The notes beneath the pieces are model-generated. The model had not been told where the DNA came from and did not search any database. It worked only from the letters and a program-made list of their open reading frames with translations. A stretch of 41,412 nt of DNA from Bacteroidales bacterium (GTDB lineage: Bacteria; Bacteroidota; Bacteroidia; Bacteroidales; UBA12077): contig JAUWQL010000015.1 in the NCBI GenBank assembly GCA_030611105.1, positions 1 to 41,412 on the forward strand, read 5' to 3'. Of this stretch, positions 1 to 41,412 are shown piece by piece. The position numbers and the translations under genes are program-made. How positions within the stretch are numbered: the stretch's first letter is position 1; every line of letters starts with the position of its first letter.

Positions 1-2
1 TT

Positions 3-80
3 GTCTATGAAAAACCCCATGAAGCTGTAAAAAATTCTTATCTCGAGCTCAGGTTATTAAGACCGAAACATCAACCCTAA
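3..80 (+). CDS. C-terminal tail of a gene cut by the window edge, or a relic
   Basis: An open frame enters from the left edge and codes for 25 residues, ending in LLRPKHQP and a TAA stop. The stop lies inside the left arm of the inverted-repeat element that starts at 77, so the element may supply the stop codon. Bases 54-74 match 4989-5009 at 19 of 21 positions; that second site is the end of a gene relic with the tail LLRPEHQ. I do not recognise the family from so short a tail. It may be the end of a real upstream gene or a relic. Confidence 0.35.
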   Translation, partial: VYEKPHEAVKNSYLELRLLRPKHQP

Positions 81-302
81 TTAGTGTTTGTCTATAAAGT
101 AGAAATTTTTATAACTAAAAATACCAAAAATCAAAATACAAATAAATCGCAAATTACAATGACTAAAATATCAATATTGCTTTTATTAAGAAGGGTTTGG
201 AGTTTTGAATTTGGAACTTGAAATTTATTTATTTTTTGTTATTTGTTATTTGGAATTTCATACTTAAGCAAGCATTTTTAGTTATGGACAGACTCTAATT
301 AG
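77..302. repeat. MITE-like element with 21-bp imperfect terminal inverted repeats
   Basis: The left arm (77-97) begins CTAATTAGTGTTTGTC. The right arm (282-302), read in reverse complement, begins CTAATTAGAGTCTGTC. The 21-bp arms agree at 18 positions. The 184-bp interior is very AT-rich, with short repeats such as TTGTTATTTGTTATTTGGAA, and has no gene. The right arm ends 1 bp before the stop codon of the lipoprotein gene at 304. No transposase is present, so if it is mobile it depends on one elsewhere. It could also be a large terminator-like intergenic hairpin. This covers the gene-free stretch 81-303. Confidence 0.5.
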
Positions 303-303
303 C

Positions 304-1659
304 CTATCTGATCTTTCCCGATTCACTTAACAATGACCAGCCATCCAGCCAATTGTAACCGGAAGGATCGATGGCTCCTTTGTAAGTAACATCATCGAAC
401 CACTCTTCAGGATATGCAGCCAAATTACTTTCTACATCGCCAGCCGGAACGATATTAAAATCTGTTTCGGTGATTTCGATTTCAGGATCGTAAACTTTAT
501 TTCCTGCACTAACAAAATAGTTTTGTAATGCCATTAATTCATCAGTTAAATCATCACTTGATTCTGTTACAATCGAAAAAATAGATGAATTGTTATTACC
601 CTCTATATCATAAAAAATATTATTCTCGAATATCAGATTGTTATTCTCAAATTGATGATAGCTATCGTTAAATCCACTTACATATTCAACTTTAATACCA
701 TTTATCTGATTAATAAATATGGAGTTATAATATTTACCTCCTGCATTGTCGGCAAAGGTCATTAAGTTTGTTGAGTTTAAATGTCCATTACCAATATATG
801 TTGCATTATAAATTTCAGGAATACAAAATGGTTCACCATAAACTGGATCAGTTCCACCATCATGTTCAGCCAAATGATCTCCTAAGGATGAAGCCTGAAT
901 AGCCAACCAGAATTGCCCTTTGCCACGATAACCTTCATCAAAATCGAAAGCATCATCGCCACAAAATGCAGATGCTAAATATTTACAATTTACTGTTCCC
1001 CCGAAAAATTCAAAACCATCATCTTCATTTGAGATTACTTCGACATATTCGATAGTTGTTCCGGAACCAACACCACCGAATGTTAATCCGTTGATTTCAT
1101 TTCCTTCGCCAATGTTTGTACCACCATGACGTATCGACACATATTTTAAAATTCCTGAATTATCATTGTTAACAGATCCTCCATATATACCTCTGGTTTC
1201 AGAAATAGGAATTCCTTCAATTTTTGATTCGTTAAATTCACTGTTCAATTGAGCATTACCTAAAATAATTACACCGCCCCATAAACCACGGGCTTCGACA
1301 GGTACTGATCCTTCCAGATCATCGCTTTCAACTGTGAAAATGATTGGTTCTTCTTTTGTTCCTTCGGCAATTATTTTAGCTCCACGGGCAACAATTAATG
1401 CGCTGGCATTTTCGCCTTGCCCTGTTTTTGCGCGAATAACTGTTCCGGGCTCAATGGTAAGTGTTTGGCCGGGATTTACAAATACAAAACCTTCGAGTAT
1501 GTATTCTTTATCCGCTGTCCAGGTTACAGTTCCTGTTCCGCTTCCATCGTCAGTAATGGTAGTACCATTATCAATAACTATGTCGCTTTTACGACATGAA
1601 AATGATATTAATAATATAATAATAAAAATACCTGCAATTTTAAATATATTCGAAATCAT
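304..1659 (-). CDS. Cell-surface or periplasmic lipoprotein with predicted right-handed beta-helix fold
   Basis: 451 residues. Residues 1-21 are a hydrophobic signal sequence ending LLISFS, followed by Cys22, which fits a relaxed Bacteroidota lipoprotein box. From about residue 45 the sequence has beta-helix-type strands and turns: 'FVNPGQTLTIEPGTVIRAK' near 60-78, then repeated short strands with Asn/Gly turns (GILKYVSIRHGG, TTIEYVEVISNEDDGFEFFGG). Such proteins occur beside outer-membrane proteins in Bacteroidota, but their substrate is unknown to me. The gene starts 11 bp after the stop of the porin gene on the same strand, so the two are almost surely co-transcribed. A Pho-box-like site precedes the pair, so phosphate control is an inference. 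I cannot name a reaction. Confidence 0.75.
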   Translation of the reverse strand: MISNIFKIAGIFIIILLISFSCRKSDIVIDNGTTITDDGSGTGTVTWTADKEYILEGFVFVNPGQTLTIEPGTVIRAKTGQGENASALIVARGAKIIAEGTKEEPIIFTVESDDLEGSVPVEARGLWGGVIILGNAQLNSEFNESKIEGIPISETRGIYGGSVNNDNSGILKYVSIRHGGTNIGEGNEINGLTFGGVGSGTTIEYVEVISNEDDGFEFFGGTVNCKYLASAFCGDDAFDFDEGYRGKGQFWLAIQASSLGDHLAEHDGGTDPVYGEPFCIPEIYNATYIGNGHLNSTNLMTFADNAGGKYYNSIFINQINGIKVEYVSGFNDSYHQFENNNLIFENNIFYDIEGNNNSSIFSIVTESSDDLTDELMALQNYFVSAGNKVYDPEIEITETDFNIVPAGDVESNLAAYPEEWFDDVTYKGAIDPSGYNWLDGWSLLSESGKIR

Positions 1660-1670
1660 AAGTTTAAATG

Positions 1671-2684
1671 TTAAAATTTATATTCAAAATTTAAATAAAA
1701 ATATGACTCGTTATCAATGTTTTGAGCATAAGGATACCAATCTTGATAATTTGCAGCGATTTTAATGTTCTTAATAGGACTGTACTGAATACCTGCTATA
1801 ATTGCACTACCATCTTTATTGATATTCCAGTCGTAAGGTTCTCCTTCTATAGTATTCGACCATAATTTATCGTAACGGGCAAAAAGTTCCCACTTTTCGA
1901 AAACATTGTACGATGCATATGTTGAAAAACCTTGTAGGTCGTGGTCTTTTTCGTATTTATTATTTCCCTGATAATTATATTCAACTCCAATTCTTGCAAT
2001 TTTATTAAAATCATAACCAACAAACGATGACCATGTGGATTGGATTTCATCTTGCTCGGTATAATCTACATAAAAGCGGGCTGTTAATCCTTTTACTGGA
2101 AGTATTGTAATTCCTAATCCGCTTTTATAGGTATTATCGTTTTGCAGTTGGTTATATCCTTCGCCATTCATTAGGGTTAAATCAGCCGAAATAAAATCAT
2201 TGAATTTATATGATACCGAAGTTCCCAAATCGGCGCTACTACCAAATTTATGTTTATCCTGGAATGATAGATAAATGTACCTGTGCCCCCAGAATTTTTC
2301 CTGAACTTTAAACTGATACAAATCGATTATACCAAACCTGAAAGTAAGTTTATCTTTTTTATAAACTAAAGCTGCATTTTTAAAATAAGCATAGCGTTTT
2401 AAAATATCGTATTGTGAATCCTGATTTGGACTACCGATATCAAGTTTGATAATTACAGAGAAGTTTTCCGACATAAAATATTCGTATCCAAAATATGCTC
2501 TGTCAACTGCGAAGGCAGATTCTTGTTCATCTGTAAATAATTGATAATGAAAATTACTGAATACTTTAACATGAACATTACCTGATGGTTCAAATTTATT
2601 TTCTTCATCTTGTGAAAACAGGTTGTTAGAAAAAAACACCAAACTAAAAAGGAGTGTTAGAAAAATTTGCCGATATAGTTTCAT
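1671..2684 (-). CDS. Outer-membrane porin-like beta-barrel protein
   Basis: 337 residues with a signal peptide (about residues 1-24, ending NNLFSQ) and many alternating hydrophobic/polar strands with aromatic belts (for example LTARFYVDYTEQ, IARIGVEYNYQG). It ends in a typical barrel strand, YFYLNFEYKF, with terminal Phe. Length and pattern resemble the phosphate-selective porin O/P-like family, but I assign this only by pattern. It is first in an operon with the beta-helix lipoprotein. It is divergent from the gene at 2857, and the shared intergenic region holds a TTAACATTAAT motif also found before the phosphate transporter. A role in uptake of phosphate or an organophosphate across the outer membrane is inferred from that motif. 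Confidence 0.7.
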   Translation of the reverse strand: MKLYRQIFLTLLFSLVFFSNNLFSQDEENKFEPSGNVHVKVFSNFHYQLFTDEQESAFAVDRAYFGYEYFMSENFSVIIKLDIGSPNQDSQYDILKRYAYFKNAALVYKKDKLTFRFGIIDLYQFKVQEKFWGHRYIYLSFQDKHKFGSSADLGTSVSYKFNDFISADLTLMNGEGYNQLQNDNTYKSGLGITILPVKGLTARFYVDYTEQDEIQSTWSSFVGYDFNKIARIGVEYNYQGNNKYEKDHDLQGFSTYASYNVFEKWELFARYDKLWSNTIEGEPYDWNINKDGSAIIAGIQYSPIKNIKIAANYQDWYPYAQNIDNESYFYLNFEYKF

Positions 2685-2715
2685 TTTTGGCTTGAATTAG
2701 ATTTTTTTTCGTTTG

Positions 2716-2771
2716 CAATATTACATAGAATTAATATAGCTAACATTAAATTAATGTTAAGTTAACGAAAT
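2716..2771 (-). promoter_or_regulatory. Candidate Pho-box and -7 element of the porin-lipoprotein operon
   Basis: Read on the minus strand, 2750-2760 is TTAACATTAAT followed by TTAATGTTAGC (2739-2749). The 15-bp string TTAACATTAATTTAA (2746-2760) is identical to one before the phosphate transporter (9078-9092). The site also contains a dyad, TAACATTA-AAT-TAATGTTA. A -7-like TAATATTG lies at 2716-2723. Only one of the two 11-bp units is a perfect TTAACA, so this is the weakest of the three sites. Confidence 0.45.
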
Positions 2772-2789
2772 GATTATTTTGTAATAATA

Positions 2790-2817
2790 TTTGAATAATA
2801 TTCACTTTGTACATTTG
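2790..2817 (+). promoter_or_regulatory. Bacteroidota-type promoter for the gene at 2857
   Basis: TTTG at 2790-2793 and TACATTTG (TAnnTTTG) at 2810-2817 with a 16-nt gap, slightly short of the usual 17-23. The expected transcript start near 2824 leaves a leader of about 30 nt. Confidence 0.55.
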
Positions 2818-2856
2818 TCATGTAAATAAATATGTAAATAAAAACACAAAATAAAA

Positions 2857-3213
2857 ATGAAAAAGATAGCAATAATATTAATAAGTTTTTTAGTTTTCTC
2901 AATATCTTTTGCGAATGCAGCAAATGAAGAAAACGGCAGTGCTGAAAGTGCTGTAATGACTACTTCGGTTTCAGGAAAAGTTTTAGACAATATTACCGGT
3001 GAAGCTCTAACAGGAGTGAAATTAACTGTTAAAGGATCAGGAAAAAGTGTTTACTCTGACTTTGATGGTAACTTCGAAATTGATGGAGTAAGAGAAGGTA
3101 AACTTGAAATTACAGCCTCATATATTTCTTATAAGAAAAAAGTTGAAACAGTTAATGTAGATTTTTCTAAATCGAATACCGTTGATGTAAAGATTGAAAG
3201 TGTAACAGAATAG
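2857..3213 (+). CDS. Small secreted protein with a carboxypeptidase-regulatory-like domain
   Basis: 118 residues. Residues 1-21 form a signal peptide (ends ISFANA). Residues 35-118 match the carboxypeptidase-regulatory-like fold that usually begins TonB-dependent receptors: SGKVLDNITGEALTGVKLTVKG, then SDFDGNFEIDGVREGKLEITASYISYKKK. Here the domain stands alone with no receptor or plug. It is likely periplasmic or surface exposed; function unknown. The gene has its own promoter and terminator and is monocistronic. A decayed copy of its last codons and terminator lies at 5026-5110, so the gene was once duplicated. Confidence 0.85.
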   Translation: MKKIAIILISFLVFSISFANAANEENGSAESAVMTTSVSGKVLDNITGEALTGVKLTVKGSGKSVYSDFDGNFEIDGVREGKLEITASYISYKKKVETVNVDFSKSNTVDVKIESVTE

Positions 3214-3235
3214 CATCAAGTAATTTATATTGATT

Positions 3236-3262
3236 AACCCGGACTTTTGTCCGGGTTTTTTG
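3236..3262 (+). terminator. Intrinsic terminator of the gene at 2857
   Basis: Perfect 9-bp arms (AACCCGGAC at 3236-3244, its complement at 3249-3257) with a TTTT loop and a run of six T. Confidence 0.92.
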
Positions 3263-3387
3263 TTATCTTCAATTTTTTTCAATTAACCCTCATTTGTTTG
3301 TGGCAGCAAGGCAAGCTCTAAACTACTTTCTTCATTTTGATAATTTAAGCTATATGTTTAACTTAGTAACAAATTGATAAGAAAAAA

Positions 3388-3642
3388 ATGAGAAAGTCCA
3401 AGGTTACAATTCTTGTAATTATATTTTTCTTAGCGGGGATTCTTTTAGATCGGGCATTTTTATATTATGAAATGGGTGAGAAGAATAAGGTGTTGCTTAA
3501 AGAACAAGAATCTATTAAAGAAAATTATATGATGTTGATTAAGCAATTTGAAATGGTTGAAAAAGAACTTGAGCTTAGAATGCTTGAGGATTCCATTATT
3601 AATGATACTACTTATATTGAGGGCTCTACTATTATTAATTAA
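3388..3642 (+). CDS. Small single-pass membrane protein with coiled coil
   Basis: 84 residues. One membrane segment near residues 6-24 (VTILVIIFFLAGILLDRAFLY) is followed by a charged helix with heptad-like spacing (EKNKVLLKEQESIKENYMMLIKQ and onward) to about residue 70. No signal cleavage site is obvious, so it is probably anchored by its N-terminus with a short periplasmic coiled coil. Family not recognised. The ATG follows a purine-rich GATAAGAAAAAA. It lies between the terminator at 3236 and the gene at 3741, with a gap of about 100 bp after it. Real coding is supported by the complete amphipathic pattern but not by any motif. Confidence 0.55.
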   Translation: MRKSKVTILVIIFFLAGILLDRAFLYYEMGEKNKVLLKEQESIKENYMMLIKQFEMVEKELELRMLEDSIINDTTYIEGSTIIN

Positions 3643-3740
3643 GAATTACTAATAAGGAATGACTGCGAATGTGAGAACTACCAGTAACTTTTATCTTTCC
3701 TAATAAAACATTATCTTCAAACTTTCTCTAAATAGTTTAT

Positions 3741-4223
3741 ATGAAAGCCGCATCAGTCAAAGAAATTAAACAAGAATTAAGCACACGTTCACCAAAAGAA
3801 TTGCTTGAGTTATGTCTCCGATTGTCTAGGTTTAAAAAAGAAAATAAAGAATTATTAACTTATCTTTTGTTTGAATCATACGATGAATTCGCTTATATCG
3901 AAAGTGTAAAAAGAGATATCGACGAACAATTTGGGCAAATAAATCGGAAAAGCTATTACTATATAAGAAAGAGTATTCGAAAAATATTAAAAAATATCAA
4001 GAAATATATTCGTTATTCACAGAAAAAAGAAACGGAAGTAGAATTACTTATTTTTTTTTGTTTAAAGCTAAATAAATTCAAACCGTCTATTCAAAGAAGT
4101 ACTGCACTTCGGAATCTCTACAATCGACAAATAGAGTTGATCAGAAAAACAATATCGTTATTGCATGAAGATTTACAATATGATTACGAAACCGAGATGG
4201 AGGAATTACTTAATATTTTATAA
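3741..4223 (+). CDS. Conserved-looking hypothetical helical protein
   Basis: 160 residues, cytoplasmic and strongly helical and basic, with no signal peptide or membrane segment. The N-terminal part (KEIKQELSTRSPKELLELCLRLSRFKKENKELLTYLLFE) looks like a small helical-repeat unit, and the remainder is Lys/Arg-rich helices (SIRKILKNIKKYIRYSQKK). I do not recognise a family with certainty. The next gene starts 5 bp downstream, so the two are probably one operon. Codon use and length without breaks support a real gene. Confidence 0.65.
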   Translation: MKAASVKEIKQELSTRSPKELLELCLRLSRFKKENKELLTYLLFESYDEFAYIESVKRDIDEQFGQINRKSYYYIRKSIRKILKNIKKYIRYSQKKETEVELLIFFCLKLNKFKPSIQRSTALRNLYNRQIELIRKTISLLHEDLQYDYETEMEELLNIL

Positions 4224-4228
4224 ATAAA

Positions 4229-4651
4229 ATGGAACGACCGGTATTCATTACTTTTTTGCTTGTTTGGCAGATTATCGAATCTGTGGGATTAATTTTTGCC
4301 ATTTTTCTAACCTTTGTTTTTGGTATTCTTCTGACAGGCGACAGCTACACAACTTTTGATTTCGTTACATCTAATATCATTCCTGTTTTAGCCGGTTTGT
4401 TACTTATTAAAATTGTTATAACCATTGCTTTGTTTAAAAATAAAAGATGGGCTATTTTTGTAAATTTTGTCCAAAACAGTTTATTGCTTCTTACTTTTTT
4501 AGTATTACTTTTTGTTTCTTATCTCCATTCAACTCCTTTCGGTTTCAGTTATTATTTTTTTATTTTGGCTTATGGGTTTCTGACAGTTGGATTTTATCAA
4601 TACTTTAAACATCCTTATTCCAAGCAAAAGAAAAGCAAAAAACCGATATGA
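4229..4651 (+). CDS. Hypothetical four-helix inner-membrane protein
   Basis: 140 residues with four hydrophobic segments near 5-32, 45-66, 72-98 and 104-125, and a short Lys-rich cytoplasmic tail (PYSKQKKSKKPI). No catalytic motif is visible. It follows the 160-residue gene by 5 bp. The reading frame stays open for another 61 codons after its TGA stop (to 4837), into what appears to be decayed DNA. The positively charged tail looks like a natural end, so I do not read this as a truncated protein. Confidence 0.65.
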   Translation: MERPVFITFLLVWQIIESVGLIFAIFLTFVFGILLTGDSYTTFDFVTSNIIPVLAGLLLIKIVITIALFKNKRWAIFVNFVQNSLLLLTFLVLLFVSYLHSTPFGFSYYFFILAYGFLTVGFYQYFKHPYSKQKKSKKPI

Positions 4652-4837
4652 GAAATATTAAGGTCAGCTACAAGCAATTTCTCTTATCTTCCGGTAACTA
4701 AAAAAATAGAGATCGCTTCAGGGAAAGGAAAAAAGTTGGATTATTCCGATTTAGAGTCCGCCTTTCAACATATGGAAAAGACCTTTGAAATAATCTCTTC
4801 CGAATCTCCTTTTGAAGATGTGAATACCGCGATTTAA
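4652..4837 (+). pseudogene. Unrecognised gene relic or readthrough extension
   Basis: Sixty-one sense codons continue in frame directly after the TGA at 4649-4651 and stop at TAA 4835-4837. The peptide (with SNFSYLPVTKKIEIASGKGKK and LDYSDLESAFQHMEKTFEI) looks like soluble coding sequence unlike the membrane protein before it, and it has no start codon near its beginning. It could be the middle of a decayed gene. Family not recognised. Confidence 0.3.
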
Positions 4838-4856
4838 ATACAGGTTTTATTTCTGA

Positions 4857-5012
4857 AAATCGAAAGATGGTAAGGAATTAAAAGCACAGGAACTATCCGG
4901 GCTATGGAATGGTGCTATGGCAAACTGGGATACTATATTTGTTGAAGTGCCAATCTTAATTTTTAATCCTGTAAAAACAGTAAATGATTTGTTAAGACCG
5001 GAACATCAATAG
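4857..5012 (+). pseudogene. C-terminal relic of a DUF4301-like protein
   Basis: Fifty-one codons end in a TAG stop at 5010-5012. The peptide (KELKAQELSGLWNGAMANWD, then TIFVEVPILIFNPVKTVNDL and LLRPEHQ) matches my memory of the C-terminus of the Bacteroidota family DUF4301, normally around 500 residues. A TGA stands immediately before it at 4854-4856 and no start codon or body of the gene is present, so it is a relic. Its last 21 coding bases are nearly repeated at 54-74. Confidence 0.5.
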
Positions 5013-5025
5013 TTTTGGTTATAGT

Positions 5026-5110
5026 GTTAATGTGAAAATTGAAAGAATATCAAAATAATTATTAGTAATTTATCCTATTAAATACGGACATTTGTTCGTT
5101 TTTTTTATTT
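5026..5110 (+). pseudogene. Decayed copy of the 3' end and terminator of the gene at 2857
   Basis: This stretch lines up base for base with 3181-3265: coding end VNVKIERISK-stop against VDVKIESVTE-stop, the shared spacer AGTAATTTAT, and a degraded hairpin (CGGAC-ATTT-GTTCG) with an eight-T tail in place of the perfect terminator. The body of the copied gene is absent. The remaining bases to 5174 hold only the upstream region of the M23 gene. Confidence 0.65.
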
Positions 5111-5174
5111 TATAATTATTAAATATCACTTTAATTTAAGTCCAATTTTCGTTATCTTGCATAAAAAATCAGTA

Positions 5175-5882
5175 ATGGATAAAACTGATCATATCATTAA
5201 AATACTTCGGGAAAACAGGGATTTTTTTGCAAGAATCATTGATATTGAATTTAGTGATAAAAATGTTCATGTTTTTGATTTCTCTGATAAGAATATCGAT
5301 TTGCATGAGGTAGACATGGATAGTACCAGATCTTTAACCGAATATGTTTTTAAAACACTCAAGAAAGAGAAAAAGCAGGTTGGTGTTGGTGGATATTTTG
5401 AAGATAGATTAATTTATAAACGAAGCAAGCATTTCTATAATGACGGTGAACCTCGAAGTATTCATTTAGGAATTGATATTTGGGCAGAAGCCGGTACTCC
5501 AATTTACTCACCATTACCGGGAGTTATTCATAGTTTTAAAAATAACGAAACATTTGGTGATTACGGTCCAACCTTGATTTTAGAGCACTTAATCGAAGGT
5601 GAAATATTCTATACTTTATACGGACATCTAAGTCTTGATTCAATTCAGGATAAAGAAAAAGGACAGCAGCTTAGGCGAGGAGATGTAATCGCTAATATTG
5701 GTGATGAAAACATTAATGGTAATTGGCCACCACATTTACATTTTCAGGTTATTACAGACATGTTAGGTAACGAAGGCGATTTCCCGGGTGTTGCGCCTGC
5801 ATCTGCAGTAGATTATTTTCATAAGCTTTGTATTGATCCGAACTATATTCTTAAAATTAATAAGTTGATGCAATCTGATTAA
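5175..5882 (+). CDS. M23 (LytM) family zinc metallopeptidase
   Basis: 235 residues counted from the ATG at 5175; a TTG at 5157 in the same frame would add six residues but is a less likely start. The C-terminal half is a LytM/M23 domain with the zinc ligands of the family: His97 and Asp101 in HLGID and His189 in HLHF, plus His151 in LYGHLS. Known members cut peptide cross-bridges in peptidoglycan, and this is the expected role. There is no signal peptide or membrane segment, so its location is unclear; it may act in the cytoplasm or on a non-wall substrate. Residues 1-80 form an uncharacterised N-terminal part. It is monocistronic, between the relic zone and the response regulator. Confidence 0.85.
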   Translation: MDKTDHIIKILRENRDFFARIIDIEFSDKNVHVFDFSDKNIDLHEVDMDSTRSLTEYVFKTLKKEKKQVGVGGYFEDRLIYKRSKHFYNDGEPRSIHLGIDIWAEAGTPIYSPLPGVIHSFKNNETFGDYGPTLILEHLIEGEIFYTLYGHLSLDSIQDKEKGQQLRRGDVIANIGDENINGNWPPHLHFQVITDMLGNEGDFPGVAPASAVDYFHKLCIDPNYILKINKLMQSD

Positions 5883-5916
5883 TTCGATATTTCCTTGCTC
5901 CAATTTATAATATTAT

Positions 5917-5938
5917 TTAACAATTACTTAACAATTTA
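5917..5938 (+). promoter_or_regulatory. Pho-box-like direct repeat before the response regulator
   Basis: TTAACAATTAC (5917-5927) is followed immediately by TTAACAATTTA (5928-5938). TTAACA repeated at 11-bp spacing is the form of the PhoP/PhoB box known from Bacillus subtilis. The site lies 64 bp before the start codon and suggests autoregulation. Confidence 0.6.
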
Positions 5939-6001
5939 TTCTCATTAGATTACAAAATATATTATAATTTAGCTATTTAGTTTTAATGAATTAATTAAAA
6001 A

Positions 6002-6721
6002 ATGGAAACCGGTAATTATAAAATTTTATTAGTTGATGACGAGCCTGATATCCTGGAGTTTTTAAGTTATAATATTTCCAACGAAGGATATGAAGTTCAT
6101 ACTGCACAGAATGGTAAAGAAGCCATTGAGAAGGCTAAGAAAATTAACCCTCATTTAATATTGCTGGATGTAATGATGCCTGAAATGGATGGTATTGAAA
6201 CTTGTGAAATATTAAGACAGGACAAGAATTTTAAAAATACGATAATAGCTTTTTTAACTGCAAGGGGCGAAGATTATTCTCAAATAGCAGGGTTTGATGC
6301 AGGTGCTGATGATTATATTACTAAACCTGTAAAACCAAAAGTTATAGTTAGCCGAATAAAAGCTTTGTTAAAAAGATTTAAGGCTGTTAACGAAGATGAA
6401 AAAGGAGAAAATCTTATCATTAAACAATCAAATCTAATTATTGACAGAGAAAAATATATTGTAATTAAGGACGGAGAAGAGCTGGTTTTTCCTAAAAAGG
6501 AGTTTGAACTATTAGTTCTTTTAATTACAAAGCCTGACAGAGTTTTTACTCGTGACGAAATTTTTAGTGCTGTGTGGGGCGATAATGTTATTGTTGGTGA
6601 CAGAACTATTGATGTTCATATACGAAAGTTAAGAGAGAAAATTGGTGATGATCATATTAAAACAATAAAAGGAGTTGGATATAAAAAAGCTCGGTTTTTC
6701 CGAGCTTTTTTATTCAGGTAA
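6002..6721 (+). CDS. PhoB-like response regulator (OmpR family)
   Basis: 239 residues. The receiver domain (about 5-125) has the acidic pocket Asp11/Asp12, phospho-acceptor Asp55 in LLDVMMPEMDG and the conserved Lys in DYITKPVKP. Residues 135-232 are an OmpR-type winged helix (FPKKEFELLVLL, TIDVHIRKLREKIG, IKGVGYKK). No histidine kinase lies in the window. The convergent phosphate transporter and the TTAACA repeats before both genes suggest a phosphate-starvation regulator. Oddity: after GVGYKK, where relatives normally stop, the frame runs through an intrinsic terminator and stops at 6719-6721, adding about ten residues (ARFFRAFLFR). This could be a lost stop codon. Confidence 0.9.
   Translation: METGNYKILLVDDEPDILEFLSYNISNEGYEVHTAQNGKEAIEKAKKINPHLILLDVMMPEMDGIETCEILRQDKNFKNTIIAFLTARGEDYSQIAGFDAGADDYITKPVKPKVIVSRIKALLKRFKAVNEDEKGENLIIKQSNLIIDREKYIVIKDGEELVFPKKEFELLVLLITKPDRVFTRDEIFSAVWGDNVIVGDRTIDVHIRKLREKIGDDHIKTIKGVGYKKARFFRAFLFR
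6683..6712. terminator. Intrinsic terminator lying inside the response-regulator coding sequence
   Basis: An 11-bp stem (AAAAAGCTCGG at 6684-6694, complement at 6700-6710), five-base loop and T tract. It works on either strand and so could serve both this gene and the convergent transporter. The response-regulator stop codon (6719) lies about 8 bp beyond the expected transcript end. Confidence 0.85.
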
Positions 6722-6729
6722 TTATTATA

Positions 6730-8988
6730 CTATTTTTTATTATTTAATTGATATTCCACAAAGTCACGTTGAGCTTTTACAAGGTTAATTGATTGTAATA
6801 AGAAGTTTTTAATTTCATTTAAAATACCCAGATATAAAATGCTATTTCGTGTTCCGGCTTCGTCATTTTTTATTCGTTTAATCTGGTTTTTCCGGCCATC
6901 TTTTAAACTGTCAAGAATATTTTGCTGTTTCTCAATTAAATTTGGTATGTTTTCAAATTGTTTATTATCAATAGTAAAAATTATAGCTTCGAATAAATCA
7001 GTTCCACTTTCCTTTAGTTCATTTAACTCATCAATCTGAGCTTTTAATAAAGGCTTGTGATTATTATCGATATGGTCGTAGCTTGGATTTGAAATAAATG
7101 AAAGTGCATGCGCCATTTCTCTTAAGTAATCAATAACCTGAACATAATAGTGACCTGTTTCGCCTTCTTCTTCTTGTAATTTGAGAAGTGTATTATGTAC
7201 ATTGTTTTTTAAGTACTTTGCATCTGCGTTAAGCACATCTACCTCTTTGCACACTTTTTTAAGCAATTTACGATCTCCGTTTGTTAAACCCTCAACTGTT
7301 TCACTAAATACATTAACAACAGATTTAAGCATATTTCTAACTTCCAAAGAACATTTTGTCATTATATTTTCTGCACGCAAATCTTCATCAGCTAATCTTC
7401 TTACTTTTTGTTTTTCAGCTTCTTTTTTGTGGAATGAAGTGTGAGAATGTATGACAATATATAATGTAAGAAGTACAAATGCAGCAATTGCAATTGCTCC
7501 CCCCCAGCTAATTATCAATGCTATTAAAAAAGCAACTGTGAAGGCAGTAAAGGCGGTCATAAACCATCCTCCAATTACAGTAATAACACCTGTAATTCTA
7601 TATACTGCACTTTCTCTTCCCCAGGCTTTATCGGCTAAAGAAGTACCCATGGCAACCATGAAAGTAACATAGGTTGTTGATAATGGAAGTTTCATTGAAG
7701 TAGCAAGTGAAATTAATATACTTGCAACAGTTAGGTTTACTGATGCTCTAACCATATCAAATGAAGGTGCATCTTTCTGATTTCTTAATTTAATGTTGTA
7801 TTCTGTTTGGTCAAATCTTTTTGATACACTTTTTTTAAATATATTTGGTGTAAGCTTGTCAACAGTTCTACTAATATCCATTGCTGTTCTTACAATAGTT
7901 CTGGAAAGAAAACTTGAACCGAACCTCTCACTGCCAGCGCCTTGTCTGCTTAAATTAAGTTCAGTTTCAGTAACTTTTCTTGCTTTTTTTGATAACCATA
8001 AGGTAATAACCATTACCATACCAGCAATTAATAATATGTAAGTATTTGCTTTTGCTTTTCCTGTTAAAGCAATCATTAAGAAACCATCAGGATCAGTTCC
8101 GGGATCAGCAATAAATGCCTGGAATGATTTTAAACCAGCCAGAGGTACTCCAATAAAGTTTACTAAATCGTTTCCTGCAAAAGCCATTGCCAGTGCAAAT
8201 GTTCCTACTAAAACGATCATTTTTAATATATCTAATCTTACAATCCAGTAAAGCAATTGTAATAATATTGTCCAGCCAATAAAGCTATATAGTATTATTA
8301 AACTTGAATTTTCTTTAATCCAGTTTGTAGTATCTGCAGTTAAAAAGGATGATCCTTTAGCACCTTTTATTAAGATGAAATAGGTGATCGCAGTAATTGC
8401 AATACCTCCCCATATAGCACCAAAATATTTGAACGTCTTTTTATAATTGAATGAAAATACTAATCGCGTAATGTACATTACAATTGAACCTACGGTAAAG
8501 GCGACAACGACAGACAGTAAGATTCCTGATATAATTGCCAGTGCTTTACCCGAATTTATATAATTATTCAGATCGCCAACTGTTTGTCCAAGATGCTTTA
8601 TTTTAATTAATGAAACAGCAACCGCAGAGCCTAAAAGTTCAAATACAATCGAAACAGTAGTTGATGTTGGCAATCCTAATGTATTAAATACATCAAGTAA
8701 TACAACATCTGTAAGCATAACTGCAAGAAATATGATCATTATCTCCGAAAAGTAGAACTGATCCGGATGAAATATCCCTTTCCTGGCAACCTCCATCATC
8801 CCACTTGAAAAAGTTGTTCCAATAAGAATACCTAAGCTTGCAATAATCATAATAATATAGCGAGGTGCAACTTTAGATCCAATGGCTGAATTTAAAAAGT
8901 TTACTGCATCGTTACTAACTCCCACTATTAAATCGGAAATAGCTAGTGCAAAGAGGATTACAACCAGGATAATGTAAAAATTTTCCAT
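6730..8988 (-). CDS. PiT-family inorganic phosphate transporter with C-terminal PhoU-like domain
   Basis: 752 residues. The membrane part (about 1-520) carries the two inverted PiT signatures: VSNDAVNFLNSAIGS near residues 24-38 and AGNDLVNFIGVPLAG near 270. These bind phosphate and the coupling cation in the family. A long helical cytoplasmic part (about 540-752; ENIMTKCSLEVRNMLKSVV and following) resembles PhoU and is common in Bacteroidota PiT proteins; it may sense or gate. It converges on the response regulator, sharing its terminator. Four units at 11-bp spacing precede it (9054-9100), two of them TTAACA, so PhoB-type control is likely. Confidence 0.9.
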   Translation of the reverse strand: MENFYIILVVILFALAISDLIVGVSNDAVNFLNSAIGSKVAPRYIIMIIASLGILIGTTFSSGMMEVARKGIFHPDQFYFSEIMIIFLAVMLTDVVLLDVFNTLGLPTSTTVSIVFELLGSAVAVSLIKIKHLGQTVGDLNNYINSGKALAIISGILLSVVVAFTVGSIVMYITRLVFSFNYKKTFKYFGAIWGGIAITAITYFILIKGAKGSSFLTADTTNWIKENSSLIILYSFIGWTILLQLLYWIVRLDILKMIVLVGTFALAMAFAGNDLVNFIGVPLAGLKSFQAFIADPGTDPDGFLMIALTGKAKANTYILLIAGMVMVITLWLSKKARKVTETELNLSRQGAGSERFGSSFLSRTIVRTAMDISRTVDKLTPNIFKKSVSKRFDQTEYNIKLRNQKDAPSFDMVRASVNLTVASILISLATSMKLPLSTTYVTFMVAMGTSLADKAWGRESAVYRITGVITVIGGWFMTAFTAFTVAFLIALIISWGGAIAIAAFVLLTLYIVIHSHTSFHKKEAEKQKVRRLADEDLRAENIMTKCSLEVRNMLKSVVNVFSETVEGLTNGDRKLLKKVCKEVDVLNADAKYLKNNVHNTLLKLQEEEGETGHYYVQVIDYLREMAHALSFISNPSYDHIDNNHKPLLKAQIDELNELKESGTDLFEAIIFTIDNKQFENIPNLIEKQQNILDSLKDGRKNQIKRIKNDEAGTRNSILYLGILNEIKNFLLQSINLVKAQRDFVEYQLNNKK

Positions 8989-9053
8989 TTTTAATATTGT
9001 TTATAATTTTGGTTAAAAGTAGATATTATATACAGTATGAAAATGTTGTTTTT

Positions 9054-9100
9054 GGTTAAGTTTTAATTAAATCAATGTTAAATTAATGTTAACAAGTTAA
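9054..9100 (-). promoter_or_regulatory. Pho-box array before the phosphate transporter
   Basis: On the minus strand four units follow each other at exactly 11 bp: TTAACATTAAT (9082-9092), TTAACATTGAT (9071-9081), TTAATTAAAAC (9060-9070) and TTAACC (9054-9059), preceded by TTAACTTG (9093-9100). The array lies 65 bp before the start codon. It is the strongest of the three Pho-like sites. Confidence 0.65.
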
Positions 9101-9389
9101 TAAAAATAAAAATTTAAAATGCACTAAAATGCACTAAAATGTTTAGTAACTGTCTAGGTCATTCATAATTTGATAATCAACAAGAAACATAATTATCTAT
9201 ATGAAAATTTTGCTAACCCTGTTACAGAATATGCGAGAAGATAAACTTTTGTACAGTAATAACATCAATATGAAATTGAAACAATAAAATTGGTAGTATT
9301 TTTTTGTTTTCTAATTAATAACATTAATTTTATCTTTTGGTTAGTAATATATTAGCCAATTATATACTAAGCTCAGCTATTATTTTTTT
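9101..9389. other. Gene-free stretch between the transporter and SiaB-family gene
   Basis: Together with the Pho-like array this makes a 401-bp gap (8989-9389). It holds a 10-bp tandem repeat (AAAATGCACT, about 2.6 copies, 9117-9142) and a 28-codon open frame (9201-9287) with no recognisable product. A weak -7-like TATCTTTT lies at 9331-9338 before the gene at 9390. I see no RNA gene or terminator. Confidence 0.4.
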
Positions 9390-9905
9390 ATGAAAAGTTA
9401 CGATGTTGTTATCAACCATAAGGGGTTTATGAGTTTAGATGTTATTGATGGCATTTTACATCATTTAAAGATTTTCTTATTTCATAAGCAACATGATAAG
9501 ATGATGAGAAAGAGAGTATATTCTTTATCTGTTGAATGTCTTGATAATATTTTAAAGCACTCGGATATAAGCGAGGAAAAACATGAACTTTTAATTAACT
9601 ATCCGCCAAGATTTATTGTAGAAAAAATAGCGGAAGATTTTTTAATTCATACAGGTAACGTAATTCTCAATAAAAATAGAGATAAGATTATTCCCAGACT
9701 TGATAAGTTGAATGCTCTGACTATTGAAGAAATAAATGAGTTATATAAAAAATCGTTGGCAAATGCTGAGATTTCTGCGAAAGGTGGTGCTGGTTTAGGA
9801 TTAATAGTAATGGCTAAAACTACTAAACAAAAAATCAGGTATGATTTTGAAAAAATAAACGATAAGTTTTCTTATTTTGCAATGCAATTAAATTTAAAAA
9901 AATAG
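9390..9905 (+). CDS. SiaB-family protein kinase (DUF6272)
   Basis: 171 residues of the GHKL-like ATPase fold seen in SiaB. Visible motifs are the N-box-like ECLDNILKHS (Glu49, Asn53, His57) and the glycine-rich GGAGLGL at 132-138. In Pseudomonas aeruginosa SiaB phosphorylates SiaC, and the PP2C-type SiaA reverses this to control a diguanylate cyclase and aggregation. Here the SiaC-family gene follows after 9 bp, so the kinase-substrate pair is kept. No SiaA phosphatase or cyclase gene is in the window. Cytoplasmic; first gene of a four-gene run ending at 12205. Confidence 0.82.
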   Translation: MKSYDVVINHKGFMSLDVIDGILHHLKIFLFHKQHDKMMRKRVYSLSVECLDNILKHSDISEEKHELLINYPPRFIVEKIAEDFLIHTGNVILNKNRDKIIPRLDKLNALTIEEINELYKKSLANAEISAKGGAGLGLIVMAKTTKQKIRYDFEKINDKFSYFAMQLNLKK

Positions 9906-9914
9906 ATTTATAAT

Positions 9915-10325
9915 ATGAAAGGACTTAATATTCCTGCAACAGAAAAATCTCCAAGAGTATTATTTGATACTGCTAACTACATATTTGAAATACAAGGTAA
10001 TTCGCGTCCGGAGAATGGAAGAGATTTTTACTTCCCGATAATTTATAAACTTCGGAAGCATTTTGAAAAAGTAATTGACAAAAAGAAAATAGAAGAATTT
10101 AACGAAAAATGTTTTAAGTTTAATTTTAAACTTGATTATTTTAATTCATCATCGGCAAAATTTATTTCAGATATTTTAGTACTTATAAAGGATTTTACAG
10201 AAGAAGGGTTAAACATAAAAATATACTGGTATTTTGCTGAAAGTGATGAAGATATGAAAGAAGTAGGTGAGGATTTTTCAGATATGATATCAATACCTTT
10301 TCATTTTATAATGATAGAGCGTTAA
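9915..10325 (+). CDS. SiaC-family regulatory phosphoprotein (DUF1987)
   Basis: 136 residues, the usual length of the family. Conserved features are FEIQGNSRPEN near 24-34 and the segment DYFNSSSAKFI near 74-84, where one of Ser78-Ser80 should be the residue phosphorylated by the SiaB-type kinase encoded 9 bp upstream. In the known system the unphosphorylated form binds and activates a partner enzyme. The partner here is unknown. The next gene starts 12 bp downstream, and the unusual neighbours (dehydrogenase, VOC protein) may be the output of this switch. Confidence 0.82.
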   Translation: MKGLNIPATEKSPRVLFDTANYIFEIQGNSRPENGRDFYFPIIYKLRKHFEKVIDKKKIEEFNEKCFKFNFKLDYFNSSSAKFISDILVLIKDFTEEGLNIKIYWYFAESDEDMKEVGEDFSDMISIPFHFIMIER

Positions 10326-10337
10326 AATATTAAATAA

Positions 10338-11132
10338 ATGTATTTTAAAAATAAGGTTGTTTGGATAACCGGGGCCTCTTCTGGGATAGGAGAGGCTTTA
10401 ACTTATGAGTTTGCTCAACGGGGAGCAAAGCTTATTATTTCTTCTAATCAACAATCAGAGTTAGAAAAGGTAAGATCGACCTGCGAATCAATGGGTTCTG
10501 AATGTTATATTCAATTTCTCGATGTAACTGAAATTGATAAGACGCAAATAATAACTGATAATTTAATTGAGAAATTTGGTAAAATTGATGTTTTAGTAAA
10601 TAATGCCGGGATTAGTCAAAGATCGTTAGTTGTGGAAACACCATTAGATATCGATAGAAAAATAATGGAGATTGATTATTTTGGAACAATTGCTTTAACC
10701 AAAAGTGTTTTGCCATATATGATTAAAAATGGTGGTGGATATATAGCAGTTACAAGTAGTATTTCGGGTAAATTTGGATTTCCTTTAAGGTCTGCATATT
10801 CTGCTGCTAAACACGCATTGCACGGTTTTTTCGAAACACTTAGAGCCGAAGTATATAATCATAATATTAAAGTTTTAATAGCTTTCCCCGGTCGAATAAA
10901 AACCAATATATCTATACATGCTCTTACAAAAGATGGCACAGCACATGGTAAAATGGATGATGGATTGAATGCCGGAATAGCAGTTGAAAAATGTGCAAGA
11001 CAGTATGTTAATGCTATCAGAAAAGATAAAAAGGAAGTACTAATAGGGGCTAGTGAATTATTAATGGTATATATCCATAAATTCTTACCTAAATTATTTT
11101 ATAAATTAGCTCGCAAAATTAAGCCGACATAA
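10338..11132 (+). CDS. Short-chain dehydrogenase/reductase (SDR)
   Basis: 264 residues with a classical SDR core: NAD(P)-binding TGASSGIG (11-18), NNAG near 88-91, Ser near 140-141, and catalytic Tyr154 and Lys158 in YSAAK. The sequence resembles membrane-associated DHRS7-type SDRs, and the C-terminus (LLMVYIHKFLPKLFYKLARK) is amphipathic and basic and may bind membrane. The substrate cannot be read from the sequence; a lipid or ketone is plausible. It sits 12 bp after the SiaC-family gene and 11 bp before the VOC gene, so it is part of one operon. Confidence 0.85.
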   Translation: MYFKNKVVWITGASSGIGEALTYEFAQRGAKLIISSNQQSELEKVRSTCESMGSECYIQFLDVTEIDKTQIITDNLIEKFGKIDVLVNNAGISQRSLVVETPLDIDRKIMEIDYFGTIALTKSVLPYMIKNGGGYIAVTSSISGKFGFPLRSAYSAAKHALHGFFETLRAEVYNHNIKVLIAFPGRIKTNISIHALTKDGTAHGKMDDGLNAGIAVEKCARQYVNAIRKDKKEVLIGASELLMVYIHKFLPKLFYKLARKIKPT

Positions 11133-11143
11133 AAAATATTAAA

Positions 11144-12205
11144 ATGACTAAATTAATAAGTGGAATACAACAAATTGGAATTGGAGTGCCTGATGTTTAC
11201 GAAGCATGGAAATGGTATAAAGATAATTTTGGAATGGATATCCGAATTTTTGAAGATGATACTGTTGCAGAGTTAATGTTACCTTATACCGGAGGTAAAC
11301 CTCATAAGCGCCATGCTGCTCTTGCCATGAATATATCTGGTGGTGGTGGATTTGAGATATGGCAGTATACTAGTAGAACTCCTGTTGGACCTGATTTTGA
11401 AATACAACTGGGTGATTTAGGTATTAATATAGCTAAAATTAAAAGCCCTGATGTAAAAAAAGCTTACAATGTATTTAAATCACGAAATCTTGATATATTA
11501 GGTGATCTATATGAAAATCATTTCTTTGTGAAAGATTTATACGGTAATGTTTTTCAGGTAGTTGAAGCAACTGACTGGTTTAGAAAAACTAACAAATTAA
11601 CAGGAGCAATTGCCGGAGCAATTATTGGAGTAACAGATATAGAAAATGCCCGCAAAGTTTATAGCGATATTCTTGGATACGACCGAGTGGTTTATGATAA
11701 AGAAGAAGCATTTAATGATTTTTCAGCACTTCCAGGAGGTGATAAGAAATTCAGAAGAGTTCTTTTAAAATCAAGCCGGAAAAGGCAAGGTAGTTTTAGT
11801 AAATTGCTTGGTGAAAGTACAATTGAGTTAATTCAGGTTTTAGACAGAGAACCTAAAAAGATTTTTAAAGACAGATTCTGGGGTGATTTAGGCTTTATAC
11901 ATTTATGTTATGATATTAGTGGAATGGAAGCTTTAAAACAAGACTGTGAATCCAGAGGTTTTCCATTTACTGTTGATAGCTCAGTAAAACATAACGAAAA
12001 TAATAGTTTTGATATGGGCGAAGCTGCCGGCCACTTTTCTTATATTGAAGATCCCGATGGAACTTTAATTGAATTTGTTGAAACACATAAAGTACCTATA
12101 ATGAAAAAGTTTGGATGGTATCTAAATATGAAAAAAAGAGACCCAAGGAAACCTTTGCCAAACTGGATGTTAAATGTACTTGCTTTAAATAAAGTAAAGT
12201 TATAA
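11144..12205 (+). CDS. VOC-superfamily protein with two glyoxalase-like domains
   Basis: 353 residues with two VOC modules, about 5-135 (IQQIGIGVPDVYEAWKWYKD ... FVKDLYGNVFQVVE) and 155-315 (GAIIGVTDIENARKVYSDIL ... YIEDPDGTLIEFVE). The second has a possible metal set, with His in DLGFIHLCYD and Glu in LIEFVE. The layout recalls 4-hydroxyphenylpyruvate dioxygenase and other extradiol-type enzymes, but I see no clear match to that enzyme and do not assign the reaction. Last gene of the SiaB-SiaC-SDR run, followed by a palindromic repeat. Confidence 0.78.
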   Translation: MTKLISGIQQIGIGVPDVYEAWKWYKDNFGMDIRIFEDDTVAELMLPYTGGKPHKRHAALAMNISGGGGFEIWQYTSRTPVGPDFEIQLGDLGINIAKIKSPDVKKAYNVFKSRNLDILGDLYENHFFVKDLYGNVFQVVEATDWFRKTNKLTGAIAGAIIGVTDIENARKVYSDILGYDRVVYDKEEAFNDFSALPGGDKKFRRVLLKSSRKRQGSFSKLLGESTIELIQVLDREPKKIFKDRFWGDLGFIHLCYDISGMEALKQDCESRGFPFTVDSSVKHNENNSFDMGEAAGHFSYIEDPDGTLIEFVETHKVPIMKKFGWYLNMKKRDPRKPLPNWMLNVLALNKVKL

Positions 12206-12236
12206 TAAATTGTATTAGATATTTTTATGATATATA

Positions 12237-12264
12237 GTAGAGTCAGGGCATATCCTGACTCTAC
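12237..12264. repeat. 28-bp palindromic intergenic repeat, copy 1
   Basis: Arms GTAGAGTCAGG and CCTGACTCTAC around a short centre. It matches the repeat at 32178-32205 at 24 of 28 positions, and the changes at arm positions 6 and 23 are compensatory (pairing is kept). It lies between convergent gene ends, where it may act as a terminator, with a CATTTTAATTT tail. Confidence 0.7.
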
Positions 12265-12285
12265 TCATTTTAATTTAATGTTTTA

Positions 12286-12591
12286 TTATTGATTTTCTTT
12301 TTCTTCCGAATCACTAACCATTAATTTGGGTAATCGTTTTTTGTAAGCAATTACAAAAATTCCAACAGAATAAATGGCAACATTAAAAATACTTACTGAA
12401 AAAATACCAATAGAGAAAATACCTGCTGAAAATTTGCCTGCTGCAAATACACCTAAGGCAAAATCACCTGCGGCAAAATATCCATAAGCAAATTCACCAG
12501 CACTTAAGATATTTGAGTTTCCATTAAAATATAGAATTGCTCCGGTAATAATTAAAGCAATCGCTAATAAAACAAACCATACTTTTTTCAT
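12286..12591 (-). CDS. Small membrane protein built of ten pentapeptide repeats
   Basis: 101 residues from the ATG at 12591; an ATG at 12615 in frame is less likely because the gene upstream shares the same leader, ending AAAGATG. One clear membrane segment lies at 5-22. Residues 31-80 are ten consecutive five-residue units of the form xGxF(A/S): AGEFA, YGYFA, AGDFA, LGVFA, AGKFS, AGIFS, IGIFS, VSIFN, VAIYS, VGIFV. This is pentapeptide-repeat periodicity with Phe at the fourth place, drifting to a more hydrophobic form towards the end. Function unknown. It follows the alpha/beta hydrolase, probably in the same transcript. Confidence 0.7.
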   Translation of the reverse strand: MKKVWFVLLAIALIITGAILYFNGNSNILSAGEFAYGYFAAGDFALGVFAAGKFSAGIFSIGIFSVSIFNVAIYSVGIFVIAYKKRLPKLMVSDSEEKENQ

Positions 12592-12633
12592 CTTTTTAAA
12601 ATTTAAATTAAACATTTGATTTTATGATATTTT

Positions 12634-13455
12634 TTATTCTTGTATTGTTTTAGAAGAGTTTGTAATGGAATTAATTTTTTGTATAAAGAGCTCTGGATAA
12701 TTAATAGCAGATTTAAGATGCTCTCCATTATAAACCCAAAATTCTTTTGGCTCTGATGCATTATTGTAAACTGTTTCACCTTGTGAAAAAGGAACGGATT
12801 TATCTTCTTTGCTATGAATAATTAATTTAGGTAGGTTTTCAATTTGTTTTATATCGTTTTTGGCTGAATATGGTGATGTAACATATTGCGCTATCATTTG
12901 TCTTTGTTCTGCAGGAACTGAAAGCAATGCTATATCAGTAAACGAACTCAAAGCACCATCAAGAATTAAACCTGCTATTTTAGATTGATTATCTTTGGCG
13001 ATTTTGGTTGCAATTTGAGTTCCCATCGAAGCTCCATAAATGATTATTGGTAAGTGTTCAAAGTTTTCTTTTTCAATAATTTTATCAAATATAATTTGTG
13101 CATCTTGAGCAATATTTAAATGTGTAGGAGTTCCTGTTGATTTTCCATATCCTCTAAAGTCTGGCATAAAAACCTGATACCCTGCAAGAACAAGTGGTTT
13201 TGTAATATTGGTGTATGTTGAAATATTTCCTCCGGCTCCATGATAAAATATTATGGTTGCTTTTGGATTGGTCTCTGGTTTTAAAAGTATAGCATTTAAT
13301 TTTACAGAGTCTATTTCAAAAAACATTTCATCATACTCAATATTTTCTATTTTATTCCATTCTTTAGAAGGAAAATAAAAACGATCATCAAATTGAGCTG
13401 ATGATATAAAAATTGCACATAAAGTTAATAGTACTGTTAAAATAATTTCTTTCAT
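12634..13455 (-). CDS. Secreted alpha/beta hydrolase
   Basis: 273 residues. A signal peptide (1-20, ends FISSA) directs it out of the cytoplasm. The alpha/beta hydrolase triad is visible: Ser143 in GASMG, Asp218 in SKEDKSVP and His246 in GEHLKS, with the oxyanion-side motif YHGAGGN (71-77). The family includes esterases and peptidases; the substrate is not readable. The gene precedes the pentapeptide-repeat membrane gene and follows a LytTR regulator on the same strand after 223 bp. Its 30-nt leader is almost the same as that of the next gene. Confidence 0.88.
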   Translation of the reverse strand: MKEIILTVLLTLCAIFISSAQFDDRFYFPSKEWNKIENIEYDEMFFEIDSVKLNAILLKPETNPKATIIFYHGAGGNISTYTNITKPLVLAGYQVFMPDFRGYGKSTGTPTHLNIAQDAQIIFDKIIEKENFEHLPIIIYGASMGTQIATKIAKDNQSKIAGLILDGALSSFTDIALLSVPAEQRQMIAQYVTSPYSAKNDIKQIENLPKLIIHSKEDKSVPFSQGETVYNNASEPKEFWVYNGEHLKSAINYPELFIQKINSITNSSKTIQE

Positions 13456-13678
13456 CTTTTTTAAAATTTAAAATTCAACATTTGTTTTGTCGATACAATT
13501 GTAAGATGAAAATGTTACTCAACAATAGATTTGGGACAGACGACAAGCTTATGTGATGTATGGATAGATTGTGTGATGAAATACAAGTACAAGTGATTAA
13601 TTACAAGATAAATTAACAGGTTTGATTCAATTTGGAAACTGAAAGAATTTTAATTTGTATTACAAAATTTGTTGATTA

Positions 13679-14533
13679 TTAATTGCTGCTACGAACCAAA
13701 TCAACATAATTTCGGGAAACAGGAACTTCAATATCACAATTTTGAAGACTTAATCGTAATCCCTGAGAATTGCCTTTGGCATTTATAATTTTATTAGTAT
13801 TAACTATAAAAGCCCTGTGACATTGAACTATTTCAGGAGTATCGTCAAAAAAATCTAAAGCTCGTTTTAAAGCACTACGATAGGTTTTGCGAATAATTTT
13901 ATCTTCACACAATAAATAGATTTCAATGTAGTTCCCTGATGATTCAATAAAATAAAGATCATCATTATTAAATTCGATAAAATCTTTGTCGTTATCGGCA
14001 TAAAAACGAATAAGTTGATTTTTATTAATTCCGGTTTTGATTTGATCTAAACTTTTATTTAAATCATTAGCCGAGTTTAAATTTTTACGCAATAAATATT
14101 TTTGTTTTGAAATAATTAGTATTGTAATTGGAATTACTGCAACTTTTAATGTGGTAAATTGAAATACAATTAAGACTTGTATATTAAATGTAAGATTGTC
14201 AAAAATGTAAAAAGTGTATAAAGCATTGCCCAAACCAATTGAAAAAATAATCCATATTAACCAAATGAAATCTTTCCAAATGGTCCAGTTTTTCTCAGCA
14301 AAGAATTTTTGGAAGGTGTTTTCAACTAAAATAAGATTAATAAATAGAGCAATAAAAGTTACTAAACCATATCCTGAAAGGATTAATATTTTGATATTAC
14401 TTTTGAAAAGATTTATTCCAAAAGGTTGAAAGACTATTAGGAATAATGCTACAAACAGACTGATGAAAATAATGACTCTCCATCTGGATTCTGCTTTAGG
14501 AAAAGGTTGGTTTATATACTTTATCAAATTCAT
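13679..14533 (-). CDS. LytTR-family transcription regulator with N-terminal membrane domain
   Basis: 284 residues. Four hydrophobic segments occupy about 18-38, 48-70, 85-108 and 115-140. A LytTR DNA-binding domain fills about 180-284 (DLYFIESSGNYIEIYL, IVQCHRAFIVNTNKI, VPVSRNYVDLV). No phospho-receiver is present, so the signal probably comes through the membrane part. The hydrolase and repeat-protein genes downstream on the same strand are the likely targets, but no operator could be identified in the 223-bp gap. Confidence 0.85.
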   Translation of the reverse strand: MNLIKYINQPFPKAESRWRVIIFISLFVALFLIVFQPFGINLFKSNIKILILSGYGLVTFIALFINLILVENTFQKFFAEKNWTIWKDFIWLIWIIFSIGLGNALYTFYIFDNLTFNIQVLIVFQFTTLKVAVIPITILIISKQKYLLRKNLNSANDLNKSLDQIKTGINKNQLIRFYADNDKDFIEFNNDDLYFIESSGNYIEIYLLCEDKIIRKTYRSALKRALDFFDDTPEIVQCHRAFIVNTNKIINAKGNSQGLRLSLQNCDIEVPVSRNYVDLVRSSN

Positions 14534-14586
14534 TAATTCCTTGTTATATTTTGTGAAGATAATAAAATGTGAGTTTCACTCAAATA

Positions 14587-14618
14587 AAAATCCATACTTT
14601 AAACAAAGCATGGATTTT
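14587..14618 (-). terminator. Intrinsic terminator of the C69 dipeptidase gene
   Basis: Nine-bp arms (AAAATCCAT / ATGGATTTT) extended by an inner CTTT/AAAG, followed on the minus strand by TTTTTATTTG. Confidence 0.75.
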
Positions 14619-14660
14619 ATTTTCTAATGGTCAATGCCTAAAGGCAAATAGCTTTTTAAT

Positions 14661-16298
14661 TTATTCGTGATTATTTGTATAGTCTGTAATGATCTGATTT
14701 CTTAAATCAAGGAACATTTTTGTAACATCATTCATAAGTTTATTTGAATAATTTGTTAAATATTCCTGAGCTTTTTCCGGATTTTTCTTATAAAGCTTCA
14801 TTGCTTCTTCTTCAATTGCCTTTTGATTTTTAAACATTTCATCTTCAAAAGGAGTTCTCACAGCTCTAACATCTTTAGCGATTTTTTGAAATTTGAGATT
14901 TGCCAGGTTATCAACAAAATCTATAGCCCAACGTGCTGATTTCTCATCGTATTTGTTTGGATCATAAATATTATAAGTTTCAGCAACAGATAAATTCCCT
15001 GCATAAATAGGTACATAAGGACTAAAATATGGATTATCAAGATATACCCAGTAAACTCCACCAATTTCGTTTGGCAACCAATCGCGGAGCTGAAGAACCA
15101 TTCCGTAATGTCCACGGTGTCGAGCAACCGGACGACGATAGGTAATTTTTAAAAGTTTTCGTAAATCGCTACTTGGAAACGGTGTAGCCAAAGGACTTTT
15201 TTCGTAAGCACCTTTTCCGTCAGGTACTAGCCAGTTTGGATCATAAGTCATATCGTAGATGGTACCTTCGAATGTTGATCGCTGGAATGCAATAACATCC
15301 TGAACAGAAATCTTTTCTTCTGGTTTAACAGAGAATGGATAAATTGATACTGGCTCAACATATTGGAAATATGGTTGAATTCCTTTATAAGGATTTCCAT
15401 CAGGAAACCTGTTGGGCCATTCTTTTAAATTAGGCACAAAGGTTTGATGGAAAAGCCAAAATCGGCTAGTTGCATATTCAACAGGTAATGGAGTGTACAC
15501 ATCCTGCCAAATAAATGGTTTTCCTGATGTTGGATCGTACCATCCTCTATCAATAGCTTCCTGCATATAATTATCTGATACCATAAAGTTTTTACCGTCT
15601 TCTGCATTGATTTCTTTAATAATGCTCCAGTTTGGTATCATTGTAGCTTCATCGTCTGGTAATCTTTGAGCTGCCCAAATTGCTCCGGGTTTTCCGCTTT
15701 CCGGGGTCCATCCTTGTCCAACTCCAAAAACTTCAAACACCCATATTTCTTCTGTGTCGGCAATAACAAGCGTTTCAGAACCATCACCACTCGATGGTAA
15801 AAATCCGTATGTAATCATTAAATCACCGATAAATTGAACAGCTTCACGTGCGTTTTTATATCGTTGTAAAGCAAAAATCTGAGCTTGTTCAATGGTCATA
15901 ATTTGCTTGCCATTCTCGCGAGTACAAGCAAGTTCGTATCTCTGAGCGGTTGTGCTTTCGCCAATCCCCAGCTGATATTCGTTAACATGTGAATAAGCTG
16001 ACTGGAAATATTTAAAAGTTTTTTCAACTTGTGGAATATAACCTAGAATTATTCCGTCATCGTTTAAAGCACGGTCTGCATCCTGAATTCCCCAATATAC
16101 AGCAGCTTTTTCTCCCGGTTTAAATGTTTGTGCAGGAACAACAAATATTCTAGAGTCAGGACCAGTATCGGTATGTGATATAATATTTGAACCATCAGCC
16201 GAGGCTTTTTTCCCAACAGCAATTATTGTACATGCATTGGCATTGTATTGATATCCAAGTGTAAGGATAATTAGAATTGATAAAAGTTTACGTAACAT
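14661..16298 (-). CDS. Secreted C69-family dipeptidase
   Basis: 545 residues. Signal peptide 1-22 (ends YNANA), so the mature protein begins with Cys23 in CTIIAVGKKASADGS, the N-terminal nucleophile of the C69 (PepD/U34) family. Further family motifs: HTDTGPDSR, and SSGDGSETLVIADTEEIWVFE. Known members cut a broad range of dipeptides. It lies 65 bp downstream of hypD on the same strand and ends at a terminator, so it may be co-transcribed. That suggests dipeptide breakdown, perhaps of Hyp-containing peptides, feeding the dehydratase; this link is inferred. Confidence 0.9.
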   Translation of the reverse strand: MLRKLLSILIILTLGYQYNANACTIIAVGKKASADGSNIISHTDTGPDSRIFVVPAQTFKPGEKAAVYWGIQDADRALNDDGIILGYIPQVEKTFKYFQSAYSHVNEYQLGIGESTTAQRYELACTRENGKQIMTIEQAQIFALQRYKNAREAVQFIGDLMITYGFLPSSGDGSETLVIADTEEIWVFEVFGVGQGWTPESGKPGAIWAAQRLPDDEATMIPNWSIIKEINAEDGKNFMVSDNYMQEAIDRGWYDPTSGKPFIWQDVYTPLPVEYATSRFWLFHQTFVPNLKEWPNRFPDGNPYKGIQPYFQYVEPVSIYPFSVKPEEKISVQDVIAFQRSTFEGTIYDMTYDPNWLVPDGKGAYEKSPLATPFPSSDLRKLLKITYRRPVARHRGHYGMVLQLRDWLPNEIGGVYWVYLDNPYFSPYVPIYAGNLSVAETYNIYDPNKYDEKSARWAIDFVDNLANLKFQKIAKDVRAVRTPFEDEMFKNQKAIEEEAMKLYKKNPEKAQEYLTNYSNKLMNDVTKMFLDLRNQIITDYTNNHE

Positions 16299-16363
16299 GA
16301 TTTTTTTAGTTATTGATTTAATATTATAATTTATTTAATGGTATGAATTTTAAGTTGTCTAAT

Positions 16364-18745
16364 TTAATAAAAATCTTCGTGTTCTGTTCGTCTAATAATT
16401 TCATTTTGCAAGTTTTCGCCCAGGTCATTGAAATAATCACTATATCCGGCAACTCTTACAATTAAATCTGTATGTTTTTCAGGATATTTTTGAGCATCAC
16501 GAAGTGTTATAGCGCTCACTACATTAAACTGAATATGATGCCCGTCCATTTTGAAATAGCTTCTTACTAAATGCGAAAGCTTAGTAATACTCTGGTCATC
16601 TTTAAAAAATGATGGTGAAAATTTTTGATTCAACAATGTACCGCCGGTTTTAATATGATCAATTTTAGCTGCAGATTTTAACACAGCAGTCGGCCCTTTT
16701 TTATCGGCTCCCTGAAACGGACTAATTCCTTCTGAAAGCGGTTCTAAGGCTTTTCGTCCATCGGCTGTTGCTTTAATAACACTGCCAAAATATACATGGC
16801 TCGTAGTAGGCAGCATGTTAATTCTGAATTTTCCCCCACGGTATGTTGGTTTGCTATTAATCGCATCATAGAAAATATTAAAGACATCTACAGCCAAAGA
16901 ATCAACATAATCGTCATCATTTCCATATTTGGGAGTTTCATAAATCAAATCATGACGTAATTGATCGTATCCTTCGAAGTTAGCTTCCATTGCTTTTAAT
17001 AATTCGTCTATAGTAATATTTTTATGGTCGAACACATTGTATTTGATTGATGATAAATTATCGGCAATGCTTCCCAGTCCGACACCTTGAACATAACTTG
17101 TGTTATAACGCGCGCCGCCGGCATTATAATCAACTCCATTTGAAATACAATCTTCAATAATTAATGATAAAAATGGAACAGGAAGTTGTTCTGCATATAG
17201 TTTTTCAATAATATTATTGCCCTTTAATTTAATGTCGGCAAAGTAGTTGACTTGTTTTTTATATGCATCTAGTAATTCATCTATATTTTTAAAACTCCTT
17301 GGATCACCGGTTTTTATACCAATTTTTTTATTTATTTTGGGATCAATACCGTTGTGTAAGGTAATCTCAAGTATTTTATTAAGATTAAAATATCCGGTTA
17401 ATATATAACTTTCAGTTCCAAAGGCCCCTGTTTCAACACAGCCGCTTGCTCCACCATTTCGTGCATCAATAATCGATTTACCTTGATTAATCAATTCTTT
17501 AATAATGGCATCGGTATTGAAAAATGATGGTTGGCCAAAACCTGATTTTGAAATTTTTATTGCGCGTTGTACAAAACTGTCAGGATTCTTTTTGCTTATT
17601 TGTACCATTGAGCTTGGTTGAAGAATACGCATTTCTTCAATAACATCAAGTAAAATATAAGTAAGTTCATTAACTGCATCCGTTCCATCTTCTTTAAGTC
17701 CACCAAGGTTAATTAATGAGAAATCGGTGTATGTATTACTTTCTAAAGCAGTAACACCCATTTTAGGTGGCGATGGGTGGTTGTTGAATTTAATCCAGAA
17801 TGCCTGTAATAATTCAATAGCTTCTTCTTTAGTAAGAGATCCGTTTTTAATTTCTTGCTTATAAAATGGATACAAATGTTGATCTAATCTGCCGGGATTA
17901 AACGAGTCCCAGGGATTTACTTCTGTTATTACTCCTAAATGAATAAACCAGTAATGCTGAAGCATTTCGTGGAATGTTTCTGGAGCATTAGCGGGAACTT
18001 TTCGGCAAACTCTTGCCATTTCAATTAGCTCCATCTTCCTTTGTTCGTCTTTTTCAATTTCAGCTAAATTAATTAATGTTATTGCGTGTCGATGGGCAAA
18101 TGCAATAATTGCATTTGCTGCAATATCCATTGCTTTAAGTTCTTCTATTTTGTCTGAAACTTTTGGATCATTGGAAGATTTGTGTTTTGCGATAGATTCT
18201 TGAATTTCTTTTTTCAGATCCAACATTCCTTTTTGGAAAATCTTTTTGCCTGCAACTGTATGTCCGGGAGCTCGTTGTTCTTGAAATTCAGTAAAAACAC
18301 CAGCTTCATAAGCTGCTTTCCACTCGTCAGATAATTGAGCAAATATTTTATCACGTTGAGAATTCCCTTTCCAAAATGGAATAATTTCCTTTTCATAAAT
18401 TTCTTTGGTTTCATTATCAACCCTAAACCAAACTTTAGGCCTTGTATCCAATATATCCAAATCCTGTATTGAATGTAAACTTACTTCGGGGTAGGTTGGA
18501 GTTTCTTTTGGGGCAGGACCACGTTCTCCAACAATTAGTTCGTTTTCGTTTATGCAAATCTTTTTATTTTCAAGGATATATTTAAAAGTCATTGCGCGTT
18601 TTACAGGTCCCGACAATTGTCGGGAAGAAACCTGATTGGCAATATCCTTTTTATAAAATTCGGTAACCAGAATTGCTCTTTCCGGTGATAATTTATTTAC
18701 AGCTGTTAAACTTTGGTTTCGCAGTTTTTTTATTCTTGTGTTCAT
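16364..18745 (-). CDS. hypD: trans-4-hydroxy-L-proline dehydratase (glycyl radical enzyme)
   Basis: 793 residues. Radical site Gly767 (RVAGYS), thiyl Cys436 and Glu438 (SGCVETG). Compared with the Clostridioides difficile HypD sequence as I remember it, the residues named as hydroxyproline pocket are kept: the FTEF Phe, His162 (GHT), Ser/Asp/Phe of SNTYTDF, Tyr of LTGYF and Thr of LPTT. The enzyme removes water from hydroxyproline to give pyrroline-5-carboxylate, which ProC reduces to proline; no proC is in the window. Its activase gene is 15 bp upstream. Oddity: residues 41-46 (SRQLSG) are encoded exactly by a perfect 18-bp palindrome of a repeat family, and they are an insertion relative to the remembered homologue. 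Confidence 0.92.
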   Translation of the reverse strand: MNTRIKKLRNQSLTAVNKLSPERAILVTEFYKKDIANQVSSRQLSGPVKRAMTFKYILENKKICINENELIVGERGPAPKETPTYPEVSLHSIQDLDILDTRPKVWFRVDNETKEIYEKEIIPFWKGNSQRDKIFAQLSDEWKAAYEAGVFTEFQEQRAPGHTVAGKKIFQKGMLDLKKEIQESIAKHKSSNDPKVSDKIEELKAMDIAANAIIAFAHRHAITLINLAEIEKDEQRKMELIEMARVCRKVPANAPETFHEMLQHYWFIHLGVITEVNPWDSFNPGRLDQHLYPFYKQEIKNGSLTKEEAIELLQAFWIKFNNHPSPPKMGVTALESNTYTDFSLINLGGLKEDGTDAVNELTYILLDVIEEMRILQPSSMVQISKKNPDSFVQRAIKISKSGFGQPSFFNTDAIIKELINQGKSIIDARNGGASGCVETGAFGTESYILTGYFNLNKILEITLHNGIDPKINKKIGIKTGDPRSFKNIDELLDAYKKQVNYFADIKLKGNNIIEKLYAEQLPVPFLSLIIEDCISNGVDYNAGGARYNTSYVQGVGLGSIADNLSSIKYNVFDHKNITIDELLKAMEANFEGYDQLRHDLIYETPKYGNDDDYVDSLAVDVFNIFYDAINSKPTYRGGKFRINMLPTTSHVYFGSVIKATADGRKALEPLSEGISPFQGADKKGPTAVLKSAAKIDHIKTGGTLLNQKFSPSFFKDDQSITKLSHLVRSYFKMDGHHIQFNVVSAITLRDAQKYPEKHTDLIVRVAGYSDYFNDLGENLQNEIIRRTEHEDFY
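18608..18625. repeat. 18-bp palindromic element inserted in frame in hypD
   Basis: TCCCGACAATTGTCGGGA is a perfect palindrome occupying exactly six codons (Ser41-Gly46). The form TCCCGA-N6-TCGGGA recurs at 25622-25639 and 31486-31503 outside known genes. Without the six residues the region aligns to the C. difficile enzyme, as remembered, with no gap. Confidence 0.75.
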
Positions 18746-18760
18746 TTCTTTAATTATTAA

Positions 18761-19555
18761 TTATCCACCAATACTCACATTAAATTCAATTGATTCAAAT
18801 TCTGTTTTTAATAGCTTCATGTCATTATCGGATAAGGCCTGAGTATTGCTCATTTTATTTTCCTTTTTAAATCTAGAGTATTTACCATTCGAAATATTAT
18901 GATATGGCAATAAATCAATCTGATTTATGTTTTTTAAAGATTTAATAAAAGATTTTATTTCAGAGATATTTTTTTCAGTATCGGTAATTCCCGGGATTAC
19001 AGGAAATCGTAATATGGCTTTTTTATTATTTTGATCAAGCCATTTTAAATTTCTTAAAATTTTGTCGATATGAACACCTGTGTATTTTTTGTGAAGCTCG
19101 TTATCTATGAGTTTAATATCGTATAGAAAAAGATCTGTTACTTCAGCAATTTTTTTAATTTCTTTGTCAGATGCAAAACCTGTGGTATCAATGCAAGTAT
19201 GTATGTTGTTTTGCTTACACAATTTAGCTATTTTATAAAGGAAATCAATTTGCATTAAAGGTTCTCCACCAGAAAAAGTGACTCCACCTCCGGATTCTTC
19301 AAAGAAAACCTGGTCTCCTAAAATTATTTTAAAAAGCTCATCTACAGCAATTTTATATCCAACAGTAACTTCTTTTCGGAATTCTTTTCCATCAAGTTTG
19401 TTTATTTTAATAAATTTTTCAGGGTTTACGTCTTGACTCTCAGGATTGTGACACCACCAGCAATTTAAAGGACATCCTTTAAAAAATATAGTTTGCCGAA
19501 TTCCAGGACCATCGTGTACCGCAAAGTGCTTAATATCGAAGATTGTTCCTAACAT
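18761..19555 (-). CDS. hypE: Glycyl-radical enzyme activating protein (radical SAM), HypD activase
   Basis: 264 residues. The radical SAM motif CPLNCWWC has Cys28, Cys32 and Cys35, preceded by HDGPGIRQTIFFKG, the signature of glycyl-radical activases, and followed by GGGVTFSGGEP. It should install the radical on Gly767 of HypD, encoded 15 bp downstream. Oddity: between residues 36 and 85 there are no cysteines, so the ferredoxin-like insert with two extra iron-sulfur clusters found in most dehydratase activases is missing. The remaining layout is like that of pyruvate formate-lyase activase. The ATG has a fair ribosome site (AAAAAAGGAAAA), and heptanucleotide repeats lie just upstream. Confidence 0.88.
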   Translation of the reverse strand: MLGTIFDIKHFAVHDGPGIRQTIFFKGCPLNCWWCHNPESQDVNPEKFIKINKLDGKEFRKEVTVGYKIAVDELFKIILGDQVFFEESGGGVTFSGGEPLMQIDFLYKIAKLCKQNNIHTCIDTTGFASDKEIKKIAEVTDLFLYDIKLIDNELHKKYTGVHIDKILRNLKWLDQNNKKAILRFPVIPGITDTEKNISEIKSFIKSLKNINQIDLLPYHNISNGKYSRFKKENKMSNTQALSDNDMKLLKTEFESIEFNVSIGG

Positions 19556-19880
19556 TTTTCCTTTTTTATTTGAATATTGAATATTGAATATTGAATAATG
19601 AACGAATAACGATTTTTGATTTTAAACTTCTTAAATCTTATATCGTTAATCGATGTTCTTAAATCAGTTTTAATAATAGTTTTTGATTAATTAAGGATTA
19701 ATTACCAATAATATAAAATTGAAATAAAAGGAATAATAAGTAGGAATTTAGCAAATCCAGCATTCGAATAGGCCTTTGCCAAAATTGTGGTATAAATTAT
19801 TTGAACAGAATGGATTCATTTAAAATTTCAAAATGAGTAAATTGGATATTATAAAATTAGTATATTTAATTTATCTTACC
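19556..19880. other. Gene-free stretch before the activase gene, with 7-bp tandem repeats
   Basis: TGAATAT is repeated three times exactly, then TGAATAA (19571-19598), 16-43 bp before the activase start. The rest is AT-rich with no clear promoter, terminator or small gene that I can defend. Confidence 0.6.
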
Positions 19881-20558
19881 TTAAATAAATTTTCCCAAGT
19901 ATTTAGTTAGCTCAATAATATCTTTAGTATTTTGGAAATTTATACTATTATCTAAAACAAAGCTTTTAATTTCTGTTTTATGATCCTTAAACCGTTTGTT
20001 AATTTGAGATTTAGATGCAAGAATCAATTCGTTGTTTATTAATAAATAGATTTTCTTTAATATAGGTATCCCAGTATCAGATTCATTATGAATATTACAA
20101 TGTTCTCCTCCCCATATTCCTCTACCTGTATAAAAAGAAGTCTTTTTTGACACAGATGCAGTAGTTGATGATGTTCCATAAGCTCCTGAAGGTTTTGAAG
20201 AAGATAAATTCGGTTTTCTATAAAGGAGTACTTTGATTTTATCAAAGGATATTATCTCATAAACCTTTTTATTAATTTGTAAAAAGCTGGCGTTTCCAAT
20301 TCTAATAGAATCTAATGTGGAAGAATTTGAAATTGTTAAAATTTGACTTCCTTTTACAAAACAAATTTCTTCATACACCACATTGTAATTGAATTTGGCT
20401 TTAGATATTCCGCCATCATTAAAATAAGCTTCTCCGTCTTCAAAAGAATTAAATAAGAACATTGAATTGTCAGTAAACTTATTATTATAAATATTTTCTT
20501 GCGAAAATAGATTCAAAGAAATTAAGCTAATTAAGCTAATTATTATTACGTTTTTCAT
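19881..20558 (-). CDS. Hypothetical exported protein
   Basis: 225 residues with a signal peptide (1-20, ends LNLFSQ). The mature part is beta-rich (QILTISNSSTLDSIRIGNAS, KVYEIISFDKIKVLLYRK) with a Ser/Thr-rich linker near 125-140 and a C-terminal helical end. There are no catalytic motifs, and I do not recognise a family. Mature cysteines are few. It stands alone between the activase and hydE on the same strand. A periplasmic or surface role is all that can be said. Confidence 0.7.
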   Translation of the reverse strand: MKNVIIISLISLISLNLFSQENIYNNKFTDNSMFLFNSFEDGEAYFNDGGISKAKFNYNVVYEEICFVKGSQILTISNSSTLDSIRIGNASFLQINKKVYEIISFDKIKVLLYRKPNLSSSKPSGAYGTSSTTASVSKKTSFYTGRGIWGGEHCNIHNESDTGIPILKKIYLLINNELILASKSQINKRFKDHKTEIKSFVLDNSINFQNTKDIIELTKYLGKFI

Positions 20559-20617
20559 TTCTAATAATTTATTATTTATTTAATAAATCCAAATTTATTA
20601 TTAATTCTTAAGAAATA

Positions 20618-21715
20618 CTAAAAATTTATTTTCTTTCTTCTTTCAATATAATGTTTCGAATCGCCCCATTCGCCATAACCAATTTCATCTCCGGTTATTC
20701 CGATGCGAACTTCCATGCAGTTAGTGCAATCTGCAGCTTCTTCATCGGTACAAGGTTTGTTTTCGTAAAGTTTATAGCTGTCGCGATACATTCCCGGAGT
20801 AACATTCGGCATAATAATATTTGCTCCAACTTTTATTGCTTTTTCACGTCCAATTGGATCAATTGCTTGCAATGCAGTTGCAGCAGCAATATTAATATCT
20901 TTCATTAGAATTCTTAAAAGGGCAATCATTTTTAATGTCAAAGTAAAACGATCATTAATTGGCATAAGTAAATCTTTGTATTCATAAAGAGGAGTTTCAT
21001 TATGCTCAATATAAGGTCCCATTCCGCACATGTCGATATCAAAATCTTTCATAAAGAAAAGATCATTTGCTAAATCTTCATAAGTTTGAAAAGGTAGACC
21101 AATCATAACACCAGTTCCTGTTTGATATCCAATTTTTTGAAGTGATTTTAAGCAACTTAGTCTTGTCTCAAAATCGTGCTTTTTATCTTTTGGATGCAGT
21201 TTATAATACAAATCAGGATTCGATGATTCAATTCGAAGAAGATATCTATGAGCTCCATTCTCGAACCATTCCTTGTACACTTCATCAGGCTGTTCGCCTA
21301 ATGAAATGGTTATTCCCAATTCGTTGTTTGAAATTTCTTTTATTTCTTTTAAAAGATTAGATATACGTTTTGTGAATTTTAGTGATGTAATTTCTCCGGC
21401 TTGTAATACAATTGATCCATAATTGCTTTTATGTGCAAATCTTGCTGCATCTAAAATGTCATAATCACTAATATCATAACGTTCAACATTTTTATTATCT
21501 AAACGAATACCACAGTAATAACAGTTTTTACTGCAAATGTTCGACATTTCAATAAGCCCACGATAATAAACTTTTCTTCCTACATGTTCCGCTTTTATTT
21601 TTGATGCATGAGTAAAAATTTTATTTCTGTCTTTTTTATTTGTTTGTAAAAGCCTGATGATATCTTCTTTAGAGAGATTAGTTTGCTTTAAAATTGTATC
21701 AATTGTTTTGCTCAT
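20618..21715 (-). CDS. hydE: [FeFe]-hydrogenase maturase HydE (radical SAM)
   Basis: 365 residues. The radical SAM cluster motif is Cys61, Cys65 and Cys68 in CSKNCYYCGIRLDNKNVERY, a context typical of HydE. Further family stretches are YLLRIESSNPDLYYKLHP, TGVMIGLPFQTYEDL and ANIIMPNVTPGMYRDSYKLYENKPC. HydE helps build the dithiolate-bridged diiron site of [FeFe] hydrogenases. hydF, hydG and the hydrogenase are not in the window. Relatives such as BioB and PylB share the fold, but the motif set favours HydE. Its presence beside acyl-CoA synthetase and oxidoreductase genes suggests that electrons from fermentation leave as H2. Confidence 0.87.
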   Translation of the reverse strand: MSKTIDTILKQTNLSKEDIIRLLQTNKKDRNKIFTHASKIKAEHVGRKVYYRGLIEMSNICSKNCYYCGIRLDNKNVERYDISDYDILDAARFAHKSNYGSIVLQAGEITSLKFTKRISNLLKEIKEISNNELGITISLGEQPDEVYKEWFENGAHRYLLRIESSNPDLYYKLHPKDKKHDFETRLSCLKSLQKIGYQTGTGVMIGLPFQTYEDLANDLFFMKDFDIDMCGMGPYIEHNETPLYEYKDLLMPINDRFTLTLKMIALLRILMKDINIAAATALQAIDPIGREKAIKVGANIIMPNVTPGMYRDSYKLYENKPCTDEEAADCTNCMEVRIGITGDEIGYGEWGDSKHYIERRKKINF

Positions 21716-21740
21716 AAAAATGCAATTGTTAATTTGTTCA

Positions 21741-21748
21741 CAAAGTTA
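21741..21748 (-). promoter_or_regulatory. -7 element of hydE
   Basis: TAACTTTG on the minus strand fits TAnnTTTG and predicts a leader of about 20 nt. No good -33 TTG was found. Confidence 0.4.
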
Positions 21749-21777
21749 ATAACATCCATTGAATAATAAATGTTTAA

Positions 21778-21799
21778 TAAAAGACTTTTTCGTCTTTTA
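21778..21799. other. Hairpin between divergent promoters
   Basis: TAAAAGAC and GTCTTTTA (8 bp) around TTTTTC. It looks like a two-way terminator or insulator between hydE and the acyl-CoA synthetase gene, though no gene ends here. Confidence 0.4.
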
Positions 21800-21915
21800 T
21801 TTTGTATGACATGTTTTTATGTATATGTTGCACAATATGTTTAATAATGTAAGTTATCAAACATGTTAATATTCCTGATTATTAGTTTCGAATTGTAAAT
21901 ATATATGACAAAATG

Positions 21916-21960
21916 CTTACATATTGTAAGTAAGAAGCTCTTTTCTTTTTAGTATATTTG
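21916..21960 (+). promoter_or_regulatory. Promoter and candidate Lrp-type operator of the acyl-CoA synthetase gene
   Basis: The perfect dyad CTTACA-TAT-TGTAAG (21916-21930) lies just upstream of the -7 element TATATTTG (21953-21960). Similar TTACA...TGTAA dyads stand before the Lrp gene at 32328. Confidence 0.5.
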
Positions 21961-21992
21961 TGTAAAAATAGAAAATAGTAAAAATTATTAAT

Positions 21993-24050
21993 ATGATAAC
22001 AAAACAGCTTCTTGATCCTAAGAGTATTGTAGTTGTAGGTGGTTCAGATAATGTTCAAAAACCCGGTGGAAAAGTTTTAAAAAATCTTATCGATGGAAAC
22101 TTTAAAGGCGATTTGTATGTTGCAAATCCTAAGTTAGATGAAGTACAAGGTATAAAAAGCTTTAAAAATCCAAATGACTTACCGCAAGTTGATATGGCAA
22201 TTTTAGCTATTGCAGCTAAATTTTGTCCCGATACAGTAAGGTTATTAGCAGAGCAAAAAGGAACTAAAGCATTTATCATCCTTTCAGCTGGATTTAGTGA
22301 AGAAAACGAAGAAGGTGCTAAATTAGAGAAAGAAGTAGTTGATATTGTAAATGAAAATAATGCATGCCTGATTGGACCAAACTGTGTAGGTGTATTAAAT
22401 CAAAATCATAACGGAATATTTACAACTCCAATTCCCAAACTTGACTCACAAGGTGTTGATTTTATTTCAGGTTCGGGCGCTACAGCGGTTTTTATCATGG
22501 AGTCGGGAGTGCCAAAAGGTTTAAAATTTTCAAGCGTATATTCAGTTGGAAACAGTGCTCAATTAGGTGTTGAAGAGATTGTGAAATATATGGATGAAAG
22601 TTTTGATCCTGAAACGAGTTCGAAAGTTAAATTATTATATATCGAAAGTATCGATAAACCTGAAATGTTGCTTAAACATGCTTCGTCATTAATACGAAAA
22701 GGATGTAGAATTGCAGCGATTAAGGCAGGTAGTTCTGAGGCAGGTAGTAGAGCAGCTTCGTCACATACCGGAGCTTTAGCAAGTTCAGATGTTGCTGTTG
22801 AAGCTTTATTCCGTAAAGCCGGAATTGTTCGTTGTGCCGGACGCGATGAACTGGCAACTGTGGCTTCTATTTTTATGCATCCTGAATTAAAAGGTAAAAA
22901 TATTGCAATCATTACTCATGCCGGAGGACCTGCTGTAATGTTAACCGATGCATTATCAAATAATAAATTGGAAATTCCTCATATTGATGGACCAAAAGCT
23001 GATGCTTTATTAGACAAACTTTACCCTGGTTCATCAGTTGCAAATCCAATTGATTTCCTGGCAACAGGAACAGCTGAACAACTTGGACATATTATTGATG
23101 CCTGCGAAAATGATTTTGATAATATCGATGCAATGGCTGTAATTTTTGGTAGTCCGGGATTATTTCCTGTTTACGATGTTTACGATTTGTTGGATGAGAA
23201 GATGAAAATTTGCAAAAAACCAATTTATCCAATATTACCATCAGTTATCAATGTAAAAGATGAGATTGATGCATTTATTGCAAAGGGTCGAATTAATTTC
23301 CCTGATGAAGTTGTATTCGGAAATGCATTGGCGAAAATTTATAATACCGAAAAGCCTGTTTCTGAAAATGTAGAATTACCTGAAATAGATAATACAAAAA
23401 TTAGAAATATAATTGATAATTCAGAAGATGGATATTTATCTCCTGAGAAAGTTCAGGATTTATTAGATGCAGCAGGAGTATCAAGAGCCGGAGAAGCCGT
23501 GGTGACTACTCAGGCAGATGTTGTAAAATCTGCACAAGAATTAGGTTTGCCTGTAGTAATGAAAGTTGTTGGCCCTGTTCATAAATCAGATGTTGGTGGA
23601 GTTGTTCTTAATGTTAAAGATGTAGAAACTGTAGCGATAGAGTTTGATCGAATGATCAAAATAAAAGATACTACAGCAATTCTTTTGCAACCTATGCTTT
23701 CCGGAACTGAATTATTTGTTGGTGCAAAAGCGGAGCCTAAATTTGGACATATGGTTCTTTGTGGCTTGGGTGGAATTTTTATCGAAGTATTAAAAGATGT
23801 AAGTGCAGGACTAGCCCCGATAGCAAAAGATGAAGCAGGAAAAATGATTAAAAACCTTCGTAGCTATGGAATTATTAAAGGTGCACGTGGGCAGGAGGGA
23901 GTTAACGAAGAAATGTTTGCTGAGATTGTAACTCGTGTATCTGCTTTAGTAAAAGCTGCCCCTGAAATTGCGGAAATGGATTTAAATCCGCTCTTAGGAA
24001 AAGCAGATAAGGTTGTAGCTGTTGATGCACGAATCAGAATTGAAAAGTAA
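21993..24050 (+). CDS. ADP-forming acyl-CoA (acetate-CoA) ligase, fused alpha-beta type
   Basis: 685 residues. The order is a CoA-binding Rossmann domain (about 5-130), a succinyl-CoA-ligase-like domain (150-290) with the phospho-histidine His258 in ASSHTGAL, a flexible middle domain (300-440) and an ATP-grasp domain (470-685; LPVVMKVVGPVHKSDVGGV, LLQPMLSG, MDLNPLL). The enzyme converts acyl-CoA, ADP and phosphate to the acid, ATP and CoA. Archaeal and protist enzymes use acetyl-, isobutyryl- or aryl-CoA. With the nearby 2-oxoacid oxidoreductase, it would give substrate-level ATP from amino-acid carbon. The exact acyl group is not readable. Confidence 0.9.
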   Translation: MITKQLLDPKSIVVVGGSDNVQKPGGKVLKNLIDGNFKGDLYVANPKLDEVQGIKSFKNPNDLPQVDMAILAIAAKFCPDTVRLLAEQKGTKAFIILSAGFSEENEEGAKLEKEVVDIVNENNACLIGPNCVGVLNQNHNGIFTTPIPKLDSQGVDFISGSGATAVFIMESGVPKGLKFSSVYSVGNSAQLGVEEIVKYMDESFDPETSSKVKLLYIESIDKPEMLLKHASSLIRKGCRIAAIKAGSSEAGSRAASSHTGALASSDVAVEALFRKAGIVRCAGRDELATVASIFMHPELKGKNIAIITHAGGPAVMLTDALSNNKLEIPHIDGPKADALLDKLYPGSSVANPIDFLATGTAEQLGHIIDACENDFDNIDAMAVIFGSPGLFPVYDVYDLLDEKMKICKKPIYPILPSVINVKDEIDAFIAKGRINFPDEVVFGNALAKIYNTEKPVSENVELPEIDNTKIRNIIDNSEDGYLSPEKVQDLLDAAGVSRAGEAVVTTQADVVKSAQELGLPVVMKVVGPVHKSDVGGVVLNVKDVETVAIEFDRMIKIKDTTAILLQPMLSGTELFVGAKAEPKFGHMVLCGLGGIFIEVLKDVSAGLAPIAKDEAGKMIKNLRSYGIIKGARGQEGVNEEMFAEIVTRVSALVKAAPEIAEMDLNPLLGKADKVVAVDARIRIEK

Positions 24051-24057
24051 TAGCAGG

Positions 24058-24213
24058 ATGAGGAAATTTAAAGAGCTGAAATTAACCGAAAAATTGTTGT
24101 TGATTTTAGCAATTGTTTTGTTTGTGGGATTGGTTTTTAAATTACCCAGAGTAAAAGAAGGATTTTTAAAGGGCTGTGAGAGGTTGGGTATTACTTTATT
24201 CACTGATAAATAA
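24058..24213 (+). CDS. Small single-pass membrane protein
   Basis: 51 residues from the ATG at 24058, 7 bp after the ligase stop; an in-frame start at 24022 would overlap the ligase gene and is less likely. One membrane helix lies near 12-30 (LLLILAIVLFVGLVFKL), with Lys-rich flanks and a short tail (EGFLKGCERLGITLFTDK). The family is not recognised. Tight packing between the ligase and porin genes supports real coding and co-transcription. Its role may be structural in the same pathway, but this is a guess. Confidence 0.6.
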   Translation: MRKFKELKLTEKLLLILAIVLFVGLVFKLPRVKEGFLKGCERLGITLFTDK

Positions 24214-24227
24214 GGAATTAAAATGTA

Positions 24228-25484
24228 ATGAAACTAAAATTAATATTAAAATATTGTCTATTTATTGTTTTGTTGTTTGCCGGAAAGCTTTTTGCACAGG
24301 AAACAGAAGAGAAAAAAATCAAATTCGATGTTTCCGGATTTATTAAAAGTGATATCTATTATGATTCTCGTCAAAATGTTGAAGCATTGGAAGGTTTGCT
24401 ACACATTTTTCCAAAGGATGTAAATTACGATGCAAATGGAAAAGATATAAACGCACATGGTTCATTTAATATAATTGATATTTCATCAAGAATAAGAGGT
24501 AAAGTTACAGGACCGGATGTGTTAGGTGCAAAATTAACAGGATTAGTTGAGATTGATTTTACAGGTGGAGCAGATGGATTTACAAGCCGGGTTCGTTTGC
24601 GCCATGCATATTCGAAATTAAACTGGGAAAATACTGAAATATTGTTGGGAAGAGAATGGCATCCTATGTTTGTAAAGGAAGTTTACCCTTCAGTAATGTC
24701 TTTAAATACAGGTATTCCCTTTCAGCCATTTAATCGAAGTCCTATGTTGCAGTTATCTCATAGGATAAATGATTTTAAAATTATCGCAGCTGCAATTTCA
24801 CAAAGTGATTATGCTAATAAAGGGCCAGATGGAAAGTCAGCTAAATATCTTAAGAACTCAAATATTCCGAATTTACACTTACAAGTACAATATTATCCAG
24901 GCGATTTATTAGTTGGTATAGCTGTTGATTATAAATGTATTCAGCCCAGAATATCAGTTGATACAGCAATAACATCAGGAATAAGTTATGCAACTGACGA
25001 GAAGTTAAATTCTTATGCGGGAATGGCGTTTTTTAAATATCAAAAATCAAAATTAACTATTAAAGGGAAAGCTATTTACGGACAAAATCTTTCTGAAAGT
25101 ATAATGCCTGGCGGTTATGGAGTAAGCAATATAGATAGCACTTCAGGTATTGAAAAGTATACACCGTTTAATCATTTGTACTGTTGGGGTAATGTAATTT
25201 ATGGTGATAAAACCAAATTTGGATTATTCGGAGGTTATACAAAAAATATGGGAGCTAATGATCCAATCGTGGGAAGTACATATGGAATGGCTTTAGATGT
25301 TGATTATTTTTATAGAATCACACCAACCATATCACATAAAATAAAGAATTTCATGTTAGCACTTGAGTTGGAATATACAGTTGCAGCTTACGGAATAATG
25401 GATGAGTCAGATTACGGAAAAATTAAGAATACACACGAAGTGGCAAATACCAGAGTTTTATTCTCTGTATTTCACTTCTTTTAA
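24228..25484 (+). CDS. Outer-membrane beta-barrel (porin-like) protein
   Basis: 418 residues. Signal peptide 1-23 (ends GKLFAQ), then alternating amphipathic strands: FDVSGFIKSDIYYDSRQNV, GKVTGPDVLGAKLTGLVEID, RLRHAYSKLNWENTEILLGR. The end is a typical barrel strand, TRVLFSVFHFF, with terminal Phe. It is probably a trimeric-porin-like or DcaP-like channel. It starts 14 bp after the small membrane gene and comes before a sodium:solute symporter, so a joint path for organic acids or amino acids through both membranes is plausible, but no substrate motif is visible. Confidence 0.75.
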   Translation: MKLKLILKYCLFIVLLFAGKLFAQETEEKKIKFDVSGFIKSDIYYDSRQNVEALEGLLHIFPKDVNYDANGKDINAHGSFNIIDISSRIRGKVTGPDVLGAKLTGLVEIDFTGGADGFTSRVRLRHAYSKLNWENTEILLGREWHPMFVKEVYPSVMSLNTGIPFQPFNRSPMLQLSHRINDFKIIAAAISQSDYANKGPDGKSAKYLKNSNIPNLHLQVQYYPGDLLVGIAVDYKCIQPRISVDTAITSGISYATDEKLNSYAGMAFFKYQKSKLTIKGKAIYGQNLSESIMPGGYGVSNIDSTSGIEKYTPFNHLYCWGNVIYGDKTKFGLFGGYTKNMGANDPIVGSTYGMALDVDYFYRITPTISHKIKNFMLALELEYTVAAYGIMDESDYGKIKNTHEVANTRVLFSVFHFF

Positions 25485-25547
25485 ATATAATGGGTACTAC
25501 CACGAATTTAATGGGTAATGATAAAATGATTGAATGATAAAATGGTT

Positions 25548-25670
25548 ATGAAAGATTATGACAGAAAAGAATTACTAAGGCTCATAAAAGAAGCAAATGA
25601 AATAACAAAAATAATGACAAATCCCGATAGCTATCGGGGAAAAATTCATCGTACAGAAAATAATATTTAA
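25548..25670 (+). CDS. Possible 40-residue ORF carrying a palindromic repeat
   Basis: ATG at 25548 (a second in-frame ATG is at 25542). Forty residues: a helical start (DRKELLRLIKEANEITKIM), then TNPDSYRGK. The codons for NPDSYRG are the TCCCGA-type palindrome itself. The helix loosely recalls the last helix of four-helix-bundle (rRNA intervening sequence) proteins, so it may be a decayed gene end. Chance cannot be excluded. Confidence 0.25.
   Translation: MKDYDRKELLRLIKEANEITKIMTNPDSYRGKIHRTENNI
25622..25639. repeat. TCCCGA-N6-TCGGGA family palindrome
   Basis: TCCCGATAGCTATCGGGG; the inner 16 bp are a perfect palindrome. Same family as 18608-18625. Confidence 0.7.
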
Positions 25671-25715
25671 TCATCATTTACACTAAAATAACAGTAGAAC
25701 CAAAAAATGTAAAAT

Positions 25716-27170
25716 ATGGCAGTAAAGATAATAGTAATAGCGGCTTATGCATTAATGATAATTATTGTCGGAATTATCGGTTTGCGAAAAACAAAATCAT
25801 TTTCCGATTTCTTTCTCGGTGGAGGAAATGTTGGTCCATGGATGACAGCATTTTCGTATGGAACAGCTTATTTTTCGGCTGTTGTTTTTATTGGTTTTGC
25901 AGGTAAAGTAGGATGGGGATTCGGTTATTCCGGAATTTGGATTGGCGTTTTTAATGCTTTAGTAGGTGTGTTGGGAGTTTGGGCTATAATGGGTTGGAAA
26001 ATTAAAAAGATGTCAATCGATTATGGCGTTTCTACATTAAGTGAATTTCTTGAAAAGAGATACGATAGTGGAACTCTTAAACTCGCTTCTTCAATTGCAA
26101 TATTTGTTTTTTTAGTACCATATTCAGCAGCAGTATTTATTGGATTGTCAAAATTATTCGAAGCGTCTTTTCCCGATATTGATTATTGGCATGTTGTTGT
26201 GGCAATGGGAGTATTTACTTCAATTTATTTAGTATTGGGTGGTTATAAATCAATGACAATGATAGATACTATATTTGGAATGATAATGACTGCCAGTGTT
26301 ATTGTTTTGGTATTTTTTACAGTAAATAAGGGTGGTGGTATTGTTTCTATTACTGAGACATTATCAAATATTAATCCCAAATTAACTGAAGTAGTTGGCC
26401 CTCCGGGTTGGTGGCCATTGTTTTCACTTATATTTTTAACCAGTGTTGCTCCGTTTGCAATGCCACAATTGATACAAAAATTCTATGCGATTAGGGACCG
26501 AAGATCTATTAAAATAGGAATGGTAGCATCTACATTCTTTGCTTTGTTAATTGGATGTATTGCATATTTCATCGGTTCAACATCAAGGGTTTTCTTAAAT
26601 CCCGGGAATGCTCCATTATCATTTCCAACTGGAGATATAAGTGTCCCAGATTATGATGCAATAATGCCTGAACTTTTAAATTTTGTTGTTCCCGAATCGC
26701 TAACTATTATTATTCTAATTCTGATATTGTCAGCTTCAATGTCAACCTTAGCTGCTTTGGTTTTAATCTCAAGCTCTTCGGTGGTAAAAGATTTTTATGC
26801 TGGATTTATTAATAAAAACGTGAGCGATAAAGGCCTTATGTCTTTGATGCGGGTTGGAAGTTTATTATTTGTTTTATTATCTGTAATTATTGCTTTAATA
26901 AAGCCCGATTCTATTGTTGCAATATTAGGCCTTTCGTGGGGTGCTATCGGATCATTCTTTTTAGGACCATTTGTTTGGGGATTATTTAGTAAGAAAATGA
27001 ATAAATTTGGTGCAATATCGTCTTCAATGCTTGGTTTAGCTGTTTGTGTAATATTATTTATTGTTTGGGGACCAAAATTATCGCCTCAGGCAGGGACTAT
27101 TGGAATGATTGTTTCATTAGTAGTTAATCCTGTATTTAGTTATGCATATAATTTAATTCAGAAGAAATAA
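25716..27170 (+). CDS. Sodium:solute symporter (SSS family)
   Basis: 484 residues with about 13 membrane segments spread over the whole length. Family features: KSFSDFFLGGGNVGPWMTAFSYGTAYFSAV (residues about 27-56), YGVSTLSEFLEKRYDS near 105, the conserved VLGGYKSM and LSASMSTLAALVLISSSSVVKDFY near 340-365. Members import sugars, proline, pantothenate or short organic acids with sodium. The substrate cannot be told here. The neighbourhood of ligase, porin and amino-acid fermentation genes suggests an amino acid or a short carboxylate. It probably has its own promoter, as 231 bp separate it from the porin. Confidence 0.88.
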   Translation: MAVKIIVIAAYALMIIIVGIIGLRKTKSFSDFFLGGGNVGPWMTAFSYGTAYFSAVVFIGFAGKVGWGFGYSGIWIGVFNALVGVLGVWAIMGWKIKKMSIDYGVSTLSEFLEKRYDSGTLKLASSIAIFVFLVPYSAAVFIGLSKLFEASFPDIDYWHVVVAMGVFTSIYLVLGGYKSMTMIDTIFGMIMTASVIVLVFFTVNKGGGIVSITETLSNINPKLTEVVGPPGWWPLFSLIFLTSVAPFAMPQLIQKFYAIRDRRSIKIGMVASTFFALLIGCIAYFIGSTSRVFLNPGNAPLSFPTGDISVPDYDAIMPELLNFVVPESLTIIILILILSASMSTLAALVLISSSSVVKDFYAGFINKNVSDKGLMSLMRVGSLLFVLLSVIIALIKPDSIVAILGLSWGAIGSFFLGPFVWGLFSKKMNKFGAISSSMLGLAVCVILFIVWGPKLSPQAGTIGMIVSLVVNPVFSYAYNLIQKK

Positions 27171-27243
27171 GATATGGGATGTTAATAAACATACGGTATG
27201 TAGTGTTATACTTGAGATTGCTGATATGAAAAATGTAAATTAA

Positions 27244-27259
27244 TTGTATATTTGTACAA
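27244..27259 (+). promoter_or_regulatory. Flavodoxin promoter with overlapping dyad
   Basis: The -7 element TATATTTG (27247-27254) lies inside the dyad TTGTA-TATTTG-TACAA. The dyad may be an operator, but TTTGTAC after the -7 is frequent in this genome. Confidence 0.45.
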
Positions 27260-27289
27260 AACGATAAGAAAATCATTAAAAAATATAAA

Positions 27290-27811
27290 ATGAAAAAGGT
27301 TGGTTTATTTTATGGCCCACTTGGTGGATCAACAGAACGAGTTGCAAAGAAAGTTGCTGCTGCATTAGGTAACGAAAATGTTGATTTAATTCCTGTAAAA
27401 GATTCTAAAGCTACAGATGTTGAAAAATATGAAAATGTAATTTTCGGCATGTCTACTATTGGTAAAGAAACATGGGAATCAGACAAGCCTGCTAATGACT
27501 GGGATGGTTTTTTTCCGGAAGTTGAAAAGGTTGATTATTCTAACAAGGTAATTGCAATGTTTGGTTTAGGCGATCAAATTACTTATGATTTACATTTTGT
27601 TAATGCTTTAGGAATTGTTGCCGGAAAGATTTTACCAAAAGGAGCTAAAATTATTGGACAGGTTGAAACTGAAAGTTACGATTTCAGAGAGTCTCTAGCT
27701 GTTATTGATGGTAAATTTATCGGCTTACCGGTAAATGAAGATTTTGAACCTGAATTAACTGACGAAAGAGTAAATAACTGGGTTGAAAAAATTAAGACTG
27801 ATTTTAAATAA
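27290..27811 (+). CDS. Flavodoxin
   Basis: 173 residues, long-chain type. The FMN phosphate loop is GPLGGSTERVAKKVA (residues 9-23), with the Trp-containing loop STIGKETWESDKPANDW and the loop MFGLGDQITYDLHFVNALG as in FldA. It carries one or two electrons in place of ferredoxin. The next gene, an aminotransferase, starts 8 bp later, and the ferredoxin-linked oxidoreductase genes follow, so it may take electrons from 2-oxoacid oxidation or serve the radical SAM activases. Cytoplasmic. Confidence 0.9.
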   Translation: MKKVGLFYGPLGGSTERVAKKVAAALGNENVDLIPVKDSKATDVEKYENVIFGMSTIGKETWESDKPANDWDGFFPEVEKVDYSNKVIAMFGLGDQITYDLHFVNALGIVAGKILPKGAKIIGQVETESYDFRESLAVIDGKFIGLPVNEDFEPELTDERVNNWVEKIKTDFK

Positions 27812-27819
27812 ATATTGTT

Positions 27820-29148
27820 ATGGGCGATACTTTGACAAGAAAAACACCTATTGATGCTAGTGTTGTTAAAAACAAACTGGAACAAAGCGGATTAGAAAAA
27901 GTTGGATTAGCTTCGATTCGTGAATTAGTTCGATTAGTAAACGAAATTGAAAAGGAAACAGGTGAAAAATACATTCGTATGGAAATGGGTGTTCCCGGTT
28001 TACCTCCAGCCCAGGTTGGTATTGAGGGAGAAATAGCTGCGCTAAAAAGTGGCGTGGCTTCTAAGTATCCAATGATCGAAGGAGTTGATATTCTTAAAAA
28101 GGAAATATCCCGGTTTGTAAAGAATTTTATGAATATTGAGGTTGATGAAAAGAATTGTATACCTACTGTTGGTTCAATGCAGGGTGCATTTGCTTCTTTC
28201 CTCGTTTCATGCCGAAGAGATATTAAAAAAGATACAACTTTGTTTATTGATCCTGGCTTTCCTGTACAGAAAATGCAACATCATGTTCTTGGGTTTAAAT
28301 ATGAAACTTTCGATGTTTATAACTACAGAGGTGATAAATTAAAGGCAAAACTTGAATCATACCTTGAAAAAGGGAATGTTTCTACTATTCTGTATTCGAA
28401 TCCCAATAATCCATCATGGATTTGTTTTACAGAAAAGGAATTGCAGATAATTGGTGAACTGGCAACTAAGTATGATGTAATTGTTATGGAAGATCTTGCA
28501 TATTTTGCAATGGATTTCCGTAAAGATTTATCTAAACCGGGTGTTGCACCATATCAGTCATCAGTAGCAAATTATACTGGTAATTATATTCTGTTAATTT
28601 CGAGTTCCAAGTCATTTAGTTATGCGGGTCAGCGAATTGGAATGATGGTTATTTCGAATGAATTGTTTAACCGTCAATTTCCTGATCTAAAACGATTTTT
28701 TAAAACAGATGGTTTTGGTTATTCTATGATTTACGGCGCCTTGTATTCTCTTTCTTCAGGAACAAGTCATTCGGCACAATATGGTTTGGCTGCTATGCTA
28801 AAAGCTGCGAATGATGGTGACTTAGATTTTGTTGAAATTGTTAAGGAGTACGGAGAACGGGCGAAAATAATGAAGAAGCTTTTTACTGATAATGGATTTG
28901 AAATAGTATATGATATGGATGAGAATGAACCATTAGCTGATGGTTTTTATTTTACATTTTCATATCCGGGAATGGACGGTTTAGAATTGCTTGAGGAATT
29001 GCTTTATTACGGAATTAGTGCAATTTCTTTAGCCACTACAGGCAGTGAAAGGACAGAAGGTATACGTGCTTGTGTTTCACAGATTCACAGAAGCCGGTTT
29101 AAAGATCTGGAACACAGACTACAGGTTTTTAACGAACATCACAGTTAA
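27820..29148 (+). CDS. PLP-dependent aminotransferase, class I/II
   Basis: 442 residues. Fold-type I motifs: MGVPGLPPAQVGIEGEIAAL near the start, SNPNNPSWICFTEKEL with the conserved Asn-Pro, EDLAYFAMDFR with the cofactor Asp/Tyr, the PLP Lys in SSSKSFSYAGQRIG, and a C-terminal Arg region (RIRACV-type, here GIRACVSQ). It should move an amino group to 2-oxoglutarate, giving a 2-oxoacid. The oxidoreductase genes start 188 bp downstream, so branched-chain or aromatic amino acids are likely substrates. Tightly linked with flavodoxin. Confidence 0.87.
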   Translation: MGDTLTRKTPIDASVVKNKLEQSGLEKVGLASIRELVRLVNEIEKETGEKYIRMEMGVPGLPPAQVGIEGEIAALKSGVASKYPMIEGVDILKKEISRFVKNFMNIEVDEKNCIPTVGSMQGAFASFLVSCRRDIKKDTTLFIDPGFPVQKMQHHVLGFKYETFDVYNYRGDKLKAKLESYLEKGNVSTILYSNPNNPSWICFTEKELQIIGELATKYDVIVMEDLAYFAMDFRKDLSKPGVAPYQSSVANYTGNYILLISSSKSFSYAGQRIGMMVISNELFNRQFPDLKRFFKTDGFGYSMIYGALYSLSSGTSHSAQYGLAAMLKAANDGDLDFVEIVKEYGERAKIMKKLFTDNGFEIVYDMDENEPLADGFYFTFSYPGMDGLELLEELLYYGISAISLATTGSERTEGIRACVSQIHRSRFKDLEHRLQVFNEHHS

Positions 29149-29283
29149 AGTTTAAGCCTATAAAAAATTGCCGGTTTATGGTTTTAAATCGTTGAATATT
29201 AATGAAATATTGAATATTACCAAACCTGTTGAATAACAGGCGCAAACAAGGGTGTTATCCTGAAAAATCTGACTAAAAAATAT

Positions 29284-29291
29284 TATCTTTG
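29284..29291 (+). promoter_or_regulatory. -7 element of the 2-oxoacid oxidoreductase operon
   Basis: TATCTTTG fits TAnnTTTG. A 16-bp dyad, CCTGTT-GAAT-AACAGG (29225-29240), lies about 45 bp upstream and may be an operator. Confidence 0.5.
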
Positions 29292-29336
29292 TGTGCATTC
29301 AAAAAAAATAATAAAAACTAAATTATATCTTAAATA

Positions 29337-29567
29337 ATGGCTAAAGTTAAAGGAGCAATTGTAGTTGACATCGAAAAATGTAAAGGTTGCGAAGTTTGTA
29401 TACCTGCATGCCCGTCAGATGTTATTCTTCTTGCGGAGGATGTTAACGGTAAGGGATATCATTATGCATATATGGCAAATCCTGATGCATGTACGGGTTG
29501 TGCTAATTGTGCCATTGTTTGTCCGGATGGAGTTATTACTGTTTACAGAAAAAAAGTAAACGAATAA
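29337..29567 (+). CDS. 2-oxoacid:ferredoxin oxidoreductase, ferredoxin (delta) subunit
   Basis: 76 residues with two 4Fe-4S binding motifs, CKGCEVCIPACP and CTGCANCAIVCP, each CxxCxxCxxxCP. Such small subunits pass electrons from the thiamine centre to free ferredoxin. It is the first of four genes (delta, alpha, beta, gamma), in the order known for VOR/KOR-type enzymes. The alpha gene starts 28 bp downstream. Confidence 0.92.
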   Translation: MAKVKGAIVVDIEKCKGCEVCIPACPSDVILLAEDVNGKGYHYAYMANPDACTGCANCAIVCPDGVITVYRKKVNE

Positions 29568-29595
29568 GTATTAAATTTTTAAAAGAAATATAATA

Positions 29596-30672
29596 ATGAA
29601 AGAATTACGATTAATGAAAGGCAACGAAGCAATAGCTGAAGCAGCTATTCGTGCAGGTGTCGATGGGTATTTTGGTTATCCAATTACTCCGCAATCAGAA
29701 GTTCTTGAGTACCTTATGTTAGAAAGACCGGAAAAACGAACAGGAATGGTTGTTCTTCAGGCAGAAAGTGAAATTGCTGCTATTAATATGGTTTATGCAG
29801 GTGCTGGTGCAGGTAAGATGGTTATGACATCATCTTCAAGCCCCGGAATAAGCCTGAAACAAGAGGGTATTACATATATGGCTGGTGCTGAACTTCCTTG
29901 TATGATTTTAAATGTTGTTAGGGGAGGACCTGGTTTAGGCACTATCCAACCTGCTCAATCTGATTATTTTCAGGCTGTTAAAGGTGGTGGTCATGGCGAT
30001 TATAAATTAATCGTATTAGCACCTGCTTCAGTTCAGGAAATGTATGATTTTGTTGAATTATCTTTCGATTTAGCGTTTAAATACAGAACCCCTGTTATGA
30101 TACTTTCTGATGGTGCTATTGGTCAGATGATGGAAAAAGTTGAGGTAGGAGAGCAAAAAACAAGATTGACAGATGCTCAGGTAAAAGAAAGATGCCCTTG
30201 GGCAACAACCGGTAAAGATGCTAATCGCGAAAGAAATATTATTACTTCATTAGACCTTGATCCTCAAAGACAAGAGGTGTTTAATCATAAACTTCAAGCA
30301 AAATATAAGAAAATTGAAGAGAATGAAGTTCGTTTTGAAGAGATCCAGACTGAAGATGCCGAATATTTGTTTGTTGCTTACGGAACAAGTTCACGAATTT
30401 GTCAAAAATCGATGCAGTTAGCTCGCGAAAAGGGTATTAAAGTAGGATTGTTTAGACCAATTACTTTATTCCCCTTCCCAACTGAAAGGCTTTTAGAGCT
30501 AAGCAAACAAGTTAAAGGGATGTTATCTGTAGAGATGAGTGCAGGACAAATGATTGAAGATGTTAAATTAGCTGTTGAATGTAATATTCCTGTTGAGCAT
30601 TTTGGTAGAATGGGAGGAATTATTCCATCACCGGGAGAAGTTGTAGAAGCTTTGGAACAAATTTTTTTATAG
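29596..30672 (+). CDS. vorB: 2-oxoacid:ferredoxin oxidoreductase, alpha subunit (VorB-like)
   Basis: 358 residues. It begins LMKGNEAIAEAAIRAGVDGYFGYPITPQSE, the alpha-subunit signature of the pyrimidine-binding domain, and has SSSPGISLKQEGITYMAG. The C-terminal domain (LFVAYGTSSRICQKSMQLA ... VGLFRPITLFPFP) is the transketolase-like domain II. Length and sequence fit the branched-chain type (VorB, 3-methyl-2-oxobutanoate), although 2-oxoglutarate specificity (KorA) is hard to exclude by eye. It works with the ferredoxin, beta and gamma subunits here to make acyl-CoA, CO2 and reduced ferredoxin. Confidence 0.88.
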   Translation: MKELRLMKGNEAIAEAAIRAGVDGYFGYPITPQSEVLEYLMLERPEKRTGMVVLQAESEIAAINMVYAGAGAGKMVMTSSSSPGISLKQEGITYMAGAELPCMILNVVRGGPGLGTIQPAQSDYFQAVKGGGHGDYKLIVLAPASVQEMYDFVELSFDLAFKYRTPVMILSDGAIGQMMEKVEVGEQKTRLTDAQVKERCPWATTGKDANRERNIITSLDLDPQRQEVFNHKLQAKYKKIEENEVRFEEIQTEDAEYLFVAYGTSSRICQKSMQLAREKGIKVGLFRPITLFPFPTERLLELSKQVKGMLSVEMSAGQMIEDVKLAVECNIPVEHFGRMGGIIPSPGEVVEALEQIFL

Positions 30673-30683
30673 GAGGATAAAAA

Positions 30684-31463
30684 ATGGCTGAAAATATAAT
30701 AAACAACGATATAATAAAAGAAGAAAATCTGGTTTATAAAAAAACTGCTCTTCTTACTGATAAACCACTAAGTTATTGTCCTGGTTGTGGTCATGGTACT
30801 GCTCACCGTTTAGTAATGGAAGTGGTTGAAGAACTTAATGCTCAGGATCAAACTATTGGAATTGCTCCTGTAGGTTGTTCAGTACTTGCGTACGAATTTA
30901 TGGATATAGATATGCAACAAGCTGCTCATGGTAGAGCTCCTGCATTGGCAACCGCTATTAAAAGATTATATCCCGAGAAATATGTATTTACTTATCAGGG
31001 TGATGGTGATTTAGCTGCTATTGGTACTGCTGAAACTATTCATGCTTGCAACCGTGGAGAAAACATTACAATCATTTTTGTGAATAATGGTATATATGGT
31101 ATGACAGGTGGACAAATGGCTCCAACTACTTTGCCAGGAATGAAATCTTCTACTTCTCCATATGGACGTGATGTAGAATCAATGGGTGCTCCTTTGAAGA
31201 TGACAGAATTGATTGCTCAGCTACCCGGAACTTACTTTGTTACTCGTCAGGCTGTACACACTCCTGCTGCTGTTCGTAAAGCGAAAAAAGCTATTCGAAA
31301 AGCATTCGAAAATCAAAAATTGAAAAAAGGCCTTTCTTTTGTTGAGATTGTATCGAATTGTAACTCAGGTTGGAAAATGACACCACTTCAATCTAATGAA
31401 TGGATGGTTGATAATATGTTCCCATTTTATCCGCTTGGTGATATTAAAGTTCCTGAAGAATAA
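30684..31463 (+). CDS. 2-oxoacid:ferredoxin oxidoreductase, beta (thiamine pyrophosphate) subunit
   Basis: 259 residues. It has LSYCPGCGHGTAHRLV and the thiamine diphosphate/Mg motif YQGDGDLAAIGTAETIHACNRGENITIIFVNN (Gly-Asp-Gly ... Asn-Asn). It binds the thiamine cofactor and decarboxylates the 2-oxoacid. The start has an unusually strong Shine-Dalgarno for this phylum, AGGAGG at 30671-30676, overlapping the alpha stop codon, which suggests matched translation of the two subunits. Confidence 0.9.
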   Translation: MAENIINNDIIKEENLVYKKTALLTDKPLSYCPGCGHGTAHRLVMEVVEELNAQDQTIGIAPVGCSVLAYEFMDIDMQQAAHGRAPALATAIKRLYPEKYVFTYQGDGDLAAIGTAETIHACNRGENITIIFVNNGIYGMTGGQMAPTTLPGMKSSTSPYGRDVESMGAPLKMTELIAQLPGTYFVTRQAVHTPAAVRKAKKAIRKAFENQKLKKGLSFVEIVSNCNSGWKMTPLQSNEWMVDNMFPFYPLGDIKVPEE

Positions 31464-31475
31464 ACCTGGATATCA

Positions 31476-31521
31476 TCCCGTCCCGTCCCGAAAGTTTTCG
31501 GGATATCGGGAGCTATCGGGA
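31476..31521. repeat. Composite palindromic repeat between oxidoreductase subunit genes
   Basis: Three TCCCG units (31476-31490), the near-palindrome TCCCGAAAGTTTTCGGGA (31486-31503), then TATCGGGAGCTATCGGGA (31504-31521). The whole can fold as nested hairpins. It lies inside the operon, so it could adjust the level of the gamma subunit. Confidence 0.7.
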
Positions 31522-31549
31522 CTAATTTTAAATTAAAAAATTAAGAAAA

Positions 31550-32104
31550 ATGACTGAAGAAATAATTATAGCCGGATTTGGTGGACAGGGTGTTCTTTCT
31601 ATGGGTAAAATTATGTGTTACTCAGGTATTGTTCAAGGACAAGAAGTAACATGGATGCCTTCATACGGACCAGAAATGAGAGGTGGTACTGCTAACGTTA
31701 CAGTTATTATTAGTGACGATAGAATCAGTTCTCCAATCATAAATGAATTCGATACTGCTATTATTCTTAACCAGCAATCAATGGATAAATTTGAAAGTAT
31801 GGTTAAGCCCGGTGGTACATTAATATACGATGGTAATGGTATTACTCGTCATCCTGAGAGAAAAGATATCAATATTTATCGTGTTGCTGCTGCTGCCGAA
31901 GCTGCAAAAATGGAAAGCACAAAAACTTTTAACATGATTATTTTAGGCGGATTCTTGAAAATTAAACCTATAGTTAAAATGGAAAACGTGATTGCCGGAT
32001 TGAAGAAATCACTACCTGAACGTTATCATCACATGATTCCTGTTAACGAAAAGGCTGTGAAAAGAGGTACTGAAATTGTTGAAGAAGTTCAGATATTGAA
32101 CTAA
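31550..32104 (+). CDS. 2-oxoacid:ferredoxin oxidoreductase, gamma subunit
   Basis: 184 residues. Starts IIIAGFGGQGVLSMGKIMCYSG and continues MPSYGPEMRGGTANVTVIIS, the signature of the gamma (catalytic domain III) subunit. Last of the four-subunit operon; an intrinsic terminator follows 26 bp after the stop. The 86-bp gap before it holds the composite palindrome. Confidence 0.9.
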   Translation: MTEEIIIAGFGGQGVLSMGKIMCYSGIVQGQEVTWMPSYGPEMRGGTANVTVIISDDRISSPIINEFDTAIILNQQSMDKFESMVKPGGTLIYDGNGITRHPERKDINIYRVAAAAEAAKMESTKTFNMIILGGFLKIKPIVKMENVIAGLKKSLPERYHHMIPVNEKAVKRGTEIVEEVQILN

Positions 32105-32129
32105 GAAATATTTAATATACATAAGTGTA

Positions 32130-32166
32130 AACATCCGAAGTTTTTTTAACTTCGGATGTTTTTTTA
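32130..32166 (+). terminator. Terminator of the oxidoreductase operon
   Basis: Perfect 13-bp arms (AACATCCGAAGTT at 32130-32142, complement at 32148-32160) and a seven-T tail. Confidence 0.93.
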
Positions 32167-32177
32167 TAATATGATAG

Positions 32178-32205
32178 GTAGATTCAGGACATGTCCTGAA
32201 TCTAC
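32178..32205. repeat. 28-bp palindromic intergenic repeat, copy 2
   Basis: Perfect palindrome with arms GTAGATTCAGGACA and its complement; 24 of 28 positions match 12237-12264. It lies 12 bp beyond an already strong terminator, so termination is not its obvious purpose. Confidence 0.75.
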
Positions 32206-32264
32206 TTTTTAATTATTGTAATTTGTAACTATAAGTTAAAGATGTGTTTTAAAAACCAATATTA

Positions 32265-32314
32265 TATTTTTGTATAATTGCAAAATGTTACATATAATTG
32301 TAATATGATTACAA
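32265..32314 (+). promoter_or_regulatory. Promoter and probable autoregulatory operators of the Lrp-type gene
   Basis: The -7 element TATTTTTG (32265-32272) is followed by two overlapping dyads, TTACA-TATAAT-TGTAA (32288-32303) and TTGTAAT-ATG-ATTACAA (32298-32314), directly before the start codon at 32328. This is the expected place for Lrp autoregulation. Confidence 0.55.
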
Positions 32315-32327
32315 ATTGTTACTTATC

Positions 32328-32789
32328 ATGAATCAAAAAGTACAAATTGATGCAACAGACAGAAAAATTTTATCATATCTGTTAAAAAATGCCCGCACTC
32401 CCTTTCTTGAGATTGCAAGATCGTGCGGAATATCGGGAGCAGCAATTCACCAACGTATACGTAAACTCGAAAATGCCGGAATAATTAGCGGGTCGAAGTT
32501 TATTGTAAAACCAAAAGCTGTAGGTTTTGATATTTGTGCTTTTGTAGGGATATTACTTGATAAAGCACACATCTATAATAATGTTATTAAGGAAATAGAG
32601 AAAATCCCCGAAATAGTTGAGTGCCATTTTACCACAGGTACCTGGGCCTTACTATTAAAAATTTATTGTGTAGATAATCAGCATTTAATGAATGTTTTAG
32701 TAAATACAATCCAAAATATTCCCGGCGTTGCTCGTACTGAAACATTTATCTCCCTTGAACAGACTATTGATAGAGAGTTTAGTATTTAA
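32328..32789 (+). CDS. Lrp/AsnC-family transcription regulator
   Basis: 153 residues from the ATG at 32328; a TTG at 32316 would add four residues and overlap the dyad region. N-terminal helix-turn-helix (DATDRKILSYLLKNARTPFLE, ISGAAIHQRIRKLENAGII) and a C-terminal RAM ligand domain (VGFDICAFVGILL, VVECHFTTGTWALLLKIYC-like, IPGVARTETFISLEQTI). The family senses amino acids and acts as dimers to octamers. It follows the oxidoreductase operon; dyads similar to those in its own promoter stand before the acyl-CoA ligase, so it probably controls these amino-acid fermentation genes. Confidence 0.9.
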   Translation: MNQKVQIDATDRKILSYLLKNARTPFLEIARSCGISGAAIHQRIRKLENAGIISGSKFIVKPKAVGFDICAFVGILLDKAHIYNNVIKEIEKIPEIVECHFTTGTWALLLKIYCVDNQHLMNVLVNTIQNIPGVARTETFISLEQTIDREFSI

Positions 32790-32866
32790 AACTGTTTGTA
32801 AGTAATAGTAAATTTAAGTTCTGCGTTTTGTAAACATAATTTGTTAAAAACGTATTAATTATACTC

Positions 32867-32896
32867 TTGCTTAGTTTTAATCAATGTTTATATTTG
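32867..32896 (+). promoter_or_regulatory. Promoter of the small RNA
   Basis: TTG (32867-32869), 19-nt gap and TATATTTG (32889-32896) give an ideal Bacteroidota promoter, the best in this window. Expected start near 32903. Confidence 0.75.
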
Positions 32897-32902
32897 CATC
32901 CC

Positions 32903-33002
32903 ATAAGAAGTTTAAAGAAAGAGTCGCCACGCAGGGTACTCTGGTATGTGGATGAGAGTTCCACCGGCTTATAAGGCCCGGGAAAGTCCCGGGCTTCTTT
33001 TT
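32903..33002 (+). ncRNA. Unassigned small RNA of about 100 nt
   Basis: A promoter and a strong terminator bound a G+C-richer stretch in an AT-rich gap with no start codon and useful frame. Likely stems: AGAGT/ACTCT (32930-32942 area), GTGGA-TGAGAGT-TCCAC (32948-32964), then the terminator stem GCCCGGGA/TCCCGGGC. No gene follows on this strand, as the next gene ends from the other side at 33064, so a riboswitch is unlikely and a trans-acting or 6S-like RNA is possible. It lacks the GGAAG/AGCAG core of SRP RNA. I do not recognise a known family. Confidence 0.65.
32976..33002 (+). terminator. Terminator of the small RNA
   Basis: Eight-bp G+C-rich arms (GCCCGGGA at 32976-32983, complement at 32987-32994), AAG loop, then TTCTTTTT. 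Confidence 0.9.
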
Positions 33003-33063
33003 ATACCAATTCTTCTTCAAAAACCCGATTTAATTGGAACTACATTTTGAATAATAAACAGTA

Positions 33064-34173
33064 TTATATGATATTTCCTGACAAATGATCAATTATCTCA
33101 TCTTCAGTTGACAGATATTTTTTCATTAAATTGGCAGTCATGCATGAGTGAACAGGTATAATCCCAACTAAATCACCAATATTTATTTTATTGAATAATT
33201 CATCAGAAACTTGTAAGGTTCCATGTTCTTGAGATAATTTTATTAGATAGTAATCCTTGTCTGGTTTTTTCCACCCCTGATTATTTAATAGAACTAATTT
33301 ACCATAAACTTTATCATCTCCTACTTCCATAAATTCTTTTGAAAAATGAACGCCTCCTCCTTGAATAATAATCTCCTTCCTCTCAGAGTGTTTAGCAACT
33401 ACAGGACATGCCATAACTGTTGCTATCTGCTCAATGCTGCACGAACCTAATTCATATTGCATAAGATCGTAAAAAACAAAGTTACCAGGGCGAATTTCGT
33501 CTATTCCGGGAAAGTCATCAGCTAAACTACATGATGGAGTATCGCCAATTGACATAATTAAATCAGGAAATTTTTCGATATATTGTTTTTTTAAAAGAGA
33601 TAATTTATATAAGGAATCATTATGGATATCAATTATTTCATTAGTGCTTTTTGCTTTATAAGTATTTCCCGAGTGTGACAAAAAACCTTTAAAATCCAGT
33701 TTGTCAGATACTGATGCTAGTTTCAGAATTTTGTCAATCGTAAGAAAAATGTCAAATGAAACACCTGTTCTGTGATATCCCGTATCAATCTTAATAAAGA
33801 ACCCAACATCATATTTTAATTCTTTATTTAAAAACTCAATGGATTCGATATTTTCAAGCGTAAGATTTAATTGTATTTCTTCGGCCAATGAATTAATCGT
33901 TTCAATTTCACGAATATTTACCGGGAAGGCAACAGTAATATTTTTCCAGTCATCATTGGCAAAATACCCTGCCATTCGTAATGAGGAAACAGTAATTTTA
34001 TTTATACCAAACTGTTTAAACCATTTTCCGATTATTCGAGACTGATGTGTTTTAAAATGTGGCCTGAAAATTAAATTGTGTTTTTTGGCTTTCTCTGCCA
34101 TTAAACGAATATTATTCAGGCATTTATTTTTATCCAGAATTAAACTTGGAGATACTATATTATCAATATTCAT
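33064..34173 (-). CDS. D-threonine aldolase/D-serine dehydratase-like PLP enzyme
   Basis: 369 residues of the fold-type III (alanine-racemase-like) group. The PLP Lys41 lies in RPHFKTHQS. The C-terminal metal site typical of D-threonine aldolase and D-serine dehydratase is His342 and Cys344 in PVHSCMTANL. It should cleave or deaminate D-3-hydroxyamino acids, giving glycine plus aldehyde, or pyruvate plus ammonia. Which of the two cannot be read. It stands alone, converges on the small RNA, and has a perfect 20-bp dyad over its promoter. Confidence 0.85.
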   Translation of the reverse strand: MNIDNIVSPSLILDKNKCLNNIRLMAEKAKKHNLIFRPHFKTHQSRIIGKWFKQFGINKITVSSLRMAGYFANDDWKNITVAFPVNIREIETINSLAEEIQLNLTLENIESIEFLNKELKYDVGFFIKIDTGYHRTGVSFDIFLTIDKILKLASVSDKLDFKGFLSHSGNTYKAKSTNEIIDIHNDSLYKLSLLKKQYIEKFPDLIMSIGDTPSCSLADDFPGIDEIRPGNFVFYDLMQYELGSCSIEQIATVMACPVVAKHSERKEIIIQGGGVHFSKEFMEVGDDKVYGKLVLLNNQGWKKPDKDYYLIKLSQEHGTLQVSDELFNKINIGDLVGIIPVHSCMTANLMKKYLSTEDEIIDHLSGNII

Positions 34174-34177
34174 AGTC

Positions 34178-34203
34178 TGTGTAAAATAATTTACACAAAG
34201 ATA
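34178..34203 (-). promoter_or_regulatory. Promoter with 20-bp operator-like dyad
   Basis: TGTGTAAA-ATAA-TTTACACA (34178-34197) is a perfect 8-4-8 dyad. On the minus strand the -7 element TATCTTTG (34196-34203) runs into it, so the dyad covers the transcript start, 5 bp from the start codon. Binding there would block transcription. Confidence 0.6.
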
Positions 34204-34207
34204 TTAA

Positions 34208-34309
34208 TTAATAAGGAATACCTTTCTTTCGGGCTGATTTTAATGCTTCGACATACCTAAATTCATCCGGAAAACGTTTAGCACGATTCGGGGTAAAGAG
34301 TGAGAGACG
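34208..34309 (-). pseudogene. 33-codon gene-tail relic
   Basis: Open frame reading SLFTPNRAKRFPDEFRYVEA then LKSARKKGIPY and stop. It begins after an in-frame TAA and has no start codon. The composition is protein-like. Family not recognised. Confidence 0.25.
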
Positions 34310-34316
34310 TTATAAT

Positions 34317-34346
34317 TCACAAGGGATAATTCCTTGTGAGTTTTTT
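34317..34346 (+). terminator. Plus-strand terminator without an obvious gene
   Basis: TCACAAGG (34317-34324) and its complement (34332-34339) with a GATAATT-type loop and six T. The T run is only on the plus strand, yet all genes here are on the minus strand. Confidence 0.55.
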
Positions 34347-34349
34347 AAA

Positions 34350-35387
34350 TCATTTCAAGTCGTTTTGCTTTTTTTCCCAAACTTTTTTGGCGAGTTCCTG
34401 CATATCTTCTACACTATCGGACTCGTCCATTATTTCTGTTCCTAACAGTGTTTCTATAATATCTTCCATGGTAACAATTCCAACCATTTCGCCATATTCG
34501 CCTACAACCATTGCAATATGTTCTTTCCCTTCAATTAATTTATAGAAAAACCTGATTATAGGCATTTGCTCATTAACAACTTTAATTTCGCGTCGTAAAC
34601 TAAGAAGTTTATTGTTTTGCTTTTTATCAATCATGTATTGCAGGATATCATCTTTAAGAACATAGCCTGTTATATTTTCAATATCTTTTTGAAAAACCGG
34701 AATCCTCGAAAATATAATTTTATCATTCTTTTCTATAAATTCTTTAACAGTAATATTCTCTTCTACCGCAAACACAACTGTTCTAGGTGTTAATATGCTT
34801 TTCACTTCAATTTTGTTAAATACCATAAGGTTTAAAAGAATTTTTGATTCTTCTTTTTTAAAAATACCTTCTTTTACACTAATTTCCGCCATTGCATGAA
34901 ATTCCGACCTGCTTAAAATATCTTGTGTTTGATCTTTCTTAAGCGATTTAGTAATAAATTTAGCAAATGCAATTATTGGATAAAAAGGAGAGTAGATCAT
35001 ACCTTTTAAAAAGTATGGTATCACGGGAGCCAGATTTCTCCAATAATTGACACCCAGGGTTTTAGGAATTATTTCAGCGAATATCAGAATTGATATGGTT
35101 AATACTCCTGATGTTATAGAAAGATATTCGTTACCCCACAATTTTTGAGCCTGAACACCAACACCAACAGCTCCAACTGTATTAGCAAATGTATTAATTG
35201 TAAGTATTGCAGCTAAAGGAGTATCAATTTTTTCTTTAAATTTTTGTAATGATTTAGCAAAAGCTTTCCCCTCATTTACTTTACCGGCCAGAAAGGTTGG
35301 AGTTATACTTAAAAGCGAGGCTTCAAGTATAGAACATATGAAAGATATTATAACTGCAGTTAAAAAATATAAAATTAACAATCCCAT
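34350..35387 (-). CDS. CNNM/DUF21 membrane protein with CBS domains
   Basis: 345 residues. Residues 1-165 form the DUF21/CNNM transmembrane domain (LLSITPTFLAGKVNEG, FANTVGAVGVGVQAQ, FAEIIPKTLG). Residues 195-335 form a CBS pair (ILTPRTVVFAVEENITVKEFIE, GYVLKDDILQYM, GEYGEMVGIVTMEDIIETLLG). The family includes magnesium exporters and, in Bacteroidota, the gliding-associated GldE. The extra CorC/HlyC domain is missing, so this is the short form. It starts 22 bp after nadD and probably belongs to the yicC-gmk-nadD transcript. Confidence 0.87.
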   Translation of the reverse strand: MGLLILYFLTAVIISFICSILEASLLSITPTFLAGKVNEGKAFAKSLQKFKEKIDTPLAAILTINTFANTVGAVGVGVQAQKLWGNEYLSITSGVLTISILIFAEIIPKTLGVNYWRNLAPVIPYFLKGMIYSPFYPIIAFAKFITKSLKKDQTQDILSRSEFHAMAEISVKEGIFKKEESKILLNLMVFNKIEVKSILTPRTVVFAVEENITVKEFIEKNDKIIFSRIPVFQKDIENITGYVLKDDILQYMIDKKQNNKLLSLRREIKVVNEQMPIIRFFYKLIEGKEHIAMVVGEYGEMVGIVTMEDIIETLLGTEIMDESDSVEDMQELAKKVWEKKQNDLK

Positions 35388-35409
35388 TTATTAATATTTT
35401 TAGTTAAAT

Positions 35410-35985
35410 TTAATTTCTGTATAAATTCATTTTTTCAATGTACTTGTAAACTTCTTCAGGAAGAAAGTATCTCATGTCTTTGTTGTTTCTAATCGATTCC
35501 CGAATAAAACTGGAAGAGATTTCAATTAACGGAGCTTTAATCAGGCTTAAACTTTTATGGTCTTCGTATTCGCCAAGTTCATAACCGGGTCGTGGATAAA
35601 CATAAAGCTTATATTGTTTTAAAATTTGCTCATAATTTTTCCATTTATGGAATGATTGAAAATTATCTGTCCCAACTATCAGGACAAAATCATGTTTTGG
35701 GTTTCTTTCAGACAAATAAGTTAAAGTATCAATAGTATAGGATGGTTTTGGAAGACTAAACTCAATATCTGTGGGTTTAATTTTATAATCATCTTTTAAG
35801 GCAAGTTCAACCATCTTTAACCTGTCATATTCATTCAATAATGTTTTTTTCTTTTTTAAAGGATTCTGAGGACTTAAAACGAACCATATTTCATCTAAAT
35901 CACTGTACTCGACCATATAATTTGCAATAGCCAAATGACCAATATGAATTGGATTAAACGAACCAAAAAATAATCCTATTTTCAT
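35410..35985 (-). CDS. nadD: Nicotinate-nucleotide adenylyltransferase
   Basis: 191 residues, the usual NadD length. The nucleotidyltransferase motif is GSFNPIHIGH (8-17), followed by the C-terminal SSSFIRESIR. It joins nicotinate mononucleotide with ATP in NAD synthesis. Third in the order yicC-gmk-nadD, an arrangement common in Bacteroidota; a 105-bp gap, with a short CAGCCA/TGGCTG dyad, separates it from gmk. Confidence 0.95.
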   Translation of the reverse strand: MKIGLFFGSFNPIHIGHLAIANYMVEYSDLDEIWFVLSPQNPLKKKKTLLNEYDRLKMVELALKDDYKIKPTDIEFSLPKPSYTIDTLTYLSERNPKHDFVLIVGTDNFQSFHKWKNYEQILKQYKLYVYPRPGYELGEYEDHKSLSLIKAPLIEISSSFIRESIRNNKDMRYFLPEEVYKYIEKMNLYRN

Positions 35986-36090
35986 CTGTTTAAAATTTGT
36001 GCTTAAGGTTGATATTGTGCCACTGAATTTTAATCATGCTCTTGTGTGTCTCGGTTATTATATCAGCCATTGGCTGTTTTCATTTCTTTA

Positions 36091-36654
36091 TTACTTAATA
36101 AAGTTAGTTACAACTTTTTCTGATTCCATTATTGCATTGTCCAGATTATCATTTACAATAATTATATCAAACTTTTCTGCATAGCTTAGTTCTTCCTTAG
36201 CCTTATTTATTCTTGTTTCAATATCTTCTATACTATCCGTTGATCGCAGAATAAGTCTTTTTTCGAGTTCTTCGATACTTGGCGGCATTATAAATATGGA
36301 TAATGCTTTATTCGGATATTTTTTCTTAATGCTTAAACCTCCGACAACATCAACATCAAATATTACATGTTTACCTTGATTCCAGATTCTTTCCAACTCA
36401 TTTTTTAACGTACCATAAAAACGATTCTCGTAAACCTCTTCCCATTCAACAAATTCATCCTTATCTATTTTTTCTTTGAAATCATCTGCTGAAATAAAAT
36501 AGTAATCTTTTCCATCAGTTTCGTTTTTTCTTTTAGGACGACTAGTGGCTGATATAGAGAATTCAATATCTAAGTCTTTTTCTAAAAGAGTTCTTACTAT
36601 TGTAGTTTTGCCCGATCCTGAGGGTGCTGAAAATATAAATAGTTTGCCTTCCAT
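36091..36654 (-). CDS. gmk: Guanylate kinase
   Basis: 187 residues. P-loop SAPSGSGKTT (9-18), GMP-binding SATSRPKRKNETDGKDYYFIS and the lid region RLILRSTDSIEDIETRI are all present. It phosphorylates GMP to GDP. Length is normal. It starts 7 bp after yicC ends, so the two are co-transcribed. Confidence 0.97.
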   Translation of the reverse strand: MEGKLFIFSAPSGSGKTTIVRTLLEKDLDIEFSISATSRPKRKNETDGKDYYFISADDFKEKIDKDEFVEWEEVYENRFYGTLKNELERIWNQGKHVIFDVDVVGGLSIKKKYPNKALSIFIMPPSIEELEKRLILRSTDSIEDIETRINKAKEELSYAEKFDIIIVNDNLDNAIMESEKVVTNFIK

Positions 36655-36661
36655 TTTAAAA

Positions 36662-37537
36662 CTATAGAATATTTAGCATTTGTTCTTTTATTTTTTCTAA
36701 TTCATCCTTCATCAAAACAACCCGTTTTTGTATATCAGAATCGTTTGCTTTTGAACCAATCGTATTAATTTCTCTACCTATTTCCTGACTTATAAAACCT
36801 AACTTTTTACCATTGGATTCAGATTCATCAAGCATCTCAATGAAATAATTACAATGATTTGTCAGCCTTACCTTTTCTTCTGTAATATCCAATTTTTCAA
36901 GATAATAAATCAATTCCTGCTCAAACCTGTTTTTGTCATAATCTTGTTCGTCCACATTTTTATTAAGACTAACTTTTAATTTTTCCTTTATTTTCTCAGT
37001 TCGTGCTATTTCAAAAGGAGTGATTTCGTTCTTTTTATCATTTATTATTTTAATTCTTTGTTCAATATCTTTTTTAAGATATTTACCTTCCTGTATTCTG
37101 AATTCATCAAGTTGATCTAATGCATCTATTACTGTTTGTCTTATAATCCCCCAATCGTTTTCGTCAATTTTATCACGCTCAGTATTTAACGTATCTGGTA
37201 ACCTGATTGCTATTTGTAAAAGTTGTTCTGATGTTTCAAGATTCAGATCGTCAGCAACTGATTTTAATTGATCAATATAATTTTTAACTACCCCTGAATT
37301 TATTGTTGTTGCTTTGTTATCATCAGTTATTTCGTAATAAAGTACAAATTCTATTTTTCCTCGTTGTAATTTTTTTGATATGATATTTCGAATTTCAAGC
37401 TCTTTTTCGCGATACATTCCCGGTATCTTAGCATATATATCCAGGTTTTTGCTATTTAGTGATTTAATTTCTATAATAACTTTTCTGTCTTTTAATTCAC
37501 ATTCGGCTTTTCCGAAACCGGTCATTGATTTTATCAT
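36662..37537 (-). CDS. yicC: YicC-family endoribonuclease
   Basis: 291 residues. N-terminal MIKSMTGFGKAECE and C-terminal RFEQELIYYLEKLDITEEKVRL with SNGKKLGFISQEIGREINTIGSKAND are the marks of the YicC/YloC family, shown in E. coli to be an RNase. Linkage to gmk is found widely across bacteria. The gene has a clear -7 element upstream and leads the operon. Confidence 0.95.
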   Translation of the reverse strand: MIKSMTGFGKAECELKDRKVIIEIKSLNSKNLDIYAKIPGMYREKELEIRNIISKKLQRGKIEFVLYYEITDDNKATTINSGVVKNYIDQLKSVADDLNLETSEQLLQIAIRLPDTLNTERDKIDENDWGIIRQTVIDALDQLDEFRIQEGKYLKKDIEQRIKIINDKKNEITPFEIARTEKIKEKLKVSLNKNVDEQDYDKNRFEQELIYYLEKLDITEEKVRLTNHCNYFIEMLDESESNGKKLGFISQEIGREINTIGSKANDSDIQKRVVLMKDELEKIKEQMLNIL

Positions 37538-37569
37538 AGTGTTCTTTTCAAATGATTGTATTTATTGGG

Positions 37570-37577
37570 CAAAGGTA
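37570..37577 (-). promoter_or_regulatory. -7 element of the yicC-gmk-nadD operon
   Basis: TACCTTTG on the minus strand fits TAnnTTTG; leader of about 25 nt. Confidence 0.55.
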
Positions 37578-37599
37578 ATAAATTAGTTATATAGTTTGA

Positions 37600-37641
37600 A
37601 GTTCTGTGTTTAGAGTTTAAAAAAACTCAAAACTCTGAACT
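37600..37641. repeat. Intergenic hairpin repeat after the MATE gene
   Basis: Eighteen-nt arms pairing at 15 positions (AGTTCTGTGTTTAGAGTT and AACTCAAAACTCTGAACT) around TAAAAA. It may end the MATE transcript. The AACTCAAAACTCTGAACT wording resembles low-complexity intergenic repeats of this phylum. Confidence 0.55.
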
Positions 37642-37646
37642 CAAAA

Positions 37647-38999
37647 CTAAACTATGACTTTCTTTTTCCAGTTTCCGGTTAAATAATAAATGAATGAAAG
37701 AATAAAACCAACAAACCATCCGATTGGCATTGCCCACCATATACCAACTTCTCCAAATTCGCGCGAAAGCAACCATGCACTTGGAATTCGTATTATCCAG
37801 AGCGCTATTAAAGATATAAACATAGGAATAAGTGTATCGCCGGCACCTCGCATAACACCGGAGATTGAAAACATTGCCGAAAATATAACATAAAACGCTC
37901 CAACAATCATCAAATATTCTTTCCCAATTCTTATTACTTCGGTATCGTTTGTAAATAGGTTCATTAAAAATCCACTTCCCAACAGAACAAACGCTGATAC
38001 TGTTATTGAAATTAATGATGACATTTTTAGGGTAGATATAAATCCGGATTTTATCCTTTCAATTTTTTTCGCACCTATATTCTGGCCAACAAATGTACTA
38101 AGTGCTGCAGCAAAATTCATTGCAGGGAGTGAAGCTAATGAACTTATTCTCATTACAACTGAGTATGCAGCAATAACATTCGTTCCAAATGTGTTAACAA
38201 TACTAATTAGTGCTGTCATACCCACTGCAACAAAAGTTTGTTGTATGCCTGTTGGTAACCCAATACGAATACTTTTCTTAAAAATATCTTTATCAAAAAC
38301 CAGTTTGGTAAATGAAAATCGAATAATTTTATGATTTCTGTTTAGATAAATTATTGCAGTTAAAAATGCACCTCCTTGTGCTATAACCGATGCTATTGCC
38401 ACGCCAGCAATTCCCCATTTAAAGACTAAAACAAAAAGTAAATCGAGGCCGATATTAATAATCGTAGAAATTATTAGAAAGTATAATGGTGTTTTAGAAT
38501 CCCCTAGTCCGCGTAAAACAGCGCTGGTTCCATTAAATCCAAATGAAACAATTACTCCGCCAATAAAAATATTAAAGTAAGTTTTTGCCTGTGGTATTAT
38601 TTCTTCAGGCAATCTCAGCATTCTAAAAATATCTTCACTGAAGATTATACCGACAATACTAATTACAATAGAGGCAAAAAATAAAAAGATAAAAAGGGTA
38701 TCTATTGTTCTTTTAACTTTTTCTATATCTTTTGCACCAAAATATTGGGAGATAACAATTGTACTTCCGGAAACAATACCAATAATTAAGGAAAGAAATG
38801 CAAAGATGATAGGGAATGACGCTCCAACAGCGGCAAGGGCCTCTTTGCCGATAAAATTGCCTACAATAATGCTATCAACAATATTATAAAGTTGTTGGAA
38901 AACATTTCCAAGTAACATTGGGAGAGCAAATTTCAGAATAAGGGAACCTTCTTTTCCTGTTGTTAAATCTTTCATCCGGGGATTTTGAAACCTTTGCAA
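37647..38999 (-). CDS. MATE-family efflux transporter
   Basis: 450 residues with 12 predicted membrane segments in two similar halves: N-half FALPMLLGNVFQQLYNIVDSIIVG, and C-half IRIGLPTGIQQTFVAVGMTALISIVN. The repeated stretch VLRGLGDSKTPLYFLIIS / VMRGAGDTLIPMFISLIA is characteristic. It exports drugs or metabolites using sodium or protons. The substrate is unknown. The gene stands alone. Confidence 0.92.
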   Translation of the reverse strand: MQRFQNPRMKDLTTGKEGSLILKFALPMLLGNVFQQLYNIVDSIIVGNFIGKEALAAVGASFPIIFAFLSLIIGIVSGSTIVISQYFGAKDIEKVKRTIDTLFIFLFFASIVISIVGIIFSEDIFRMLRLPEEIIPQAKTYFNIFIGGVIVSFGFNGTSAVLRGLGDSKTPLYFLIISTIINIGLDLLFVLVFKWGIAGVAIASVIAQGGAFLTAIIYLNRNHKIIRFSFTKLVFDKDIFKKSIRIGLPTGIQQTFVAVGMTALISIVNTFGTNVIAAYSVVMRISSLASLPAMNFAAALSTFVGQNIGAKKIERIKSGFISTLKMSSLISITVSAFVLLGSGFLMNLFTNDTEVIRIGKEYLMIVGAFYVIFSAMFSISGVMRGAGDTLIPMFISLIALWIIRIPSAWLLSREFGEVGIWWAMPIGWFVGFILSFIYYLTGNWKKKVIV

Positions 39000-39057
39000 A
39001 ACTGACTAAATATATTTTATTATCAAAATTTGTAAATGGCTATAGTTTAAAAGTGTC

Positions 39058-39143
39058 GGGCTAAAGCCCTGTATTAATAAGGAATCCATAACCCCAGGCT
39101 TAAGCCTGGGGTTAATAAAGCGGTGTTTAATGGGCTTTAGCCC
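39058..39143. repeat. Nested palindromic intergenic repeat
   Basis: An outer pair, GGGCTAAAGCCC (39058-39069) and GGGCTTTAGCCC (39132-39143), are exact reverse complements and each is nearly self-complementary. Between them is a perfect 26-bp palindrome (39089-39114; half is TAACCCCAGGCTT). The whole is a cruciform or multi-stem structure in the 281-bp gap between the MATE gene and tnaA. Confidence 0.75.
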
Positions 39144-39235
39144 AAAATATTATACAGTTTTTAACGCTAAATTAAACTAAAGCCTTTATAGATTAATAAA
39201 GTGTAACAAATCTGTATGAATAATGTTGAAATAAA

Positions 39236-39263
39236 AAGGCCCTGTATTTCAATACAGGGTCTT
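39236..39263 (-). terminator. Terminator of tnaA
   Basis: Stem CCCTGTAT/ATACAGGG (39240-39247, 39252-39259), extended by flanking pairs, with TTTTTATTT following on the minus strand. Confidence 0.85.
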
Positions 39264-39280
39264 AAACATTATCTGATAAA

Positions 39281-40660
39281 TTATTTTATTCTTTCAAGTT
39301 CAACTGTGAAATGCCTCATAATTGGCGCTTCTTCAAGAATATTAAATCCTTTGGTAATCTGATCTCTTCTGTCGAAAACATTTTTTAAAGCCACTGCTAT
39401 AACATCCATGTGGTTATTTGTATATACTCTTCGTGGTATAGCCAAACGAAGAAGTTCAAGGGCTGGATAACGATTTTCACGTGTTTCAGGATCTCGATCG
39501 GCAAGTAAAGTGCCGATCTCAACACCACGAATACCAGCTTCAAGATATAATTCTACTGCTAAGGTTTGAGCAATATATTGCTCTTTAGGTACGTTTGGTA
39601 AAAATTTCTTGGCGTCAATGAAAATAGCATGTCCACCATAAGGTTTTTGAACTGATATTCCATAGTCTGTTAACTTTTGACCTAAATATGCTACTTGTCT
39701 GATTCGGGTATTTAAGTAATCGAATTCTGTCCCTTCGTCTAATCCTTGTGCCAAAGCGTTCATATCTCTTCCCGACATGCCGCCATAAGTGATATAACCT
39801 TCAAAAATTATATTAAAAACAGTTGCTTTTTTAAAAATTTCTTCGCTTCTCAGAGCAATAAATCCACCCATGTTTACAATGGCATCCTTCTTACTACTCA
39901 TGGTCATTCCATCGGCATACGAAAACATTTCTTTAACAATTTCTTTTATGGTTTTATTTTCGCATCCTTTTTCGCGTAGTTTAATAAAATATGCGTTCTC
40001 GGCAAAACGTGCTGAATCGTATATTACCGGGATATTATATTTATCAGCAATTTTACGAACACCTTTCATATTCTCGATTGAAACTGGTTGTCCACCTGAA
40101 GAGTTACATGTAACTGTAACAATAATAAAAGGTATTTTTTCAGGAGTATGCTCTTTAATTGTATTTTCTAATTTTTCAAGATTAATATCTCCTTTAAACG
40201 GATGATCAATTTCAGTATCAAAAGCTTCATCAATAGTACAATCAATGGCTTTTGCCTTTCTAAACTCGATATGTCCTTTCGTTGTATCGAAATGCGAATT
40301 GCCTGGAATAATATCACCTTCTTTAATTAAAGCAGAAAATAAAACATTTTCTGCTGCTCTTCCCTGGTGAGTTGGAAGAAAATATTCGAATCCTAATAAT
40401 TCCTTTATAGTATTTTTTAATTTATAATATGATGAAGCACCGGCATAACTTTCGTCTCCAAGCATCATAGCAGACCATTGTTTGTCGCTCATGGCTCCGG
40501 TTCCTGAATCGGTTAACAAGTCAATAAAAACCTGTTCGCTTTTTAAATTAAATAGATTGAATTTTGCTTCTTTAATCCATTTTTCACGTTCTTCGCACAT
40601 ACTTCTTTTGATGGTTTCAACCATCTTAATTTTATATGATTCTGCAAATGGAAGTTCCAT
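39281..40660 (-). CDS. tnaA: Tryptophanase
   Basis: 459 residues. The family start FIDLLTDSGTGAMSDKQW, the PLP Lys258 in MSSKKDAIVNMGG, and the loop THQGRAAEN are present. The stretch AGIRGVEIGTLLADRDP matches tryptophanase; tyrosine phenol-lyase has Arg in VRSMERG there. It breaks tryptophan to indole, pyruvate and ammonia with PLP and potassium. Its leader is about 175 nt, long for this genome, and may hold control. Terminator follows. Confidence 0.92.
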   Translation of the reverse strand: MELPFAESYKIKMVETIKRSMCEEREKWIKEAKFNLFNLKSEQVFIDLLTDSGTGAMSDKQWSAMMLGDESYAGASSYYKLKNTIKELLGFEYFLPTHQGRAAENVLFSALIKEGDIIPGNSHFDTTKGHIEFRKAKAIDCTIDEAFDTEIDHPFKGDINLEKLENTIKEHTPEKIPFIIVTVTCNSSGGQPVSIENMKGVRKIADKYNIPVIYDSARFAENAYFIKLREKGCENKTIKEIVKEMFSYADGMTMSSKKDAIVNMGGFIALRSEEIFKKATVFNIIFEGYITYGGMSGRDMNALAQGLDEGTEFDYLNTRIRQVAYLGQKLTDYGISVQKPYGGHAIFIDAKKFLPNVPKEQYIAQTLAVELYLEAGIRGVEIGTLLADRDPETRENRYPALELLRLAIPRRVYTNNHMDVIAVALKNVFDRRDQITKGFNILEEAPIMRHFTVELERIK

Positions 40661-40720
40661 AATATTAGAATTTATGATTAAACAAATTGAAAATTGATTA
40701 TTTAAAATCGATGAGTTCTC

Positions 40721-40848
40721 TCACAAATGTGAAAGTCTAGAAGATGAAGGAATCTCTCTTCTTAATATTTATGTAAACATTTTTTGCTGAAAACAATTTG
40801 TTATTAGATATTTTCATTCAGCTCAATTTTATTTGCGGTACAAATATA
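40721..40848 (-). promoter_or_regulatory. tnaA promoter and leader features
   Basis: The -7 element TATATTTG lies at 40841-40848 (minus). The leader holds a 26-codon open frame (40737-40817) and then the dyad TCACA-AA-TGTGA (40721-40732). The short frame has no Trp codon, unlike TnaC of E. coli. Confidence 0.4.
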
Positions 40849-40879
40849 CGAGTTTATTAAATAATTGCATAAAATTAAA

Positions 40880-40887
40880 TACTTTTG
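40880..40887 (+). promoter_or_regulatory. -7 element of the gene at 40941
   Basis: TACTTTTG fits TAnnTTTG and overlaps the 12-bp palindrome TTTTGTACAAAA (40883-40894). Confidence 0.45.
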
Positions 40888-40940
40888 TACAAAATTAATA
40901 ACTCAAAAATACAATTAAAGTATTAAATTTCAGTACAATA

Positions 40941-41393
40941 ATGAGCAAGCTGCTTTTGGTTTTATTTGCTATTTTACTTCTTAATTTTTCATCTTATTCA
41001 CAAAATTCAGAGACTGATACTCTAATTACAGTTCAGAACGAGATTTTTAAAAGTGATTCATTATCAGTTGATTCTTTAAAAATATTAAATGATTCTATTG
41101 AATATGAATTAATACAAGATACTTTAAGACGAATTTTCAATATTGCTGATACTTTATTATTAAATGATAGTATTCCCGGTAAAACTACTTATGAATGCTT
41201 GATGGATAATTTTAGAGATTCTTTGTTTTTTGATGAGCCGGATTCAATCCATTATGTTATTTACAATTTAAATAATTTACTTAACAATGATACAATTCTT
41301 TTAAATGATACCGCAAAACAAGCTATTAATAAACGTAAATATTTAGCTGGTCATTTCGGTAATAAAATTGTTTCCTTCAAAGGTATTACATAA
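40941..41393 (+). CDS. Hypothetical exported protein, possibly cut short
   Basis: 150 residues with a signal peptide (1-20, ends FSSYSQ). The mature part is acidic and rich in Ser, Asp, Asn and Leu (SDSLSVDSLKILNDSIEYEL, repeated LLNDS/LLNDT units), unlike an enzyme domain. The end, HFGNKIVSFKGIT, looks like the entry to a folded domain rather than a natural tail, and the window ends 19 bp later. It may be the N-terminal linker of a longer cell-wall protein broken by a stop, but that cannot be judged here. Confidence 0.55.
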   Translation: MSKLLLVLFAILLLNFSSYSQNSETDTLITVQNEIFKSDSLSVDSLKILNDSIEYELIQDTLRRIFNIADTLLLNDSIPGKTTYECLMDNFRDSLFFDEPDSIHYVIYNLNNLLNNDTILLNDTAKQAINKRKYLAGHFGNKIVSFKGIT

Positions 41394-41412
41394 TTCGGAG
41401 AAGATATTACGA

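Follow-up and report, generated by a model that had tools for sequence, protein, structure and literature searches.

The locus studied here raises the question of how a perfect palindrome of 18 bp came to lie in frame within the gene of a conserved enzyme. The window, by which we mean the whole stretch of 41,412 nucleotides that was analysed, contains on its minus strand an ORF of 793 aa (positions 16364 to 18745), and codons 41-46 of this ORF, coding for SRQLSG, consist of the palindrome TCCCGACAATTGTCGGGA (positions 18608 to 18625, minus strand). A first-pass annotation of this DNA had described the same residues in the same frame, and both sequence and frame are as it described. It had further proposed that a dispersed palindrome was inserted here, comparable to the Rickettsia palindromic elements. 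To follow this up, the genome that contains the window (G000; 3.77 Mb in 217 contigs, 89.7% complete) was compared with relatives, all of the genomes being drafts.

The palindrome in hypD

The best solved match of the 793-aa product was trans-4-hydroxy-L-proline dehydratase (6vxc; E 3.7e-299, 997.7 bits), while the second-ranked glycyl radical enzyme reached 531.8 bits, and the Pfam families matched were PFL-like and glycine-radical (Gly_radical). By these matches, the product resembles a HypD-type (trans-4-hydroxy-L-proline dehydratase-like) enzyme. In an AlphaFold model of HypD (22 sequences, mean pLDDT 78.5), residues 40-44 had a pLDDT below 50 and were located between the helices 34-38 and 47-60, so that the insert falls in the predicted loop that separates these helices.

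We searched for hypD in 59 genomes, G000 included, and found a match (E<=0.001) in 37 of these. As the remaining 22 of the 59, some of which are incomplete, gave no match at this threshold, the essential character that had been supposed for the enzyme is not borne out. The alignment contained 27 loci, our own and one from each of 26 relatives; a second match in G023, a fragment in G019 and remoter glycyl radical enzymes were left out. The G019 fragment (query residues 1-80 in 75 codons) fits an empty site. Among the 26 aligned relatives, the palindrome was present only in L017 of G002, the nearest genome (93% identical). The other 25 have a single residue where SRQLSG stands, which is Ile or Val in 21 of them, and the codon is often one for Ile (ATT or ATA). 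Compared with 21 of the 25 empty relatives, the net length change is +5 residues (+15 bp). The addition of six residues that had been claimed is correct only in comparison with C. difficile and the four relatives L032, L040, L041 and L042, in which one further residue is missing just upstream of the site. In a public set of the 80 best HypD loci, mainly from metagenome-assembled Bacteroidales or Bacteroidetes, a palindrome-bearing segment of 29 residues occurred once (L321, probably the same genome as G002), whereas the segment has 24 residues in 78 loci and 22 in one. Judged from these alignments, the insertion in hypD is derived, one codon having been replaced by six.

The centre of the hypD copy is CAATTG; TAATTA and TAGCTA, which are commoner centres, would give a stop in that frame. 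The hypD site, with CAGGTTTCT preceding the insert, also resembles intergenic repeats of the GAAACTTG or CAGGTTTCA type. Such repeats hold copies at L074, L207, L213:10227, L219, L221:5896 and other loci.

Dispersal of the family and position relative to genes

The family was defined by the pattern TCCCGA-N6-TCGGGA, with the reversed pattern as control. G000 contains 57 exact copies, some of them genic, compared to 0 sites of the reversed control, and the window holds five sites within two mismatches where 0.45 were expected (100 shuffles, largest value 2). Copies were found in 81 of 147 near genomes (0-57 each) and in 222 of 395 genomes from the whole phylum (up to 62 each), G000 being included in both sets, and identical palindrome centres reappear in distant Bacteroidota families. 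One or two copies per genome may be due to chance, since the reversed control also matches now and then. The family is thus dispersed in G000 and patchy over Bacteroidota. Among 107 distinct exact contexts, the commonest centres are TAATTA (18) and TAGCTA (16); a perfect palindrome is found in 53, and pairing is complete in 71 when G-T pairs are allowed. The idea of an uptake sequence was set aside, single half-sites showing no clear excess in the window (TCCCGA 13 and TCGGGA 8, versus TCCGGA 13 and ACCGGT 7). A description of the 18-mer was not found among the papers listed by searches by sequence and by topic, but REP counts are apparently tabulated for Flavobacterium in PMC12306157, and the TCCCGA-N6-TCGGGA palindrome may be counted there.

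To locate copies relative to genes, we counted exact copies wholly inside ORFs of at least 110 aa, a test that covers 49 of the 57 exact copies in G000. Genic copies amounted to 5/49 in G000 (one doubtful), 4/42 in G012 and 2/22 in G002, whereas such ORFs make up 85%, 85% and 82% of the bases, respectively. Genes are therefore strongly avoided by the copies, although some of the ORFs counted as genic are doubtful and the ribonucleotide reductase copy described below lies outside the counted stretches of G000. The statement that the family otherwise occurs outside known genes thus applies to most copies, but not to all. The intergenic copies of G000 lie between convergent (10), codirectional (23) or divergent (6) ORFs, or at contig or stretch ends (5). 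Among classified copies, 33/39 in G000, 32/36 in G012 and 13/13 in G002 are situated between codirectional or convergent ORFs.

In G000, a copy also terminates a 380-aa ORF, and further copies are located close to where a 417-aa ORF and a 129-aa 23S_rRNA_IVP protein end. G012 has a copy inside an 837-aa ORF, a putative histidine kinase. In the window, the one-mismatch copy TCCCGATAGCTATCGGGG (positions 25622 to 25639, plus strand) codes for PDSYR at the end of a 46-residue frame (positions 25554 to 25664), which is similar to the C-terminus of a 23S_rRNA_IVP-type (four-helix) protein; pieces like this frame were found again elsewhere in G000. At L212:5500-5700 of G012, a CCTGCC-rich, repeat-like stretch adjoins in frame the 18-mer of a long ORF, and similar CTGCCTGCC stretches occur near copies such as L053. 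The one-mismatch site L066:153 was rejected as a genic copy, being likely due to chance (G012 has a related non-palindromic sequence), and L050 and L206 were set aside because of short or start-of-frame ORFs.

Occupied and empty sites

We compared 130 copy entries (at most one mismatch, some loci entered twice) between genomes by their flanks. An empty counterpart was obtained for 17 flank entries and a shared one for 29, these sets overlapping, and the remainder had neither under those limits. A further 23 flank pairs of G000, including hypD, were searched in three relatives, and 30 loci out of a longer match list were compared. The loss was 3 bp in hypD, the ribonucleotide reductase gene, queG (inner copy) and an FtsQ-like gene (inner copy), and 4 bp at L057, L065, L082, L214/L237 and L249, where the replaced lengths of L214/L237 and L249 rely on flanks of 74-76% identity. 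At sufE, L064, L192, L071, L073 and position 31486 of the window 5 bp were lost, at queG (outer copy) 6 bp, and at L243 and L081 7 bp. The cleaner occupied/empty pairs thus showed that the 18-mer stands in for 3-7 bp. This range excludes comparisons outside 3-7 bp (among those listed -12, -9, -2, 2, 27, 28, 42, 58, 80 and 143) or with poorly aligned flanks; among others these are L052, L053, L059, L061, L062, L063, L066:7003, L066:8563, L070, L079, L202, L221:5896, L247 and one L057 comparison.

We also looked for direct repeats at the borders of the 107 contexts. Repeats of 2 bp were found in 18 contexts compared to 7.5 expected (0/1000 shuffles as high), and about ten of these, by eye, lie within GAAAC-type arrays. 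Repeats of 5 bp were found twice versus 0.1 expected (2/1000 shuffles as high), and those of 3 or 4 bp were not in excess over chance. When both sides were offset by 3, 3-bp repeats were also frequent, with 12 versus 1.8. A short target duplication may exist in some copies. At two similar repeat loci of G000, L065:4062 and L082:4023 (cgcaatg...ttcgcaatg), the 18-mer stands at the same point, where the matching G005 loci have AAAT. This shared occupancy could be due to either parallel insertion or gene conversion.

In the window, the exact copy TCCCGAAAGTTTTCGGGA (positions 31486 to 31503) is nested in an older copy. The comparison with G012, which has the un-nested TCCCGATAATTATCGGGA at this site, revealed 18 bp in place of ATAAT and, on the two sides, the remnants TCCCG (positions 31481 to 31485) and TATCGGGA (positions 31504 to 31511) of the older outer palindrome. 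Nesting with remnants on both sides was observed for 6/48 copies in G000, 4/42 in G012, 1/22 in G002 and 0/4 in G005. The position of nesting was repeated in queG and the FtsQ-like gene (TCCCG-ATA-GC, 3 bp lost); nesting at L050 and L200 looks alike, but no empty site was seen for these two. These comparisons showed that the palindrome inserts into older copies of itself.

When nested copies were included, flank stems of at least 6 bp surrounded 13/48 copies in G000 (shuffled mean 2.57, 0/2000 as high) and 5/22 in G002 (P 0.0015), but they were not significant in G012 (3/42, P 0.14) and were not found in G005 (0/4). The most frequent outward triplets were TGA, seen at 16/196 copy ends versus 3.6 expected, and CGG, at 15/196 versus 1.0, to which nested remnants contribute. 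TG was present on at least one side in 27/98 copies and on both sides in one. The target preference is therefore partial, one-sided and not strict.

In three further genes with in-frame copies, single sites were followed through related genomes. In queG (Pfam QueG_DUF1730; 30 loci aligned), G005 contains one palindrome, G000 a second within the first and G012 a third level. The queG of G011 carries a related copy that is one base longer and slightly shifted in position, L099 may have a decayed copy, and in most of the other loci a short linker, for example YDKSIKDYC, stands instead. In the ribonucleotide reductase (identified by Pfam), SRKLSG was found in 4/29 rows, namely L282-L284 (G002, G012 and G000) and L294 (G001), and a single residue in the other 25; G005 has the palindrome as well. 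In a tree from which G005 was left out, G001 groups with the empty G003 (100/99), and two changes are needed to explain the occupancy. On this tree, the same codon therefore apparently received two separate insertions, unless the pattern is due to exchange of a very short tract.

The FtsQ-like gene is named from our reading of the protein, a Pfam match being absent. An older copy is represented in six of its 24 rows by residues around PDSYR. Among the DNA compared, this older copy is intact in G009 and differs by one arm base in G000 and G012, and a second, nested 18-mer, which replaced ATA as judged from G009, is present only in G002. In sufE (SufE, Pfam PF02657), the stop codon is supplied by the palindrome copy in G000, G005 and G012. 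In G002 both the sufE and the queG site are empty, unlike those of its close relatives, and the distribution of copies therefore also reflects recombination or loss. The two sites are about 1 kb apart, and L089 (G002) is empty at both in comparison with L194 (G012) and L229 (G005), as if this stretch of G002 had been swapped for a palindrome-free allele.

Relation to known repeats and possible routes of spread

The Rickettsia palindromic elements are, in the parts of PMC2229807 that describe them, 105-146 bp long with 12-bp terminal inverted repeats, and occur between genes as well as in frame in conserved protein genes. In-frame copies were found here in hypD, queG, the ribonucleotide reductase gene and the FtsQ-like gene. 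In contrast, our palindrome has 18 bp and six codons, nests in itself, replaces a few bp and is found in Bacteroidota. The likeness proposed at the outset thus extends to the outcome only, and the palindrome is not a member of that family. GTAG- or CGTC-tagged REPs, given as 20-40 bp long, are likewise short, dispersed and mostly intergenic palindromes, with intragenic cases in several species (PMC3733652, in part). Unlike these, the family described here has a length of 18 bp, no evident tag (a shared tag of the GTAG/CGTC type was not found by eye in the flanks of the 107 contexts) and no transposase adjoining the G000 copies. Because length, tag and transposase did not agree, we filed the 18-mer under neither group.

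Selfish palindromic repeats of Volvox organelles average 50 nt and are often inserted into one another, as queG, the FtsQ-like gene and window position 31486 exemplify here, but those of the mitochondrial DNA are, apart from one rRNA module, reported for intergenic and intronic DNA only (PMC2670323, in part); the present copies are bacterial and also lie within protein genes. The yeast mitochondrial GC clusters (GC42, GC18) are also small, mobile and palindromic; they merge with one another, may be present or absent at a given homologous site, and have AG or ACT direct repeats at their flanks (PMC4478555, in part), whereas the cleaner empty sites here indicate base loss. A transposase-made MITE would show a target-site duplication; at the cleaner empty sites 3-7 bp were lost, while border repeats of 3 and 4 bp are at chance and those of 2 and 5 bp above it.

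We consider it likely that a REP-like 18-bp hairpin element (TCCCGA-N6-TCGGGA) is spreading in Bacteroidota and that hypD holds one copy. An origin of the hypD palindrome by codon drift has practically no probability: evidence in its favour was not found, 57 copies stand against 0 control sites, and the fact that the length change is located exactly at the palindrome in the 26 relatives and the 80 public loci argues against chance. If the copies were regulatory hairpins (terminators or RNA stability elements) under selection, with an incidental copy in hypD, the intergenic position of the majority and the location of several in the loop of an apparent terminator would be accounted for. We nevertheless hold this to be improbable, since terminator-like hairpins lack a copy in relatives at L057, L064 and L070 and the in-frame copies are left unexplained.

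Two other explanations concern the way of spreading. Copies could be REPs moved in trans by a tyrosine (Y1/HUH, TnpA-REP) transposase, with hypD as an intragenic case, which seems rather unlikely to us. G000 has nine Y1_Tnp matches, intragenic REPs have been described, many of them in DNA synthesis and repair genes (PMC3733652, in part), and in TnpA subclass 2.6, mostly from Bacteroidetes, the flanking structures are atypical and have copies at other places in the genome (PMC6006769, in part). The TGA enrichment, with TG on one side rather than both, is an asymmetry that would fit a one-sided target. However, copies with 0-1 mismatch lie beside 0/9 Y1_Tnp loci in G000 and 1/31 over nine genomes (the one in G036), with flanks of up to about 1.5 kb a side, G014 (10 copies) and G055 (9 copies) have no Y1_Tnp match, and a GTAG/CGTC tag is not evident at copy ends. 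IS200/IS605-type insertion is not known to lose target bases, unlike what we observed at the copies. A mobilising enzyme was not found, and a link to Y1 transposases is not supported by position in the genomes searched; the part of PMC7218506 seen contains nothing on mechanism. Template switching or hairpin-templated repair, in which the nascent strand folds back on itself or moves over to a different copy of the hairpin and then resumes a few bases further downstream, would require no dedicated enzyme and is conceivable, though we would give it less than an even chance. The variable small target loss, the recurring geometry of self-nesting and, in G000 and G002, the position of copies in the loop between pairing flanks are consistent with it. 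On the other hand, the hypD and ribonucleotide reductase stretches compared in empty relatives contain no earlier copy, so a template in trans would be needed, and one codon hit in two lineages asks for some targeting.

For the REP-like element, we read mobility from the comparison of draft genomes rather than from observed transposition. One copy would have replaced a single hypD codon in an ancestor common to G000 and G002. It could survive there because the net change is a multiple of three, because its centre, unlike TAATTA and TAGCTA, gives no stop, and because it was placed in a predicted loop. Selection would have purged gene-breaking copies, so that in-frame or C-terminal ones remain, and we read the palindrome as tolerated in protein loops. 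Spread would involve hairpins of single-stranded DNA, which would take part in hairpin-templated template switching while DNA is replicated or repaired, or be handled by a putative recombinase in trans. Hairpin-templated insertion is in keeping with the loss of target bases, with nesting that recurs at one position and with the preference for loops. A bolder proposal, which we put forward tentatively, is that the 18-mers form a transposase-free class of ultra-short hairpins across Bacteroidota that replaces loop-sized DNA, its own loop included, and by repeated hits adds one six-codon peptide after another to conserved genes, queG for example.

The main expectation of the first-pass annotation, namely that a dispersed palindrome has entered the gene of a conserved enzyme without shifting its frame, is supported, as it is absent from 25/26 relatives and 79/80 public loci and other genic copies exist; the same residues without the palindrome in unrelated phyla did not turn up. 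With the 18-mer family, a further variant is added to the dispersed coding palindromes: mobile palindromes that code for protein now include cases in Bacteroidota, and their unit can be as short as six codons. A species-level series is gained with queG (empty, single, double and triple) and with a ribonucleotide reductase codon that was apparently hit twice. The in-frame copies indicate that proteins can gain amino acids from a mobile repeat of very small size. Through occupied and empty pairs from close relatives, it becomes directly testable how short palindromes that lack their own transposase spread.
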